A DNA stretch of 64,000 bases from Pseudomonas sp. ACM7 (GTDB lineage: Bacteria > Pseudomonadota > Gammaproteobacteria > Pseudomonadales > Pseudomonadaceae). The DNA is taken from NCBI RefSeq assembly GCF_004136015.1, contig NZ_CP024866.1, positions 971,727 to 1,035,726 on the forward strand, read 5' to 3'. A program made the translations under genes and the position numbers. The notes below the pieces were generated by a model. It was not told where the DNA came from, searched no databases, and worked only from the letters and a program-made list of their open reading frames with translations. Every line of letters starts with the position of its first letter. Positions within the stretch are counted from its first letter, which is position 1. Shown in pieces: positions 1-64,000 of this stretch.

Positions 1-101
1 ATCCACAGCCGGACCTGATGCCCGTTCTCGGCCAGCAGATTAGCCACGGCGGTACCAAAACTTCCGCCTCCCAGGACCGCAATTGGGCGCTGTTCAGTCA
101 T
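1..101 (-). CDS. gpsA: Glycerol-3-phosphate dehydrogenase [NAD(P)+], N-terminal part (runs off window)
   Basis: Reading the minus strand from the ATG at 101 gives about 33 residues that begin [20 protein letters not shown]. This is the dinucleotide-binding GGGSFGTA loop typical of GpsA, which reduces dihydroxyacetone phosphate to sn-glycerol 3-phosphate for phospholipid synthesis. The gene runs out of the window at base 1, so only the N-terminal Rossmann strand and loop are visible. It diverges from the receptor operon that starts at 298. Its position near fabAB fits the Pseudomonas gpsA neighbourhood. Confidence 0.9.
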
Positions 102-297
102 ATGCAATCCGTTAATCCATACCAGTGGCGATGACGGCATTATACGGAGCGGCCCAGTGGCGGCCAGCCCCCGCATCAATTACCGACACTTGTAGGAAGA
201 AGACCAAGAAAACCGAGGAAAATGCCCGCAACGTGACTGGAAAAGTCATTGCTCTCGGTTAACATGCGCGCCAATTGTTCGCTATCAAGGATGTGTT

Positions 298-2421
298 GTG
301 TCGTTTGGCTCTCCATCACCTCGCTCGCCGCTGGTACTGGCGCTGATCTTCAGCTCGCCATTGCTTGCCGACGACTTGTTCCTCGACAGCGAGCCGCTGC
401 CGCAAGTTTTGACCGCGACGCGACTCAAGCAGTCGCCGGCCGCGGTACCGGGGAGCATGACGGTGATCGACAGCGAACTGATCAACGCCAGTGACGCCCG
501 GGACATCAGTGAGTTGCTGCGACTGGTGCCGGGAATGATGGTCGGCAACATCAACGGTAACCAGGCGGCGGTGAACTATCACGGCACCAATGCGACCGAA
601 GCGCGACGCCTGCAAGTGTTGATCGACGGCCGTTCGGTGTACCGCGCAGGCCTGGCCACGGTGGACTGGAGTGACATTCCGGTGGCCATGGAGGACATCG
701 AGCGCATCGAAGTTTTTCGCGGCCCGAACACCGTCAGCTATGGCGCCAATGCGCTGATGGCGGTGGTCAACATCATCACGCGCAACCCGGCCGACAGCCA
801 CGGCACGCGGATGAAAGTCACCCGTGGGCAGCGCGGCATCGACGACTTTTACGCCAGCCAGGGCGTGGGCTGGGACGGCGGCGACCTGCGCCTGTCACTG
901 TCCGGTCAGCAAGACGACGGCTTCGACTCGGACCGTAACGGTGCCGATTACCGCGACAGCCGCCGCTTGAATCGCTTTAACCTCGCGGTCAGCCAGACGC
1001 TCACTGAAAACCAGAGTATCGACTGGCAATTGAATGCCAAGGACGGGAGCAACCAGCGTCCGTATACCTACCGCCCGGTCTTCTCGGGGATTACCGCTGC
1101 CGGGAACAATTCCGACGTCATCGCCAAGGACTACGCCGGCTCACTGCGCTGGAACCTCGACATCAATCCCGATCACAGCCTTTACATCCAGGGCTCGGCG
1201 CAACACTGGGATCGTCAGCAGACCTGGCGTGCCTGCGATGCCGAGGTTTCGTTCAGCCCGCAGTTGACCGAACTCTGGCAACTCAACCCGAATTACACCG
1301 AACGCCTGGCGCGCAACATGGAGCGCTACACCGGCCCCGGCGCGCCCGCAGGTGACCCGGCCCAGCGCGCACTGGCCAATCAAGTGCTCGACCAATGGCG
1401 AAACGGCGCCCGGCAAACCCTCTGTGGCGATATTGACCAGAGCACCCGGGAATCGCGCTACGACCTTGAATTGCAGGACACCCTCAGCTTGTCCGATAGT
1501 CTGCGGCTGGTCAGCGGCATGAATTATCGTTACGACCGGGCAGATTCCGAGACCTACTTCAATGGCACCCTCGACGACACCACCTGGCGGGCGTTCGGCC
1601 AGCTCGAGTGGCGCGCCACCGAGCATTGGTTGCTGCAGGGCGGAGCGATGTTCGAAGACACGCAATTGATCGGCAGTTCGCTCACACCACGGGTGGCGGT
1701 CAACTACCTGATCAACCCGCGCCATGGCCTGCGGGCGGTGTATTCGGAAGCCATCCGCTCGCCGGACATGTTCGAGAACAACGTCAACTGGAGCTATCAG
1801 GTAAAGAACCTGCGGCCCAGCGCCTATGGCCAGTCCAGCGCCCGTTATTTCGTCAAGACCCGTGGCCCCGGTAACCTCGAACAGGAACACATGCGCTCCC
1901 GGGAGCTGGGCTACAACGGCTACTTTGCCGAAATGGGACTGGCGGTCGATGTGAAGCTGTTCTACGACGAAATCACCGGGATGATCAGCGAACCGCTGCG
2001 CAACAATCAGTACATCGCCAGCAACTCAAACAGCGCGCGCTTCTCCGGGGCAGAAACCCAGCTCGACTGGCGAATCAGCAGCGCCGATCGCCTGCGCCTG
2101 ACGTATGCCTACGTCGATGCCGAGGCGAGCAACCCACTGGATGCACAACAAACTGCCCGAAACAGCGGTTCCGCCGGTTGGCTGCACAACTGGGGCCATG
2201 GCTGGAACAGCGCGCTCTTCTACTATGGTGACGATGCCCTGAACGGCTACCGCTTCGAACGGGTCGACACGCGCATCGCCAAACGCATCGGCCTGGGCAA
2301 GGCCAGCCTGGAACTGGCCGGCGTGCTCCAGCAACGCCTCGACGGCCAGCCCACAACCTTCGTCGACAACAACTACGACGAGCGCCGGGTGCTTTACTTC
2401 AGCGCAGAGCTGGCGTTCTAA
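298..2421 (+). CDS. TonB-dependent outer-membrane receptor
   Basis: This 707-residue protein starts at a GTG, with AAGG seven bases upstream. A hydrophobic signal peptide ends near residue 24 (SSPLLA). A plug domain follows, with VLTATR, an internal VPGMMVG segment, the VLIDGRSVY motif and RIEVFRGPNTVSYGANA, which are hallmarks of TonB-dependent receptor plugs. The rest is beta-barrel-like and ends in aromatic LYFSAELAF, a typical outer-membrane C-terminus. The substrate cannot be told from sequence. One base separates it from a periplasmic binding protein gene, which is followed by a hybrid kinase, so the three probably form one operon. The receptor may import or sense the ligand of that system; this last point is inference. 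Confidence 0.9.
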   Translation: MSFGSPSPRSPLVLALIFSSPLLADDLFLDSEPLPQVLTATRLKQSPAAVPGSMTVIDSELINASDARDISELLRLVPGMMVGNINGNQAAVNYHGTNATEARRLQVLIDGRSVYRAGLATVDWSDIPVAMEDIERIEVFRGPNTVSYGANALMAVVNIITRNPADSHGTRMKVTRGQRGIDDFYASQGVGWDGGDLRLSLSGQQDDGFDSDRNGADYRDSRRLNRFNLAVSQTLTENQSIDWQLNAKDGSNQRPYTYRPVFSGITAAGNNSDVIAKDYAGSLRWNLDINPDHSLYIQGSAQHWDRQQTWRACDAEVSFSPQLTELWQLNPNYTERLARNMERYTGPGAPAGDPAQRALANQVLDQWRNGARQTLCGDIDQSTRESRYDLELQDTLSLSDSLRLVSGMNYRYDRADSETYFNGTLDDTTWRAFGQLEWRATEHWLLQGGAMFEDTQLIGSSLTPRVAVNYLINPRHGLRAVYSEAIRSPDMFENNVNWSYQVKNLRPSAYGQSSARYFVKTRGPGNLEQEHMRSRELGYNGYFAEMGLAVDVKLFYDEITGMISEPLRNNQYIASNSNSARFSGAETQLDWRISSADRLRLTYAYVDAEASNPLDAQQTARNSGSAGWLHNWGHGWNSALFYYGDDALNGYRFERVDTRIAKRIGLGKASLELAGVLQQRLDGQPTTFVDNNYDERRVLYFSAELAF

Positions 2422-2422
2422 G

Positions 2423-3355
2423 ATGCTCTATAGCCCGTCACGCAAGACGCCAATCCTTGGCCGCCTGCTGGCCGGGTTGTGCCTGGTGGTTGCCGGGCTG
2501 TTGAGCAGCCTGGATGCCAGCGCCGCGGACATTTTGCTGACCGGCGCCGAGGACAGCCCGGGCATGCAATCCTTCACCCAGGCCCTAAGCGCGTTGCGGC
2601 CTGCCGATAACGTGCACTTCCAGCCACTGGCCAGTCTGCCGGCGCCAGGCAAACTGCCCGCCGGCACCCGCTTGATTCTGCTCGACCTGCCGAGCCTCGA
2701 CTGGCGCCTGCAAGACGCCCAAGGCCCGGCGACGCTGGTGCTGCGCATCAGCCGCCTGCAAGCCCGTCAGCATCTGGGGGCCTCCCTGCCCCCGCGCCTC
2801 AGCCTGCTCTGGAGCGATCCGCCCCTGGACCGACAATTGCGCCTGACCCGACTGCTGCTGCCTCAGGCCAAACGGGTCGGCGTGCTCTTCGACAGCCACA
2901 GCGAATTCCTTTTGAAAGAATTGCATCAGGCCGCCCACTCCCTGGGCCTTGAGGTGGTCACCGAGCGCTGGGATAACACGAACGACAGCCGGCCGCTGCA
3001 GACCTTGCTGAAGAACAGTGACGTGTTGCTGGGCCTCGACGACCCCGATCTGTACAACCCGAAAACCGCGAAAAACCTGTTGCTCAGCAGCTATGCACGG
3101 CAACTGGCGCTGATCGGCCCTAACGCCGGGTTCGTCAGGGCCGGGAGCCTGGCCAGCACCTACAGCGATCAGAGCGATTGGCTGGCGATGCTCGACGAGT
3201 TGCTCGACCGGCCACCGGCCACGTGGCCACGCATGCACTACCCGCAACGCTTCAAAGTCTTAAGCAACCCGCAAGTGGCTCGTTCATTAGGTATTGAACA
3301 GATGAACGAAGCGTCTGTCGCAACACAGTTGGCCGAAGGAGAAAACCGCCCATGA
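2423..3355 (+). CDS. Periplasmic ABC-type substrate-binding-like protein
   Basis: The 310-residue protein has a basic N-terminus and a hydrophobic stretch (about residues 13-34, ending DASA), consistent with export. The mature part resembles the ABC transporter substrate-binding family PF04392 ([11 protein letters not shown], a serine/lysine-rich hinge, [27 protein letters not shown]). No permease or ATPase gene lies nearby. It starts two bases after the receptor stop and overlaps the following kinase by four bases (ATGA). The likely role is to bind a periplasmic ligand and present it to the kinase rather than feed a transporter, but that is inferred from context only. Confidence 0.75.
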
Positions 3356-5253
3356 CCTTCCGTCGCCGTTGGGACATCAACACCCGCACACAAATCATCA
3401 GCCTCGGCCCTGCCCTGTTGCTGACATTGCTGTTGATCAGCTTCTTCACCTTCGTGCGAATCCAGGACCTGCGTCAGGAACTCAATCACACCGGGCAACT
3501 GATCGCCAACCAACTGGCGCCAGCCACCGAATACGGGGTGATTTCGGGCAACAATGAGGTGCTCGACAGTTTGCTCAAGGCCACCCTGGCCACGCCCAAC
3601 GTGCGCTTTCTGGAAGTCCAGGACAGTGCCAACCGGATTCTGGTGTACGTCGAGCAACCGTCGGAAACCCACACCCGCTCGCACCAGGTCGAAGTGTTCC
3701 AGGCCCCGGTGCGGCTGCAACGAATCCAGCTGCACAATGATTTCCTGCAAGGCAGCCGCGTCGCCAACACGGCGCCCACCGAGGATTATCTGGGTCGGGT
3801 GATCGTCGGCCTGTCCAATGATGCCTTCAGCCAGCGTCAGCAGGAAATCCTGCTCAAGGCCGGGATCCTGGCGCTGTTCGCCCTGCTGTTTACTTTTCTG
3901 CTCGCCCGGCGACTGGCCGGCAGCCTGTCGCAACCGATCCGCGACATCGGCAACGCGGTCAAGGCGATTCAGGACGGCGACTACAAAACGCCGCTGCCGA
4001 TCGTCGACGACACTGAACTGGGCGCGCTGTCGCAACACATCAACAACCTCGCCAACGGGCTCGAACAAGCCAGTCGCGAACAGCATCAAGCGATGGCGCA
4101 GTTGATTCAGACCCGCGAGGAAGCGGAAAAGGCCAACAACGCCAAATCCGATTTCCTTGCAATGATGAGCCACGAACTGCGCACGCCGATGAATGGCGTG
4201 CTGGGCATGCTGCAACTGCTGGAAACCACCGAGATGACCGAGGAGCAGGTCGAATACGCGGCGCTCGCCTCGGAGTCCACCGAACACCTGCTCAAAGTCA
4301 TCAACGACATTCTCGATTTCTCGCGCATCGAGCGTTCGGAACTGGAGCTGGAGCACATTCCGTTCAACCTCGCGGACCTGATCGGCAGTTGCGCCCAGTC
4401 GTTCTCGCACAGCGCCGTGCAACGCGGGCTCGACCTGGCGCTGTCGATTCCGGACAACATGCGCGCGTTGCAGGTGCAGGGCGACCCGACGCGGATCCGG
4501 CAGATCCTGGTCAACCTGATCGGCAATGCGCTGAAATTCACCGAACAGGGCCGCGTCAGCATCGAACCGCAATGGCAGTCGCTGGATCACGAACTGCTGT
4601 GGTTCACCTGCACCGTGCGCGACAGCGGGATTGGTATCTCGGCTGAAAGCCTGGAATTGATGTTCAACGCCTTCCAGCAGGCCGACAGTTCTATTTCGAG
4701 GAGATACGGTGGCACCGGGCTGGGCCTGCCGATTGCTCGCACACTGGCTGAACGCATGGGCGGCACGTTGCGCGCCCAGAGCGAGGAAGGTCGCGGCTCG
4801 GTGTTCACCCTGGAAATCCCGCTGGCGCTCTATAAACAGACGCTGCCCGTGCTGGCGCCGCGCATACCGACCGGCAACGGTGATGGCGAAGGGCGCAACG
4901 TGTTGCTGGTGGAAGACAATCCGGTTAATCAGACGGTCATCGAAGCAATGTTGCGCAGTCTGGGCTTTACTGTCAGCGTCGTCACCGATGGCGCGCAGGC
5001 AGTGCGCAGTGCGGAGAGTCTGATTTTTGAAGCCATTTTGATGGACTGCCGGCTACCGATCATCGACGGCTACGAGGCCACCCGACAGATTCGCCAATTA
5101 CCCGGCTGCACAGACTTGCCGATCATCGCGCTGACCGCCAACGCCTTGCAGGGCGACCGCGAAGCCTGTTTATCGGCGGGAATGAACGATTACCTGGCCA
5201 AGCCCTTCAAACGCACAGATTTGCAGCAAATTCTGCAGCGCTGGGTGCAGTAG
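3352..5253 (+). CDS. Hybrid sensor histidine kinase/response regulator (PA1611-type position)
   Basis: The 633-residue membrane kinase has a first membrane segment around residues 20-38, a periplasmic domain of about 130 residues and a second membrane segment near 165-185. A HAMP linker and a HisKA domain follow, with phospho-acceptor His274 in [12 protein letters not shown]. The HATPase domain shows NLIGNALKF and GTGLGLPIA, and a C-terminal receiver carries Asp565 (ILMDCRLP) and the conserved lysine (YLAKPFK). It overlaps the binding-protein gene by four bases. In P. aeruginosa a hybrid kinase in the equivalent place near fabA (PA1611) interacts with the RetS/GacS network. Orthology is inferred from position and architecture. 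Confidence 0.88.
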
Positions 5254-5351
5254 TGCAGGCCTTTCGGCTATCTGCGACTGGCGTGAAAGGCGAAAGTGCG
5301 GCAGTCTTAGGCACCCGAACAGGCCCGAAAAGGGGCTTGAATAATAATTTC

Positions 5352-5369
5352 AGTGCACAAGTGTACATT
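5352..5369. promoter_or_regulatory. FabR/DesT-type operator upstream of fabA
   Basis: AGTGCACAAGTGTACATT is an imperfect inverted repeat (AGTGCACA / TGTACATT, six of eight positions symmetric). It resembles the AGNGTACA-N2-TGTACGT type of site used by the TetR-family unsaturated-fatty-acid regulators FabR and DesT. It lies about 130 bases before the fabA ATG, the place where such a repressor would set unsaturated fatty acid synthesis. The rest of the 247-base gap before fabA shows no gene. Confidence 0.6.
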
Positions 5370-5500
5370 CATGTCCTTGGTGCTGTGACTTTCACCACAA
5401 CGCAATAGTCTATGAGTAGGCTGCTGACTCGAGGCATGAACGCTTCGATCGGCCGGGAAGATTTGCCCCACCTGCCGCATGGGACTATTGAGGAGCTCGC

Positions 5501-6016
5501 ATGACCAAACAAAACGCCTTTACTCGGGAAGACCTGCTGCGCTGCAGTCGCGGTGAGCTGTTCGGCCAAGGTAACGCGCAACTGCCCGCCCCCAACATGC
5601 TGATGGTGGATCGCATCACCCATATCAGCGAAGAGGGCGGCAAGTACGGCAAAGGTGAATTGGTCGCCGAGCTGGATATCACTCCGGACCTGTGGTTTTT
5701 CGCCTGCCACTTCGAAGGTGATCCGGTGATGCCAGGCTGCCTGGGCCTCGACGCCATGTGGCAACTGGTCGGTTTCTTCCTCGGCTGGCAAGGTCTGCCG
5801 GGCCGCGGTCGCGCCCTGGGTTCGGGCGAAGTGAAATTCTTCGGTCAGGTTCTGCCGACCGCCAAGAAAGTAACCTATAACATTCAGATCAAGCGCGTAC
5901 TGAAGGGCAAGCTGAACCTGGCCATCGCCGATGGTTCGGTCAGCGTCGACGGCCGCGAGATCTACACCGCCGAAGGCCTTCGGGTCGGCGTTTTCACCTC
6001 CACTGACAACTTCTAA
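5501..6016 (+). CDS. fabA: 3-hydroxydecanoyl-ACP dehydratase/isomerase
   Basis: The 171-residue protein has the usual FabA length and active-site helix: His70 in [10 protein letters not shown] and Asp84 in CLGLDAMW. FabA dehydrates 3-hydroxydecanoyl-ACP and isomerises the trans-2 product to cis-3-decenoyl-ACP, the branch point of anaerobic unsaturated fatty acid synthesis in the cytoplasm. The ATG at 5501 has GGAG at 5491-5494. fabB follows after 11 bases, so the two are co-transcribed behind the operator at 5352-5369. Confidence 0.98.
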
Positions 6017-6027
6017 GGGTTATCCGC

Positions 6028-7248
6028 ATGCGCCGCGTCGTTATCACTGGTCTGGGCATCGTTTCGTGCCTGGGCAATGACAAAGAGACCGTCTCCGCTA
6101 ACCTGCGTGCAAGCCGCCCTGGCATCCGGTTCAACCCGGAATATGCCGAAATGGGTCTGCGTAGCCAGGTTTCCGGCTCCATTGACCTTCCCCTCGAAGA
6201 GCTGATCGATCGCAAGATCTATCGCTTCGTCGGCCACGCGGCGGCTTACGCCTACCTGGCCATGAAAGACGCCATCGCCGACTCCGGTCTGACCGATGAG
6301 CAAGTCTCCAATCCGCGTACCGGCCTGATCGCCGGCTCCGGTGGAGCCTCCACGTTGAACCAGATGGAAGCGTTGGACATCCTGCGCGAGAAAGGCGTCA
6401 AGCGCGTCGGCCCATACCGCGTCACGCGGACCATGAGCAGCACCGTTTCCGCTTGCCTGGCCACGCCGTTCAAGATCAAGGGCCTGAACTACTCCATCGC
6501 TTCTGCCTGTGCCACCAGTGCTCACTGCATCGGTACCGCCATGGAACAGATCCAGATGGGCAAGCAGGACATCGTGTTCGCCGGCGGCGGTGAAGAAGAA
6601 CATTGGAGCCAATCGTTCCTGTTCGACGCCATGGGCGCACTGTCCAGCCAGTACAACGAAACCCCGGAAAAGGCTTCCCGTGCCTACGACGCCAAGCGTG
6701 ACGGTTTCGTCATCGCCGGCGGTGGCGGCATGGTCGTGGTCGAAGAGCTGGAACACGCTCTGGCCCGCGGCGCGAAGATCTACGCGGAAATCGTTGGCTA
6801 CGGCGCGACCTCCGATGGCTACGACATGGTCGCCCCAAGCGGCGAAGGCGCCATCCGCTGCATGCAGATGGCCATGTCCACCGTTGACGCTCCGATCGAC
6901 TACCTGAACACCCACGGCACCTCGACTCCGGTCGGCGACGTCATGGAAATGAAAGGTGTGCGTGAAGTGTTCGGCGAAAAAGCCCCGGCCATCAGCTCCA
7001 CCAAGAGCCTGTCGGGTCACTCCCTGGGCGCCGCCGGCGTTCACGAAGCGATCTACTGCATGCTGATGATGGAAGGCAACTTCATGGCGGGTTCCGCCAA
7101 CATCGACGAACTGGACCCGGAAGTGGCTGACATGCCGATCCTGACCAAGACTCGTGAAGACGCCACCATCAACACCGTGATGAGCAACAGCTTCGGCTTC
7201 GGTGGCACCAACGCTACGCTGGTACTGAAGCGCTGGCAGGGTAAGTAG
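6028..7248 (+). CDS. fabB: 3-oxoacyl-ACP synthase I
   Basis: The 406-residue ketoacyl-ACP synthase has the catalytic Cys in [11 protein letters not shown] and the two catalytic histidines in [11 protein letters not shown] and [12 protein letters not shown]. FabB elongates cis-3-decenoyl-ACP made by FabA and so commits carbon to unsaturated fatty acids. It is the second gene of the fabAB pair and ends at a strong intrinsic terminator. Length and motifs match FabB rather than FabF, and the fabA partnership settles the assignment. Confidence 0.98.
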
Positions 7249-7271
7249 TACCCCGCCACTACGCTGCACAT

Positions 7272-7304
7272 AAAAACGCCCCGACTGGTTCGGGGCGTTT
7301 TTTT
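7272..7304 (+). terminator. Intrinsic terminator after fabB
   Basis: A stem of ACGCCCCGA and TCGGGGCGT closes a short ctggt-type loop and is followed by a run of seven T. It lies 23 bases after the fabB stop, so it should end the fabAB transcript. A-runs on the left would also let it act on the minus strand. Confidence 0.93.
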
Positions 7305-7333
7305 GTGCCTGAAAAATTGAACACTGCAATCCC

Positions 7334-7423
7334 TGTGGGAGCGAGCTTGCTCGCGATGGCGATAAGCCAGGCAACATAAATGTTGACTGTAATGGCCCTA
7401 TCGCGAGCAAGCTCACTCCCACA
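7334..7423. repeat. REPIN (pair of inverted REP sequences)
   Basis: Two REP units in inverted orientation, TGTGGGAGCGAGCTTGCTCG and its complement, flank about 40 bases of spacer. This is the common doublet form in fluorescent pseudomonads. It lies between the fabB terminator and the small gene at 7625 and has no coding capacity. The remainder of 7424-7624 shows no gene. Confidence 0.9.
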
Positions 7424-7624
7424 AGGATTGCGGTGAACATGAAGCTTTTGTCATGAAACTCAACGCCCTGCGACCGAATGTCGCGTGTTTGGCGGGCTGC
7501 AGGACTTTTGCAGAATTCGCAAAAATTCGTTACCAAACTCAGTCGTTTACTTAGCAGGCTAACCAAACATATAACGGAGTCCTGCACACGCCTTGCTGCA
7601 GATAACAGAGATTGGAGCTAGCAG

Positions 7625-7813
7625 ATGACTGTAAAAGTAACTGAACGCGACGATTCACATAAGTCCCACGAAGGCGTAGCCGCCGGTATCCGGATCTGGG
7701 ACGTGCACCAACAAGACATGCTGGTGGGGATGTTCCACTCCGAAACCGACGCCCAGAGCTACAAGGCCGAACTGGAAAAACTGGAGCAGCAACGAGAGCT
7801 CCAATCCGCATAA
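7625..7813 (+). CDS. Small conserved hypothetical protein (62 aa)
   Basis: The 62-residue soluble, charged protein begins MTVKVTERDD and ends in a glutamate/glutamine-rich helix (AELEKLEQQRELQ). GGAG precedes the ATG by about eight bases. No signal peptide or membrane segment is seen. The middle (GIRIWDVHQQDMLVGMF) looks like a short beta-hairpin. It stands alone between the fabB terminator and a repeat block. I do not recognise a function; the ribosome binding site and protein-like composition make it a likely real gene. Confidence 0.65.
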   Translation: MTVKVTERDDSHKSHEGVAAGIRIWDVHQQDMLVGMFHSETDAQSYKAELEKLEQQRELQSA

Positions 7814-7856
7814 GCAATGACGGCATTGAAAACGACAAACCCCGCCATGAGCGTAA

Positions 7857-8130
7857 TGCTGTTCACTTAAGGTTGGGGTACATATCCGTTTCTGCGGTAA
7901 CGACGGCTAGCGGTTTCGCTTTTACAGCGAGTCACTTTCGAAAAGCGCGAAAGTAACCAAAGCGCTTTGCCCCGCCATTCGGTGCCTCGCCCAGGCTCGG
8001 CATGCCCTCACTCCGGCATTGCTCCGGGGGCCCGCCGCCATCGGCCATCCATGGCCGGTGGCGGCTACCGCGGCATCCTTGCCGCGGTGCCCCCTGCGCA
8101 ACGCCTGCGTTCGGCCTCTGGGAAAGGGGC
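7857..8130 (+). repeat. Long dispersed repeat, left arm of an inverted pair
   Basis: The arm begins TGCTGTTCACTTA, runs through GCGGTTTCGCTTTTACAGCG, then a GCCTCGCCCAGGCTCGGCAT block and a GCCATCGGCCATCCATGGCC block. The same succession, with substitutions, occurs on the opposite strand at 8321-8644. It is a non-coding repeat, and reading frames through it are not credible genes. It contains nested hairpins (GGCTACCGCGGCATCC region). Confidence 0.8.
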
Positions 8131-8168
8131 AGCAGATCTGAAGCCAAAGCAAAGCAACAGCAACGGCA

Positions 8169-8222
8169 AGATCAAAAGATCAAAAGATCAAAAGATCAAA
8201 AGATCAAAAGATCAAAAGATCG
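8169..8222 (+). repeat. Six-copy AGATCAAA tandem repeat joined to a REP-like arm
   Basis: Six exact copies of AGATCAAA run from 8169 to 8216 and lead into AGATCGCAGCCTCGCTTCGC. The latter is one arm of the second palindrome family seen elsewhere in the window (for example 32903-33002 and 46003-46100). The array appears to be an expansion of the AAAAGATC end of that element and is a candidate for slippage. Confidence 0.9.
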
Positions 8223-8320
8223 CAGCCTCGCTTCGCTCGACAGCTCCTACAGGGAAATGCGTTCACTTGAAGCCAGGCCGGCCGGTATAGGCCGCCTCGC
8301 GTTGGCGTTTGCGGTGCACG

Positions 8321-8644
8321 CCCCCTCGAGAGGCCGAGCGCAGGTTCTGCGCAGTGGGCAACCCGGCATGGATGCCGGGTTAGCCGCCCCCGGCCATGGA
8401 TGGCCGATGGCGGCGGGCCCACGGAGCAGGACCGGAGCGAGGGCATGCCGAGCCTGGGCGAGGCACCGAACGAAAGGGGCAAGAGCCCTTGGTTACTTGG
8501 GGCTTTTCCAAGTGACTCGCTGTAAAAGCGAAACCGCCCTCAGCCATCACCTAAATGACGGATATACACCCAATCAAAGCCCCCGATCAGCACCCACCAC
8601 CAATGTGTAGGTCCGCCTGAAGCCCCAAGACTAAGTGAACAGCA
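8321..8644 (-). repeat. Long dispersed repeat, right arm of the inverted pair
   Basis: This is the reverse-complement counterpart of 7857-8130. Read on the minus strand it starts TGCTGTTCACTTA and passes through GCGGTTTCGCTTTTACAGCG and the same GCCTCGCCCAGGCTCGGCAT and GCCATCGGCCATCCATGGCC blocks. It ends in a GGCCTCTCGAGGGGG palindrome. The arms differ by substitutions and a length difference near the outer end, so the duplication is not recent. No gene is supported in 7814-8669. Confidence 0.8.
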
Positions 8645-8669
8645 CGTCGTTGTTGCAGCCTTTAACGGC

Positions 8670-9212
8670 TTACCACATCAGATCGTCCGGGATCTGATAG
8701 GCCGCGTACGGATCGTCTTCGACAGCGACTTCTTCGGTCTTCACATTCAGCTGCACGATACGCTGTGGATCGCGCTCCTGGATCTTCAGGGCCGCCTCAC
8801 GGGGGATCACTTCGTAACCGCCGGCGTGGTGCACGATCGCCAGGAAACCATTACTGAGCTGGTTGCGCATCAGCGTGTTGACGGAGATGCGCTTGACCTT
8901 CTTGTCGTCAACGAAGTTGTAGTAGTCCTCGGTCGTCAGCTTCGGCAGACGCGAGACTTCGATCAACTGTTTGACCTGGGCGGCGCGGGCCTTGGCTTCT
9001 GCCTTCTCCTGCTGCTGGCGGTTCAGCTCCTGGTCGCGCTTGACCTTCTCGGCCATGGCTTCCTGGGCGGCACGCTGCTGCGAGTCATCAAGTTCGATCT
9101 GACCTTTGTGGGCCAGACGCTGCTGCTTCTGTTTCTCTTTGCCGACCTGTTTGGCCTGCTTCTGGTTGACCAGCCCTGCTTTGAGCAACTGGTCGCGAAG
9201 GGAAATGCTCAT
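8670..9212 (-). CDS. DUF2058 family protein (YaiL-like)
   Basis: The 180-residue protein begins MSISLRDQLLKAGLVNQKQ and continues into a long lysine/glutamine/glutamate-rich helical segment (about residues 20-100), probably a coiled coil. A compact C-terminal domain carries YYNFVDDKKVKRI and GYEVIPREAALKI, as in DUF2058 proteins such as E. coli YaiL. The family is annotated as nucleoprotein or polynucleotide-associated, with no firm biochemical role. It is downstream of mazG on the same strand and may be read through from it. Confidence 0.85.
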   Translation of the reverse strand: MSISLRDQLLKAGLVNQKQAKQVGKEKQKQQRLAHKGQIELDDSQQRAAQEAMAEKVKRDQELNRQQQEKAEAKARAAQVKQLIEVSRLPKLTTEDYYNFVDDKKVKRISVNTLMRNQLSNGFLAIVHHAGGYEVIPREAALKIQERDPQRIVQLNVKTEEVAVEDDPYAAYQIPDDLMW

Positions 9213-9240
9213 GGTGCTTATTACTCACTTAGGCAACTGC

Positions 9241-10074
9241 TCAACCGCAGCTGGGCAAATTCTTTTCCTGACGTTTGGCTTCGCCCCACAAGGCGTCCAA
9301 CTCTTCGAGGGTGCAATCTTCTATGGGACGGTGGGTGTCGCGCAATGCCTGTTCGATAAAACGGAAGCGTCTTTCGAACTTGCTGTTGGCGCCACGCAGT
9401 GCAGTTTCGGGATCGACCTTGAGATGACGCGCCAGATTGACCACGGAAAACAGCAGATCACCGACTTCATCGGCAATCGCTACCGAGTCATTGTCGGCCA
9501 TGGCTTCGAGCACTTCATCGAGCTCTTCGCGCACTTTGTCGAGCACCGGCAAGGGGTCCGGCCAGTCGAACCCGACCTGCCCTGCGCGCTTCTGCAACTT
9601 CGCCGAGCGGGACAATGCCGGCAGTGCTGCGGGTACGTCGTCGAGCAAGGACAGTTGCGTTGGCGTGGATGATTTCTCGGCGCGTTCTTCAGCCTTGATC
9701 TCTTCCCAGCGTTGTTTGACCTGCTCTTCACTCAGGCGCGGAACATCCAGCGGCGCGTACAGATCACCGGTAGGAAACACGTGCGGATGACGGCGAATCA
9801 ACTTGCGGGTGATGCTGTCGACCACACCTTCGAATTCGAAGCGTCCCTCTTCACGGGCCAGCTGGCTGTAATAAACCACCTGGAACAGTAAATCCCCCAA
9901 CTCACCCTGCAAGTGATCGAAGTCACCGCGCTCGATGGCGTCGGCGACTTCATAGGCTTCCTCAAGGGTGTGCGGGACGATGGTTTCGTAGGTTTGCTTG
10001 ATGTCCCACGGGCAGCCGAACTGCGGGTCGCGCAGACGGCTCATCAGGTGCAGCAAGTCTTCAAGTGAATACAT
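9241..10074 (-). CDS. mazG: Nucleoside triphosphate pyrophosphohydrolase MazG
   Basis: The 277-residue protein contains two MazG folds. The first has RLRDPQFGCPWD, EEAYEVADAIE and GELGDLLFQVVYYSQ. The second, near residue 170 onward, has REELDEVLEAMADND and DEVGDLLFSVVNLARHL, with the expected acidic metal-binding clusters. MazG hydrolyses NTPs to NMP and pyrophosphate; in E. coli it lowers ppGpp and cleans the nucleotide pool. I chose the ATG at 10074 over an in-frame TTG at 10077. It lies just downstream of relA, the ppGpp synthetase, separated by a REPIN. Confidence 0.95.
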   Translation of the reverse strand: MYSLEDLLHLMSRLRDPQFGCPWDIKQTYETIVPHTLEEAYEVADAIERGDFDHLQGELGDLLFQVVYYSQLAREEGRFEFEGVVDSITRKLIRRHPHVFPTGDLYAPLDVPRLSEEQVKQRWEEIKAEERAEKSSTPTQLSLLDDVPAALPALSRSAKLQKRAGQVGFDWPDPLPVLDKVREELDEVLEAMADNDSVAIADEVGDLLFSVVNLARHLKVDPETALRGANSKFERRFRFIEQALRDTHRPIEDCTLEELDALWGEAKRQEKNLPSCG

Positions 10075-10098
10075 CAATCAATCTCTACTCAAAACCAA

Positions 10099-10188
10099 TG
10101 TGGGAGCGAGCTTGCTCGCGATAGGGCCGGCACATCCAACATCACTGTTGACTGAACGGCCCTCATCGCGAGCAAGCTCGCTCCCACA
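10099..10188. repeat. REPIN between relA and mazG
   Basis: Two inverted TGTGGGAGCGAGCTTGCTCG units flank a spacer of about 45 bases. It fills the whole gap between the relA stop and the mazG start and could form a stable hairpin in a relA-mazG transcript. Confidence 0.9.
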
Positions 10189-10199
10189 GGGGATCACCA

Positions 10200-12443
10200 T
10201 CACGGCGTACGGTTACGACGGGTTTCGATGATGTTCGGCAACTGGGAAATCCGCCCCAGCAACCGCCCCAGTGCATCCAGCCCCGGAATCTCGATGGTCA
10301 GGGACATCAACGCGGTGTTGTCCTCTTTGTTCGAGCGGGTGTTGACCGCCAGCACATTGATCCGCTCGTTGAGCAGCACTTGCGAAACGTCACGCAGCAG
10401 ACCGGACCGGTCGTAGGCGCGGATGATGATGTCCACCGGATAGGTGAGCACCGGCACCGGCCCCCAGCTGACCTGGATGATCCGCTCGGGCTCGCGCCCG
10501 CCCAGTTGCAGCACCGAGGCGCAGTCCTGACGGTGAATACTCACACCGCGGCCCACGGTGATGTAACCGACAATCGCATCCCCCGGCAGCGGCTGGCAGC
10601 AGCCGGCCATCTGGGTCATCAGGTTGCCGACGCCCTGGATCTGGATGTCGCCGCGCTTGCCCGGTTTGTAACCGGTGGCTTTGCGTGGAATCAGTTCCAG
10701 CTGTTCGCTGCCGCGTTCCGGCTCGACCAGTTGCTGCGCCAGGTTCACCAGTTGTGCCAGACGCAAATCGCCTGCACCCAACGCGGCGAACATGTCTTCG
10801 GCCATTTTCATGTTGGCCTTTTCGGCCAGCTTGTCGAAATCTACCGCTGGCAGACCGAGGCGGTTGAGTTCGCGCTCCAGCAAGGTTTTACCGGCGGCGA
10901 CGTTCTGATCGCGCGCCTGCAATTTGAACCAGTGAACGATCTTCGCCCGTGCCCGCGAGGTGGTGATGTAACCCAGGTTCGGGTTCAGCCAGTCGCGGCT
11001 CGGGGTGCCGTGCTTGCTGGTGATGATCTCGACCTGTTCACCGGTTTGCAGGCTGTAGTTGAGCGGCACGATGCGCCCGTTGATCTTCGCGCCACGACAG
11101 TTGTGACCGATTTCGGTGTGCACGCGGTAGGCGAAGTCCAGCGGCGTCGCGCCCTTCGGCAAGTCGATGGCGTGACCGTCCGGGGTGAAGATGTACACCC
11201 GATCCGGTTCGATATCGACCCGCAGCTGTTCAGCCAGGCCGCCGATGTCACCCAATTCTTCATGCCACTCGAGGACCTGACGCAGCCAGGAGATTTTCTC
11301 TTCGTAGTGGTTGGAGCCGGATTTGACGTCGGTGCCCTTGTAGCGCCAGTGCGCGCAAACGCCCAGCTCGGCTTCTTCGTGCATGGCGTGGGTGCGGATC
11401 TGCACTTCCAGCACCTTGCCCTCGGGGCCAATCACCGCGGTGTGCAGCGAGCGGTAGCCGTTCTCTTTCGGGTTGGCGATGTAGTCGTCGAATTCTTTCG
11501 GGATGTGCCGCCACAGGGTGTGGACGATACCGAGCGCGGTGTAGCAGTCGCGCATTTCCGGCACCAGCACGCGAACGGCGCGCACGTCGTAGATCTGGCT
11601 GAATTCCAGACCCTTGCGCTGCATTTTGCGCCAGATCGAATAGATGTGTTTGGCTCGGCCGCTGATGTCGGCGTCGACGCCGGTGGCGGTCAGCTCATTC
11701 TTCAGTTGGCTCATCACGTCGGCGATGAAGCGCTCGCGATCCAGACGCCGCTCATGAAGCAACTTGGCGATCTGCTTGTACTGATCGGGCTCAAGGTAAC
11801 GGAAGGACAAGTCCTCCAGTTCCCACTTGATGTGACCGATACCGAGACGGTGAGCCAAAGGCGCGTAGATGTCGAAGACTTCACGGGCGACGCGGTTGCG
11901 TTTTTCGTCATCGGCGGTTTTCACCGCACGAATCGCGCAGGTGCGTTCGGCCAGTTTGATCAGCGCAACGCGAACGTCGTCGACCATGGCGACCAGCATC
12001 TTGCGCAGGTTTTCGACCTGGCCCTGCGTGCCCAGTACCAGGGATTGACGGGGGCTGAGGCTGGCGCTGATCGCCGCCATGCGCAACACGCCGTCGATGA
12101 GTTTGGCGACCACCGGACCGAAGCGCTGGCTGATCGCCGGCAACTCAATCTGGCCTTCGCGCACGCCGCGATACAGGATCGCGGCAACCAACGAATCCTG
12201 ATCGAGTTTGAGGTCGGCGAGAATCTCGGCGATCTCAAGGCCCGTGCGGAAACTCGAGGTCCCTTCGGACCACAGGTTTTTCGCCGCATTGGCTTGTTGT
12301 TCAGACGCACGAGCAAACTCGCACGCTTCTTTCAAGGCTTCGCGATCCAGTGCCGGATCGACACTGACCGCGTGATCGAGCCAAGCCTCGAGATTGATAC
12401 TGCCGTCGGTGTTGATCGGCTGGTGTGCTCTCACCTGTACCAT
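10200..12443 (-). CDS. relA: GTP pyrophosphokinase (ppGpp synthetase I)
   Basis: The 747-residue protein has the RelA layout: a pseudo-hydrolase N-terminal region, a synthetase domain (GRAKHIYSIWRKMQRK, IYDVRAVRVLV, NGYRSLHTAV), a TGS domain (VYIFTPDGHAIDLPKGATPLDFAYRVHTEIGH), a zinc-finger/helical region with CCQPLPGD and a C-terminal ACT domain. The hydrolase HD motif is absent (AAILYRGVREG where SpoT has a His-Asp pair). The synthetase bears EFDD, typical of RelA. The enzyme makes (p)ppGpp from GTP/GDP and ATP on stalled ribosomes. It follows rlmD on the same strand after 123 bases. Confidence 0.97.
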   Translation of the reverse strand: MVQVRAHQPINTDGSINLEAWLDHAVSVDPALDREALKEACEFARASEQQANAAKNLWSEGTSSFRTGLEIAEILADLKLDQDSLVAAILYRGVREGQIELPAISQRFGPVVAKLIDGVLRMAAISASLSPRQSLVLGTQGQVENLRKMLVAMVDDVRVALIKLAERTCAIRAVKTADDEKRNRVAREVFDIYAPLAHRLGIGHIKWELEDLSFRYLEPDQYKQIAKLLHERRLDRERFIADVMSQLKNELTATGVDADISGRAKHIYSIWRKMQRKGLEFSQIYDVRAVRVLVPEMRDCYTALGIVHTLWRHIPKEFDDYIANPKENGYRSLHTAVIGPEGKVLEVQIRTHAMHEEAELGVCAHWRYKGTDVKSGSNHYEEKISWLRQVLEWHEELGDIGGLAEQLRVDIEPDRVYIFTPDGHAIDLPKGATPLDFAYRVHTEIGHNCRGAKINGRIVPLNYSLQTGEQVEIITSKHGTPSRDWLNPNLGYITTSRARAKIVHWFKLQARDQNVAAGKTLLERELNRLGLPAVDFDKLAEKANMKMAEDMFAALGAGDLRLAQLVNLAQQLVEPERGSEQLELIPRKATGYKPGKRGDIQIQGVGNLMTQMAGCCQPLPGDAIVGYITVGRGVSIHRQDCASVLQLGGREPERIIQVSWGPVPVLTYPVDIIIRAYDRSGLLRDVSQVLLNERINVLAVNTRSNKEDNTALMSLTIEIPGLDALGRLLGRISQLPNIIETRRNRTP

Positions 12444-12566
12444 CTTGCTTACCTTCCCTACGACGCAGATTCAATGCGTCAAATCGCTGACCTTCGTTGC
12501 CCGTGCGCCCACATCAGGGCCGGTACGCGGCTGCACGGGCGGGCCAGTCGGACCAGACGAGCCGTC

Positions 12567-13919
12567 CTAGCTCGCTTCAAATAACGCCATGGCCTCGACA
12601 TGTGCCGTCTGAGGAAACATATCGAGAATCCCGGCACGTTTTAACCGGTAGCCCTGCTTGATCAATTCGACCGTATCGCGCGCCAGAGTTGCCGGATTGC
12701 ACGACACATACACCAACCGTTTGGCGCCCAGGGACGCAAGCTTGCGCACTGCCTCGAAAGCACCGTCACGCGGTGGGTCCAAGAGTACCGCACAAAAGCC
12801 TTCGCGCGCCCATTCGGCATCGGTCAAAGGCTGGGATAAATCGGCCTGAAAAAACTTAGCATTATGAAGATTGTTGCTAGCAGCGTTCGCGGCTGCTCGC
12901 TCGACCATCGCCTGCACACCTTCCACCGCCACCACTTCGCGAACGACCTTGGCCAGCGGCAAGGCAAAGTTACCCAAACCACAGAATAGATCGAGAACTC
13001 GTTCCTCCGCCGTCGGCTTCAGCCACTCCAACGCTTGAGCGATCATCGCTTCGTTGACCCCGGCGTTGACCTGGATGAAATCGCCCGGCCGATAGGCCAG
13101 GTTCAAGTCCCACTGTTCAAGCCGATAACCCAACGACTGGTCAGCCTCGACCGGTTGCGGTTCGCCGTCACCGTGCAGCCACAGTTGGGCTTCATGGAAC
13201 GCGCAGAAATCCTTGAGGATCGTCATGTCAGCGTCGGACAGCGGCGCCATGTGCCGCAGCAACACCGCCAACGACGAACCGCTGAACAACTCCACATGCC
13301 CCAGCGCCTGAGGTTTGCTCAAGCGCCGAAGCATTTCCGGCAAGCGGGTCATGATCTGTTGCAAGGGCTGTACCAGCACCATGCATTCGTTGATCGCAAC
13401 GATGTCCTGACTGCCAGCGGCGCGGAAACCGACTTCGAGCTTTTTCGCCTTCATGTCCCAGCGCACCGCCACTCGGGCGCGACGCCGGTAACCGAATTCC
13501 GGACCGTTCAAAGGCGCGGCCCATTCTTCGGGTTCAACACCGGCGACCTTCGACAATTGCTCGGCGAGCATGCGCTGTTTCAGGGCGAGTTGTTCGTTGT
13601 GCGGCAGATGTTGCACGCTGCAACCGCCACAGCGACCGGCATGCGGACACGGTGCCGGGCGGCGCAGTTCGCTGGCCTGGAACACCCGTTCGGTGCGCGC
13701 CTCGACCACTTTGCCGTGGGCGCCCAACACGCGTGCTTCGACTTCTTCACCGGCCAATGCGCCGATGACGAACCAGGTGCGACCTTCAAAAAACGCGATA
13801 CCGCGACCGTCATTAGCCAGGCGCTCAATACTCAAGCGCTGCTTTTTGCCGGTCGGAATTTGCGGGGCCTTGCTGCCGCCGGTGGGCTGGAAGCGCAGGC
13901 CTCTCTCTTGCTTGGCCAT
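12567..13919 (-). CDS. rlmD: 23S rRNA (uracil1939-C5)-methyltransferase
   Basis: The 450-residue protein has an N-terminal TRAM domain ([21 protein letters not shown]) and an iron-sulphur cluster cysteine set ([14 protein letters not shown]). The C-terminal SAM-binding methyltransferase domain shows [20 protein letters not shown] and catalytic [11 protein letters not shown]. RlmD (RumA) adds a methyl group to U1939 of 23S rRNA. Its ATG overlaps the cysM stop by one base, so the two are translationally coupled. relA is next downstream, the standard Pseudomonas cysM-rlmD-relA order. Confidence 0.96.
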
Positions 13920-14821
13920 CAGTTAGGCGCGTCGAAAATGCCGGTCGACAAGTAACGGTCGCCACGGTCGCAGATGATCGCGACGATCACCGCGTTTTCA
14001 ACTTCTTTGGACAGACGCAGCATCGCTGCCACCGCCCCGCCCGAGGACACGCCGCAGAAGATGCCTTCTTCGCGAGCCAGACGACGGGTCACGTCTTCGG
14101 CTTCGCTTTGCGCCATGTCGACGATCCGGTCCACGCGCTCGGCCTGGTAGATCTTCGGCAGGTATTCCTGCGGCCAGCGACGGATGCCCGGAATCGCCGA
14201 GCCTTCCATCGGTTGCAGACCGATGATCTGCACGCTTTCGTTCTGCTCTTTCAAGTAGCGCGAGACGCCCATGATGGTACCGGTGGTGCCCATGGAGCTG
14301 ACGAAATGGGTGATGGTGCCTTCGGTCTGACGCCAGATTTCCGGGCCAGTGGTGGTGTAGTGCGCTTGCGGGTTGTCCCCGTTGGCGAACTGATCCAGCA
14401 CCTTGCCGCGGCCTTCGGCTTCCATTCGCTGGGCGAGGTCACGAGCGCCTTCCATGCCCTCTTCCTGAGTGACCAGAATCAGCTCGGCGCCATACGCCGT
14501 CATGGCGGCTTTACGTTCGGCGCTGGAGTTGTCCGGCATGATCAGGATCATCTTGTAACCCTTGATCGCGGCGGCCATCGCCAGGGCGATCCCGGTATTG
14601 CCCGAGGTCGCTTCGATCAGCGTATCGCCGACGTGGATCTGCCCGCGCAATTCAGCGCGGGTGATCATCGACAGCGCCGGACGGTCCTTGACCGAACCCG
14701 CCGGGTTATTCCCTTCGAGCTTGAGCAATAGGGTATTGCTGGTGGCGCCAGGCAGACGCTGCAAACGGACCAGCGGAGTGTTGCCGACGCAATCGGCGAT
14801 GGTTGGGTACTGCAAGGTCAT
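13919..14821 (-). CDS. cysM: Cysteine synthase B
   Basis: Starting at the ATG at 14821 ([20 protein letters not shown]), the protein has 300 residues, the usual CysM length; a longer in-frame extension upstream is not credible. PLP enzyme motifs are present: the Schiff-base lysine in AGSVKDRPA, the substrate loop [12 protein letters not shown], the phosphate-binding [13 protein letters not shown] and the C-terminal CGVSSGGAV. CysM condenses O-acetylserine with sulphide or thiosulphate to make cysteine or S-sulphocysteine. It leads the cysM-rlmD pair. Confidence 0.96.
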
Positions 14822-14929
14822 GGCGTATTCGCAATCCAGACTGCGGGGGCGCCTATCATACCGGCAAACCGACCCAGGCCATATCACGCAAAGTACGGTG
14901 CTTATGGTTTATGGGAATAAGGTGCTGGA

Positions 14930-15952
14930 TCAGTACTCTTCGCCTTGCGCGACGTTCAATGCATAGAACTCATGCAACTTGGCCTGCAACAACTGTTTGT
15001 CCGGTAGCTGCACCTGGTATTCAGCGATCAGCGCTGGCGACAGGCTGCGGTTAAGGGCGTACTCGACCACCTCGTCATCCTTGCTGGCACAGAGCAACAC
15101 ACCAATGGCCGGGTTTTCGTGGGGTTTGCGCTCATCGCGATCCAGCGCTTCCAGATAGAAGCTCAGCTTGCCCAGATACTCCGGCTCAAAACGGCCGACC
15201 TTAAGCTCAATGGCCACCAGGCAGTTGAGCCCACGGTGGAAGAACAGCAGATCCAGGGCGAAATCACGCCCCCCGACTTGCATCGGGTGTTCAGACCCGA
15301 CAAAACAAAAGTCGCGACCCAGTTCGATCAGAAATTCCTTGAGACGCGCCAGTAACCCTTTGTGCAGATCGGTTTCGGCATGGCCGCCGGGCAGCTCGAG
15401 AAACTCGACCATGTAGGCGTCGCGGAATATCTCCAGCGCTGCCGGGTGAGTTTGTTTCAGCACTGCTGAGACTTTTGCTGGTTGGGTAATGCTGCGCTCG
15501 AACAGTGCAGCTTTTAGCTGGCGTTCCAGCTCACGCGTCGACCACTTTTCCTGGACGGTCAATCGCAGATAGAACTCACGCTCTTGCGGGAGTTTGCTCT
15601 GACTTAGAATGAGCAGGTTGTGAGTCCAGGGTAATTGTGTCAGCAGCGCTGACACTTTTTCATCGCCCCGATAAGCCTCGTAGAACTGGCGCATACGGAA
15701 CAGATTGCGCCGGGTAAACCCGCGCAACCCTGGTTGAGTCTGAGCCAGATGCTCGGCCAGTTGATTGACCACGGCATCTCCCCACTCAGCCTGTTCCAGC
15801 TTGCGACTGATGTAAGCACCCACCTGCCAATACAGCTCGATCAACTGGGTATTCACCGCTTGCATGGCCTGCTGCTTGGCACTGTGAATCAGTGCAAGCA
15901 CTTCATTGAAACGGTCGTCGGCTGCGTTGCCGGGGACGCTGGATGCATTCAT
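14930..15952 (-). CDS. DUF1016 (YhcG-type) PD-(D/E)XK nuclease-like protein
   Basis: The 340-residue soluble protein has an N-terminal helical DUF1016/YhcG domain (IELYWQVGAYISRKLEQAEWG, GLRGFTRRNLFRMRQFYEAY, LPWTHNLLIL). The C-terminal nuclease fold has the metal-binding pattern: acidic residue in DFALDLLFF and the ExK in IELKVGRFEPEYLGKLSFYLEALD. All catalytic positions appear intact. The family is widespread in accessory regions, sometimes near restriction or defence genes. Here it stands alone between cysM and a two-component pair, in a place where relatives usually have none. The cellular role is unknown. Confidence 0.9.
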   Translation of the reverse strand: MNASSVPGNAADDRFNEVLALIHSAKQQAMQAVNTQLIELYWQVGAYISRKLEQAEWGDAVVNQLAEHLAQTQPGLRGFTRRNLFRMRQFYEAYRGDEKVSALLTQLPWTHNLLILSQSKLPQEREFYLRLTVQEKWSTRELERQLKAALFERSITQPAKVSAVLKQTHPAALEIFRDAYMVEFLELPGGHAETDLHKGLLARLKEFLIELGRDFCFVGSEHPMQVGGRDFALDLLFFHRGLNCLVAIELKVGRFEPEYLGKLSFYLEALDRDERKPHENPAIGVLLCASKDDEVVEYALNRSLSPALIAEYQVQLPDKQLLQAKLHEFYALNVAQGEEY

Positions 15953-16092
15953 GCCGAACTCCTGGAGGACGAGGAAAAACGCGAGTCTATTCCGTCAAGT
16001 CAGGCTTAAGGTGTCGGCGATACCCTTTAGGAAAGGTCGTACAAAATAACGGGAACGCTCCGGTAAAAACAGAACGGTGGTGTAGGGAAGGG

Positions 16093-16206
16093 CCTCTTCG
16101 CGAGCAGGCTCGCTCCCACAGGGCTAGGCGTTGATCACACCATTTGTGGCCGACACACCTCCACTGTGGGAGCGAGCTTGTCTCCGGGCGGCGATCCGAC
16201 GATGGC
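16093..16206. repeat. REP pair overlapping the kinase 3' end
   Basis: A CTTCGCGAGCAGGCTCGCTC unit at the left and a TGTGGGAGCGAGCTTGTCTC unit extended by GGGCGGCGATCCGACGAT at the right form an inverted pair. The right unit lies inside the reading frame of the histidine kinase and encodes its last residues. The remainder of the gap 15953-16134 holds no gene. Confidence 0.85.
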
Positions 16207-17580
16207 GTCGTCACTGACACCACCGTCATCAGCCACTAATCGAATATTAAGCCGCAACCCTACCTCAGTGTTCTCAGCCCAAAGACTCCCACCCTGCCGC
16301 TGCACCGCATTCCTCGCAATGCTCAACCCCAAGCCAAATCCACCATCCCCCGGCCGTGAACCGTCGAGTCGAATGAACGGACAGAAGATCCGCTCAAGAT
16401 CCGCCTCTGCCACCCCGCCGCCCTCATCCTCCAGCCACACATGCCAGAAGTCGCCATCGCGCTGCCCACCAAGGCGTACAACGCTGCCCTGCGGTGAATG
16501 ACGAATGGCATTGCGCAGGATGTTTTCCAGCGCTTGAGCCAACGTATTGAGATGGCCGCGCACCCAGCAGGACGAATCCACCGCGCACTGCAACCGGCTC
16601 GCCGGCCAGCCACTTTCATAGCAGGCATTTTCCGTGAGCATTTCCCACAACGCCTGAATCTGGATCGATTCGTCGGGCAGCGGCGCGCGCTCGGTGTCAA
16701 GCCAGGCCAGTTGCAGGGTGTCTTCCACCAGACGCTGCATGCCATCGACCTCTCGGCCGATGCGCTCGCGCAATTGCGTCAACCCCTGCTCGCTTTCGCT
16801 GGCCACCCGCAGGCGACTCAGTGGCGTGCGCAATTCGTGGGACAGGTCGCGCAGCAGTTGTTGTTGCAGGGCCACCGTGCTTTGCAGGCGCTCGGACAGG
16901 TGATCGAAGGCCCGGCCCAGTTCACCCAGCTCATCCGGGCGATTGGTAATGCGGCTCGACAACCGCACATTCAACGGGTCGGCACGCCAGGCATTGGCTT
17001 GTTCGCGCAGACTGTTCAAAGGCACGACCAGCAACCGATACAGACCGACGCACAACAGTAAGGTGAACAGCCCGGGAATCACCCCGTTGGTGATCACCCG
17101 CCAGAACACCCGGTAGTGCCCGGGCACGAAACGCCGGGGCAGTTCGATCACCAGGCTGCCAGCGGACGGATCGTTGGGAAAAGGCACTCTCAACCACGGC
17201 AAGCCTTTGGTATGGCGACTCGTCGGCCAATCCAGACCGCGTAAAAAGGTCAGGCGCCGGGTTTCTTTTTCCGTCAGCGGGTAACTGCTCAATGACTGCA
17301 AGTCACCGCCAATCACACCGACCCATGTCGACTCACGATGGCCGACGCTCTGCAACCAGGCATCGACACCTGCACTCTGACGCTGATTCCACGCCTGCTC
17401 GGCTTCGGCGGCGTAGCGCATCAGCGTGCCCCGTGCCTCGTCGGACAGGAACAGGTTTTTCTGTTCCATGTAGCGCCCCCAGGACCAACTGAGCCAGATC
17501 ATCAGCAGACAGAACGCCACCAACAAACACGCCAGTTTCCAGAACAGCGAATGCCTGCCCGGCAGGTCAGTCCACTTCAT
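16135..17580 (-). CDS. Sensor histidine kinase of an OmpR-type pair (PirS-like position)
   Basis: The protein has 481 residues from the ATG at 17580; a GTG at 17589 is the alternative. It shows a membrane segment near residues 14-35, a periplasmic domain of about 130 residues, a second membrane segment, a HAMP linker, HisKA with LRDLSHELRTPLSR and a HATPase with NAIRHSPQGSVV and GGFGLGLSIARN. It overlaps the regulator gene by 14 bases. The last 20 or so residues (from about GSPPGDK) are encoded by a REP sequence, so the C-terminus is unusual. In P. aeruginosa the pair beside cysM and gacS is PirRS, which controls the enterobactin receptor PirA; no receptor gene is adjacent here. Confidence 0.88.
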   Translation of the reverse strand: MKWTDLPGRHSLFWKLACLLVAFCLLMIWLSWSWGRYMEQKNLFLSDEARGTLMRYAAEAEQAWNQRQSAGVDAWLQSVGHRESTWVGVIGGDLQSLSSYPLTEKETRRLTFLRGLDWPTSRHTKGLPWLRVPFPNDPSAGSLVIELPRRFVPGHYRVFWRVITNGVIPGLFTLLLCVGLYRLLVVPLNSLREQANAWRADPLNVRLSSRITNRPDELGELGRAFDHLSERLQSTVALQQQLLRDLSHELRTPLSRLRVASESEQGLTQLRERIGREVDGMQRLVEDTLQLAWLDTERAPLPDESIQIQALWEMLTENACYESGWPASRLQCAVDSSCWVRGHLNTLAQALENILRNAIRHSPQGSVVRLGGQRDGDFWHVWLEDEGGGVAEADLERIFCPFIRLDGSRPGDGGFGLGLSIARNAVQRQGGSLWAENTEVGLRLNIRLVADDGGVSDDAIVGSPPGDKLAPTVEVCRPQMV

Positions 17581-18289
17581 CGACAGCACTCAATACGTAA
17601 CCCTTGCCCCACACCGTGCGCACTTCGCGCTCGAGGTAACCGACAGCCTTGAGCTTGCGGCGGATCTGACTGATATGCATGTCGAGGCTGCGGTCATGGG
17701 GCGCGTAACCGCGCTGCAGTACATGCTGGTAAAGGAAGGCTTTGCTCAGGACTTCATCGCCATTGCGGTTCAGCGTTTCCAGCAACCGGTATTCGCTGCG
17801 GGTCAGGCCGGCAGCGTGTTCGCCATAAAAGACATCACAGCATTCATCGTCGAAACGCAGGCTGTCCGCCGAAGGGGCAATCGGTGCCGGCGCCGGCCGG
17901 CGGTCGAGCGCGACGCGCCGCAGGATCGCTTCGATGCGCACCCGCAACTCGACCATGCTGAAAGGTTTGGGCAGGTAATCATCGGCGCCCAGCCGAAAAC
18001 CACTGATGCGATCCGCCTCGGCACCGAGCGCCGACATCAGCACCACCGGGGTGGAATGGCTCTGGCGCAACTGCGTCAGTACATTCAGCCCGTCCAGGCC
18101 CGGCAGCAGAATATCCATCAGCACCACATCGAAGGCTTGCTGGCGGGCGATGGTCAAGCCTTCCAGACCGTTCTGGCACCACGTCACCTGAAAACCGCAA
18201 CGTCCCAGGTGCTCATGAACATAGGCGCCGAGTACGAGGTCGTCTTCTATAGACAGGATACGAGGGTGGCCAGCAGTGATGGGAGTCAT
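17567..18289 (-). CDS. OmpR/PhoB-type response regulator (PirR-like position)
   Basis: The 240-residue regulator starts at the ATG at 18289; the in-frame TTG twelve bases upstream is less likely. The receiver has the acidic pair Glu15-Asp16-Asp17, phospho-acceptor Asp59 (VLMDILLPGLDG) and the lysine in YLPKPFSMVEL. The C-terminal winged helix ends RKLKAVGYLEREVRTVWGKG. It is translated just ahead of, and overlapping, its kinase. Target genes are not evident in the window. It is divergent from gacS. Confidence 0.9.
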   Translation of the reverse strand: MTPITAGHPRILSIEDDLVLGAYVHEHLGRCGFQVTWCQNGLEGLTIARQQAFDVVLMDILLPGLDGLNVLTQLRQSHSTPVVLMSALGAEADRISGFRLGADDYLPKPFSMVELRVRIEAILRRVALDRRPAPAPIAPSADSLRFDDECCDVFYGEHAAGLTRSEYRLLETLNRNGDEVLSKAFLYQHVLQRGYAPHDRSLDMHISQIRRKLKAVGYLEREVRTVWGKGYVLSAVDEVD

Positions 18290-18503
18290 GACTATCTGCA
18301 AATAATTCTCAGTTGGCGATTATTCAAGATTGCCTCGCTGTGGGCAACACAAGGTTTGCCCGTGACGTAAAAGTGGTGATCCGGCCGACGAATGCCGACA
18401 TCAATTTTACGAAGATTGCCCGCCTGCAAATCGCTACACTGCGCAGGTGGCGCGTGCTGGACGTACGTGCAGGTCATTAAATCGCTGGATGCAGGAGAGA
18501 TGC

Positions 18504-21257
18504 GTGCTCAAGAAACTGGGAATTAAAGGCCGCGTGCTATTGCTGACCCTGTTGCCGACCAGCCTGATGGCCTTGGTTCTGGGCGGCTATTTCACCTGGA
18601 TGCAGCAATCCGACCTGCAAACCCAGCTTATGCAGCGTGGCGAGATGATCGCCGAACAACTGGCGCCCCTGGTGGCCCCGGCCATGGGCCACAAGAACAC
18701 CGACTTGCTGGAACGCATTGCCACCCAATCCCTCGAACAAACAGACGTGCGCGCCGTTTCATTCCTCGCGCCCGACCGTACCCTGTTGGCCCATGCCGGC
18801 CCGACCATGCTCAATCAGGCGCCGGTCGGCAACAGTTCGCAGATGCTGCGCCGCAGCGGCAATGACGCGACGCGTTACTTGCTGCCAGTGTTCGGCAAGC
18901 ACCGCAATCTGGCCGGTGACGTGATTCCCGATGAAGCCGACCGCCTGCTGGGCTGGGTCGAACTCGAACTGTCCCACAACGGCATGCTGCTGCGCGGTTA
19001 CCGCAGCCTGTTCGCCAGCCTGCTGCTGATCGGCGCAGGCCTGGCCGGTGCGGCGTTACTGGCGTTGCGCATGGGTCGGAGCATCAATCGGCCGCTGAGT
19101 CAGATCAAGCAAGCGGTGGCGCAACTCAAGGACGGTCATCTGGAAACCCGCCTGCCGCCCCTCGGCAGCCAGGAGCTGGACACACTGGCGTCCGGCATCA
19201 ACCGTATGGCCGGCACCTTGCAGAATGCGCAGGAAGAATTGCAGCACAGCATCGACCAGGCCACCGAAGACGTACGCCAGAACCTGGAAACCATCGAGAT
19301 CCAGAACATCGAACTGGACCTGGCACGCAAGGAAGCCCTTGAAGCCAGCCGGATCAAATCCGAGTTCCTGGCCAACATGAGCCATGAAATCCGCACGCCG
19401 CTCAATGGCATTCTCGGCTTCACGCATCTGCTGCAAAAAAGCGAGCTGACCCCGCGCCAGCTCGACTATCTGGGTACCATCGAAAAATCCGCCGACAGCC
19501 TGCTGGGGATCATCAACGAGATTCTCGATTTCTCGAAAATCGAGGCCGGCAAACTGGTGCTCGACCATATTCCGTTCAACTTGCGCGACCTGCTCCAGGA
19601 CACGCTGACCATCCTCGCCCCGGCCGCCCACGCCAAGCAACTGGAGCTGGTGAGCCTGGTTTATCGCGATACGCCGCTGTCGCTGGTGGGTGATCCGCTG
19701 CGGCTCAAGCAGATCCTCACCAACCTGGTCAGCAATGCGATCAAGTTCACCCGCGAAGGCACCATCGTCGCCCGGGCCATGCTTGAAGAAGAGCATGAAG
19801 ACAGCGTGCAACTGCGCATCAGCATTCAGGACACCGGCATCGGGCTGTCGAACCAGGACGTGCGCGCCTTGTTCCAGGCCTTCAGCCAGGCCGACAACTC
19901 GCTGTCCAGGCAACCTGGCGGCACCGGTCTGGGGTTGGTGATTTCCAAACGTCTGATCGAACAGATGGGTGGCGAGATTGGCGTCGACAGTACGCCCGGT
20001 GAAGGCTCGGAATTCTGGATCAGCCTGAGCCTGCCCAAAACCCGCGACGATGCCGAAGACCTGCCCGGTCCACCGTTGCTCGGGCGTCGGGTGGCAGTGC
20101 TGGAAAACCACGAACTGGCCCGTCAGGCGTTGCAGCATCAACTGGAAGACTGCGGCCTCGAAGTCACCCCGTTCAATACGTTGGAAAGCCTGACCAATGG
20201 CGTGACCGGCGCGCATCAGACCGATCAGGCGATCGACCTGGCGGTGCTCGGCATCACCAGCAACGACATGCCGCCAGAGCGCCTCAATCAGCACATCTGG
20301 GACCTCGAACATCTGGGCTGCAAGGTGCTGGTGTTGTGCCCGACCACTGAACAGACGCTGTTCCACCTCTCGGTGCCCAACCCGCACAGCCAGCTCCAGG
20401 CCAAACCGGCCTGCACCCGCAAGCTGCGGCGGGCCTTGTCCGACCTGGTCAACCCGCGTCAGCACCGCAGCGAACCCGGCGAACCGGTGTCCAGCCGTGC
20501 GCCAAAAGTGCTTTGTGTCGACGACAACCCGGCCAACCTGCTGCTGGTGCAAACCCTGCTCGAAGACATGGGCGCCAAAGTCCTCGCGGTGGAAAGCGGT
20601 TACGCCGCGGTCAAGGCCGTGCAGACCGAAACCTTCGACCTGGTGCTGATGGACGTTCAGATGCCCGGAATGGACGGGCGGCAAAGCACTGAAGCGATTC
20701 GCCAGTGGGAAAGTGAACGGCATTGCACGCCGCTGCCGATCGTTGCCCTCACCGCTCACGCCATGGCCAACGAAAAGCGTGCGCTGCTGCAAAGCGGCAT
20801 GGACGATTACCTGACCAAACCGATCAGCGAACGACAACTGGCCCAAGTGGTGCTGAAGTGGACCGGCCTCGCGCTGCGCAACCATGGGCCCGAGCGCTCC
20901 AGCGACAGCCACGGTGGCGGTCATGAATTGCAGGTGCTCGATCACGAAGAAGGTTTGCGCCTGGCCGCCGGCAAGGCTGATCTGGCCGCGGACATGCTGG
21001 CGATGTTGCTGGCGTCGCTGGAAGCCGACCGCGAGGCGATTCGCTTCGCCCGGGAAACCAACGACCATACCGCCCTGATCGAACGCGTCCATCGCCTGCA
21101 CGGTGCGACCCGTTATTGCGGCGTCCCGCAACTACGCGCCGCCTGCCAGCGCAGCGAAACCCTGCTCAAGCAACAGGACCCCAAAGCCCCCAGCGCACTG
21201 GAAGACCTCGACCGGGCCATCAATCGCCTGGCCGCCCATGCCCGTATAAACGCCTGA
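18504..21257 (+). CDS. gacS: Hybrid sensor kinase GacS
   Basis: From the GTG at 18504 (AGGAGA ten bases before) the protein is 917 residues and begins [20 protein letters not shown], read as [11 protein letters not shown], the known GacS start. It has two membrane segments, a HAMP linker, HisKA with His294 ([12 protein letters not shown]), a HATPase ([18 protein letters not shown]), a receiver with Asp717 ([11 protein letters not shown]) and a C-terminal Hpt domain with His866 ([11 protein letters not shown]). GacS phosphorylates GacA, which switches on the Rsm small RNAs controlling secondary metabolites, biofilm and virulence. ldhA follows, as in other Pseudomonas. All four phosphotransfer modules look intact. 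Confidence 0.97.
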
Positions 21258-21265
21258 TGATTACC

Positions 21266-21398
21266 TGTAGCAGCTGGCGAAGCCTGCGTTCGGCGACGCA
21301 GTCGTCGTAAATCCGGCAAACGCGGTTTACCTGAAAGACCGCAGCGCCTGATTTTACGACGACTGCGTCGCCGAACGCAGGCTTCGCCAGCTGCTACA
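21266..21398. repeat. Perfect 46-bp inverted repeat between gacS and ldhA
   Basis: Bases 21266-21311 (starting TGTAGCAGCTGGCGAAGCC) are exactly reverse-complementary to 21353-21398, with a 41-base loop. The outer end TGTAGCAGCTGGCGAAGCCT resembles the GTAGGAGCTG palindromes elsewhere in the window. It could form a very stable hairpin ending gacS transcripts, though no T-run follows. Confidence 0.95.
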
Positions 21399-21429
21399 TA
21401 AAGCATGACCGAGTCAAATGGAGGACCGC

Positions 21430-22422
21430 ATGCGCACGATTCTTTTCAGCAGCCAGACCTACGACCGCGACAGTTTTCTCAGTGCCGAGCTACCGGCCGG
21501 CATTGAACTGCACTTTCAATCGGCGCGACTGAGCCTTGATACGGTGGCGCTGGCGGAGCATCACGAGGTGGTCTGTGCTTTCATTAATGATGACCTCAGC
21601 GCGCCGATGCTCGAACGCCTGGCCGCGGGCGGCACGCGCCTGATCGCCCTGCGCTCGGCCGGTTACAATCATGTCGATCTGGCAGTGGCAAAGCGTCTGG
21701 GGCAGGCGATTGTGCGAGTCCCCGCCTACTCGCCCCACGCGGTGGCGGAACATGCGGTGGCGCTGATCCTGGCGCTCAACCGACGCCTGCACCGCGCCTA
21801 CAACCGCACGCGCGAAGGGGATTTCAGCCTGCACGGGCTGACCGGCTTCGACCTCGTGGGCAAGACCGTCGGCGTGGTCGGCACCGGGCAGATCGGCGCG
21901 ACCTTCGCGAAAATCATGAACGGCTTTGGCTGCCAATTGCTGGCCTACGACCCTTACCCCAACCCGCAAGTCGAAGCTCTCGGCGCCCGTTACCTGAGCC
22001 TGCCGGAACTGCTGGCCGAGTCGCAGATCATCAGCCTGCACTGCCCGCTCAATGGACAAAGCAAACACTTGATCAATCGCGAGTCACTGGCGCACATGCA
22101 ACCCGGTGCGATGCTGATCAACACCGGACGCGGTGGTCTGGTGGACACGCCAGCGCTGATCGACGCGTTGAAGGACGGTCAGTTGGGTTATCTGGGGCTT
22201 GATGTGTATGAAGAGGAGGCACAGCTGTTCTTCGAGGACCGTTCCGACCTGCCGCTGCAGGACGATGTGCTGGCGCGGCTGCTGACCTTTCCGAACGTGA
22301 TCATCACCGCTCACCAGGCCTTCCTGACCCGTGAAGCCCTGGGCGCGATTGCCGCGACCACCCTGCAGAACATCGCCGCCTGGGCGGCGGGCGCGCCTGT
22401 AAATTTGGTAAAGGGTGACTGA
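21430..22422 (+). CDS. ldhA: D-lactate dehydrogenase / 2-hydroxyacid dehydrogenase
   Basis: The 330-residue protein belongs to the D-isomer-specific 2-hydroxyacid dehydrogenase family. It has the NAD-binding GVVGTGQIGATFAKIMNGFG, the substrate arginine in ALRSAGYNHVD, the PGAMLINTGRGGLVDTPAL stretch and the catalytic His in ITAHQAFLT. It interconverts pyruvate and D-lactate with NADH. I chose the ATG at 21430, spaced by GGAGGACCGC from the Shine-Dalgarno, over the ATG at 21418, which lies on top of it. The place just after gacS matches ldhA of P. aeruginosa. Confidence 0.92.
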   Translation: MRTILFSSQTYDRDSFLSAELPAGIELHFQSARLSLDTVALAEHHEVVCAFINDDLSAPMLERLAAGGTRLIALRSAGYNHVDLAVAKRLGQAIVRVPAYSPHAVAEHAVALILALNRRLHRAYNRTREGDFSLHGLTGFDLVGKTVGVVGTGQIGATFAKIMNGFGCQLLAYDPYPNPQVEALGARYLSLPELLAESQIISLHCPLNGQSKHLINRESLAHMQPGAMLINTGRGGLVDTPALIDALKDGQLGYLGLDVYEEEAQLFFEDRSDLPLQDDVLARLLTFPNVIITAHQAFLTREALGAIAATTLQNIAAWAAGAPVNLVKGD

Positions 22423-22499
22423 ACCAGATCGAAGGTCATACGCCCGCGCCATGCTGCGCTGATGTCCGTGCTAGCATGCCGCGCATATTTGGAGGACCC

Positions 22500-22934
22500 A
22501 TGGTCGAACACGATTTCCGCTACAGCCTGATGAACCCGCAACACACCCTCACCGAATGCCGCGCCCTTGTGCCGGGGCGTTATCAAGTCACCGGCAACGG
22601 CGGCTCGATCCGTAACAACGACGTGCTGGTAGTGACCCTCAAAGGCGCCAAGGACTTGTCCATGCGCCTGACCGTCGAAACGGTTCGCCACTTGATCAAT
22701 CCGCCAGGCCAATGGGTCGCGGTGGCCAGTGGTCCGGTGTTCGGCGAACTGGCGATCCATACCTGGAAAGTCAACTGCGACAGCTGCGCCAAAGAGCTGA
22801 GCTTCGAGTTCGCGGTCGACGCCAAGCTGGGCAACAAGGCTGAAAAGCCTGCTGCCACCGCGCGGATCACCGAACTGGGCTGGACCACGGTTGGCGAGAA
22901 GCACCTGTGCCCGAAATGCCAGGAGCCCGCGTGA
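22500..22934 (+). CDS. Conserved hypothetical protein with C-terminal CxxC pairs
   Basis: The 144-residue protein starts at the ATG at 22500 behind GGAGGACCC. It is soluble and predicted to be beta-rich, with cysteine pairs in CDSCAK and CPKC that could bind a metal. The same gene follows ldhA in other Pseudomonas (PA0926 position), and its role is not known. Its stop overlaps the next start by one base (TGATG), so it is coupled to the META-domain lipoprotein. Confidence 0.75.
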   Translation: MVEHDFRYSLMNPQHTLTECRALVPGRYQVTGNGGSIRNNDVLVVTLKGAKDLSMRLTVETVRHLINPPGQWVAVASGPVFGELAIHTWKVNCDSCAKELSFEFAVDAKLGNKAEKPAATARITELGWTTVGEKHLCPKCQEPA

Positions 22935-23338
22935 TGAAACGCCTCGCTCTGACCGCTATGGTTGGCGCCAGCCTGCTGGGCTGCGCCGCCGAGCCGGTGC
23001 AATTGCAACAGAACCGCAGCTACATTCTGGAGTGGATTGGCGAACGTCCATTGATGGACTACAGCCACCTGAGCGTCACCCTCGGTGAAGACGGTCGGGC
23101 CTACGGCAACGGCGGCTGCAACCACTGGTTCGCGCCGTACACCCTGGAAGGCGACAAGCTGAGCTTCGGCAAGGTCGGCAGCACGCGCAAACGGTGTGCA
23201 CCGGCGTTGATGGAGCAGGAAAAGCGTTTCCTCCAGGCGCTGGAAAACGTTCAGCGCTGGGACGTCTCGCCGATCGACCAGATGCGTTTCTGGCCGGCAG
23301 AAGGGAAGCCGCTGCGTTGGTGGCTTGAAGAGGGTTGA
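22934..23338 (+). CDS. META-domain lipoprotein
   Basis: The 134-residue protein starts MKRLALTAMVGASLLGCAAE: a basic start, a hydrophobic core and a lipobox LLGC, so it should be acylated and anchored at the outer membrane. The mature part has the META/HslJ pattern: SYILEWIGERPL, GRAYGNGGCNHWFAPYTLEG and KLSFGKVGSTRKRCAP. META proteins are small beta-barrel-like domains of the envelope with poorly defined roles, such as novobiocin resistance through HslJ. The start is fixed by the one-base overlap with the preceding gene. Confidence 0.85.
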   Translation: MKRLALTAMVGASLLGCAAEPVQLQQNRSYILEWIGERPLMDYSHLSVTLGEDGRAYGNGGCNHWFAPYTLEGDKLSFGKVGSTRKRCAPALMEQEKRFLQALENVQRWDVSPIDQMRFWPAEGKPLRWWLEEG

Positions 23339-23350
23339 TCATCAGCCCCG

Positions 23351-23445
23351 AAAAGATCGCAGCCTCGCCAAGGCTCGACAGCTCCTACAGGGTGTTCGGC
23401 AATCCATGTAGGAGCTGTCGAGCCTTGGCGAGGCTGCGATCTTTT
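23351..23445. repeat. Palindromic element, AAAAGATCGCAGCCTCG type
   Basis: The left arm AAAAGATCGCAGCCTCGCCA and its complement at the right enclose about 15 bases. It lies between two convergent genes (META lipoprotein and TlpA-like protein) and may act as a bidirectional terminator, since the ends carry AAAA/TTTT runs. Confidence 0.9.
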
Positions 23446-23449
23446 GCTT

Positions 23450-23917
23450 TTAGTTCTTCGCCTGCAACGCCTCAAGCTTCGCCATCACCCCCGCCGCCGT
23501 CTGCTCGCCCATCAACTGTTCCCGTACCTTGCCCTTGTTATCGATGATGTAAGTCACCGGCAACGCCTCACTGCGCGGCAACTCGAAAAGATCGGCCGGA
23601 TCAGAAGCCAGCACGGTGAACTTGATGCCCAGTTTTTCACTGGCGCTTTTCAGCTCTTCACCCTGCAGATTGTCGAAGTTGACCCCGAACACACCAATCT
23701 TCTTGGCCTTTAGCTGATCGGCCAGGGTGTTCAATTCCGGGATCTCGGTCCGGCACGGCCCGCACCATTCCGCCCAGTAATTGAGCACCAGCCATTGTTT
23801 GTCCAGACGTTCGGCGGCGACTTTCTGGCCGCTCTGGTCGATGCCATAGTCGTTACCACAGCCCCCCAGCAATAACGTACCGATGATCGCCAATGCCGCT
23901 GCCAGTCGCCTAGTCAT
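23450..23917 (-). CDS. TlpA-like thioredoxin-family lipoprotein
   Basis: The 155-residue protein starts at the ATG at 23917 (MTRRLAAALAII), with a lipobox LLGGC that makes it a membrane-anchored periplasmic protein. The thioredoxin fold has the redox motif WCGPC in NYWAEWCGPCRTEIPEL and the cis-proline in EALPVTYIID. It probably reduces or maintains disulphides of cell-envelope proteins. It is convergent with the META lipoprotein and divergent from arsC. Confidence 0.9.
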   Translation of the reverse strand: MTRRLAAALAIIGTLLLGGCGNDYGIDQSGQKVAAERLDKQWLVLNYWAEWCGPCRTEIPELNTLADQLKAKKIGVFGVNFDNLQGEELKSASEKLGIKFTVLASDPADLFELPRSEALPVTYIIDNKGKVREQLMGEQTAAGVMAKLEALQAKN

Positions 23918-24031
23918 GTCGTATTCCTTGTTCAAAATTGAATGCGCCTGCGACCCATCGCCTCCCAAGGTTCTGGATTACGCGCTGCACAGTTAGAATA
24001 GCCGTCACCTTACGCAAGATGCGAACCGCAC

Positions 24032-24978
<947 letters not shown>

Positions 24979-24979
24979 C

Positions 24980-25405
24980 GTGGCCAAAAAGCCGAAGATT
25001 TTACCCTCCATCGAATGGCTCGAACCGCGGGTCCGAGCGATGCGTGTCATCAGCCTGCTGTGCTACTTCGGTTTGGTGGGTTTGCTGTGCGCCTACTACC
25101 TGGTGGTCGCCGACCTGCACGGCGCCCGGCCGTGGGTGATTCTGCTGATCGAACTGGTGCCGCTGCTGTTGCTGGCGCCGGGGATGATTATCGGCAGTGC
25201 GCGCGGGCATTCATGGATGTGCTTTGTGGTGAACCTGTATTTCATCAAGGGCGCATTGGCCGCGTATGACCCGAACCGGCAGCTGTTCGGTTTGCTGGAA
25301 ATGGGCGCGAGCCTGGCGGTGTTCTGCTCGGCGCTGTTGTATGTGCGGTGGCGGTTTCAGTTGAACCGCAAGTTGGCTGGCGAGGGCGAAACCTCCGTCG
25401 CCTGA
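24980..25405 (+). CDS. DUF2069 inner-membrane protein
   Basis: Starting with GTG at 24980, two bases after the wrbA stop, the product is 141 residues with four predicted membrane segments: about residues 24-44, 52-72, 75-95 and 108-128. It ends in a short basic tail. The DUF2069 family is found next to wrbA in Pseudomonas and has no assigned function. A larger frame that starts inside wrbA is not needed. Confidence 0.85.
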   Translation: MAKKPKILPSIEWLEPRVRAMRVISLLCYFGLVGLLCAYYLVVADLHGARPWVILLIELVPLLLLAPGMIIGSARGHSWMCFVVNLYFIKGALAAYDPNRQLFGLLEMGASLAVFCSALLYVRWRFQLNRKLAGEGETSVA

Positions 25406-25410
25406 CACAC

Positions 25411-25492
25411 CGCCATCGCGAGCAAGCTCGCTCCCACATTGGATCTGCGTCGTTCACAAATCCCCTGTGGGAGCGGGCTTGCTCGCGAAGGG
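25411..25492. repeat. REPIN between convergent genes
   Basis: CATCGCGAGCAAGCTCGCTC and TGTGGGAGCGGGCTTGCTCG lie in inverted orientation about 25 bases apart, filling the gap between DUF2069 and the glycosylase gene. Confidence 0.9.
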
Positions 25493-25504
25493 ATCGACTC
25501 GGTC

Positions 25505-26179
25505 TTAATGGTTCACGGTGTAGGCCAGCATCATCGAAATCTGGCTCATCGGCCGCCCGCCACTCTCTTCATGCCACTGGTTGAATACGCCCTGCACCGT
25601 GGCCAGATCCCGCAGACTGGTCGGCACCTTGTCGACGATCTTCTGCGCATTCAACGCCGCGACCACGTCGTAGCTCGGCACAAACGTGTCCTTACCCACC
25701 ATCCGCAAGAACCGCGGGGCCGACAACCCGCCCAATTGATGACCGCGCTTTTTCAGGTAGGTCCACAACCCAACGATATCCGTGACCGGCCAATCGGCGA
25801 TCAACGCGCCGAAGCTGCCCTTCTCATGCGCCACATCCAGAATGAACTGCGCGTTGCGCGGCACGCTCTTGAGTTTGCCCAGGTGACGAATGATCCGCGC
25901 ATCCTGCATCAAACGCTCAAGGTGTTCGGCGCTCATCAGCACGACTTTCTCAGGGTCGAACTTGAAGAACACCTCTTCAAACGCTGGCCATTTGGCGTCC
26001 ACCAGGCTGTGCTTGAGCCCGGCGCGGAAGACGCGCAGTGCCATGGTCGAGAGGTAGCGGTCGTCGCTGATCTTGCGCAATTGCGCCGGGGTTTTCGGAA
26101 CGGGCAGATGGGCTTCCAGTTCAGCCGCTGAACCGAAGCGGTTCAGACAGTATTCGTGCAGCCACTTGTAATCGCGCAT
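25505..26179 (-). CDS. DNA-3-methyladenine glycosylase I-like protein
   Basis: The 224-residue protein matches the TAG-like family over its whole length: YLSTMALRVFRAGLKHSLVD, WPAFEEVFFKFDPEKVV, DARIIRHLGKLKSVPRNAQFI and FGALIADWPVTDIVGLW. Such enzymes remove 3-methyladenine from alkylated DNA. The N-terminal zinc-binding Cys/His set of classical Tag is not obvious, so it may be a divergent paralogue. It is flanked by REPINs on both sides. Confidence 0.82.
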   Translation of the reverse strand: MRDYKWLHEYCLNRFGSAAELEAHLPVPKTPAQLRKISDDRYLSTMALRVFRAGLKHSLVDAKWPAFEEVFFKFDPEKVVLMSAEHLERLMQDARIIRHLGKLKSVPRNAQFILDVAHEKGSFGALIADWPVTDIVGLWTYLKKRGHQLGGLSAPRFLRMVGKDTFVPSYDVVAALNAQKIVDKVPTSLRDLATVQGVFNQWHEESGGRPMSQISMMLAYTVNH

Positions 26180-26206
26180 GCCCTCTCCTGAGGTAATCGA
26201 AAAACC

Positions 26207-26324
26207 TGTGGAAGCGAGCTTGGTCCGGGCGGCGTTCCGACGATTGCGGAGTATCAGTCGACATCTCTGCTGAATGACACACCGCTATCGTCGGAACGCC
26301 GCCCGGACCAAGCTCGCTCCCACA
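26207..26324. repeat. Variant REPIN with GTCCGGGCGGCGTTCCGACGA arms
   Basis: The outer ends are TGTGG(A/G)AGCGAGCTTG, but the usual CTCGCGA is replaced by GTCCGGGCGGCGTTCCGACG. The right arm is the complement. The same kind of variant arm is seen at 16165-16206 and, partly, at 37319-37438, so at least two subtypes of this palindrome coexist. Confidence 0.88.
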
Positions 26325-26331
26325 ATTTTGT

Positions 26332-27156
26332 TCAGATGTTTACAACATTGACGAACCGCGAAGCTGCGGTTTCATCGATCTTGAGGTTGGTGAAGTCGAA
26401 CAGATTGCGGTCCGCCAGCTGCGACGGGATCACGTTCTGCAAGCTGCGGAATATGCTTTCGGTCCGGCCTGGCGTCTTGCGTTCCCACTCCTGAAGCATG
26501 TCCTTGACCACCTGACGTTGCAGGTTTTCCTGAGAACCGCAGAGGTTGCACGGGATGATCGGGAATTGCTTGAAGTCCGAGTAGGCCTGGATGTCTTTTT
26601 CGTTGCAGTAGGCCAGCGGGCGGATCACCACGTTGCGGCCATCGTCGGCGCGCAACTTCGGCGGCATGGCTTTGAGCGAACCGTTGAAGAACATGTTCAG
26701 GAAAAAGGTCTCGACGATGTCGTCGCGGTGATGACCGAGGGCCATTTTGGTCGCGCCGATTTCGTCAGCGAAGGTGTAGAGCGTGCCGCGACGCAGGCGC
26801 GAGCACAGCGAACAGGTGGTCTTGCCCTCCGGGATCAGCTCCTTGACCACCGAATAGGTGTCTTTCTCGACGATGTGGTACTCAATGCCCAGCTCTTTGA
26901 GGTAGGCCGGTAGCACGTGCTCAGGAAAACCCGGCTGCTTCTGGTCCATGTTCACGGCCACGATCTCGAACTTGATCGGAGCGACCTTCTGCAAGTGCAT
27001 CAGCACGTCGAGCATGGTGTAGCTGTCCTTGCCACCGGACAGGCAGACCATGACCTTGTCGCCATCTTCAATCATGTTGAAATCGGCAACAGCCTCACCG
27101 GCCTGGCGGCGAAGGCGCTTTTGCAGTTTGTTCTGGTTGACCGTAAGAGTGCCCAT
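26332..27156 (-). CDS. ttcA: tRNA 2-thiocytidine(32) synthetase
   Basis: The 274-residue protein starts at the ATG at 27156 ([18 protein letters not shown]); the longer in-frame extension runs through a REPIN and is discarded. It has the PP-loop [14 protein letters not shown] and two CxxC pairs ([17 protein letters not shown]) that hold the iron-sulphur cluster of TtcA. The enzyme activates C32 of certain tRNAs with ATP and adds sulphur. The C-terminal tail [12 protein letters not shown] is also typical. Confidence 0.96.
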
Positions 27157-27235
27157 GACGCGAAATCCGTGAGGTGTGACGAAAGGCCGGCATTTTACGC
27201 AAAAACCGGTCACGGGCGAAGAGCCCCCTATCCTC

Positions 27236-27324
27236 TGTGGGAGCGGGCTTGCTCGCGAATGCGGTGTGTCAGTCGAAACCATATTGCCTGACACACCGCA
27301 TTCGCGAGCAAGCCCGCTCCCACA
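27236..27324. repeat. REPIN upstream of ttcA
   Basis: TGTGGGAGCGGGCTTGCTCG and its complement enclose a nearly palindromic core (GCGGTGTGTCAG / CTGACACACCGC), so almost the full 89 bases can form one hairpin. In the remaining gap to 27527 there is a TGCGAC-ataag-GTCGCA inverted repeat at 27423-27439 just after a TATACT box at 27416-27421, a plausible promoter for the Yip1 gene. Confidence 0.9.
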
Positions 27325-27527
27325 TGGATTGTGGTGACAGACCCTGCGGCGATTAGCAGGCGTGTTTACAGCGCAATTTGCTCTAAAGCCCTGCAACCTG
27401 CGTCGTTAAGTCCTTCCTATACTGCGACATAAGGTCGCACACATATCCAGACCTTTCCTTACTCGGCCACTTTGGCCCGTAGGCGCTCCACTGGGGGGCG
27501 ACGGCAAAAACAAGAGGAGTGACTGGC

Positions 27528-28130
27528 ATGATCCATCACGTAGTGGGGCTCTTCACCCACCCTGACCAAGAATGGAAAGAGATCCGTGGCGATCAGGAGG
27601 AAAGCATCAGCCACATGTATCTCACTCATACCCTGATTCTGGCGGCGATCCCCGCGGTGTCCGCGTTTATCGGCACCACTCAGGTCGGCTGGGTCATTGG
27701 CAGTCGCGCACCGGTGATGCTCACGGTGGAAAGCGCGATATGGATGACGGTCATGTCGTACCTGGCGATGCTCGGCGGTGTGGCGGTAATGGGCGCGTTC
27801 ATCCACTGGATGGCTCGTACCTATGACGCCAACCCTAGTCTGGCACGCTGCGTTGCATTTGCGACCTACACCGCGACACCGCTGTTTATCGGCGGTCTGG
27901 CGGCGCTGTACCCACACATGTGGCTTGGGATGATCGTCGGCACCGCGGCCATCTGCTACACGGTGTACCTGCTATATGTGGGGCTACCCACTTTCATGAA
28001 CATTCCATCAGACGAGGGATTTCTGTTTTCAAGTTCGGTGCTTGCTGTAGGCCTGGTGGTGTTGGTGGCCATCATGGCGTTCACTGTAATTGTCTGGGGA
28101 CTCGGCGTGGGGCCGGTCTACACCAATTAG
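27528..28130 (+). CDS. Yip1/DUF1282 family inner-membrane protein
   Basis: The ATG at 27528 follows GAGGAG by eight bases and gives 200 residues. Five membrane segments are predicted, roughly residues 34-55, 65-90, 105-125, 130-150 and 165-190, and the N-terminal IHHVVGLFTHPDQEWKEIR is characteristic of bacterial Yip1 proteins. The family is of unknown function. It is a single-gene unit followed by a hairpin. Confidence 0.88.
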   Translation: MIHHVVGLFTHPDQEWKEIRGDQEESISHMYLTHTLILAAIPAVSAFIGTTQVGWVIGSRAPVMLTVESAIWMTVMSYLAMLGGVAVMGAFIHWMARTYDANPSLARCVAFATYTATPLFIGGLAALYPHMWLGMIVGTAAICYTVYLLYVGLPTFMNIPSDEGFLFSSSVLAVGLVVLVAIMAFTVIVWGLGVGPVYTN

Positions 28131-28164
28131 CAACACATCACCCAAAAACAAGATCTGCCAACAC

Positions 28165-28184
28165 AGGCCGCCGCAAGGCGGCCT
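28165..28184 (+). terminator. Possible terminator after the Yip1 gene
   Basis: AGGCCGCC-GCAA-GGCGGCCT is a perfect eight-base-pair stem with a GCAA tetraloop, 35 bases after the stop. It is followed only by TCTAAT, so the T-run is weak. Confidence 0.6.
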
Positions 28185-28288
28185 TCTAATGCTCAAGGAT
28201 AGAAAACGGTGACGACCATTCGGCGCCTCGGCGATTCGCAACTCTCGAGGGTTGCGGCATACTCGACGTCTCTGGAGATCCATCAAGC

Positions 28289-28783
28289 ATGCCCGAGCAA
28301 CTCAATACCCGCGTCGAAGACTGTTACCAACTCGCCGAATCCTTTTTCAAACGACCTTTCAAACGCCCCGTGGTGAGCCTCAAGCTGCGCGGGCAAAAAG
28401 CCGGTGTCGCGCATTTGCACGAGAACCTGCTGCGCTTCAATCCGCAGCTGTACCGGGAAAACACCGAAGACTTCCTCAAACAAACCGTGGCCCACGAGGT
28501 TGCGCACCTGATCGCCCATCAACTGTTCGGCGACCGCATCCAGCCGCATGGCGAAGAGTGGCAACTGATCATGCGCGGCGTGTACGAGCTGCCGCCCAAT
28601 CGTTGCCACACCTATGACGTCAAACGCCGCAGCGTGACCCGCTACATCTACAAGTGTCCGTGTGCGGACAGTGACTTTCCGTTTTCGGCCCAGCGCCATG
28701 GCTTGGTGCGGCAAGGGCGGCGGTATTTGTGTCGGCGGTGCCGGAGTACGTTGGTGTTCAGCGGGGAAATGCGGGTCGAGTAG
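28289..28783 (+). CDS. sprT: SprT family zinc metallopeptidase
   Basis: The 164-residue protein has the zinc-protease motif HEVAHLIAHQ (HExxH) near residue 70 with a further His in PHGEEWQLIM, and a C-terminal zinc ribbon (CPCADS, CRRC). SprT-like domains are related to the DNA-protein crosslink protease SPRTN, but the bacterial role is not settled. It is a stand-alone gene with a REPIN behind it. Confidence 0.93.
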   Translation: MPEQLNTRVEDCYQLAESFFKRPFKRPVVSLKLRGQKAGVAHLHENLLRFNPQLYRENTEDFLKQTVAHEVAHLIAHQLFGDRIQPHGEEWQLIMRGVYELPPNRCHTYDVKRRSVTRYIYKCPCADSDFPFSAQRHGLVRQGRRYLCRRCRSTLVFSGEMRVE

Positions 28784-28806
28784 TTAGATTTTCTGTGTTT
28801 GTGCCG

Positions 28807-28891
28807 GCCTCTTCGCGAGCAAGCCCGCTCCCACACTGAATTTATGTCACGCCGAAGATCCCCTGTGGGAGCGGGCTTACTCGCGAAGGCG
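28807..28891. repeat. REPIN between sprT and the CoA-transferase gene
   Basis: CTTCGCGAGCAAGCCCGCTC and TGTGGGAGCGGGCTTACTCG form the inverted pair, in the gap between two convergent genes. Confidence 0.9.
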
Positions 28892-28903
28892 TCCTGGCAG
28901 GCG

Positions 28904-30085
28904 CTACACAACCACCTTGGCAGCCCGCAATTGCTCGATCCGCTCAGCACTAAACCCCAACTCCCCCAACACCTGATCCGTATGCTGCCCCAGCGCCGCG
29001 CCAATGTGCTTCGGCTCAGGCAACCCCTCTGAAAACTTCAACGGACAGGCCATCTGCGCCTGAGTCGTCCCATCCCCACGCGGCACTTCGGTCACCAGCG
29101 CCCGAGCCTTCAACTGCGGATGCCGCACCGCTTCGCCCAAACTCAACACCGGCTCGACACACGCATCCAACGTGGCAAACAGCGCGCACAACTCGGCGAA
29201 ATCGCGCGTCTCGAATTCAATCCTCAGCGCGTTCTTCAGCGCCTTCTGCAAGGCTGGTTCAGGCGATAAGCCCAAAGTTTCCAGCTCCTCCAGCCCCAGC
29301 GCCGCACACAGTTGTTTCATAAACGCGGGCTCCAAACTGCCCACCGAGAACCAGCGCCCATCGCGGGAACGGTAATAGTCATAGAAACTGCCACCGTTGA
29401 GCATCTGATCCTCCCTTCCCGGCTCCACGCCACAGGCCAGATACCCGGCGCCGGCCATGGCGTTCAGGCTGAACACGCAGTCGGTCATGCTCACATCCAG
29501 TTGCTGCCCCTGCCCGGTCTGCTGTCGGGCGATGACCGCCGCCAGCAGCCCGATCACCCCGTGCAACGAGCCACCGGCGATATCCGCCACTTGCATGCCC
29601 AACGGCAGCGGCCCGCTGTCGGCGCGGCCGGTGTAGCTCGCCAGCCCCGCCAGCGCCAGGTAGTTGATGTCGTGGCCGGCGCGGTCCTTGTAGGGGCCGG
29701 TCTGGCCGTAACCGGTGATCGACACGTAGATCAGTTTCGGATTGATCGCCTTCAAGGCTTCATAACCCAGGCCCAATCGTTCCATCACACCCGGGCGGAA
29801 CTGCTCCAGCACGATGTCGTAGTCCGCAAGCAACTGCTTGATCACCTCCAGCGCCTCAGGTTGCTTGAGGTCCAGCGCCAGGCTGCGCTTGTTGCGATTG
29901 AGGTAGGCGTGGCTGGCAGAAACACCCTGATCGTGAGGCGGCAATACCCGCAGCAGGTCCATGCGCGTTGGCGATTCGATGCGCAGCACCTCGGCGCCCA
30001 TGTCTGCCAGCAACAACGAGGCGAACGGCCCCGGCAGCAGTGTCGAGAAATCCAGAACCTTGAGTGATGCCAGTGGACCGAGCAT
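28904..30085 (-). CDS. CaiB/BaiF family CoA-transferase (racemase-like)
   Basis: The 393-residue class III CoA-transferase has the N-terminal VLDFSTLLPGPFASLLLADMG nucleotide-binding-like start and the catalytic aspartate in RAGHDINYLALAG. The C-terminal EPVLSLGEAVRHPQLKARAL is typical of the alpha-methylacyl-CoA racemase subgroup. It could move CoA between acids or racemise a 2-methylacyl-CoA; the substrate cannot be told. It is alone on the minus strand between sprT and dctA. Confidence 0.88.
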   Translation of the reverse strand: MLGPLASLKVLDFSTLLPGPFASLLLADMGAEVLRIESPTRMDLLRVLPPHDQGVSASHAYLNRNKRSLALDLKQPEALEVIKQLLADYDIVLEQFRPGVMERLGLGYEALKAINPKLIYVSITGYGQTGPYKDRAGHDINYLALAGLASYTGRADSGPLPLGMQVADIAGGSLHGVIGLLAAVIARQQTGQGQQLDVSMTDCVFSLNAMAGAGYLACGVEPGREDQMLNGGSFYDYYRSRDGRWFSVGSLEPAFMKQLCAALGLEELETLGLSPEPALQKALKNALRIEFETRDFAELCALFATLDACVEPVLSLGEAVRHPQLKARALVTEVPRGDGTTQAQMACPLKFSEGLPEPKHIGAALGQHTDQVLGELGFSAERIEQLRAAKVVV

Positions 30086-30190
30086 GGGCGTTCTCCGTAA
30101 ACGATGCTCCCAGACTAGGCAGCCGACAGCATTGCAGCAATCACCTTATGCGTCAGATGCGCTGACCGTTGCGCTCAAATCGCAGGCATG

Positions 30191-30216
30191 AAAAAACCCG
30201 CCAAAGCGGGTTTTTT
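30191..30216 (-). terminator. Terminator downstream of dctA
   Basis: AAAAAACCCGC-CAAA-GCGGGTTTTTT is a symmetrical stem-loop with A/T runs on both sides, 14 bases beyond the dctA stop. It should end dctA transcription and is able to work in both directions. Confidence 0.92.
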
Positions 30217-30229
30217 CAGTGCAGCCGTC

Positions 30230-31564
30230 TTACTTGACGTTGCTTGGGGTTGGGCCTTCGGCCACGCCCAGGTCGTCTTCTTCACGCTCGTCGGAAATAC
30301 CGCGACCGCCAGAAGCCAGTTCCGCGTGCATCACGTCGGTGTCCAGCTCCTTGACCCACTTGGCCACAACCAGGGTGGCAACAGCGTTACCGACCAGGTT
30401 GGTCAGGGCACGGGCTTCGGACATGAAGCGGTCGATACCGAGGATCAGCGCCAGGCCGGCAACCGGCAGGTGGCCAACGGCGGACAAGGTGGCCGCCAAC
30501 ACGATGAAGCCACTACCGGTCACGCCCGCAGCGCCTTTGGAGGACAGCAGCAACACCACCAGCAGGGTGATCTGGTGAGTGATGTCCATGTGGGTGTCGG
30601 TTGCCTGAGCAATGAACACCGCTGCCATGGTCAGGTAGATCGCCGTACCGTCGAGGTTGAACGAGTAACCGGTCGGGATCACCAGACCCACAACGGATTT
30701 CTGCGCGCCCAGACGTTCCATCTTGATCAGCATGCGTGGCAGTACCGATTCCGAAGAAGAAGTACCCAGCACGATCAGCAGTTCTTCACGGATGTAGCGA
30801 ATCACTTTCAACACGCTGAAGCCGTGAGCGCGAGCGATACCGCCCAGCACCACCAGAACGAACAACAGGCAAGTGATGTAGAAGCACAACATCAACTGGC
30901 CCAGTTGCACCAGCGAACCCACACCGTAGGCACCGATGGTGAACGCCATGGCACCGAAGGCACCGAGTGGCGCGAGTTTCATGATCATGTTGATGATGTT
31001 GAACATCACGTGGGCGAAGCGATCGATGAAGTCCAGGATCGGCTTGCCGTAGGCACCCAGGCGATGCAGGGCGAAACCGAAGATCACCGAGAACATCAGC
31101 ACTTGCAGGATATCGCCTGTGGCGAACGCGCCGACGATGGTGGACGGGATCACGTTCAACAGGAAGCCAACAACGCTTTGATCAGCACCGGCCGCTACAT
31201 AAGCAGCGACTTTGGAGGCATCCAGCGTAGTGACGTCGATGTGCATGCCAGCACCCGGCTGCACGATATTGACCACCACCAGACCGACCAACAATGCAAT
31301 GGTCGAAACGATTTCGAAGTACAGCAGCGCGTAACCGCCGGTCTTGCCGACCGACTTCATGTTCTGCATGCCCGCGATACCGCTGACGACGGTGCAGAAG
31401 ATGATCGGGGCGATGATCATTTTGATCAGTTTGATGAACCCGTCACCCAGCGGCTTGAGGGCTACACCGGTCTGCGGGTAGAAGTGACCGAGCAGGATGC
31501 CGATGGCAATAGCAACGATCACCTGGAAATACAGGGATTTGTACAGTGGCTGACGAGTCGTCAT
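30230..31564 (-). CDS. dctA: C4-dicarboxylate transport protein
   Basis: The 444-residue protein starts at the ATG at 31564 ([19 protein letters not shown]) with GAGGAAC seven bases ahead. It is a DAACS-family symporter with about eight membrane helices, the serine-rich loop [14 protein letters not shown], the [14 protein letters not shown] motif and the helix-8 [16 protein letters not shown] stretch that line the substrate path. DctA takes up succinate, fumarate and malate with protons. An RpoN-type promoter lies at 31695-31710, matching the DctB/DctD-RpoN control known for dctA. Confidence 0.96.
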
Positions 31565-31630
31565 TGCAAAGTTCCTCAAGAGTGCCCGGTGACAACATCC
31601 ATCTGTTGCCAAAGACACTTCAATTGCGAA

Positions 31631-31648
31631 CCCTCCTGCACTGGAGGG
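31631..31648 (-). other. Hairpin in the dctA leader
   Basis: CCCTCC-TGCACT-GGAGGG is a perfect six-base-pair stem 67 bases upstream of the dctA start, inside the predicted transcript leader. It is too far from the start codon to mask the ribosome binding site directly. Role unknown. Confidence 0.6.
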
Positions 31649-31694
31649 ATTTGTTTTGTCGAGCTGCGCAACGGCAGGCATCTGCGGGTTGTAT

Positions 31695-31710
31695 CGCAAG
31701 GCCCGTGCCA
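31695..31710 (-). promoter_or_regulatory. RpoN (sigma-54) promoter of dctA
   Basis: The minus strand reads TGGCACGGGCCTTGCG, with GG and GC exactly ten bases apart as in the consensus TGGCACG-N4-TTGC. The transcript would begin near 31683 and have a leader of about 120 bases. The rest of the 31565-31903 gap holds the leader hairpin and two palindromes in front of the araC-family gene. Confidence 0.85.
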
Positions 31711-31789
31711 CCTTCGTCAAATCGCCAGCACGCCTTTTGACATCAAGGGTTACAGGTTTTTCTTTGTCACCAAACAGGTACGGCAAAGT

Positions 31790-31844
31790 GGCGGATTTCC
31801 GCCCATCGACCAGACCTCGTCCTACAATTTGGCGGATATCCGCC
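31790..31844. promoter_or_regulatory. Two GGCGGAT(A/T)TCCGCC palindromes upstream of the araC-family gene
   Basis: GGCGGATTTCCGCC at 31790-31803 and the perfect palindrome GGCGGATATCCGCC at 31831-31844 are 41 bases apart, about four helical turns. They end 59 bases before the regulator's ATG. This arrangement is typical of operators for a dimeric regulator, and the AraC-type protein itself is the obvious candidate. Confidence 0.7.
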
Positions 31845-31903
31845 TTGTTCCTTATCAGGCACCACAGCTACCATCCGCCGTTCAATGGACGGACCTGCCT
31901 TCT

Positions 31904-32902
31904 ATGCGCGAACGCACCATCGCCAGTCATTTCGCCCGTGCCGCCCTCGGTGGCGCACGCCGGCTGGGTTATGACTATTCAAATTTGCTGCAACAACTCG
32001 GCATCAGCCCGGAGTTGCTTGAAGAGCCACGAGCGAGAATCGCGCCTGAACAGTTCACCCGATTGATCCAGGGACTGTGGCTGGCACTGGACGACGAATA
32101 CCTGGGCTTCGGGCCGGTCCCGAGCAAAACCGGCAGCTTCGCGATGATGTGCCATGCGGTGATCCACTGCCGCAATCTGGAGAAAGCACTGCATCGCGGC
32201 TTATTGTTTTATGGCTTGTTCCCCGACGGTCCGCGTCTGACCCTGACCCGCGAAGACGACATGATTCGCCTCAGCCTCGACGATTCGCAGTTCCGCGACC
32301 CGGACCACTTCCTCACCGAGAGCCAGCTGATGGTGTGGCATCGACTCGGCAGCTGGCTGATCGGCCAGCGCATTCGGCTGGAACAGGCGACGTTCAGCTA
32401 CCCAAGGCCCGAGCACGGCGCCGAGTACGATTTGCTATTCCCCTGCCCCATGGCCTTTTCCACGGCTCAGAGCAGCCTGCTGTTTCACAGTCGCTACTTG
32501 AACATGCCACTGCTGCAGGACGAACGGACGCTCAAACATTTCCTCGAACGCTCCCCCGCCGACCTGTTGTCGCGCCCGGATGACGGTGACAGTTTGAGCA
32601 GCCAGTTGCGCCGGTTGCTCAGCCGCGACAGTTCACACTGGCCGGACCTGGAAGCGGTGGCCGCGCACTTGCACATCAGCCCGCAGACCTTGCGTCGGCA
32701 TTTGCGTGAAGAAGGGTCGAGTTTTCAGGAGTTGAAGGACCAGCTGCGCCGGGACATTGCGATTTATCACCTGGGGCGTGCGGACCTGTCGTTGCAGCAG
32801 ATTGCCGAGCAACTGGGGTTTTCAGAGCCTTCGGCGTTTCACCGGGCGTTCAAGAAGTGGACCGGGTTGACGCCTGGGGCCTACCGCGCGCAAGAGAATT
32901 AA
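31904..32902 (+). CDS. AraC-family transcriptional regulator
   Basis: The ATG at 31904 (MRERTIASHFARAALGGARR) gives 332 residues. The N-terminal half matches the arabinose_bd-type ligand domain (GISPELLEEPRARIAPEQFTRL, LGFGPVPSKTGSFAMMCHA) and the C-terminal 100 residues are the two helix-turn-helix units (VAAHLHISPQTLRRHL, IAEQLGFSEPSAFHRAFKKW). A much longer in-frame extension antisense to dctA is rejected. The last 57 residues are encoded a second time at 34880-35055, on the far side of an insert. The regulator is divergent from dctA, but whether it controls it is unknown. Confidence 0.9.
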   Translation: MRERTIASHFARAALGGARRLGYDYSNLLQQLGISPELLEEPRARIAPEQFTRLIQGLWLALDDEYLGFGPVPSKTGSFAMMCHAVIHCRNLEKALHRGLLFYGLFPDGPRLTLTREDDMIRLSLDDSQFRDPDHFLTESQLMVWHRLGSWLIGQRIRLEQATFSYPRPEHGAEYDLLFPCPMAFSTAQSSLLFHSRYLNMPLLQDERTLKHFLERSPADLLSRPDDGDSLSSQLRRLLSRDSSHWPDLEAVAAHLHISPQTLRRHLREEGSSFQELKDQLRRDIAIYHLGRADLSLQQIAEQLGFSEPSAFHRAFKKWTGLTPGAYRAQEN

Positions 32903-33002
32903 GATCAAAAGATCGCAGCCTCGTTTCACTCGACAGCTCCTACGGGGTTTGGCGTACACCTGTAAGAGCTGTCGAGTGAAACGAGGCTGCGATCTTTTGA
33001 TC
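32903..33002. repeat. Palindromic element directly after the araC stop
   Basis: GATCAAAAGATCGCAGCCTC and its complement (with one mismatch, TGTAAGAGC) form a hairpin of about 100 bases starting at the base after the stop codon. It marks the left edge of the accessory insert and could act as a two-way terminator. Confidence 0.88.
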
Positions 33003-33010
33003 TACCGCTA

Positions 33011-33265
33011 CTACTGAAGATCGAGCCTATCCAGCGCCCGATTCACCGCCAGTTCACCCAGCATGATGATTTGCGCAATACCCAACAGCGAATTGCGACT
33101 CGTCCCCTCCATATGATCCGCGAGATCCATGGTCATGACATTGGCCGAGGCCAGCGACTCGCACGCATGGGCCAGCAGGGTTTCGGTATCGAGCTCCGGG
33201 TTGACGATGAACATCGTGCTGGGTGTGCGCGGGGTTTTAGGCGGATTGGGGGTGATCTTGAACAT
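33011..33265 (-). CDS. Small DUF6124-type Pseudomonas protein
   Basis: The 84-residue protein begins MFKITPNPPKTPRTPSTMFI and continues LLAHACESLASANVMTMDLADHMEGTSRNSLLGIAQIIMLGELAVNRALD. The start (MFKxTPNPP) and the helical middle are those of the DUF6124/DUF3077 group found in many copies in Pseudomonas. AGGAG lies seven bases before the ATG but sits inside a hairpin (33270-33288) at the end of a structured leader. No function is known for the family. Confidence 0.8.
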   Translation of the reverse strand: MFKITPNPPKTPRTPSTMFIVNPELDTETLLAHACESLASANVMTMDLADHMEGTSRNSLLGIAQIIMLGELAVNRALDRLDLQ

Positions 33266-33269
33266 TTGA

Positions 33270-33467
33270 GCTCCTAGAGTAATGGAGCCGCTACGCATCG
33301 CTGCTAAACGAAAAAGGGGTGGCGGCTGTACGCGGGTTAGCAGACCAGGACTCTAGAACCCGGCGCACCGAAGTGCCCCACGCAAAGCCGCCATAACATC
33401 TACGGCGGACGCTGTACGTCTAGAGATGACCCGAGCTGCTAAACCCGATCGCTGATGGTCAGCGACA
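33270..33467 (-). ncRNA. Candidate structured cis-regulatory leader RNA of the DUF6124-type gene
   Basis: Hand folding shows nested pairings: 33334-33343 with 33436-33446 (GGGTTAGCAG / CTGCTAAACCC, one bulge), and inside it 33351-33357 with 33419-33425 (CTCTAGA / TCTAGAG). Two hairpins are enclosed, GCAC-CGAA-GTGC at 33365-33376 and CCGCC/GGCGG at 33388-33408. A perfect hairpin TCGCTGA-TGG-TCAGCGA follows at 33449-33465. The segment 33337-33343 can instead pair with CTGCTAA at 33301-33307. A stem GCTCC/GGAGC at 33270-33288 covers the gene's ribosome binding site. The strand is chosen because it leads into the minus-strand gene. This is an untested fold. The rest of the gap to 33678 shows no gene. 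Confidence 0.5.
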
Positions 33468-33678
33468 GGGAAACGATAGAGCCCCAGACCCAAGGCGCAC
33501 AAGCCGGCGGATTCTGGCGTAGTCGTAGGCAGCGGCGCAAGGATGTGTAGCCGGAGTGAGTGTCTGGAGATGTGTTTTAAACAACCGCGTTTATTCGTTA
33601 TTTCGTATTCGTGCAAGAACGCAGGGGTGCACACCAAATATCCCCCTGCTTCCTTGATCCGGGCAATCCCCGGACGAG

Positions 33679-34731
33679 CTAACTCATTAATGAAAGCCGA
33701 AGCAGCGGTGCACCGACGATGTCTCCAGATTGCCGCTCAACGAAACTCATAGCCTTGGCACCCCCACCCAATTGATCGAACCTGATCGGCACGCCGATTA
33801 GCAGGTCATGACCGATTTGGTGAGGTGCCAACGTCTGACGCAAAACATAGGAAGTGCCAGTTTTATTGCCAACAAAGAAAAAGGTCACCACATCGCCAAC
33901 GCTCATTCCATGTGTGCTGAGCTTCATCGGAATCCTCCCGCCCTCGTCTACGAGCTGGAGCTGGCCAGGTTTGTAGTGTCCAGGTTCGTATTCATAGACG
34001 GCTTGCGGAATCAGCAGGTCGCCCTCGACGTCCAGTTCAACCAGGTGAGAGATCCACTTCCGGCCCGCATTTTCCACCGTGTAAACCACCTGAACCGTGC
34101 CGTATTTGTTTGGCCTCAGATAGCGGGGTTCAATGGGAAGCACCACATCTTTGCCTTCGTCGTCGGTCTCGATCCGAAGATGCCTGACAAGGCAGGCCTC
34201 GCAAGCAGTACCGAGCCAATAGACAGAAACCAGAGCCCCGCCTGACAGCGCTTCGGATGCCCTGAGGCGCAGGTTCACGCCGTTGTTGACGGAAGCCAAC
34301 GGGATAACACGACCTTCTGCCTCATCCACGACAGGTCGATAAATGTCGTCCCCCGCAAAATACGTGGCAGATGGAGAAGTCGGGGGATCAGTGTCGAAAT
34401 AAAAATAAAAGAGTTCTAACTGCAGACCTCTGAATGCCAGAGCGCGATCGGCAGGAATGGGTACAAGTGTATCCCCGACAAGTGTTTCGATTATTCCGGG
34501 CTCCCCCCATGAGACATCCGGATCTTCACTTACAACAATAACGTGAAAACGCGCACCGACTTGTTGTCCTTCAAAAGAAGGAATACGCACGGTAAGCCCC
34601 CTGCCCAACTGCTCCAGACTGATAAAACCTTCCCGAGCCTCATCGATGGATGCCGGCGGCAATACGATCTGGGCACCAGTCAATTCTTCAACAATCCGTT
34701 TTCGATTTTGAACCGCCACGAACTCAACCAT
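33679..34731 (-). CDS. Uncharacterised beta-rich repeat protein (350 aa)
   Basis: The ATG at 34731 (MVEFVAVQNRKRIVEEL) follows AAGGAG by seven bases; an ATG at 34752 is possible. I recognise no named family. Three segments of about 105 residues (near 20-125, 135-245 and 245-345) share a pattern: a loop with IP or LP, a strand such as GLTVRIPSFEGQQVGARFHVIV, GVNLRLRASEALSGGALVSVYW or RIPMKLSTHGMSVGDVVTFFFVG, then another strand ending near VDEAEGR or VDEGG. This looks like a string of immunoglobulin-like sandwiches. There is no signal peptide or membrane segment. Parts are visibly richer in A+T than the neighbours (34380-34430), suggesting transfer. Confidence 0.75.
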   Translation of the reverse strand: MVEFVAVQNRKRIVEELTGAQIVLPPASIDEAREGFISLEQLGRGLTVRIPSFEGQQVGARFHVIVVSEDPDVSWGEPGIIETLVGDTLVPIPADRALAFRGLQLELFYFYFDTDPPTSPSATYFAGDDIYRPVVDEAEGRVIPLASVNNGVNLRLRASEALSGGALVSVYWLGTACEACLVRHLRIETDDEGKDVVLPIEPRYLRPNKYGTVQVVYTVENAGRKWISHLVELDVEGDLLIPQAVYEYEPGHYKPGQLQLVDEGGRIPMKLSTHGMSVGDVVTFFFVGNKTGTSYVLRQTLAPHQIGHDLLIGVPIRFDQLGGGAKAMSFVERQSGDIVGAPLLRLSLMS

Positions 34732-34838
34732 TTTCAGTCTCCTTGTTTTCATTAACATCACGCGCATCGGTGCAAACCTGAGCTTCGGCCCAGCCACGCG
34801 ACGAACTGAAGTAACTTGGACTGAAGAAATGAAAAGAA

Positions 34839-34860
34839 CTACTGTCAGATCTGACAGTAG
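34839..34860. repeat. Perfect 22-bp palindrome at the insert boundary
   Basis: Bases 34839-34849 (CTACTGTCAGA) are exactly complementary to 34850-34860 (TCTGACAGTAG) with no loop. It lies 108 bases upstream of the repeat-protein start and only 20 bases before the second copy of the araC 3' end. It could be an operator, a protein-bound recombination site or a terminator half. Confidence 0.9.
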
Positions 34861-34879
34861 CGATGAATGGTCGGACAGA

Positions 34880-35055
34880 AGGAATTGAAGGATCAGCTGC
34901 GCCGGGACATCGCGATCTATCACCTGGGGCGGGCGGATTTGTCGTTGCAGCAGATTGCCGAGCAACTGGGGTTTTCAGAGCCTTCGGCGTTTCATCGGGC
35001 GTTCAAGAAGTGGACCGGGTTGACGCCTGGGGCGTATCGGGCTCAAGAAAATTGA
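34880..35055 (+). pseudogene. Second copy of the araC-family gene 3' end
   Basis: The 176 bases align without gaps to 32727-32902. The 57 encoded residues from ELKDQLRRDIAIYHLGRADL to the stop are identical to the intact regulator, but 14 bases differ, all at silent positions or in the stop codon (TAA versus TGA). The fragment carries one complete helix-turn-helix but lacks the rest of the gene. An ATG at 34867 could open a 62-codon frame, but it has no clear ribosome binding site. It looks like the leftover of an insertion at the 3' end of the regulator gene. Confidence 0.9.
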
Positions 35056-35091
35056 GTTCTTGCGCTGGTTTTTTCTGGCGTAGCCACTGAC

Positions 35092-35193
35092 CCCATCGCG
35101 AGCAAGCTCGCTCCCACATTTAACCTTCAGTGAACACAGCATTTGTGTACGACAGAAATCAAATGTGGGAGCGGGCTTGCTCGCGAAGAGGCC
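35092..35193. repeat. REPIN downstream of phoQ
   Basis: CCATCGCGAGCAAGCTCGCTC and TGTGGGAGCGGGCTTGCTCG are inverted about 45 bases apart, between the araC fragment and the convergent phoQ stop. Confidence 0.9.
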
Positions 35194-35206
35194 CGTAAGA
35201 ACACCA

Positions 35207-36553
35207 TCAAACCACCGGAAAATGAATCCGAAACGCCGCCCCACCCATGGGCGAATCCCCCAGCGTCAACTTGGCGCTGTAGCTTTCAATAATGTCCTTG
35301 ACCACCGCCAACCCAATCCCCTGCCCCGGATGCTGCCGATCCAGCCGCTCGCCCCTTTGCAGAATCCGCGCTCGCTGATCCGGTGGCACGCCCGGCCCAT
35401 CATCCTCGACACACAACTCAACCCCGCCAAGGCTTTCACGTACGCTGATGCGCACTTCGCCGAGGCACAGGCGATAGGCGTTTTCCAGCAGGTTGCCCAT
35501 CATTTCCAACAAGGCGCCCTGCTCGATCGGCACGTAACACGGGTCTGGCAGATCGAAGGCGACGCGCACGCGTTTGTCGCGGTAGACCTTGTCCAGCGTG
35601 TCGCACAGGCTTTGCAGCACCGGGCGCAGGCGTACCTGATGGCGTACCAGGCCGCTTTTGCGCAGGCTGGCGCGTTGCAGTTGATAGCTGATCTGCTGAC
35701 TCATGCGTTCGATCTGGGTTTGCAGCACCCAGGCCTGATTACGATCGGCCGGGCGCTGGGCCATGTCTTCGCTGACGCCTTGCAGCACGGTCAGCGGGGT
35801 TTTCAGGCTGTGGGCCAGGTCGTCGAGGGAATCGCGATAACGGCTGCGCTGTTCACGCTCGCTGTGCAGTAAGCGGTTGAGGGAGCCGGTCAGGCGCAGC
35901 AGTTCGCGCGGGTGTTGTTCGCTGAGGCTTTCGCGGGTGCCGCTTTCGATCTCGTCCAGTTCCTGACTGAGCCGGCGCAACGCCTGCAAGCCCCAGGTCA
36001 AACCGATCCACAGCAGCGCGAGCAACACCAGCAAGGCGGCACCGAATCCGAGGTAGAGGTTTTCCCGCAGGCCCTCGAGGGTGGCTTCGTACTCACGTAC
36101 CGGTTGCAGCGCGACGATGCTGAACGCCGCGCTTTTACCGCCGAGCAGTTTGACTTCGACGTCGTAGACGAAGAATTCCTGACCGTCGGCCTCGCGAATT
36201 CGGGCGAACTCGTTGCCGCGTCCGTCGTAACGCGGTTTGTAGTTGATCTTCTCTTCGCGGGTGGCTTTCGAACGCCACACCAAGTGAGCTTCGCGGTCGT
36301 AGATGTAGCCGAGCAAACGGCTGTCGGTCAGGTTGAAGCGCTCGTCGGGCAACTGCGCCGGCATTTGCAGGGTGTTATTTTCCACCCGCGCAGCGGAGAT
36401 CAGCGTGGTGACGTCCGACGCCAGGCGTTGTTCGATCGAGTCCTGCAACGCCAGGCTGAACGCGCCCTGCATCGCCGGCAGCAACGCCAGCATGAACAAC
36501 ACCGCCAGGATCGTGGCGGCGAGCATCAAACGGACACGAAGGGAACGAATCAA
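35207..36553 (-). CDS. phoQ: Sensor histidine kinase PhoQ
   Basis: The 448-residue kinase begins MIRSLRVRLMLAATILAVLF, with a first membrane segment, a periplasmic domain that contains acidic patches (EEKINYKPRYDGRGNEFA), a second membrane segment near residue 170 and HAMP. HisKA carries DLAHSLKTPLTVLQ and the HATPase has NLLENAYRLC and GQGIGLAVVKD. PhoQ senses low divalent cations and cationic peptides and phosphorylates PhoP. It overlaps phoP by four bases and is last in oprH-phoP-phoQ. Confidence 0.95.
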   Translation of the reverse strand: MIRSLRVRLMLAATILAVLFMLALLPAMQGAFSLALQDSIEQRLASDVTTLISAARVENNTLQMPAQLPDERFNLTDSRLLGYIYDREAHLVWRSKATREEKINYKPRYDGRGNEFARIREADGQEFFVYDVEVKLLGGKSAAFSIVALQPVREYEATLEGLRENLYLGFGAALLVLLALLWIGLTWGLQALRRLSQELDEIESGTRESLSEQHPRELLRLTGSLNRLLHSEREQRSRYRDSLDDLAHSLKTPLTVLQGVSEDMAQRPADRNQAWVLQTQIERMSQQISYQLQRASLRKSGLVRHQVRLRPVLQSLCDTLDKVYRDKRVRVAFDLPDPCYVPIEQGALLEMMGNLLENAYRLCLGEVRISVRESLGGVELCVEDDGPGVPPDQRARILQRGERLDRQHPGQGIGLAVVKDIIESYSAKLTLGDSPMGGAAFRIHFPVV

Positions 36554-37227
36554 GTGCAGCGCTCATTGAACAGGTAGCCGAGGCCACGCACGGTATCGAT
36601 CGGTTTGAAGCCGGCCGGACCTTCAAGTTTGCGGCGCAGACGGCCGACCAACACTTCGATCACGTTCGGATCGCGCTCGTCGTCGTCCGGGTAGAGCTGC
36701 TCCATCAAGCGGTCCTTGGCCACCACTTGCTGGTGATGCCGCATCAGGTACTCGAGGATCCGATACTCGTAAGCGGTCAGCGCCAGCGGCTGTTCATCGA
36801 GGGACGCCTGTTTGCGATTGAGGTCCAGCAGCAACGGCCCGGCGACGATGGTCGATTGGGTGAAACCGCTGGAGCGGCGCAGCAAGGCATTCAGGCGCGC
36901 ATCGAGTTCTTCGAACTGGAACGGCTTGACCACGTAATCGTCGGCGCCGGCGGCGAGGCCTTCGACCTTGTCCTGCCAGTTGCCGCGGGCGGTGAGGATC
37001 AGGATCGGGAACGTCTTGCCGCGCGAGCGCAGTTGACGAATCAGATCGAGCCCGCCCATGCCCGGCAGGCCGAGGTCGATCACCGCCAGGTCATGGTTGT
37101 ACTGCTCGGTCTGGTACAGCGCCTCTTCGGCATTGGCCACGGACTCGACCACGTGGCCGCTGTCCGTGAGGCGGGTTTGCAGGTGATGGCGCAACAGCGC
37201 TTCATCTTCGACGACCAGCAGTTTCAT
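36550..37227 (-). CDS. phoP: Response regulator PhoP
   Basis: The 225-residue OmpR-family regulator has acidic residues Glu7-Asp8-Glu9, phospho-acceptor Asp51 (VIDLGLPGMGG) and the lysine in YVVKPFQFEEL. The winged-helix domain ends RRKLEGPAGFKPIDTVRGLGYLF. PhoP~P activates oprH, lipid A modification and Mg2+-starvation genes. It overlaps phoQ (ATGA) and is separated from oprH by a REPIN. Four PhoP-type half-sites lie before oprH at 38133-38171, fitting autoregulation. Confidence 0.96.
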   Translation of the reverse strand: MKLLVVEDEALLRHHLQTRLTDSGHVVESVANAEEALYQTEQYNHDLAVIDLGLPGMGGLDLIRQLRSRGKTFPILILTARGNWQDKVEGLAAGADDYVVKPFQFEELDARLNALLRRSSGFTQSTIVAGPLLLDLNRKQASLDEQPLALTAYEYRILEYLMRHHQQVVAKDRLMEQLYPDDDERDPNVIEVLVGRLRRKLEGPAGFKPIDTVRGLGYLFNERCT

Positions 37228-37318
37228 AACGCTCTCCTACGCAAATCGTTATCTCCGAAAGCACAGTTTTGCACCTCTTTGCCTGACAGGGTGATGCCAG
37301 TCCGTCAAGCGCAGAACC

Positions 37319-37438
37319 TGTGGGAGCGGCGGTGCGGCGATCCGACTTGCTCGCGAAAGCGGTGTGTCAGGCAACGGTGATGTCGACTGAGACTACGTCT
37401 TCGCGAGCAAGTCGGATCGCCGCACCGCCGCTCCCACA
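37319..37438. repeat. REPIN between oprH and phoP
   Basis: TGTGGGAGCGGCGGTGCGGC plus GATCCGACTTGCTCGCGAA at the left and the complement at the right form a 120-base palindromic element. It contains an unusual inserted block (GGCGGTGCGGCGATCCGACTT) within the standard REP. It sits inside the operon, so it could alter the relative expression of oprH and phoPQ. Confidence 0.9.
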
Positions 37439-37469
37439 GGGATTGCGCTTAACTGACTGGCATTGCTTG

Positions 37470-38072
37470 TCAGAAAGCGTAGTTCGCCGACAGGTAGGTC
37501 TGGGCGCTGCTGGTCAGGTCCAGCGAACCCTGTTTGCTGCCACCGCGCTCGCTCATCTCGGTGCTGGCGTTGCTGCGCAGGTAACGGTAACCCAGTTCCA
37601 CCGAGGTATTTTGCGAAACCTGTTGCAGGACACCCAACTGGCCGCCGATGGCGTAACCGATGTCGCTGTCGCGGCTGAAGCCTGGCGACTCCTGAGTGAT
37701 TTTGGTCAAACCGGCCGTGGCGCCGCCGAACAGTTTAGTGCTGCCGCCCACCGGGTAGAACAGATCGTAGCTGCCCAGGAGGTTTTCCTGACGCAGTTTA
37801 ATGCCATTGTGTGAGCCCGACACGTTGTCGTAGGTGGCGTAGTAGCGGCCTTGGCTGTTTTGCTGGCCTAGACGCACACCCCAGGTGTTGTCCTTGCCGA
37901 TCACGCCGTCTGCGTTCGGGTGGTTGAGATTGTCGTTCAGGGCGTGAGACTTTTTGACCTTGTCGCTGGTCTGTCCAAAAGTAAGGCTGGCGAAATTGTC
38001 GTCGGAAGCGAAAGCCGCGGTACTCGCGCTCAGGACAGTGAAAGCCAGAAGCAGTTTTTTGAAGCCAGTCAT
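37470..38072 (-). CDS. oprH: Outer-membrane protein OprH
   Basis: The 200-residue protein has a cleavable signal (MTGFKKLLLAFTVLSASTAA, cut after AFA) and a small beta-barrel ending in SANYAF, with final Phe. The internal pattern (NFASLTFGQTSDKVKK, WGVRLGQQNSQGRYYATYD, SYDLFYPVGG) matches OprH, the eight-stranded barrel that binds LPS and stabilises the outer membrane under low Mg2+. It is the first gene of the PhoP-controlled operon and has a conspicuous PhoP array upstream. Confidence 0.94.
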   Translation of the reverse strand: MTGFKKLLLAFTVLSASTAAFASDDNFASLTFGQTSDKVKKSHALNDNLNHPNADGVIGKDNTWGVRLGQQNSQGRYYATYDNVSGSHNGIKLRQENLLGSYDLFYPVGGSTKLFGGATAGLTKITQESPGFSRDSDIGYAIGGQLGVLQQVSQNTSVELGYRYLRSNASTEMSERGGSKQGSLDLTSSAQTYLSANYAF

Positions 38073-38132
38073 AGGGGAGTTCCTTATGCGCTATGTGCTA
38101 TTTGGGTACGGGGCAAGGTTACTCACCCGACC

Positions 38133-38171
38133 CTGAACTCCCCCTGAACGCACTCTGAACCTGAGCTGAAT
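38133..38171 (-). promoter_or_regulatory. Array of four PhoP half-sites upstream of oprH
   Basis: On the minus strand, GTTCAG occurs at 38160-38155, 38149-38144 and 38138-38133, with a degenerate ATTCAG at 38171-38166. Each copy is exactly 11 bases from the next, one per helical turn. Two such hexamers with a five-base gap are the PhoP box reported for Pseudomonas. The array ends about 60 bases from the oprH ATG and 46 bases from the divergent dienelactone hydrolase ATG. Confidence 0.88.
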
Positions 38172-38216
38172 CAAATCGACTAGGCTGTTTTGATAACTTT
38201 TGCAGGAGATCCGACG

Positions 38217-39008
38217 ATGCGTATTTTCCTCGCCCTCGTATTACTGGCCTTGAGCGGGCTCAGCCAAGCCGCGATCAAGACTCAGGAAATCCCCTATCAA
38301 AGTGCTGACGGCACCAAGATGATCGGCTACTTCGCCTATGACGACGCCATCAAAGGCGCACGCCCTGGCGTTGTGGTGGTGCACGAATGGTGGGGGCTCA
38401 ACGACTACACCAAGCGTCGCGCCCGTGACCTGGCCGGTCTGGGTTACAGCGCGCTGGCCATCGACATGTATGGCGATGGCAAAAACACCGAACATCCCAA
38501 GGATGCCATGGCCTTCATGCAGGCAGCGTTGAAAGACAGTGCCGCGTCCAGTGCACGCTTTCAGGCCGGGCTCGATCTGCTGAAGAAACAGCCGCAAACC
38601 GACCCGAACAAAATCGCCGCTATCGGTTATTGCTTCGGCGGCAGCGTAGTGCTGAATGCGGCACGTCAGGGTTTGCCGCTGGCGGGCGTGGTGAGTTTTC
38701 ACGGTGCGCTGGCGACTAACACGCCTGCAACGCCTGGCAGCGTGAAAGCGAAAATTCTTGTTGAGCATGGGGCGATGGACAGCATGGTCACGCCGGATAA
38801 CGTTGCAGCGTTCAAGGCTGAAATGGACAAGGCCGGGGCTGACTATAAGTTCGTCAGCCTGGAGGGCGCCAAGCATGGGTTCAGCAACCCTGATGCGGAT
38901 CGGTTGAGCCATGGCGATCATGGTGGGCCGGATATTGGCTACAACAAGGCGGCGGATGAAAAATCCTGGGCGGATACGCAGGCGTTTTTCAAGAAGATTT
39001 TTGGTTGA
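38217..39008 (+). CDS. Dienelactone hydrolase family protein, exported
   Basis: From the ATG at 38217 (AGGAGA upstream) the product is 263 residues with a signal peptide (MRIFLALVLLALSGLSQAA). The alpha/beta-hydrolase has the nucleophile cysteine in IGYCFGGSV, the acid near MDSMVTPDN and the His in GAKHGFSNPDAD. Dienelactone hydrolases open cyclic esters, but an exported one probably acts on another periplasmic substrate. It is divergent from oprH and shares the intergenic region with the PhoP array. Confidence 0.9.
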   Translation: MRIFLALVLLALSGLSQAAIKTQEIPYQSADGTKMIGYFAYDDAIKGARPGVVVVHEWWGLNDYTKRRARDLAGLGYSALAIDMYGDGKNTEHPKDAMAFMQAALKDSAASSARFQAGLDLLKKQPQTDPNKIAAIGYCFGGSVVLNAARQGLPLAGVVSFHGALATNTPATPGSVKAKILVEHGAMDSMVTPDNVAAFKAEMDKAGADYKFVSLEGAKHGFSNPDADRLSHGDHGGPDIGYNKAADEKSWADTQAFFKKIFG

Positions 39009-39096
39009 TCAGGTAGACCGCGGCGCGGCCATCGTCGGATCGCCGCGACGCCAATCCAAAGCTTTGTACTACCCAGCCTGAGAGCAACCCGGCAAA

Positions 39097-39831
39097 ATGC
39101 CCCACATGAATCGCGCCCCCGCCCTCCCCGTCTGCTGCACTCCACTCGATGCCCATTGGCCGCTGCCGTTTGCGCTGCCGGATACGGTGCTGTTGAGCAC
39201 TCACTTCGATACCTCGCAACTGGCCAGCGATGATTTCCAGCGTAGCGCCATCGAGCCACCGCCCACCATCCAGCGTTCGGTCGCCAAGCGTCAGGCGGAG
39301 TTCCTCGCCGGGCGGGTTTGCGCTCGGGCTGCGTTACAACAGTTGGAAGGGCTGAACTTCATCCCGGCCATCGGCGAGGACCGGGCACCGGTATGGCCGA
39401 CACACATCACGGGCTCGATCACCCACAGCACCGGCCGGGCCTCGGCGATTGTCGCGAAGAAAACCCACTGGCGCGGCCTGGGAATGGATCTGGAAAACCT
39501 GCTCAACCCTGAACGGGCCGAACGACTGGCCGGGGAAATCCTCACCCCGCCCGAGTTGCAACGCATGACCGCTGGCCGTCGCGATCAGTTGGCGATGCTG
39601 GTGACCCTGACGTTTTCGGTGAAGGAAAGCCTGTTCAAGGCGCTGTATCCGATCGTTCAGCAGCGCTTTTATTTTGAACATGCCGAAGTTCTGGAGTGGG
39701 CGGAAAGCGGTGAAGTGCGGCTGCGGCTGCTGACTGATTTGTCCAGCGAATGGCGCAATGGCACTGAGCTGGATGCGCAGTTCGGGGTGGTGGATGGGCA
39801 GTTGCTGAGTCTGGTCAGCATCAAGGCCTGA
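39097..39831 (+). CDS. pcpS: 4'-phosphopantetheinyl transferase
   Basis: The 244-residue protein of the EntD/Sfp class has the CoA- and Mg2+-binding motifs GSITHSTGRASAIVA, WRGLGMDLENLL and FSVKESLFKALYP. It transfers the phosphopantetheine arm of CoA to carrier proteins of fatty acid, siderophore and peptide synthesis; in P. aeruginosa a single enzyme, PcpS, serves all of them. The start at 39097 is less certain than an ATG nine bases later. Confidence 0.92.
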   Translation: MPHMNRAPALPVCCTPLDAHWPLPFALPDTVLLSTHFDTSQLASDDFQRSAIEPPPTIQRSVAKRQAEFLAGRVCARAALQQLEGLNFIPAIGEDRAPVWPTHITGSITHSTGRASAIVAKKTHWRGLGMDLENLLNPERAERLAGEILTPPELQRMTAGRRDQLAMLVTLTFSVKESLFKALYPIVQQRFYFEHAEVLEWAESGEVRLRLLTDLSSEWRNGTELDAQFGVVDGQLLSLVSIKA

Positions 39832-39852
39832 GGATCTTCAGTGTTTGGGAGG

Positions 39853-39940
39853 GCCTCTTCGCGAGCAAGCCCGCTCCACAGGGGATTTGCGGTGAGACAT
39901 AGATCCAATGTGGGAGCGGGCTTGCTCGCGAAAGCGGTGG
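39853..39940. repeat. REPIN between pcpS and the kinase gene
   Basis: CCTCTTCGCGAGCAAGCCCG and TGTGGGAGCGGGCTTGCTCG are inverted about 30 bases apart, between convergent genes. Confidence 0.9.
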
Positions 39941-39957
39941 TTCATTCACCACATGTC

Positions 39958-41568
39958 TCACCGCTTCTCCTGATTCCTCGGCCAGCTAAGGCTGAAACAC
40001 GCCCCCCCCAAACTCTTGCTCTTGCTGATCAACGCCCGGCCATCATGCCAATGGATGATTCGCCGCACGATGGACAGCCCCAACCCATGCCCACCGGAGG
40101 CGCGGGTGCGACTGTCATCAAGGCGCAGGAATGGTGTAAAAATCTTCTCCCAGGCTGTTTCCGGTACGCCCGGCCCGTCATCCTCGACATCCACCCGACA
40201 GCGCTGCTGCCCGACCTGATAGCTGACGGTCACCCGTGATTGAGCGTGGCGCATGGCATTGCTCACCAGGTTCTGCAACGCCCGGTGCAGGTAACGCGGC
40301 TCGGCCTCGACCCAGGCGTCGTCGTTGTCAGCGGCGGACAAACACAAACCGCGCTGCACCGTGACCTCGGCGCGTAACGGCGCCAGTTCTTCGATCACCT
40401 GATTGACCAACGTATCCAGATCGATCCGCTGAAAATTCAGCGCCGGCGAACCCTGCTCCAGTCGTGCGTAGGTGAGCATCTCGTCTACCAGTCGATCGAG
40501 ATCCTCGATGTCGTGGTCCATGCCTTCACAGTATTTTTCCAACGCCTGCGGCGTGGTGGCCGAGCCGATCATTTCCAGACCAAAACGCAGCCGCGCCACG
40601 GGTGTACGCAGCTCATGAGACACGGCGCGCACCAGCTCACGCTGAATCGCCAACAGTTGCTGCAAGTGCTCGGCCATGCCGTTGAACGCCGAGGCCAGCC
40701 GTCCCACCGAGTCCGCGCCGCGTGCCGGCACGCGGGTTTCCAGGCTGCCCTTGGCGATGCGCGTGGCGGCCGCTTCCAGGCCACGCAAACGGCGCTCAAG
40801 TTGGCGCACCAACAAATAGACGATCAAACCGATCAGGCTCAAACCCAGGGCGGCGATCAGCACCAGCCACTCCGGCGGATAAGGATTCATCTGATACAAC
40901 GGACCGATTTCCAGCACCCACGGCGTACCGACCATGCCGGCAAATACCCGGATCGAATCGCCGCCCTTGCCCAGCGCCATCACCGTGTCGCCCTCGGACA
41001 CCCGGCGACTCTGGTCCTCGTCCATGTCCGCCTGTTCGATCGTCACCAGCCGCAAGTCGAAACCAAACCCTTTATCGCGCTTCAACTGCGCCAGGCGCTC
41101 GGGTTGCTCAGCCACCGGGTAGCGCACCAGTTCGTCGGCCAGCAGGTAAATAGTCGCCCGGGCCAGTTGTTCGCTGATCTGTTGGACTTCACCGGTCAGC
41201 ACCAGCTGTTCCTTGTCGCTGACCAGTCGATACACCTTCGCTGCATGCGGACCGGTCTGCTCCACCAGCGCCTGACCGCGGAGCACTCGGGTGCGCTGGG
41301 TGAGGTCGAGGTCGGTTTGTGCAAAGGTCTTCAGCGCCAGAGGAATCCCCAACAACCGTTCCCACACCAGCAAGGCACGGTGGCGCTCGGTTTCGTTCAT
41401 CGGGTTCAGATTGTCGGCCATCAGCGAGAACGTGCCGTGGGCCAGGCGTTCGCGGTATTGCTCGCCGCGCACCTGGTTGAGCAGGTGCAAGGCCAGCACG
41501 CCGAGTACCGCCACCAGAATCAGCGCCGCGCACATGCCGCCATAAATGCGCAGGAAGATCGAGTTCAC
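39958..41568 (-). CDS. Sensor histidine kinase, RstB-like
   Basis: The 536-residue protein starts at GTG 41568 and overlaps the regulator stop by four bases. It has an N-terminal membrane segment, a periplasmic domain of about 225 residues, a second segment near residue 255 (WLVLIAALGLSLIGLIVYLL), HAMP, HisKA with RAVSHELRTPVARL and HATPase with NLVSNAMRHAQS and GGHGLGLSIVRR. The architecture resembles E. coli RstB. In P. aeruginosa a similar pair (PA1157/PA1158) also neighbours nrdA. The signal sensed is not known. Confidence 0.9.
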   Translation of the reverse strand: MNSIFLRIYGGMCAALILVAVLGVLALHLLNQVRGEQYRERLAHGTFSLMADNLNPMNETERHRALLVWERLLGIPLALKTFAQTDLDLTQRTRVLRGQALVEQTGPHAAKVYRLVSDKEQLVLTGEVQQISEQLARATIYLLADELVRYPVAEQPERLAQLKRDKGFGFDLRLVTIEQADMDEDQSRRVSEGDTVMALGKGGDSIRVFAGMVGTPWVLEIGPLYQMNPYPPEWLVLIAALGLSLIGLIVYLLVRQLERRLRGLEAAATRIAKGSLETRVPARGADSVGRLASAFNGMAEHLQQLLAIQRELVRAVSHELRTPVARLRFGLEMIGSATTPQALEKYCEGMDHDIEDLDRLVDEMLTYARLEQGSPALNFQRIDLDTLVNQVIEELAPLRAEVTVQRGLCLSAADNDDAWVEAEPRYLHRALQNLVSNAMRHAQSRVTVSYQVGQQRCRVDVEDDGPGVPETAWEKIFTPFLRLDDSRTRASGGHGLGLSIVRRIIHWHDGRALISKSKSLGGACFSLSWPRNQEKR

Positions 41569-42278
41569 AGGGTGCAGGCTTCCGGAACGAACAGATAACC
41601 TTTGCTGCGGATGGTCTTGATCAGACGCGGATGCTCCGGGTCGTCGCCGATTTTCGGACGGATGCGTGAAATGCGCACGTCGATGGAACGGTCCTGGCCG
41701 TCATAGCCAATGCCACGCAGTGCGGTGAAAATCTCTTCCCGGGACAGGATGCGCCCGGCGTTGGCGACCAACAGCCAGAGCAAGTCGAACTCGGCACTGG
41801 TCAGTTCGATGCCGTTGTCATTCAGCCAGGCTTCGCGCAATGCGTTGTCCACTACCAGCGGCCCGAACTGCAGACGCCGTTGTTTTTCCGGCGCCACTTC
41901 AGGGGCTTCACTGCGTCGCAACAGGGCCTGGATGCGCGCCAGCAGCAGGCGTGGGCGAACCGGTTTGCACACGTAGTCGTCGGCCCCCAGGTCCAGGCCA
42001 AGAATCTGATCGGTGTCGTCGGTGCGGGCGGTGAGCATCAGGATCGGGCCGTCATACTTGTCGCGGACCTTGCGGCAGATGCTCAGGCCATCTTCGCCCG
42101 GCAACATGAGGTCGAGGATCACCAGGTCCGGTTTCTCCTTGATGATGCGGGCCGCGGCCAAGGCGCCGTTGCCCTCGATCGATACGCGCAGGCCATTGGC
42201 TTCCAGGTAGTCGCGGGTCAGTTCGGCCAGACGCTGGTCGTCCTCCACAATCAATACCTGCCAGGCTTCTTGCTCCAC
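41565..42278 (-). CDS. OmpR-type response regulator, RstA-like
   Basis: The GTG start at 42278 follows AGAGGTCACC and gives 237 residues (VEQEAWQVLIVEDDQRLAEL). Phospho-acceptor Asp is in VILDLMLPGEDG and the lysine in YVCKPVRPRLLL. The winged helix ends RISRIRPKIGDDPEHPRLIKTIRSKG. An upstream extension of the frame runs into intergenic sequence and is not supported. It is co-transcribed with the kinase. The 738-base gap up to nrdA contains regulatory sites only. Confidence 0.92.
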   Translation of the reverse strand: MEQEAWQVLIVEDDQRLAELTRDYLEANGLRVSIEGNGALAAARIIKEKPDLVILDLMLPGEDGLSICRKVRDKYDGPILMLTARTDDTDQILGLDLGADDYVCKPVRPRLLLARIQALLRRSEAPEVAPEKQRRLQFGPLVVDNALREAWLNDNGIELTSAEFDLLWLLVANAGRILSREEIFTALRGIGYDGQDRSIDVRISRIRPKIGDDPEHPRLIKTIRSKGYLFVPEACTL

Positions 42279-42569
42279 GGTGACCTCTGCTTGCCAACAA
42301 CACTTAATAAGGAAGGATCCACCCGTCTTTTTGTAATGATTGGGGAGGATAAGAATGCGTACGCACTGGCCGATTGTATAAACGCCGCCCGCCGAGAACA
42401 CAAGCCGGTAAATGCGTTCGGACAACCCGGATTTTTGTGATAGGGTTCGCGCCCTTAAAAACCCGAGCGACTGTTTTCAATCGGTGAAAATCAGTGAAAA
42501 ACGGTCCGCTCCAGCTAGGTCGCGGCCTACACGCTCGTTCCACGTTTCACACACAATTTACGCACAGGT

Positions 42570-42578
42570 TTATCCACA
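42570..42578 (+). promoter_or_regulatory. DnaA box in the nrdA upstream region
   Basis: TTATCCACA is a perfect match to the strong DnaA box. A weaker version, TTACGCACA, lies at 42558-42566. DnaA control of nrdA is known in E. coli, where it couples dNTP supply to replication start. The same may hold here. Confidence 0.7.
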
Positions 42579-42604
42579 GGTAGTACGTTGCAACACCCTC
42601 CAAA

Positions 42605-42651
42605 ACGCATTATCTTGTACCTCGTCGCGAAAAAAACCCTACATGTAGGGT
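42605..42651. promoter_or_regulatory. Two NrdR-box-like sites upstream of nrdA
   Basis: ACGCATTATCTTGTAC (42605-42620) and the perfect palindrome ACCCTACATGTAGGGT (42636-42651) match the NrdR consensus ACACTATATATAGTGT at 10 and 12 of 16 positions. They are 31 bases apart, the three-turn spacing usual for NrdR box pairs. NrdR represses ribonucleotide reductase genes when dATP is abundant. Confidence 0.7.
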
Positions 42652-43017
42652 TTTACGCCAAAAACCAAACACAAACCGGATACCGATTTCAAGCGCTTTT
42701 ATTGCCTCTTTCCGGTTGAACCAAACGTATTTTCGAAAGACCAAACCGCGCGTGCGGATGGCTACTGTTTTTGAGCCGAAAACGGCGTTAACGGTACGGG
42801 TGTTGCAGTCAATTACTGTCACCCAAAAGGATCCCGGTTTCAGGTTCAAGGCCTGGGACCAAAGACTTCGGCATGGAAGCGGCGCCCCAATTGCCCCTTC
42901 CTGATCTGTCCCGAAGTTGGTATGCCCGGCCCCTCGCCGGTTGTAGTGCTTCAGGACGGAACGGTGGGCACCGTGATGGTGCCCAAACAAACATAGAGAA
43001 TGTGGAGACAACCCCCC

Positions 43018-45912
<2,895 letters not shown>

Positions 45913-45949
45913 GCTGAGCCGGTGAGCGCTGAAAGGCGCTTACCTGGAT

Positions 45950-45990
45950 AACCCCCGATCGGTCCTCTGGATTGTCGGGGGTTTTCTTTT
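45950..45990 (+). terminator. Terminator after nrdA
   Basis: AACCCCCGA and TCGGGGGTT enclose 16 bases and are followed by TTCTTTT, 38 bases after the nrdA stop. It separates nrdA from whatever lies downstream, so a co-transcribed nrdB is excluded here. Confidence 0.88.
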
Positions 45991-46002
45991 GCCTGCCTTT
46001 CA

Positions 46003-46100
46003 AGATCAAAAGATCGCAGCCTCGTTTCACTCGACAGCTCCTACAGGGGACCCCTATTTCCTGTAGGAGCTGTCGAGTGAAACGAGGCTGCGATCTTTTT
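46003..46100. repeat. Palindromic element between nrdA and flgE
   Basis: AGATCAAAAGATCGCAGCCT and the rest of its arm are complementary to the right arm, with a 12-base loop. It belongs to the family seen at 23351, 32903, 49276 and 56927, and lies between two converging transcription units. Confidence 0.92.
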
Positions 46101-46108
46101 GCCAGCCA

Positions 46109-46138
46109 TAAAAAAAGCCCCTCGATTGAGGGGCTCTT
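46109..46138 (-). terminator. Terminator of the flgBCDE operon
   Basis: AGCCCCTC-GATT-GAGGGGCT with a run of seven A on its left forms a T-tailed hairpin on the minus strand. It lies 27 bases after the flgE stop, so the transcript ends there and flgF is not co-transcribed. Confidence 0.92.
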
Positions 46139-46164
46139 TGTGCAGCGCTTTCAGCCAACCCGCA

Positions 46165-47469
46165 TCAGGTCATCTGAATGATGGTCTGCATGATGGTGCT
46201 CTGGGTGGAGATGGTCTTGGCGTTCGCCTGGTAGTTGCTCTGCGCCTTGATCAGGTCGACCAGTTCATTGGTCAGGTTGACGTTGGACTCTTCCAGAGAG
46301 TTGGAGTGGATCTCTCCCAAGGTACCGGTATTCGGCGCATCGTAGCCCGGGATACCCGACGAGTAGGTTTCTTTCCAGCTGGTGCCGCCTACCGGTTGCA
46401 AACCTTGTTCGTTGGTGAAGCTGGCGAGCGAGATCTGGCCGATGGGCTTGGTCTGGCTGTTGCTGAAGTTGGCCAGCATGACACCGCTGGTGTCGATGGT
46501 CAGGTTGGTGATCTGGCCGGTGGCGTAGCCGTTCTGCGAAGGAATCGAACGCGCAGTGTCAGCGTTGTACTGCGTGGTTTTGTCCATGGAGACCGTAACG
46601 ACGCCGGACGCAGCGCCGTTGGCTGTCCACGTGCCATTGGTCACGGTACCCGGAATCCAGCCGGTGACTTTCAGGTCAGGGCTGACAATCGGCGTAGGGG
46701 TGGCGGGAGTGGTGACGGAAACCAGTTTGCCTGACGAATCGAACGCCATGGTCGAAGCGACAGGAGGAGTAACGGTAGGATCGCTACCATCCGGGTTGCG
46801 ACCCTCGATCAGGGTGTAGGTCTTCCAGGTGTTGTCAGCAGTCTTGACCATGAATTGGTCCATGACGTGCTTGTTACCCTGGGTATCGTAAATAGGGGTA
46901 CTGAACTGCTTGGTGAAGGACGCTTCCTTGGACGGGTCAAACGGATTGGTAGTCTGGTTGATGATGGGAGCTGTGGAGTTCAGGTTGATCGTCGACGAAA
47001 CCGTGGAGGTGTTTTTTGGCGCCAGGTTCGACGTATCGATGCGCAGGTCAGTCAAAACGCCATTGAGGATCTTGCCATTGGCATCCACGCCATAACCCTG
47101 CAGACGCGCAGAGCCATCGGTGTTGGTAACGTAACCGTCTTTGTCGACCTTGAACGTACCGGCACGGGTGTAGGACATCGAACCATTCTCGCTCAGCACG
47201 AAGAAGCCGGAACCGTTGATGCCCATGTCCAGCACGTTGCCGGTGTTGTTGACGTCGCCCTGGGTGAACTGCTGGGAAACGTTGGCCAGGCGCACGCCGT
47301 TACCGATGGTTTTGCTGCCGGACCCCAGCTTGGTGGCCGAGTAAACATCTTCGAATTCCGCACGGGACGATTTGAAGCCGGTGGTCGCGACGTTGGCGAT
47401 GTTGTTGCCGGTCACGTCCAGTTGTTTGTTGGCTGCATAGAGACCGCTAAGGCCGATATTGAAAGACAT
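46165..47469 (-). CDS. flgE: Flagellar hook protein FlgE
   Basis: The 434-residue protein begins MSFNIGLSGLYAANKQLDVT, with the flagellar rod/hook N-terminal motif NNIANVATTGFKSSRAEF. It ends with the matching C-terminal motif LVDLIKAQSNYQANAKTIST. The central part is threonine/serine-rich and variable, the exposed hook surface. FlgE forms the curved hook outside the outer membrane. It is the last gene of flgBCDE, with a terminator right behind. Confidence 0.97.
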   Translation of the reverse strand: MSFNIGLSGLYAANKQLDVTGNNIANVATTGFKSSRAEFEDVYSATKLGSGSKTIGNGVRLANVSQQFTQGDVNNTGNVLDMGINGSGFFVLSENGSMSYTRAGTFKVDKDGYVTNTDGSARLQGYGVDANGKILNGVLTDLRIDTSNLAPKNTSTVSSTINLNSTAPIINQTTNPFDPSKEASFTKQFSTPIYDTQGNKHVMDQFMVKTADNTWKTYTLIEGRNPDGSDPTVTPPVASTMAFDSSGKLVSVTTPATPTPIVSPDLKVTGWIPGTVTNGTWTANGAASGVVTVSMDKTTQYNADTARSIPSQNGYATGQITNLTIDTSGVMLANFSNSQTKPIGQISLASFTNEQGLQPVGGTSWKETYSSGIPGYDAPNTGTLGEIHSNSLEESNVNLTNELVDLIKAQSNYQANAKTISTQSTIMQTIIQMT

Positions 47470-47500
47470 ATTCCACTCCTTTGTGCCGTGTTAGTCGGCT

Positions 47501-48223
47501 CTACATACCAATGGTTTGTACTTTGGACAGCGCGATGCTGCCCGCCCCGGCCAGGTTGAGCATCAACTCACCGCCTGTCTGGCTGATGGTCACGCTGTTG
47601 ACCGTTGCCGGCAGGTACGTCACCAGCGAGGTCGCCTTGCCGTCGTAGGTCGCCGTAGCGCCGAAGGTATAGGTACCCGCCTTGGCCACTTCGCCTGCGT
47701 CGTTTTTGCCGTCCCAGATGAAAGTGGAAGTACCGGCGACTTCGCTGCCCAGGTCGATGGTGCGGACAACCTTGCCATCGGCATCAGTGATCTTGACCTT
47801 GACCGGGTCCACCGAGGACGGTACGGCAATGGTGCCGCTGAAACTCTTGGAGGTATCGACCACCGCCGTGCCGCCCGGTGCAATAACCGAACGCCCGACC
47901 AGCGACGACGCCTGCAACGCCTGGGACGAGTTGTAATTGCTCGCCAGGCCACTGACGGTGTCGTTGAGCGTGGTGATGCCTTCCAGGCTACTGAACTGGG
48001 CCAACTGGGCGACGAACGCACCGTTGTCCTGCGGTTCCAGCGGGTTCTGGTTTTTCAGTTGCGTTACCAGCAACTGCAGGAACGCGTCCTTTCCCAGGGC
48101 CTTTTTGCCGGTGGCGCTGTTCGTCGCCGACGCCAGGCCGTCGGCACTGGTGTTGGTCTTGATCGAGGAGTTGGCCAGGATGTCCTTGAGGCTCAAACCA
48201 CTGGTGGTATCGGTAACACTCAT
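47501..48223 (-). CDS. flgD: Flagellar hook capping/assembly protein FlgD
   Basis: The 240-residue protein has the FlgD N-terminal export and scaffold signature GKDAFLQLLVTQLKNQNPLEP and the C-terminal FlgD Ig/Tudor-like folds (VKVKITDADGKVVRTIDLGS, FIWDGKNDAGEVAKAGTYTF). FlgD caps the growing hook and is removed at completion. It is placed between flgC and flgE as usual. Confidence 0.97.
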   Translation of the reverse strand: MSVTDTTSGLSLKDILANSSIKTNTSADGLASATNSATGKKALGKDAFLQLLVTQLKNQNPLEPQDNGAFVAQLAQFSSLEGITTLNDTVSGLASNYNSSQALQASSLVGRSVIAPGGTAVVDTSKSFSGTIAVPSSVDPVKVKITDADGKVVRTIDLGSEVAGTSTFIWDGKNDAGEVAKAGTYTFGATATYDGKATSLVTYLPATVNSVTISQTGGELMLNLAGAGSIALSKVQTIGM

Positions 48224-48238
48224 CTGAGTCGCCCCTTA

Positions 48239-48682
48239 TCACTGACCGAGGGTCAGGACCTTCTGCATCATGGTTTTGGCGGTGTTCATCATTTCGGCGT
48301 TGGTCTGAAACGAACGGCTCGCGGAAATCATGTCAGCCATTTCTTCCACCACGTTGACGTTCGGGTAGTAGACGTAGCCCTTGGCGTCGGCCGCCGGATG
48401 GTTCGGCTCGTAGCGCGCTTCAAGGTTGCTTTGGTCCTCGACCACGCCCAGCACTTGCACGCCTTGACCGGCGGCGTCCTGGTTCTGAAACAGCGAGTCA
48501 CTGCCGCCGCTCTGGCCACCCTGGAACATGGTGGCGAATACCGGGTGCCGTGCACGGTAGGTCTGGTCGATGCTCGACGAGACCGTCTCGGCGTTGGCGA
48601 TGTTACTGGCGACGGTGTTCAAGCGAGTGGTCTGGGCACTCATGCCGCTACCGGCAATGTTGAAAACGCTGGCTAGAGACAT
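48239..48682 (-). CDS. flgC: Flagellar proximal rod protein FlgC
   Basis: The 147-residue protein starts MSLASVFNIAGSGMSAQTTR, has the rod motif NTVASNIANAETVSS and ends with MISASRSFQTNAEMMNTAKT, both standard for FlgC. Three bases separate it from flgB. FlgC is part of the periplasmic rod. Confidence 0.97.
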   Translation of the reverse strand: MSLASVFNIAGSGMSAQTTRLNTVASNIANAETVSSSIDQTYRARHPVFATMFQGGQSGGSDSLFQNQDAAGQGVQVLGVVEDQSNLEARYEPNHPAADAKGYVYYPNVNVVEEMADMISASRSFQTNAEMMNTAKTMMQKVLTLGQ

Positions 48683-48685
48683 GAC

Positions 48686-49093
48686 TTACTCTCCACGAAG
48701 GGCTGACACCAGCCCTTTGAATTTGCTGTTGAGCAGGGTGAAGCTGGCCTGAAAGTTGACCGCGTTTTCCGCGTAGTTCGACTGTTCCAGCTGGGCGTCC
48801 ACGGTGTTCTGGTCGATCGACGGTTGCATCGGCGTGCGATACAGCAGCGATTCGTCGCCATTGCCCAGGCCTTCGGCTTCGATATGACGGCTGTTGGTCA
48901 TGTTCAAGGCGAAAGATCCGCTCTTGGTCTTCTCGTTCTGTGCGGCGAGCACTTTCGAGAAGTCCAGGTCCCGAGCCTTGTAGTTCGGGGTGTCGGCGTT
49001 GGCGATGTTGTTGGCCAGGACTTCGGCACGCTGAGCGCGGAAGCCCAGGGCTTGTTCGTGGATACCGAGCGCTTTATCGAAGCTGATGCTCAT
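48686..49093 (-). CDS. flgB: Flagellar proximal rod protein FlgB
   Basis: The 135-residue protein from the ATG at 49093 (MSISFDKALGIHEQALGFRA) has the motif LANNIANADTPNYKARDLDF and the C-terminal NAVNFQASFTLLNSKFKGLV. It leads flgBCDE behind an RpoN promoter at 49137-49152. An upstream frame extension into the promoter is rejected. Confidence 0.96.
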   Translation of the reverse strand: MSISFDKALGIHEQALGFRAQRAEVLANNIANADTPNYKARDLDFSKVLAAQNEKTKSGSFALNMTNSRHIEAEGLGNGDESLLYRTPMQPSIDQNTVDAQLEQSNYAENAVNFQASFTLLNSKFKGLVSALRGE

Positions 49094-49136
49094 GTCGGAA
49101 ACCTTCGGGTGACCTGATTTTTCGTAACATGGACAT

Positions 49137-49152
49137 AGCAAGCGTCGTGCCA
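49137..49152 (-). promoter_or_regulatory. RpoN promoter of flgBCDE
   Basis: The minus strand reads TGGCACGACGCTTGCT, a full match to TGGCACG-N4-TTGCT with GG-N10-GC spacing. It lies 44 bases upstream of the flgB ATG. Sigma-54 with FleQ drives such class II flagellar operons in Pseudomonas. Confidence 0.9.
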
Positions 49153-49275
49153 ATTAAAAAAAGGCCGTAAACCGGGGCTTTGCGGGCAGTGGCAACGTGG
49201 CAATGCCAGAAAAGCGGCAACCGATTTCCGCCGCCTGCCGCTTTTCTGCCGCTTTCCTGGATTGCACCCGCCCCC

Positions 49276-49360
49276 TGTAGGAGCTGCCGAAGGCTGCGAT
49301 CTTTTGATCTTGATCGTAAAAAACAAGATCAAAAGATCGCAGCCTTCGGCAGCTCCTACG
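49276..49360. repeat. Perfect 36-bp palindrome, GTAGGAGCTG type
   Basis: Bases 49277-49312 (starting GTAGGAGCTGCCGAAGGCTG) are the exact complement of 49324-49359 with an 11-base loop. It is one of the GTAGGAGCTG/GATCTTTTGATC family in this window, and sits in the gap between cheR and flgB. This gap (49094-49433) also holds the flgB promoter and the cheVR terminator. Confidence 0.95.
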
Positions 49361-49380
49361 TGATGCAAAGCGGCAGGCAT

Positions 49381-49418
49381 AAAAAAAGGGAGCCCTTAAG
49401 GGACTCCCGTTTTTTTTG
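49381..49418 (-). terminator. Terminator of the cheV-cheR unit
   Basis: GGGAG(C/T)CC-type arms (GGGAGCCC ... GGGACTCCC) are flanked by seven A at left and eight T at right, so the hairpin can act in both directions. On the minus strand it lies 16 bases past the cheR stop. Confidence 0.9.
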
Positions 49419-49433
49419 CCTGCCGCTTTTGCA

Positions 49434-50261
49434 TCACTTCGCCTGGTAAATGATCCCCGGGCTGCATTGGACCATCTGGTAATGATCCGGCAAACCGTTC
49501 AGCGCCTCGGAAGCACCGAGGAACAGATAACCGCCTGGCTTCAACGTGCTGTGAATGCGCAACAGGATGTCCTTCTTCACCTCGGCGGAGAAGTAGATCA
49601 GCACGTTGCGGCAGAACACGATGTCGAACTTGCCGAGGCTCGCGTAGCTGTCCAGCAGGTTGAACGAGCGAAACTCCACCCGGCTCTTGATCGGTGCCTT
49701 GATTGCCCAGCGCCCCGGCCCTTTCGGGTCGAAATAACGTTGAAGGCGCTCGGGCGACAGGCCACGGCCGATGGCCAGGCTGTCGTACTCGCCGGTCTTG
49801 CAGTTGGTCAGCATGGTGCCGGACAGGTCGGTGGCAACGATCTGCACGCCCATCTTCAACTGGCCCATGTTCACGCGCTCGAACTCATCGATCGACATCG
49901 ACAGCGAATACGGTTCCTGACCCGACGAACAGGCCGCCGACCAGATCCGCAGACGCTGGCCGGGGGCGGCCTTGATCGCTGCGGGCAGCACCTTGTTCTT
50001 CAAGACTTCAAACGGATAGGTGTCACGAAACCACAAGGTTTCGTTGGTGGTCATGGCATCCACCACCATCTCGCGCAAACCGCTGCGCGGCTGGGTCTGG
50101 ATGCGCTGGACCAGCTCACCCAGGGACTTGATGGCTTGCTGTTCCATCAGTTTGTTGAGACGGCTCGAGACCAGGTACTGCTTGTTTTCACCGAGCAAAA
50201 TGCCACAGGCTTTTTCCAGGAAGACCCGGAACTGTTCGAAATCCAAATTACCCGTAGACAA
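49434..50261 (-). CDS. cheR: Chemotaxis protein methyltransferase CheR
   Basis: The 275-residue protein starts at a TTG (50261), with AGAGG eight bases upstream. It has the N-terminal CheR helical domain (FEQFRVFLEKACGILLGENK) and the SAM-binding domain RIWSAACSSGQEPYSLSM, VATDLSGTMLTNCKTG and FDIVFCRNVLIYFS. CheR methylates glutamates of chemoreceptors for adaptation. It follows cheV after 46 bases and lies between flgB and cheV as in P. fluorescens flagellar clusters. Confidence 0.95.
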   Translation of the reverse strand: MSTGNLDFEQFRVFLEKACGILLGENKQYLVSSRLNKLMEQQAIKSLGELVQRIQTQPRSGLREMVVDAMTTNETLWFRDTYPFEVLKNKVLPAAIKAAPGQRLRIWSAACSSGQEPYSLSMSIDEFERVNMGQLKMGVQIVATDLSGTMLTNCKTGEYDSLAIGRGLSPERLQRYFDPKGPGRWAIKAPIKSRVEFRSFNLLDSYASLGKFDIVFCRNVLIYFSAEVKKDILLRIHSTLKPGGYLFLGASEALNGLPDHYQMVQCSPGIIYQAK

Positions 50262-50307
50262 AGATACCGCCTCTTAAATCGTGTTAACCGCCAGGGGCAG
50301 AAGGCCC

Positions 50308-51240
50308 CTAGCTGATGTCTGCTGCTTTGATCCGGTTGACTACCCGGGATGCCAGGTCATCAGGACGGAATTTGGCAAGGAAGTCATCGGCACCGACCTT
50401 CTTGACCATCGCCTGATTGAATACACCCGACAACGAAGTATGCAGGATGATGTGAAGCTTTTGCATGCGAGGGTCGCTGCGGATCTCGGCCGTGAGGGTG
50501 TACCCGTCCATCTCCGGCATCTCGATGTCGGAAATCATCATCAGGAACTCTTCCTCCGGCTTCTTGCCCTCGTCGACCAGTTTGCGCAAGTAGTCCAGCG
50601 CTTGCCGACCGTCGTTCAACGCCACCACTTCGACACCGACCGTCTGCAGGCAACGGGTCACCTGCTTGCGCGCGACCGACGAGTCATCGACCGTCAGTAC
50701 TCGCAAAGAGAGCGCCTTGTGCTGGGTTTCGACATCCACCACGCCGACGGAAATCGCTTCCGGTGTCGGCGCCACTTCTGCCAGCACTTTCTCGACGTCG
50801 ATGATTTCGACTAACTGATTGTCGACCCGAGTCACAGCCGTCAGGTAATGATCGCGTCCCGTGCCCTTGGGGGGCGGATGAATCTCCTCCCAATTCATGT
50901 TGACGATGCGTTCCACCGACCGCACCAGGAAACCCTGGGTCTTGGTGTTGTACTCCGTGATGATCACGAAGGGATTGCTTTGATCTTTCAGCGCACCGGA
51001 ACCGGTCGCCATCGCCAGATCAAGGATCGGAATGGTCGCCCCCCGGATATTTGCCACACCGCACACGACAGGACTGGACTTGGGCATCAGAGTCAGTTTG
51101 GGGCATTGCAGCACCTCCCGAACCTTGAACACGTTGATCCCATACAGCTGCTGCCCGTCGAGACGGAACAACAACAGCTCAAGGCGATTCTGCCCTACCA
51201 GTTGCGTGCGCTGGTTTACCGCATCCATTACACCAGCCAT
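50308..51240 (-). CDS. cheV: Chemotaxis coupling protein CheV
   Basis: From the ATG at 51240 (AGGAG eight bases before) the protein has 310 residues: a CheW-like domain (QLYGINVFKVREVLQCPKLT, VVCGVANIRGATIPILDLA) and a C-terminal receiver (VLTVDDSSVARKQV, MMISDIEMPEMDGYTL, FLAKFRPDDL). CheV couples receptors to CheA and adapts by phosphorylation. It diverges from flgA, with 82 bases between starts, and forms a unit with cheR. Confidence 0.96.
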   Translation of the reverse strand: MAGVMDAVNQRTQLVGQNRLELLLFRLDGQQLYGINVFKVREVLQCPKLTLMPKSSPVVCGVANIRGATIPILDLAMATGSGALKDQSNPFVIITEYNTKTQGFLVRSVERIVNMNWEEIHPPPKGTGRDHYLTAVTRVDNQLVEIIDVEKVLAEVAPTPEAISVGVVDVETQHKALSLRVLTVDDSSVARKQVTRCLQTVGVEVVALNDGRQALDYLRKLVDEGKKPEEEFLMMISDIEMPEMDGYTLTAEIRSDPRMQKLHIILHTSLSGVFNQAMVKKVGADDFLAKFRPDDLASRVVNRIKAADIS

Positions 51241-51295
51241 GCACAGACTCCTACACCAACGCTTAAGTGTGTTGCGACGTGCATTCTTCACTAAA

Positions 51296-51311
51296 CGGCA
51301 CGGCGCTTGCT
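51296..51311 (+). promoter_or_regulatory. RpoN promoter immediately upstream of flgA
   Basis: CGGCACGGCGCTTGCT has GG-N10-GC spacing and matches the sigma-54 consensus except for the first base. Its expected transcript start is about base 51321-51323, on top of the flgA start codon. Confidence 0.8.
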
Positions 51312-51322
51312 TTTTAACTCTT

Positions 51323-52084
51323 ATGAACACAGAACCGACATTTTTCCGACGCCTGACATCAAACGCCCGCAAATTGCTTTGCGCGGTGTCGGCCGTCTGC
51401 CTGTTCAACGCTGGCTGCCCTGCCCTTGCTGACGCGGTTACCTTGCCTGACATGCTTATCGGCGTCACTCAGGGCTTTCTTGAATTCACCGTAGAAGACT
51501 ATTTGGCAACCAGTCAAACGGAAGGCCGCTACGAGATCGAGGTCAAGCAGCTCGATCCACGGCTGCGCATGCCCATGTGTGACAAGGAATTGACAGCCAC
51601 GCTTGAGAGTCCGGCAAGGCCGCTGGGGCGGGTGACCGTCAAGGTTGCTTGCGAAGGCACGTCCCCCTGGACCGTGTTCGTACCCGCTCAAGTGCGCCTG
51701 TTTCGCGACATTGTGACCACCACCCGTGCGCTGCGGCGCGCCGGCATCGTCGAGCCTCAGGATGTGACCCTGCGCGAGCGCGACATCAGCCTGATCAATC
51801 AGGGTTACCTGACCTCCGTCGACCAGGCGATAGGGCAGAAACTTACCCGACCAATGGTCGCCGACCAGGTCATGACCCTGGTGCACATGGAACAGGCAGA
51901 AGTCATCAGCAAGGGCGACCAGGTGGTGATTACCGCCCGCAGTGGAACGCTCAGCGTGCGCATGCCGGGTGAAGCGCTGTCCAACGGCGGCTTGCGCGAA
52001 CAGATTCGGGTGAAAAACCTCAACTCCCAGCGGGTCATCAAGGCGCAAGTCACCGCGCCCGGCCAGGTGGAAGTGGCCATGTAG
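51323..52084 (+). CDS. flgA: Flagellar P-ring assembly chaperone FlgA
   Basis: From the ATG at 51323 the protein is 253 residues with a signal peptide ending near PALA. The periplasmic part has the SAF/FlgA domains: KVACEGTSPWTVFVPAQVRL, VEPQDVTLRERDISLINQGY, IGQKLTRPMVADQVM and ISKGDQVVITARSGTLSVRM. FlgA helps FlgI form the P-ring. Longer in-frame ORFs begin inside cheV and are rejected. An RpoN promoter ends 12 bases before the ATG, which leaves almost no leader. Confidence 0.94.
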   Translation: MNTEPTFFRRLTSNARKLLCAVSAVCLFNAGCPALADAVTLPDMLIGVTQGFLEFTVEDYLATSQTEGRYEIEVKQLDPRLRMPMCDKELTATLESPARPLGRVTVKVACEGTSPWTVFVPAQVRLFRDIVTTTRALRRAGIVEPQDVTLRERDISLINQGYLTSVDQAIGQKLTRPMVADQVMTLVHMEQAEVISKGDQVVITARSGTLSVRMPGEALSNGGLREQIRVKNLNSQRVIKAQVTAPGQVEVAM

Positions 52085-52187
52085 AACTCTCTGCTTGTGA
52101 AGATGTGGCGCGCCACTCGACTGTTCCCTAGACTGTGCCCTATGCAGGGCAAGCGCTGACGCGCGCAAGCTCATTGATAATTGGGCC

Positions 52188-52214
52188 TAAAGTTTTTCCG
52201 GGTATGGCCGAAAA
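52188..52214 (+). promoter_or_regulatory. FliA (sigma-28) promoter of flgMN
   Basis: TAAAGTTT, an 11-base spacer and GCCGAAAA give a near-perfect match to the sigma-28 consensus TAAAGTTT-N11-GCCGATAA. It is 37 bases upstream of the flgM ATG. FliA control of flgM closes the anti-sigma feedback loop. Confidence 0.9.
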
Positions 52215-52250
52215 CATGGCAAGCGTCCAAATACCCAGAGGTTTTTTGTC

Positions 52251-52577
52251 ATGGTCATCGATTTCAGCCGTTTAAACAGTTCCTCGTCACTTACCGGTAG
52301 TACACGTACCAGCGCAGCGAAGGAAACCGCCGAAGCCGGCAAATCCGCGCCGCTGAATACCCCGGCCGAACAGGCCAGTACCGTCAAAAGCGGGGAATCG
52401 GTACATCTCAGCAATGAGGCTCAACAGTTGCAGAAGGTCACTGACAAGCTGCGCGATCAGCCTGCCGTCGACAACGCCCGCGTGGCCGAGTTGAAAGCAG
52501 CGATTGCCGATGGCAGCTACAAAGTCGACAGCAACCGTGTAGCCAGCAAACTGCTCAACTTCGAAGCCCAGCGCTAG
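52251..52577 (+). CDS. flgM: Anti-sigma-28 factor FlgM
   Basis: The 108-residue protein starts [20 protein letters not shown], has a disordered serine/threonine-rich N-terminus and the C-terminal FlgM domain ([40 protein letters not shown]). FlgM binds FliA until it is exported through the finished hook. It is transcribed from a FliA promoter and followed by flgN. Confidence 0.96.
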
Positions 52578-52625
52578 GCCAAGGCCTGCGCCAGGCTTTT
52601 GGACGCTTAAAACCCAAGGCCAGCC

Positions 52626-53093
52626 ATGCACGACACTAATTTACTGCAACTGATCACCGACGATTTCGCTCCAGCACAGCACTTGCTGGAGTTACTGCAA
52701 ACCGAGTCCCTCGCCTTGCATGGTCGCGACATGCCACTGCTCGAAGAGATTCTGGCGCAGAAACAGGCATTGATCATTTTGCTCGATCAGCATGGCCGCA
52801 AGCGCAGTGAAATCCTCGCCAGCCTCAACCTGCCGACCAACCGCAACGGCCTGGAGCAACTTGCCAGCCATTCGAGCATTGGCGATCAGCTGTTGGAACA
52901 AAGCGATGTATTGACCGATCTTCTGGCTCAGTGCCAGGCGGCCAACGTCAAGAATGGCCAGTCGATCCTGGTGCAACAGGCCGCGACGGCCAATCAGCTG
53001 AAAATCCTCAACGGCGGCGAGCCGCCAACGCTCTACGATGCGCGCGGATCAACCTCCATGCTTGCGAAGCCGCGCCCGCTCAGTCAGGCTTGA
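52626..53093 (+). CDS. flgN: Flagellar export chaperone FlgN
   Basis: The 155-residue, mainly helical protein begins MHDTNLLQLITDDFAPAQHL, with leucine-rich heptads and QALIILLDQHGRKRSEIL, typical of FlgN. FlgN escorts the hook-filament junction proteins FlgK and FlgL. It lies 48 bases after flgM and is probably co-transcribed from the FliA promoter. Confidence 0.93.
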   Translation: MHDTNLLQLITDDFAPAQHLLELLQTESLALHGRDMPLLEEILAQKQALIILLDQHGRKRSEILASLNLPTNRNGLEQLASHSSIGDQLLEQSDVLTDLLAQCQAANVKNGQSILVQQAATANQLKILNGGEPPTLYDARGSTSMLAKPRPLSQA

Positions 53094-53185
53094 TTCTGCT
53101 GAAAAGCGCGCACTATCAAGACGCGCAACATGCTGGCAATATGCCGGCCAGTCGTAGTCATATTTTGTCTGGAGATTGATGAACC

Positions 53186-53932
53186 GTGTTCAATGCCTTA
53201 AGCGCGGAAGATGCTCCGCAGCCACCCAAGGTGCTCACCACGCCGTTGGAGATCTCCGGCAACCTGCGCCAGCTGCAAGACAGCCATGATCCGCTGATCA
53301 TCACGTTCCATGAGCGCAGCCAGCGCTTCCAGAGTTATCTGGTGGACATTGACCGTGACAGCAACATGATTGCCCTGGACGAAATGATTCCCCGCGATGG
53401 TGAACGCTTCCTGCTCGCCGGCGAACCGTTCAAGGTCGAAGGCTTTCACGACGGCGTGCGTATTGCCTGGGAAAGCAACGGCCCGTTGACCATCGACGAA
53501 TCCGGTGGCGGTCGCTGCTACCGTGGCGCCCTGCCCGCCGAGGTGGTTTACCACCAGCGTCGCAATGCATTCCGCGCAGCATTGAAGCTGGCACAACTGG
53601 TCAACGTCGATCTGGGCGGTGAAAAGCTCAAGTCGCCGATCAGCGGCAAGCTATTGGACATCTCAGCCACCGGCTGCAAGTTGCGCTTCGAAGGCGACAT
53701 AACGGACAGCCTGCAACTGGGTCAGGTCTATGACCGCTTCATCGCCGCCCTGCCCTTTGGCAACATGACGGCACCCGTCGAGCTGCGTTACCTGCACTTC
53801 GAAGAAAGGATCTCCATCACCTTCGCCGGCGTACGCTTTCACAACATGAGCGGGCTGGTACAGCGGCAGGTCGAGCGGTTCGTCTATCAGCTTCAGCGTG
53901 AAGCGCGACGCTTCGACAAAGACGACATGTAA
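53186..53932 (+). CDS. flgZ: YcgR/FlgZ c-di-GMP-binding flagellar brake protein
   Basis: The 248-residue protein starts at GTG 53186. It has an N-terminal YcgR domain ([20 protein letters not shown]) and a C-terminal PilZ domain with the c-di-GMP ligands RRNAFR and [11 protein letters not shown] (D/NxSxxG). It slows flagellar rotation when c-di-GMP is high. It closes the flgM-flgN cluster and ends at a strong terminator. An ATG at 53179 is out of frame. Confidence 0.93.
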
Positions 53933-53951
53933 TACGACGCTTCAATAGAAA

Positions 53952-53986
53952 ACGGGCAGTCCCTTGCGGTGACTGCCCGTTTTTTT
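53952..53986 (+). terminator. Terminator after flgZ
   Basis: ACGGGCAGTC and GACTGCCCGT enclose nine bases and are followed by six further T. It lies 20 bases after the flgZ stop. Confidence 0.95.
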
Positions 53987-54004
53987 ATGCGTTGTTTTTA
54001 TGCA

Positions 54005-55375
54005 TTAAGGTCTGGCCTCGGTAAAACTTTGCTCGCGAGCTGCATCAGGGTCTTCGGGCGGCGGATCGGTTTCGGGGTCTGATTCGGGTTCCGGGTCCGG
54101 CTCAGGGTGGATCGGGCTCTGCATCTGGTCTTGCACCACCTGCTCATCGACACGCGGATCAAGGCAAGCGACCAACGGCGAACTCGACATACTGTCCGGC
54201 ATGGCGACGTGATGCAGCGGTGCATCGTCGACCTGATGCAGGTTGGTCACCGCTTTCGGGCGAATCCGCCACACCAGCACCAACGCGAAGAAACTGAAGA
54301 AGGCATAGAGCATGTGGCTACCGAACAGTTTCATCAGCACCCCCGCCACCAGCGGCCCGATACTGGCGCCAACACCGTAGGTCACCAACAGCATCGCTGT
54401 CAGGGACACCCGACGATCACCCTCGACGTGGTCGTTGGAGAACGCCACCGCCAGCGGATACAGGCAGAACATCACCAGCGAACAGCAGAACCCGGTGATA
54501 AACAAAATCTCCAGCGGTACCTGTTGCATGATTGCCAGCGGCAATGCGGTAAGCGCCAGGACCAGCGCAAAACAACGGATCAACAGCGCCCGGTCATAAC
54601 GATCGGACAGCCAGCCCAACGGCCATTGCACCAGCAAGCCCGCAAAAATGCAGCTACCCATGAACAGACCGACCTGCTCCGTGGACAACCCCTGCTGTGA
54701 GGCATACAGCGGTGCCAGACCGTAGAACGAACCAATGATCAGTCCCGCCCCCAGCACCGTGCTCAACGACTGCGGCACGCGCTTGATGAAGAACCGCGGC
54801 TCCATCGGTGCCGGGTGCAACGGTGCCGGGTGAATCCGCCGGGTCAGGGCCACCGGCACCAGACAGAGCGCGAAGCACAAGGCGACCAGCATCAGCAGCT
54901 CAAGACCCAGGCCCGGGTGCATGACCAGAATCAACTGACCCAGCACCAGCCCCAGGTACGAGGCGATCATGTAGCCGCTGAACACCGTTCCGCGCTGCGA
55001 GGCTTCGGCCTGCTCATTGAGCCAGCTTTCGATGACCATGTACTGGCACATCATGCCGAGGCCGACGATGACCCGCAGGAATATCCAGGCAGGCAACCAG
55101 TCCACCAGGCCATGGCCCAGCACCGCCGCGCCGACAATCCCGGCGCAGGCCGAATAGGCGCGAATATGCCCGACCCGGGCAATCAGCCGGTGGCCGATCT
55201 TGCCACCCAGCACCAGGCCGCAATAGTTGGCCGCCATCAACGCACCGACCCACAGGCTGTCGACGTGATCGGCGGCAAGGCGCAAGGCCAGGTAAGTACT
55301 CAACAGGCCAGAGCCGATCAACATCATCAGCGAGGCAAAATAAAGCGCTCGAAAGGGTTTCCAGATTTGGCGCAT
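54005..55375 (-). CDS. MFS transporter with an acidic, proline-rich C-terminal tail
   Basis: The 456-residue protein has about 12 membrane segments in two halves (start MRQIWKPFRALYFASLMMLI), the loop 2-3 motif GGKIGHRLIARVGH and the central GWLSDRYDRALLIR copy of the MFS signature. It resembles the YcaD subgroup. From about residue 380 it leaves the membrane and ends in a tail rich in Pro, Glu and Asp (PEPDPEPESDPETDPPPEDP). The substrate is unknown. It converges on the flgZ terminator. Confidence 0.9.
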   Translation of the reverse strand: MRQIWKPFRALYFASLMMLIGSGLLSTYLALRLAADHVDSLWVGALMAANYCGLVLGGKIGHRLIARVGHIRAYSACAGIVGAAVLGHGLVDWLPAWIFLRVIVGLGMMCQYMVIESWLNEQAEASQRGTVFSGYMIASYLGLVLGQLILVMHPGLGLELLMLVALCFALCLVPVALTRRIHPAPLHPAPMEPRFFIKRVPQSLSTVLGAGLIIGSFYGLAPLYASQQGLSTEQVGLFMGSCIFAGLLVQWPLGWLSDRYDRALLIRCFALVLALTALPLAIMQQVPLEILFITGFCCSLVMFCLYPLAVAFSNDHVEGDRRVSLTAMLLVTYGVGASIGPLVAGVLMKLFGSHMLYAFFSFFALVLVWRIRPKAVTNLHQVDDAPLHHVAMPDSMSSSPLVACLDPRVDEQVVQDQMQSPIHPEPDPEPESDPETDPPPEDPDAAREQSFTEARP

Positions 55376-55446
55376 CGGCGTTCCGAGCGGCTCCTTGCAG
55401 TGAGTTTCAGGCTACCGACAAACGATAGCCTGATGTCGACGGATCG

Positions 55447-56790
55447 TCAGGCCTGGGCCGCTAAAACTCGCCGCTCCCAGGGAGTAATTTCATCAAAGAA
55501 GCTGGTCAACTCCATGGTCTTCGAGGCGATGTAGCCTTCGATGAACTCCTTGCCAAACAGTTCCTTCGCCAATTGGCTACGTTTCAGACGCTCAAGAGCC
55601 GCATGCAAGGTACACGGCAACGAAAGATTGTCCGGCACTTCGAATTCACCCTGGATCGGCTCGCTCGGCTCCAGTTTGTGTTCAATGCCATACAACCCTG
55701 CGGCAAGACTGGCGGCGATCGCCAGGTAAGGATTCGCATCAGCCCCCGGCAAGCGGTTCTCGACCCGACGAGCGGCGGGCGAACTGGCCGGAATGCGCAA
55801 TCCGGCCGCACGGTTGTCGTGGGACCAGCAGGCATTATTCGGCGACGCATACGGATGGCACAAGCGCTGATACGAGTTCACGTTCGGTGCGAACAACGCG
55901 GTGAAATCCGCCATGCCGGCCTGCTGACCCGCGATGAAATGACGGAAGGTCGCGGTCGGCTCACCAGCCTTGTCGCTGAACACGTTACGCCCGCTGCCGA
56001 TCTCGATGATGCTCTGGTGAATATGCATCGAACTGCCCGGCGTGTGCGCCAGCGGCTTGGCCATGCAAACCACGGTCAGGCCATGCTTGAGCGCGACTTC
56101 TTTAAGCAGATGTTTGAACAGGAGTGTCTGGTCGGCCAGCAGCAGTGGGTCGCCGTGCAGTAAGTTGATCTCGAACTGGCTGACGCCCATCTCGTGCATG
56201 AAGGTATCGCGCGGCAAGCCCAGGGCCGCCATGCATGCGTAGACTTCACTGAAGAACGGCCGCAAACCATTATTGGAACTGATACTGAACGCCGAATGAC
56301 CGTCCTCGCGACGACCGTCCAGGCCCAGCGGCGGCTGGAACGGTTGAGTCGGGTCGGTATTGGGTGCGAAGACAAAAAACTCCAGCTCGGTCGCCACCAC
56401 CGGCGCCAGGCCGAGGGCCGCGTAACGCGCGATCACGGCTTTGAGTTGGCCGCGGGTCGACAGAGACGAGCTTTCGCCGGTCAACTCATCCGCATCGCAA
56501 ATGGCCAAGGCGCGCGGCTGCTGGCTCCACGGCAAGCGATGGATCTGTGCCGGGTCGGGCACCAGCGCCAGGTCGCCATCATCGCTGCCGTAAAAACGCG
56601 CTGGCGGGTATCCGCCCATGATGCATTGCAGCAGCACACCCCGCGCCATCTGCAAACGTCGTCCTTCGAGGAAGCCCTCGGCGGTCATTACCTTGCCGCG
56701 GGGTACGCCATTCAAATCCGGCGTAACACATTCGATCTCATCAATGCCCGTCAATCGCTCCGCGAATGAACTATGGCCATCGGTTGTCAT
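55447..56790 (-). CDS. Glutamine synthetase family protein (gamma-glutamylpolyamine synthetase-like)
   Basis: The ATG at 56790 (AAAGGAT upstream) gives 447 residues of the GS fold. Motifs: N-terminal ECVTPDLNGVPRGKV, the ATP/metal EFFVFAP and GVSQFEINLLHGDPLLLADQ, SSMHIHQSI and the NRAAGLRIPASSP loop. The size and subfamily motifs are those of PuuA/PauA-like enzymes that join glutamate to putrescine or related amines, not of housekeeping GlnA. No other polyamine gene is close by. The longer frame upstream lacks support. Confidence 0.88.
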   Translation of the reverse strand: MTTDGHSSFAERLTGIDEIECVTPDLNGVPRGKVMTAEGFLEGRRLQMARGVLLQCIMGGYPPARFYGSDDGDLALVPDPAQIHRLPWSQQPRALAICDADELTGESSSLSTRGQLKAVIARYAALGLAPVVATELEFFVFAPNTDPTQPFQPPLGLDGRREDGHSAFSISSNNGLRPFFSEVYACMAALGLPRDTFMHEMGVSQFEINLLHGDPLLLADQTLLFKHLLKEVALKHGLTVVCMAKPLAHTPGSSMHIHQSIIEIGSGRNVFSDKAGEPTATFRHFIAGQQAGMADFTALFAPNVNSYQRLCHPYASPNNACWSHDNRAAGLRIPASSPAARRVENRLPGADANPYLAIAASLAAGLYGIEHKLEPSEPIQGEFEVPDNLSLPCTLHAALERLKRSQLAKELFGKEFIEGYIASKTMELTSFFDEITPWERRVLAAQA

Positions 56791-56926
56791 GACGCAATCC
56801 TTTGTTGTTGTGCAAGCCGCGAACGGCGACCCGTACAAAATAGGCTCCGCCTGTTCGGAATATCAAGCACCGCACAAAAAGAAAATCATTGGCTGAACAC
56901 CTCTGATTTTCGGCCACCACAATCCG

Positions 56927-57014
56927 GTAGGAGCTGGCGAAGCCTGCGATCTTTTGATCTTGCCTTTAGTTTAGACAGCAACGTCAAAAGATCGCAGGCT
57001 CCGCCAGCTCCTAC
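56927..57014. repeat. Palindromic element, GTAGGAGCTGGCGAAGCCTG type
   Basis: The left arm GTAGGAGCTGGCGAAGCCTG and the right arm ending GGCTCCGCCAGCTCCTAC pair with one or two mismatches around a 25-base loop containing TTTAGTTTAGACAG. It sits between the divergent glutamine-synthetase gene's start and the kinase stop, and is a further member of the family at 49276. Confidence 0.9.
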
Positions 57015-57029
57015 GGGGGGTTGTGCCCG

Positions 57030-57722
57030 TCAGGGGAGGTAAAGGCTGAACACGCCGCCGCCCAGCGGGCCGCCATTGCTGATTTCGGTGCGTCCGCCCT
57101 CGCCATTGCGTTGATGAAGTGCGGCAATCCGCCCGGCAAAATACAGGCCCAGGCCAGTGCTTCCGCTGCTGTGGTTGATGCCCTGCACGTAATCGGCCTG
57201 ACGCTCGATCATTTCGGGTGGATAACCCTCGCCATCGTCGTTGACGGTCAGCACCAGTTGCCCGGCTTCATCACTGACGCTGATCAACACCGCGTGGCGG
57301 GCGTAACGAATGGCGTTGTTGATGCTGTTGCCCAGCACCGAAGCAATCAGTTCCCGGTCGAAGAAACCCAAAGGGCTCAACGGGTCCACTTCATAGGTCG
57401 CCATGATGCCGCGACTGGCAAACACGTCCTGATGGCAGGCCAATTGCGCTTCGATGAAGTCATCCAGTTCATGGTAGGCCGGTTGCAACGGCATCTGGTT
57501 GACGCCGAGTTTGTACAGCCCCAGCAACTGCACCAGCATGCCATTGAGATGCGCGAACTCGAATTCGATCACGCCCTGCTCCGGGGTGTGCTGCTGCGGA
57601 TCCGGCAAGCGCGCCAACCATTGGCTGTGGGCCTGCATCAGCATCGCCAGAGAGTTCTTCATGTCGTGCACGGTGGAGGCAATCACCGTGGAAAAATCGA
57701 GTGCCTGTTCGCTGTCGTTCAT
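57030..57722 (-). CDS. Small cytoplasmic histidine kinase
   Basis: The 230-residue protein has no membrane segment. The N-terminal His19 is in STVHDMKNSLAMLM, an HWE-like or divergent HisKA box, followed by a HATPase with NSINNAIRYARHA, VNDDGEGYPPEM and GSTGLGLYFAGRIA. Its start overlaps the stop of the REC-TPR gene by four bases (ATGA), so the two are made together and probably form a phosphotransfer pair. The signal input must come from another protein or domain. Confidence 0.85.
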   Translation of the reverse strand: MNDSEQALDFSTVIASTVHDMKNSLAMLMQAHSQWLARLPDPQQHTPEQGVIEFEFAHLNGMLVQLLGLYKLGVNQMPLQPAYHELDDFIEAQLACHQDVFASRGIMATYEVDPLSPLGFFDRELIASVLGNSINNAIRYARHAVLISVSDEAGQLVLTVNDDGEGYPPEMIERQADYVQGINHSSGSTGLGLYFAGRIAALHQRNGEGGRTEISNGGPLGGGVFSLYLP

Positions 57723-59323
57723 TCGCCAAACGCCTTGCTTCGCAACTTCTGATAACGGGGAAAACGCGCATCGGAGTCGGGCATCAGGCCGACCATTTTC
57801 AGGCACGTCCGACATTCCTCCAGCTCCGCCGAGGGGATACTGGTGTCGGTGCCATGCAGCAGCGACTGCGCCATGTTCAGCGCGATACTGATGTTCTTGG
57901 GTTGCAGCGCCAGGGCTTTGCGGAACACCTGCCGCGCCTCCACCAGGTTGCCGGTCTTGTACACCCGCACGCCCTGACGGTTGAGGTCGGCAGCGGCGTT
58001 GCCGGAGTTGAGAATGGTCGGATCGTCGGTCAACTTGGCGATGCCCTTCATCACCGTCGGGTCGTCGCCGTAGATTTCCGCGCAGTTTTTCAGCATCGAG
58101 GCACCGGCGCTGGCCTGGCCGAGCATCTGCAGTTGCTTGGCCACCAGCAGCGCCGCTTCGGCGCTCATGAACTGCTCCATGCCATCGAGGCGCATCATCG
58201 CCTGCTCGGTGAGCTTCTCGGCGGTCTCGGCATCGTTGAGCAGCAGGCTGGTGGCTTTCATCAACCGCGCACGAATCTGCAGACCCGGGTCGGAAGGGTT
58301 TTCCTTGGCCACCGCACTCAGCGTCGTGTTGATTTCCAGTCGAGTCCGGGTATCCAGACCTTTTTCGCTGCCTTTACTGATCAAGGCATGGGCCAGGCCA
58401 AGGTTGCTCTCCGCATCCTTGAAACGTGACTGCGCGCCCTGCGCCACGGCCTGGCGATAGGCTTTGGAGGCGGTGTCGAAATCTTCGTTGGCCATCGCCA
58501 ACTTGCCCAACTGCGCTTGCCGGCGCACCGCCAGCGGCGACAAACGGATCGCCTCTTCCAGCACACTCTGGGCCGCCTTGGTGTCGCCTTCGGCGACCAG
58601 CACATCGGCCATGCCGTCGTAGAGCGCCGGCATCATCGGGAACACTTTCAGGGCTTTTTCATACACGCCTTTGGCCTGAGCGACCTGGCCACGCTTGAAC
58701 AGCAATTTGCCCAGACCGGCAAACGCCCACGGCAACGGTCGATCAGCAATGATGCTGTCGTAGAGACGCTCCAGCGCCTCGTTCTGATTCAGGTCGCGCA
58801 AGGCATCGGCGCGGTAGCGCAGGCACAACGGCGAGTAGCGGATGTCTTGCTTGCACAGGGCGATGCAGGCATTGAGCACTTCAACCGGTTTGCCCCGGTC
58901 AAGGGCCTGCAGAATCGGCTTGAGCAAGGTCTTGCGCTGCTCCAGCCGCTCCAGCCGTTGAGCCAGGCCGGAACGGTTGAACGGTTTGGTCAAGTACGCA
59001 TCGGGTTCGTGTTCCAACGCACTGAGCACCATTGCTTGACTGGTCTCGGCGGTGACCATGACGAACACTGCCTCATGGCTGATCAGCTTCTCGATCATCA
59101 GGTCTTCAAGCACCTGCTGACCGTTCTTCTTGCCGTCGCCCAGGTGAAAGTCCTGCAGGATGAAATCGTAGGCCTTCTGCGAACACATACGCAGCGCCTG
59201 TTCACCGGAGTCGGCGGTGTCGACATCCTTGACGCCCAGTTCGCGCAGCATGGACCTGACGGAACTGCGGAAATCCGAGAAATCATCGACGATCAAAAAA
59301 CGCTTTTGGTGATACGACAGCAT
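57719..59323 (-). CDS. REC-TPR response regulator
   Basis: The 534-residue protein has an N-terminal receiver (LIVDDFSDFRSSVRSM, phospho-acceptor Asp58 in FILQDFHLG, lysine in AYLTKPFNRSG) followed by a long run of tetratricopeptide repeats (for example ALERLYDSIIADRPLPWAFA, AKGVYEKALKVFPMMPALYD, and ARQVFRKALALQPKNISIAL near residue 475). There is no DNA-binding or enzymatic output, so the output is likely protein-protein contact. It is coupled to the small kinase downstream and divergent from the decayed chemotaxis-type kinase at 59530. Partners are unknown. Confidence 0.9.
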   Translation of the reverse strand: MLSYHQKRFLIVDDFSDFRSSVRSMLRELGVKDVDTADSGEQALRMCSQKAYDFILQDFHLGDGKKNGQQVLEDLMIEKLISHEAVFVMVTAETSQAMVLSALEHEPDAYLTKPFNRSGLAQRLERLEQRKTLLKPILQALDRGKPVEVLNACIALCKQDIRYSPLCLRYRADALRDLNQNEALERLYDSIIADRPLPWAFAGLGKLLFKRGQVAQAKGVYEKALKVFPMMPALYDGMADVLVAEGDTKAAQSVLEEAIRLSPLAVRRQAQLGKLAMANEDFDTASKAYRQAVAQGAQSRFKDAESNLGLAHALISKGSEKGLDTRTRLEINTTLSAVAKENPSDPGLQIRARLMKATSLLLNDAETAEKLTEQAMMRLDGMEQFMSAEAALLVAKQLQMLGQASAGASMLKNCAEIYGDDPTVMKGIAKLTDDPTILNSGNAAADLNRQGVRVYKTGNLVEARQVFRKALALQPKNISIALNMAQSLLHGTDTSIPSAELEECRTCLKMVGLMPDSDARFPRYQKLRSKAFGE

Positions 59324-59529
59324 CGAAGATTTCCAGGCAATTTTAAGAAGAAGACCATGAGTGTTCGGGTTATCGGCCAGTAGTGGCGTTCCCTTAATGA
59401 AGTCATGCCGCTCAGTACGCGCTTAATATTTGAAGGTGTTATTGAAAATCGGGATTATCCTGATTTATTAAGGCGCACCCACACCCCACTTGAGTTCGAG
59501 GCGTTTCCCCCTCGCCAAAGGCAAGCGTT

Positions 59530-62500
59530 ATGACCACCACTCCCAAGCACTCGGCCCTTGCTCCCGAGCGAAAGGCCCTGAGCCCCAGCACCCTGGACTT
59601 TCCGGTGGTGGGCATCGGTGTGTCGGCGGGCGGGCTGCAAGCGATCAAACTGTTCTTTGAAAACATGCCTCAAGACAATGGCATGGCGTTCGTGATCATT
59701 CTCCATCTGTCGCCCGACCACCAGAGCATCGCTGACAAGATCATCCAGGAATCGACCAAGATGCCGGTTCTGCAGGAGACCGAAACGGTGGCCATCGAGA
59801 AAAACCGGGTGTACGTCATTTCACCGGCGCAACGGCTGGCAATGAACGATGGCTTTCTGTAGGTCAGCGCCACAGATCCGCGCGAAGGTCGCCACGCGTC
59901 CATCGATCTGTTCTTCCGCGACCTTGCCGATCTGCACCGCGAGCGCGCCTTCTGTCTGGTGTTGTCGGGCACCGGTTCGGACGGCGCGGTTGGCTTGTCA
60001 CGGATCAAGGAACAAGGTGGCATTACCCTGGCCCAGGCACCGGAAGATGCCAAATTCGATGGCATGCCTTGCGCCGCCATCGAAACCCGCATGGTTGACC
60101 TGGTGCTGCCCGTGGTGGAAATGCCGCAAAAGCTTCTGGAGCTTTGGCGCAACTCCAGAGAAATCTGTTTGCCCACCGCCAACGATCCGGAACTGCAAAC
60201 CATTTTGCTGCGGTGTCCGAGCGTGACGCGGCACTTGCCGAACACGTGCTGCGCGACGTCCTGATTCAGTTGCGCACCGGCACCGGCCATGACTTCAAAC
60301 ACTACAAACGCGCCACCGTGTTGCGCCGGATCGAACGCCGGATGCAGGTGACCGGCCAGCCGGACCTGAGCGCCTAGTACCAGTATCTGCAAGCCAACCC
60401 CGAAGAAACCAAGGCGCTGCTGGGCGACATGTTGATCGGCGTGACCAACTTCTTCCGTGACAGGGAGGCTTTCGAAGCCCTCGAGCGGGATGTCGTGCCG
60501 CAATTGGTCAGCGCTGTCGTGTCCGCGCAACCCGAGAAAGAAGAAATCCGCGTCTGGTCCACGATCATCACCGATGTGCCACCCTCGCGGCTGCGCCACT
60601 ACTTCATCAAAGCACTGCGCCGCGCAAACTGTCATTCGGCGATATCCATCAACGCGCCCTCGAACAGTCCGCACCACCGAGCGTGATCGTCGACGCCAAC
60701 GCCGATATTCTGCACATGAGCGAGAGTGCCGGGCGTTTCTTGCGCCATGTCGGCGGAATTGTCGCGCAACTTGCTGACGCTGATTCTTCCGGAACGGCGC
60801 AAGCGTGATGAGCGCAGTTGCCTGATCGATCTGGTCGCGCATCCCTACAAGGATGAAAAATCGGACGGCGAATACGTTCTGGTGATTTTCGAAGAAGTCG
60901 AGGTCGACCCTTCCGAACGAGCGGCCACCACCGTGCTACAGACGGAAAGCCAGGTGCTGTCCAACCTTGAGCGCGAAAGAACTAGAGACCAGCAAGGAAG
61001 AGCTGCTGACGGTCAACTACGAGCTGAAAACCAAGGTCGAAGAAACCGACAGGATCAACGACTACCTGACCAACCTGATCGCCTCCACCGACATCGCCAC
61101 GGTGTTTGTCGACCGCAGCATGCGCATCAAGTGGTTCACCCCGCGCGCCACTGACACTTCAGCATGTTGCCGGTGGATACCGGGCGCTCCTTGCTCGACA
61201 TTACCCATCGCCTGCATTACGAGAACCTGGTCGCAGACGCGGCGCAAGTGTTCGAATCGCTGAACATGATCGAACGCGAAGTCAGCAGCACCGACAACCG
61301 CTGGTACATCGCCCGCCTGCTGCCCTATCGCTCCAGCGAAGACCACATCGACGGCACCGTGCTGACGTTCATCGACATCACCAAACGTCGAGCGGCTGAA
61401 GAAGAGATGCGAATGGGCGAAGAACGCATGCGCCTGGTCGCCGAAAGCACTCGCGACTACGCCATCATTACCCTTGATGAGCAGGGCTTGATCACCACGA
61501 GGAACAAAGGTGCCGAATTGATCTTCGGTTACAGCAAGGCTGAGGCCGAGGGCGCCTATTACGACTTCATTTTCTCGGCTGAAGATCGCGCGTCCGGCGT
61601 GCCTGAAAACGAACTGCTGGCGGTGCGCACCCATGGCCGCAGCGAAGATGAGCGCTGGCATCTGCGCAAGGACGGCAGCCGCTTCTTTTGCAGCGGCGAG
61701 GTGACCCTGCTCAGCGGCGATAACCTTCAGGGCTACGTGAAAATTGCCCGGGACCTGACCGGCCATAAGCGCCAGCATGAAGAGCAGAGCCAACAACTGG
61801 CCGAAACGCGCAACACCAATTACCTCAAGGACGAATTCTTCGCGGTCATGTCCCACGAACTCAAGCATCCGTTGAACCTGATTCAGCTCAATGCAGAACT
61901 GCTGCGTCGCTTGCCGGTGACCAAGTCGGTGGCGCCGGCCGCCAAGGCCGTCAACACCATCTGCGACGCCGTCAACAGCCAGGCACGGATCATCGATGAT
62001 CTGCTGGATGTTGCCCGGGTGCGCACCGGCAAACTCAAACTGAAACCAATCGCCTTGGATCTGGCCGGTGTGTTGCGCGACATTCACGCCGTTGTGCTCA
62101 ACGACCGACACGACGCCATCGTCGAACTGCACGTGCCTTCAGGCGCCTTGATGGTCCATGCCGACCCGACGCGCCTGGAACAAATTATCTGGAACCTGGT
62201 GAACAACGCACTGAAGCTCACGCCCTCCAACGGCCACGTGCAATTGATCGCCAGCCAGGTTGGAAACATGGCCCGGCTGGACGTCAAAGACAACGGTGCA
62301 GGCATCGCACCCGAGAATCTCGATCACGTGTTCGACCTGTTCGGCCAGGCTGAAAAGCAGCACGTCAGCCACAACCGTGAAGGCCTGGGAATCGGCTTGT
62401 CACTGGTCCGCCAGTTGACCGAGGCCCAACGGGGAACGGTTGAGGTGAACTCTGCCGGGGTGGGAACAGGTTGTACCTTCACGATTTACCTGCCCCTGGC

Positions 62501-62933
62501 CCACACCAAAGATGAACCGCAATCCCCGACTCAGGTCGAAGAACCCTCTGGCAGGCTGAGTGGTTTGACGATCCTGCTGGTCGACGACTCCGCCGATGTG
62601 CTGGAAACCTTGAAAATGCTGCTGGAAATGGAAGACGCGCAAGTGATTGCATTCGATCGACCGGTGGCGGCTTTGGACGCGGCAAAAAGCACCCGTTTCG
62701 ACCTGATCATTTCTGACGTGGGCATGCCGGTCATGAACGGCCACGAGCTGATAAACGCATTGCGTCAGTTGCCGCTCGTCAAAGATGTGCCGGCCATTGC
62801 GCTGACCGGCTATGGCGCCCACAGCGACATTCAAAAGTCACAGCAATCGGGCTTTGACCAGCACATTGGAAAACCGCTGTCCTACGATGAGCTGATCGAA
62901 ACCATTGAGACTCTGCGACGCTCCCAGACCTGA
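59530..62933 (+). pseudogene. Degraded CheB-CheR-PAS hybrid histidine kinase gene
   Basis: The open start MTTTPKHSALAPERK leads into a CheB methylesterase (GIGVSAGG, HLSPDH) interrupted by TAG at 59860-59862 but continuing in frame (SGTGSDG). A frameshift near 60205 enters a CheR segment (LIQLRTGTGHDFKHYKRATVLR), which meets TAG at 60375-60377. After IRVWS the SAM-binding core is missing and further shifts occur near 60640 and 60960. From 61164 the frame is clean for 589 residues: PAS/PAC, HisKA with MSHELKHPLNL, HATPase with NLVNNALKL and GIGLSLVR, and a receiver with IISDVGMP. The front is dead; the kinase end could still be expressed if a start exists. Confidence 0.88.
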
Positions 62934-62940
62934 GACAGAG

Positions 62941-63480
62941 TCAGCGCAGGTAGGCGCGTTGTACGCAGGCTCGTCGATCGATGGCCTGCCTGAGTCGATC
63001 CTTGTGATCAGCCCAGACCCTGGGGTCGACTCTGGTTGAGCGCATCAGCACCAGCATGGCTGCCTTGGCAGCCAAGTACTCCACCCAGGCATCGTCAGAC
63101 CTGAGCTTCAACGACTCGCGCTCGGTCATTTCCATCCGCCGCAGCGCCAGTACCGACTCATCGGTGATCACCGGACTCAAGGTCAGCTGCACCCGGTGCG
63201 GCGAGACGAATTCCTGCGTGTCCGCCACAACTTCCCTCGCCCGCTGCGCCCCCCACTTCAACGCCACACAGTAATGCTCACCCGCGTAGCGGTCATGAAA
63301 CTCCTCGCAAATCGCCCAGCCATCGGTGTCGTAGACGCCTATAAATACCTGGGTAACCCCCTCATAACTGACCCGTGCCTGCACCTCGATGTGCACGCCA
63401 TTGCTGAGTACTTCTTCATGCGTATGGAGGGGTAACCGCGTGTTGGTCCACAACCAGAATTTTGTGCCTCTACGCCGCAT
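62941..63480 (-). CDS. Hypothetical protein (179 aa)
   Basis: The ATG at 63480 (MRRRGTKFWLWTNTRLPLHT) has GGAG nine bases upstream and is preferred to an ATG at 63537 without one. The protein shows a possible beta-rich N-terminal half (HIEVQARVSYEGVTQVFIGVYD) and an alpha-helical, charged C-terminal half (TERESLKLRSDDAWVEYLAA). I recognise no domain. It converges on the decayed kinase gene with eight bases between stops and lies downstream of the rRNA operon. Confidence 0.6.
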   Translation of the reverse strand: MRRRGTKFWLWTNTRLPLHTHEEVLSNGVHIEVQARVSYEGVTQVFIGVYDTDGWAICEEFHDRYAGEHYCVALKWGAQRAREVVADTQEFVSPHRVQLTLSPVITDESVLALRRMEMTERESLKLRSDDAWVEYLAAKAAMLVLMRSTRVDPRVWADHKDRLRQAIDRRACVQRAYLR

Positions 63481-63561
63481 CGACGTGGCTCCATGAGTTG
63501 TGTCTGGAGTAAGGCACAGCAATGACGGACTTTCCATGTAGAGCGTCGGGTGATTACGCGT

Positions 63562-63598
63562 AAAAAAGCCCGCAGGACAGACAATGTCTGGCGGGGCT
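63562..63598 (-). terminator. Minus-strand terminator upstream of the hypothetical gene
   Basis: On the minus strand AGCCCCGC ... GCGGGCT encloses a second small palindrome (CAGACATTGTCTG) and is followed by six T. It would stop transcripts coming from the rRNA operon side. Confidence 0.8.
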
Positions 63599-63648
63599 AT
63601 TTCATGCCTCAAACGATTTTCGATGTCGCACTCCTGAGACTGTGACAG

Positions 63649-63683
63649 CCGGGAGCCGGGAGCCGGGAGCCGGGAGCCGGGAG
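63649..63683 (+). repeat. Five-copy CCGGGAG tandem repeat
   Basis: Five exact copies of CCGGGAG, with a partial sixth. The block lies between two terminators downstream of the 5S gene and encodes nothing. Confidence 0.95.
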
Positions 63684-63725
63684 CCGTCCGGTAATGCTGT
63701 GCGAACTTTCCTGCGGACAAAACAA

Positions 63726-63756
63726 AACCCCTACCTGCATACGCAGATAGGGGTTT
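63726..63756 (-). terminator. rRNA operon terminator
   Basis: AACCCCTACCTGC and GCAGATAGGGGTT enclose ATAC to make a stem of about 13 pairs with one mismatch. On the minus strand a TTTTGTTTTG run follows. It lies 10 bases after the 5S gene. Confidence 0.93.
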
Positions 63757-63765
63757 CGGAATTTA

Positions 63766-63884
63766 ATCTTGACGATGACCTACTCTCACATGGGGAAACC
63801 CCACACTACCATCGGCGATGCATCGTTTCACTGCTGAGTTCGGGATGGGATCAGGTGGTTCCAATGCTCTATGGTCGTCAAGAA
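63766..63884 (-). rRNA. rrf: 5S ribosomal RNA
   Basis: The minus strand carries the 5S sequence: TTCTTGACGACCATAGAGCA at the 5' side, the conserved GAACCACCTGATCCCATCCC and CGAACTCAGCAGTGAAACGA, then GATGGTAGTGTGGGGTTTCC and a 3' end GTAGGTCATCGTCAAGATT that pairs with the 5' end. The ends are approximate to a few bases. The 23S and 16S genes must lie beyond the right edge. Confidence 0.95.
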
Positions 63885-64000
63885 ATTCGGTAGCCAGGTC
63901 GTGGGCCTTTTCAGGTTCACGCTCCAGCGAATGGGTATGCGATAGTTGGGTGTTTTGTGAGTATCTCGAACTTTCGGTTCGTTTCGTCTTCACACACCGC
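63885..64000 (-). other. 23S-5S rRNA internal spacer (partial)
   Basis: The bases between the 5S 5' end and the window edge read on the minus strand as ...ACGAAACGAACCGAAAGTTCGAG...CCATTCGCTGGAGCG..., the Pseudomonas-type spacer after 23S. The AACCGAAAGTT segment forms a small hairpin. No coding frame is credible here. Confidence 0.8.

Follow-up and report, generated by a model that had tools for sequence, protein, structure and literature searches.

Besides acting as an antisense RNA, the C4 RNA of phage P1 causes early termination of transcription. It belongs to the immunity region immI that P1 shares with P7, and which is composed of c4, icd, and ant. According to the available text of the sources, C4 of P1 undergoes processing and works in trans (PMC5320573, PMC8546580; see also PMC12197685), and the first gene behind it, icd, inhibits cell division, ant being the gene of an antirepressor (PMC8198154). 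C4-like RNAs are also found in Acinetobacter baumannii, where the available text describes a Group 1 of 21 such sRNAs in one genome, with a variable a' loop (PMC5320573). C4 and its target module c4-a1b1 are listed for Proteobacteria or gamma-Proteobacteria and for phages in the article of Weinberg et al. 2010 (PMC2864571).

In the window (the whole stretch of 64,000 nucleotides of Pseudomonas sp. ACM7 that was analyzed), a structured leader ahead of a small DUF6124 gene had been noticed and taken for an RNA of no described class. That part of the original prediction does not hold, given that a scan of the window with Rfam at gathering cut-offs matched both C4 (RF01695; 33315-33398, minus strand, 70.1 bits versus a cut-off of 45) and c4-a1b1 (RF03163; 33428-33479, minus strand, 49 bits versus 46.7). 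Judged by its sequence, the folded stretch is a chromosomal relative of the P1 C4 antisense RNA, and the RNA class is therefore already known.

All parts of the leader are read on the minus strand. Its 5' part holds a 7-bp hairpin (33449-33465), which is the 5' hairpin of the c4-a1b1 module in the sequence, the model alignment, and the leader fold. It is followed by a1 (TTAGCAG, 33436-33442) and b1 (CTCTAGA, 33419-33425), which are the complements of the C4 segments a' and b' as seen in the sequence, the exact runs, and the leader fold. C4 itself contains the b' loop (33350-33357, with TCTAGAG at 33357-33351) and the a' segment (CTGCTAA, 33337-33343), both unpaired in the best fold. Downstream of C4, a2 (TTAGCAG, 33301-33307) falls within the loop of a hairpin that is short and conserved, and b2 (ACTCTAG, 33274-33280) lies mostly in the loop of a hairpin that holds the Shine-Dalgarno sequence AGGAG (33271-33275), 5 nt ahead of the ATG. 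The ribosome binding site is covered by b2, since 33280-33274 overlaps 33275-33271. Read on the plus strand, TTAGCAG at 33337-33343 faces a copy of CTGCTAA both at 33301-33307 and at 33436-33442, and the locus (L034) has 7-nt complementarity at each of a1, b1, a2, and b2. By analogy with the P1 record and with the GG site described in the available text of PMC5320573, mature C4 would extend from approximately 33392 to 33318, about 75 nt; across the 30 C4 copies of this genome the GG is invariant and the CCACC nearly so.

The segments that the original prediction had paired were all found in place, acting on the minus strand. Its outer stem (33334-33343 with 33436-33446) is the pairing of a' with a1 and its inner stem (33351-33357 with 33419-33425) that of b' with b1; from the identity of these segments, both stems are antisense-target pairings inside the precursor. 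The hairpin at 33365-33376 is the first hairpin of C4, and the one at 33449-33465 is that of the module described above. The two mutually exclusive folds that had been proposed do exist, the other CTGCTAA copy being a2, and they are antisense-to-target pairings. The fold proposed originally is nonetheless less stable than the best one (-82.4 kcal/mol with both stems forced versus -87.1 kcal/mol with the same program), in which C4 is closed on itself with a' and b' unpaired, and b1 pairs with a2. The sequence of a further hairpin at 33388-33408 is present, but the hairpin is absent from the best fold, where its half 33393-33388 pairs in the C4 stem. The stem covering the Shine-Dalgarno sequence is formed in the best fold (33274-33271 with 33284-33287), and its hairpin carries b2. 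The model alignment, the covariation, and the folds all give C4 a long closing stem and two inner hairpins. The 216-nt leader folds at -88 kcal/mol, versus a mean of -72.7 kcal/mol for shuffled sequences (z -3.36; none of 200 shuffles as low), and the C4 part alone at -43.1 kcal/mol (z -3.41; 2 of 200 as low). In a local fold, and as a raw count, the Shine-Dalgarno-like word had half or more of its bases paired in 24 of the 28 loci of this genome that have one, out of 30 examined.

The pairings covary, as expected from the original prediction. Among the 30 copies of this genome, 13 of the 22 pairs in the C4 stems are changed on both sides in some copy, and the stems reach a covariation score of 0.468 versus 0.272 for shuffled data, a value attained by none of 500 shuffles. 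The seven pairs between a' and a2 score 0.648 versus 0.211 when shuffled and at most 0.18 when the segments are slid, with 56 cells changed on both sides versus 12.7 in the shuffles. Two of the five measures taken for these pairs fell within the shuffles, namely the number of pairs with both partners changed (6; 72 of 500) and the number of pair types (15; 156 of 500). The shuffles leave the relatedness of the copies in place. In 98.9% of the cells, the stem of three pairs presenting a2 is formed. Given that a' and a2 lie in different parts of the transcript, their covariation is read as selection for pairing.

The a' word, taken at a fixed position, occurs in 21 forms among the 30 copies, and it can be read as an address. 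When the longest exact runs at the target sites are summed, the own target is strictly the best for 25 of the 30 C4s and the own C4 strictly the best for 26 of the 30 targets, with a mean of 14.2 nt for own pairs versus 8.6 nt for cross pairs. Both target sites have an exact run of 7 nt or more in 17 of 30 own pairs versus 0 of 870 cross pairs, and one of 6 nt or more in 24 of 30 versus 5 of 870. The other 13 own pairs fall short of 7 nt at one or both sites, and at L020 the own a2 match is absent. Duplex energies computed over wider windows also favor own pairs on average (-27.6 versus -21.8 kcal/mol; permutation p 0.00005), but the own target ranks first for no more than 8 of the 30 C4s, a poor separation that is in our opinion due to GC-rich flanks that pair with everything. 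Between a2 and b2 there is a weak indication of one more complementary segment, a third, which resembles the 5' strand of C4 (5.46 nt for own versus 4.96 nt for cross pairs, p 0.0002); two control regions showed nothing.

In a set of 107 distinct loci, the complement of the own 7-nt a' word is present in the a2 window of 91 (versus 15% of cross pairs) and upstream of C4 in 98 (versus 17%). The own target is the best or tied in 82 of these loci and strictly the best in 33; the set holds only 25 forms of the a' word, which are shared by orthologues.

The gene behind the window C4 encodes a DUF6124 protein of 84 amino acids (PF19619, 93.6 bits; 33011-33265, minus strand). Its start was set at 33265 because the N terminus MFKxTPNPP is common in relatives; the start given in the list of open reading frames, 33298, would fall between a2 and b2, upstream of the Shine-Dalgarno sequence. 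The protein is predicted to form a hairpin of two helices (residues 27-50 and 54-82; mean pLDDT 83.8), for which no match at E 0.001 or better was found among solved or viral structures. PADLOC returned no match for the three proteins submitted, DUF6124 included, and a profile comparison of DUF6124, DUF3077, and the unnamed families, based on shallow alignments, did not join them (probabilities of at most 2.4%). The openly accessible main texts searched gave no mention of DUF6124 and, among the papers listed, no report of C4 cassettes in Pseudomonas; in one paper, DUF3077 appears as a mutated gene of P. putida.

Upstream of the leader, the sequence and the 30-locus alignment contain a promoter-like site (TTGTGC, 18 nt, TATCGT; 33473-33502, minus strand), although a simple scan for consensus sigma-70 promoters found no site at the leader. 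It is preceded by a CCTAC box (33525-33529, minus strand), which recurs in 21 of the 30 loci of this genome (shuffled mean 4.8) and in 73 of 77 other loci (shuffled mean 11.5). The full pattern of CCTAC followed by TTG and TA is found in 18 of 30 (shuffled 0.6) and 67 of 77 (shuffled 1.5), respectively. This recurrence hints at a shared transcription factor, and it may be the result of common descent alone.

The leader accompanies DUF6124 well beyond the window. The linkage was evaluated with a covariance model built from the 30 C4 copies of this genome in the best 80 of at least 422 DUF6124 loci from named species genomes, all titled Pseudomonas; these are the closest relatives of the window gene, several of them from the same genome. 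In 77 of these best 80 loci, C4 is located on the strand of the gene, no more than about 190 nt from the matched start, and the structured leader is thus present ahead of other family members, as originally expected; with this model no C4 was found upstream of DUF6124 at L073, L076, and L123. The independent Rfam model, applied to 20 of the 80 loci, found C4 in all 20 and a1b1 above cut-off in 8. In this genome (6.6 Mb, one contig), 30 C4 matches (29 above cut-off), 25 a1b1 matches (7 above cut-off), and 20 DUF6124 matches are present. Of the latter, 15 lie directly behind a C4; no C4 was found for the other five, one of which has a weak a1b1 at 24.2 bits.

The cargo of the 30 C4s is not restricted to these 15 DUF6124 genes. 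DUF3077 follows twice (at L019, and at L015 as the second open reading frame) and Bro-N three times (L017, L036, and L042). Nine C4s precede small open reading frames, eight of which were searched, leaving out L040, with no Pfam match, and at L021 only a frame of 34 codons, also with no Pfam match, lies behind C4. The Bro-N protein of L036 starts with MIKVTPNPP, like the N termini of DUF6124 proteins, which suggests domain exchange behind one leader. At L013, which has the best-scoring C4, the DUF6124 frame is broken after 22 codons, indicating that C4 can outlast its cargo.

Across the genus, C4 was matched at E 0.001 in 54 of 59 Pseudomonas genomes (53 above cut-off), with 1007 matches in total, a median of 17 and a maximum of 54, and DUF6124 in 47 of the 59, with 695 matches. 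DUF6124 never occurs without a C4 match in these genomes, the single C4 of G037 being weak (E 1.4e-4), and the two counts are correlated (Spearman rho 0.88), a value that does not come from 59 independent points because the genomes are related. In a sample of the gammaproteobacterial class, C4 was found in 6 of 143 genomes including this one, the other five having 1-3 copies each.

Beside the anatomy, the covariation, and the linkage of the cassette documented above, its operation can be proposed by analogy with P1, from which the cutting, the silencing, and the pulse are taken. With a probability of roughly 85%, the locus is a C4 antisense cassette of the chromosome by which the DUF6124 gene downstream is silenced. 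A single transcript would start upstream of a1b1 and run through C4 into DUF6124. RNase P would probably cut it at the conserved GG that opens C4, and the 3' end would be trimmed near CCACC. In the free C4 so produced, a' would bind a2 and the b' loop would bind b2, both targets being presented in hairpin loops and b2 covering the Shine-Dalgarno sequence, so that ribosomes would be kept off and the gene would be silent for as long as C4 is there. Before the cut, a1 and b1 could compete for a' and b' within the precursor. Given such silence, synthesis of the protein would be confined to a short period, when transcription gets ahead of C4 or when the cassette arrives in a cell that has no copy of this C4. 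The original prediction of cis-acting translational control of a multi-copy DUF6124 gene is thus well supported as regards the structured leader, and the control itself is suggested by the P1 precedent.

The same parts could also work purely in cis, with a1b1, C4, and a2b2 refolding within one transcript as an attenuator that releases no free antisense RNA. The best fold is favored by no more than about 5 kcal/mol over the one with a1 paired to a' and b1 to b', and an identical 7-nt complement of a' flanks C4 on both sides in 89 of the 107 loci, as such a device would have it. The best fold, however, leaves a' and b' free in a closed C4, as an antisense RNA needs; C4 ends in the same GG and CCACC as the P1 RNA, and for the A. 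baumannii C4-like RNAs the available text reports a step in the RNA-seq coverage at a GG-type site that suggests processing (PMC5320573). We therefore regard a purely cis-acting attenuator as improbable.

A second alternative concerns the phages themselves. The C4 cassettes of the Pseudomonas phages PAJU2 and PAShipCat1 lie ahead of genes that match the anti-repressor Ant, and 34 of 52 viral loci with an Ant-type antirepressor have C4 upstream. The chromosomal C4s could be a defence store, acting in trans against incoming phages whose antirepressor genes share their address. When chromosomal C4s were compared with 21 distinct viral targets, one pair in 2268 had at least 7 nt at both sites, which is below the approximately 3.8 expected from independence, and most C4 copies have a matching target next door. 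The sole such pair joins the C4 of L026 in this genome to the target L152 of the element vB_Pae_U10, with runs of 7 and 8 nt at a2 and b2; it is the one case that agrees with a defensive role, which we hold to be slightly less probable still than the attenuator. The ligand-sensing riboswitch, for which the two exclusive folds and the Shine-Dalgarno hairpin could speak, is highly unlikely and was dropped for want of a conserved core, given that the variable parts are copy-specific, covarying antisense and target words, where a shared ligand pocket would be conserved, and that the Rfam scan at gathering cut-offs matched only C4 and c4-a1b1 at the leader and no riboswitch family.

DUF6124 like that of the window is rare in records of mobile elements. 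It was found in 1 of 50,697 phage records, which also has C4, and in 0 of 72,556 plasmids; peptide patterns found DUF6124 in three viral contigs, all three with C4. The exact C4 DNA pattern had no match in viral contigs, but with BLAST and the covariance model C4 was found both in phage records and in viral contigs. The chromosomal family resembles a phage silencer that has exchanged its cargo, or the opposite may hold.

The surroundings of the window cassette bear the marks of an insertion. A 180-nt stretch of the 3' end of an AraC-type gene (32727-32906, plus strand) is repeated with 92% identity at 34880-35059 (plus strand), and these two copies, 2153 nt apart, flank the C4 cassette and a second open reading frame. 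Between the AraC gene and DUF6124 there is a dispersed REP-like inverted repeat with 45-nt arms (32902-33003) that has further copies in the genome. A second REP-like inverted repeat (35071-35211) marks, together with the first, the borders of the inserted stretch, and two other cassettes that were looked at also adjoin repeated DNA. A long open frame beside the cassette (33682-34653, minus strand) has no Pfam or NCBIfam match. Elsewhere in the window, the TwoAYGGAY RNA motif occurs twice on opposite strands (8356-8420, plus; 8028-8092, minus), about 330 nt apart.

The AraC part was matched in 7 of 12 relatives of the same genus. In the four that were inspected, the AraC gene has a single end and is followed by the sensor-kinase region with no C4 cassette, the gap being 3 nt after the shared repeat in L145, 127 nt in L147, and about 570 nt in L146; L148 has other repeats between the two. 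For two further cassettes, evaluated by their left flanks, the flank is kept in 4 of 4 relatives, with no adjoining cassette and with cassette-like DNA matches elsewhere, among the matches listed. The three cassettes tested therefore sit at non-conserved places.

A broader picture, which we put forward tentatively and at somewhat less than even odds, is that of a dispersed Pseudomonas family of C4-silenced cassettes, as many as 54 in one genome, moving between intergenic sites. Their addresses would diversify, which would restrict the silencing by each C4 to its own cargo. On entry into a cell free of that address, the DUF6124, DUF3077, Bro-N, or unnamed small proteins carried would be expressed as a pulse, as in the zygotic induction of phages. 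If this is so, a single cell would naturally hold tens of RNA switches insulated from one another. The cassettes give an uncharacterized multi-copy family of Pseudomonas a probable regulator of known mechanism, and they show a phage immunity RNA distributed across a bacterial genus and joined to different cargo. They also offer a natural system in which to learn what number of antisense pairs is able to coexist with no crosstalk.

In comparison with the described systems, the available article text of Weinberg et al. 2010 lists both RNAs and makes no mention of DUF6124 or of copy numbers (PMC2864571). The authors of the A. baumannii work propose phage or bacterial transcripts as targets and, in the text available, name no targets in cis (PMC5320573), whereas in the genome studied here most C4 copies adjoin a matching target, which suggests a possible cis explanation for those C4-like RNAs, whose targets remained open. 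PAJU2 and PAShipCat1 have the same RNA (76.1 and 75 bits with model R1), but their cargo matches Ant and not DUF6124. The closest likeness is to immI of P1 and P7, with the same order of parts (a1, b1, C4, a2, b2, gene), the same complementarity of a' and b', and b2 at the Shine-Dalgarno sequence; the C4 model scores 68.8 bits in P1 versus 70.1 bits for the window copy, which shares its GG and CCACC ends with the P1 RNA. The P1 stretch examined has one annotated c4, ahead of icd and ant, neither of which lies behind the window C4, where the gene is DUF6124 with no PHROGs match at E 0.01. Unlike in these phages, the cassette is here chromosomal, present in about 30 copies, and placed ahead of DUF6124 and other small genes.
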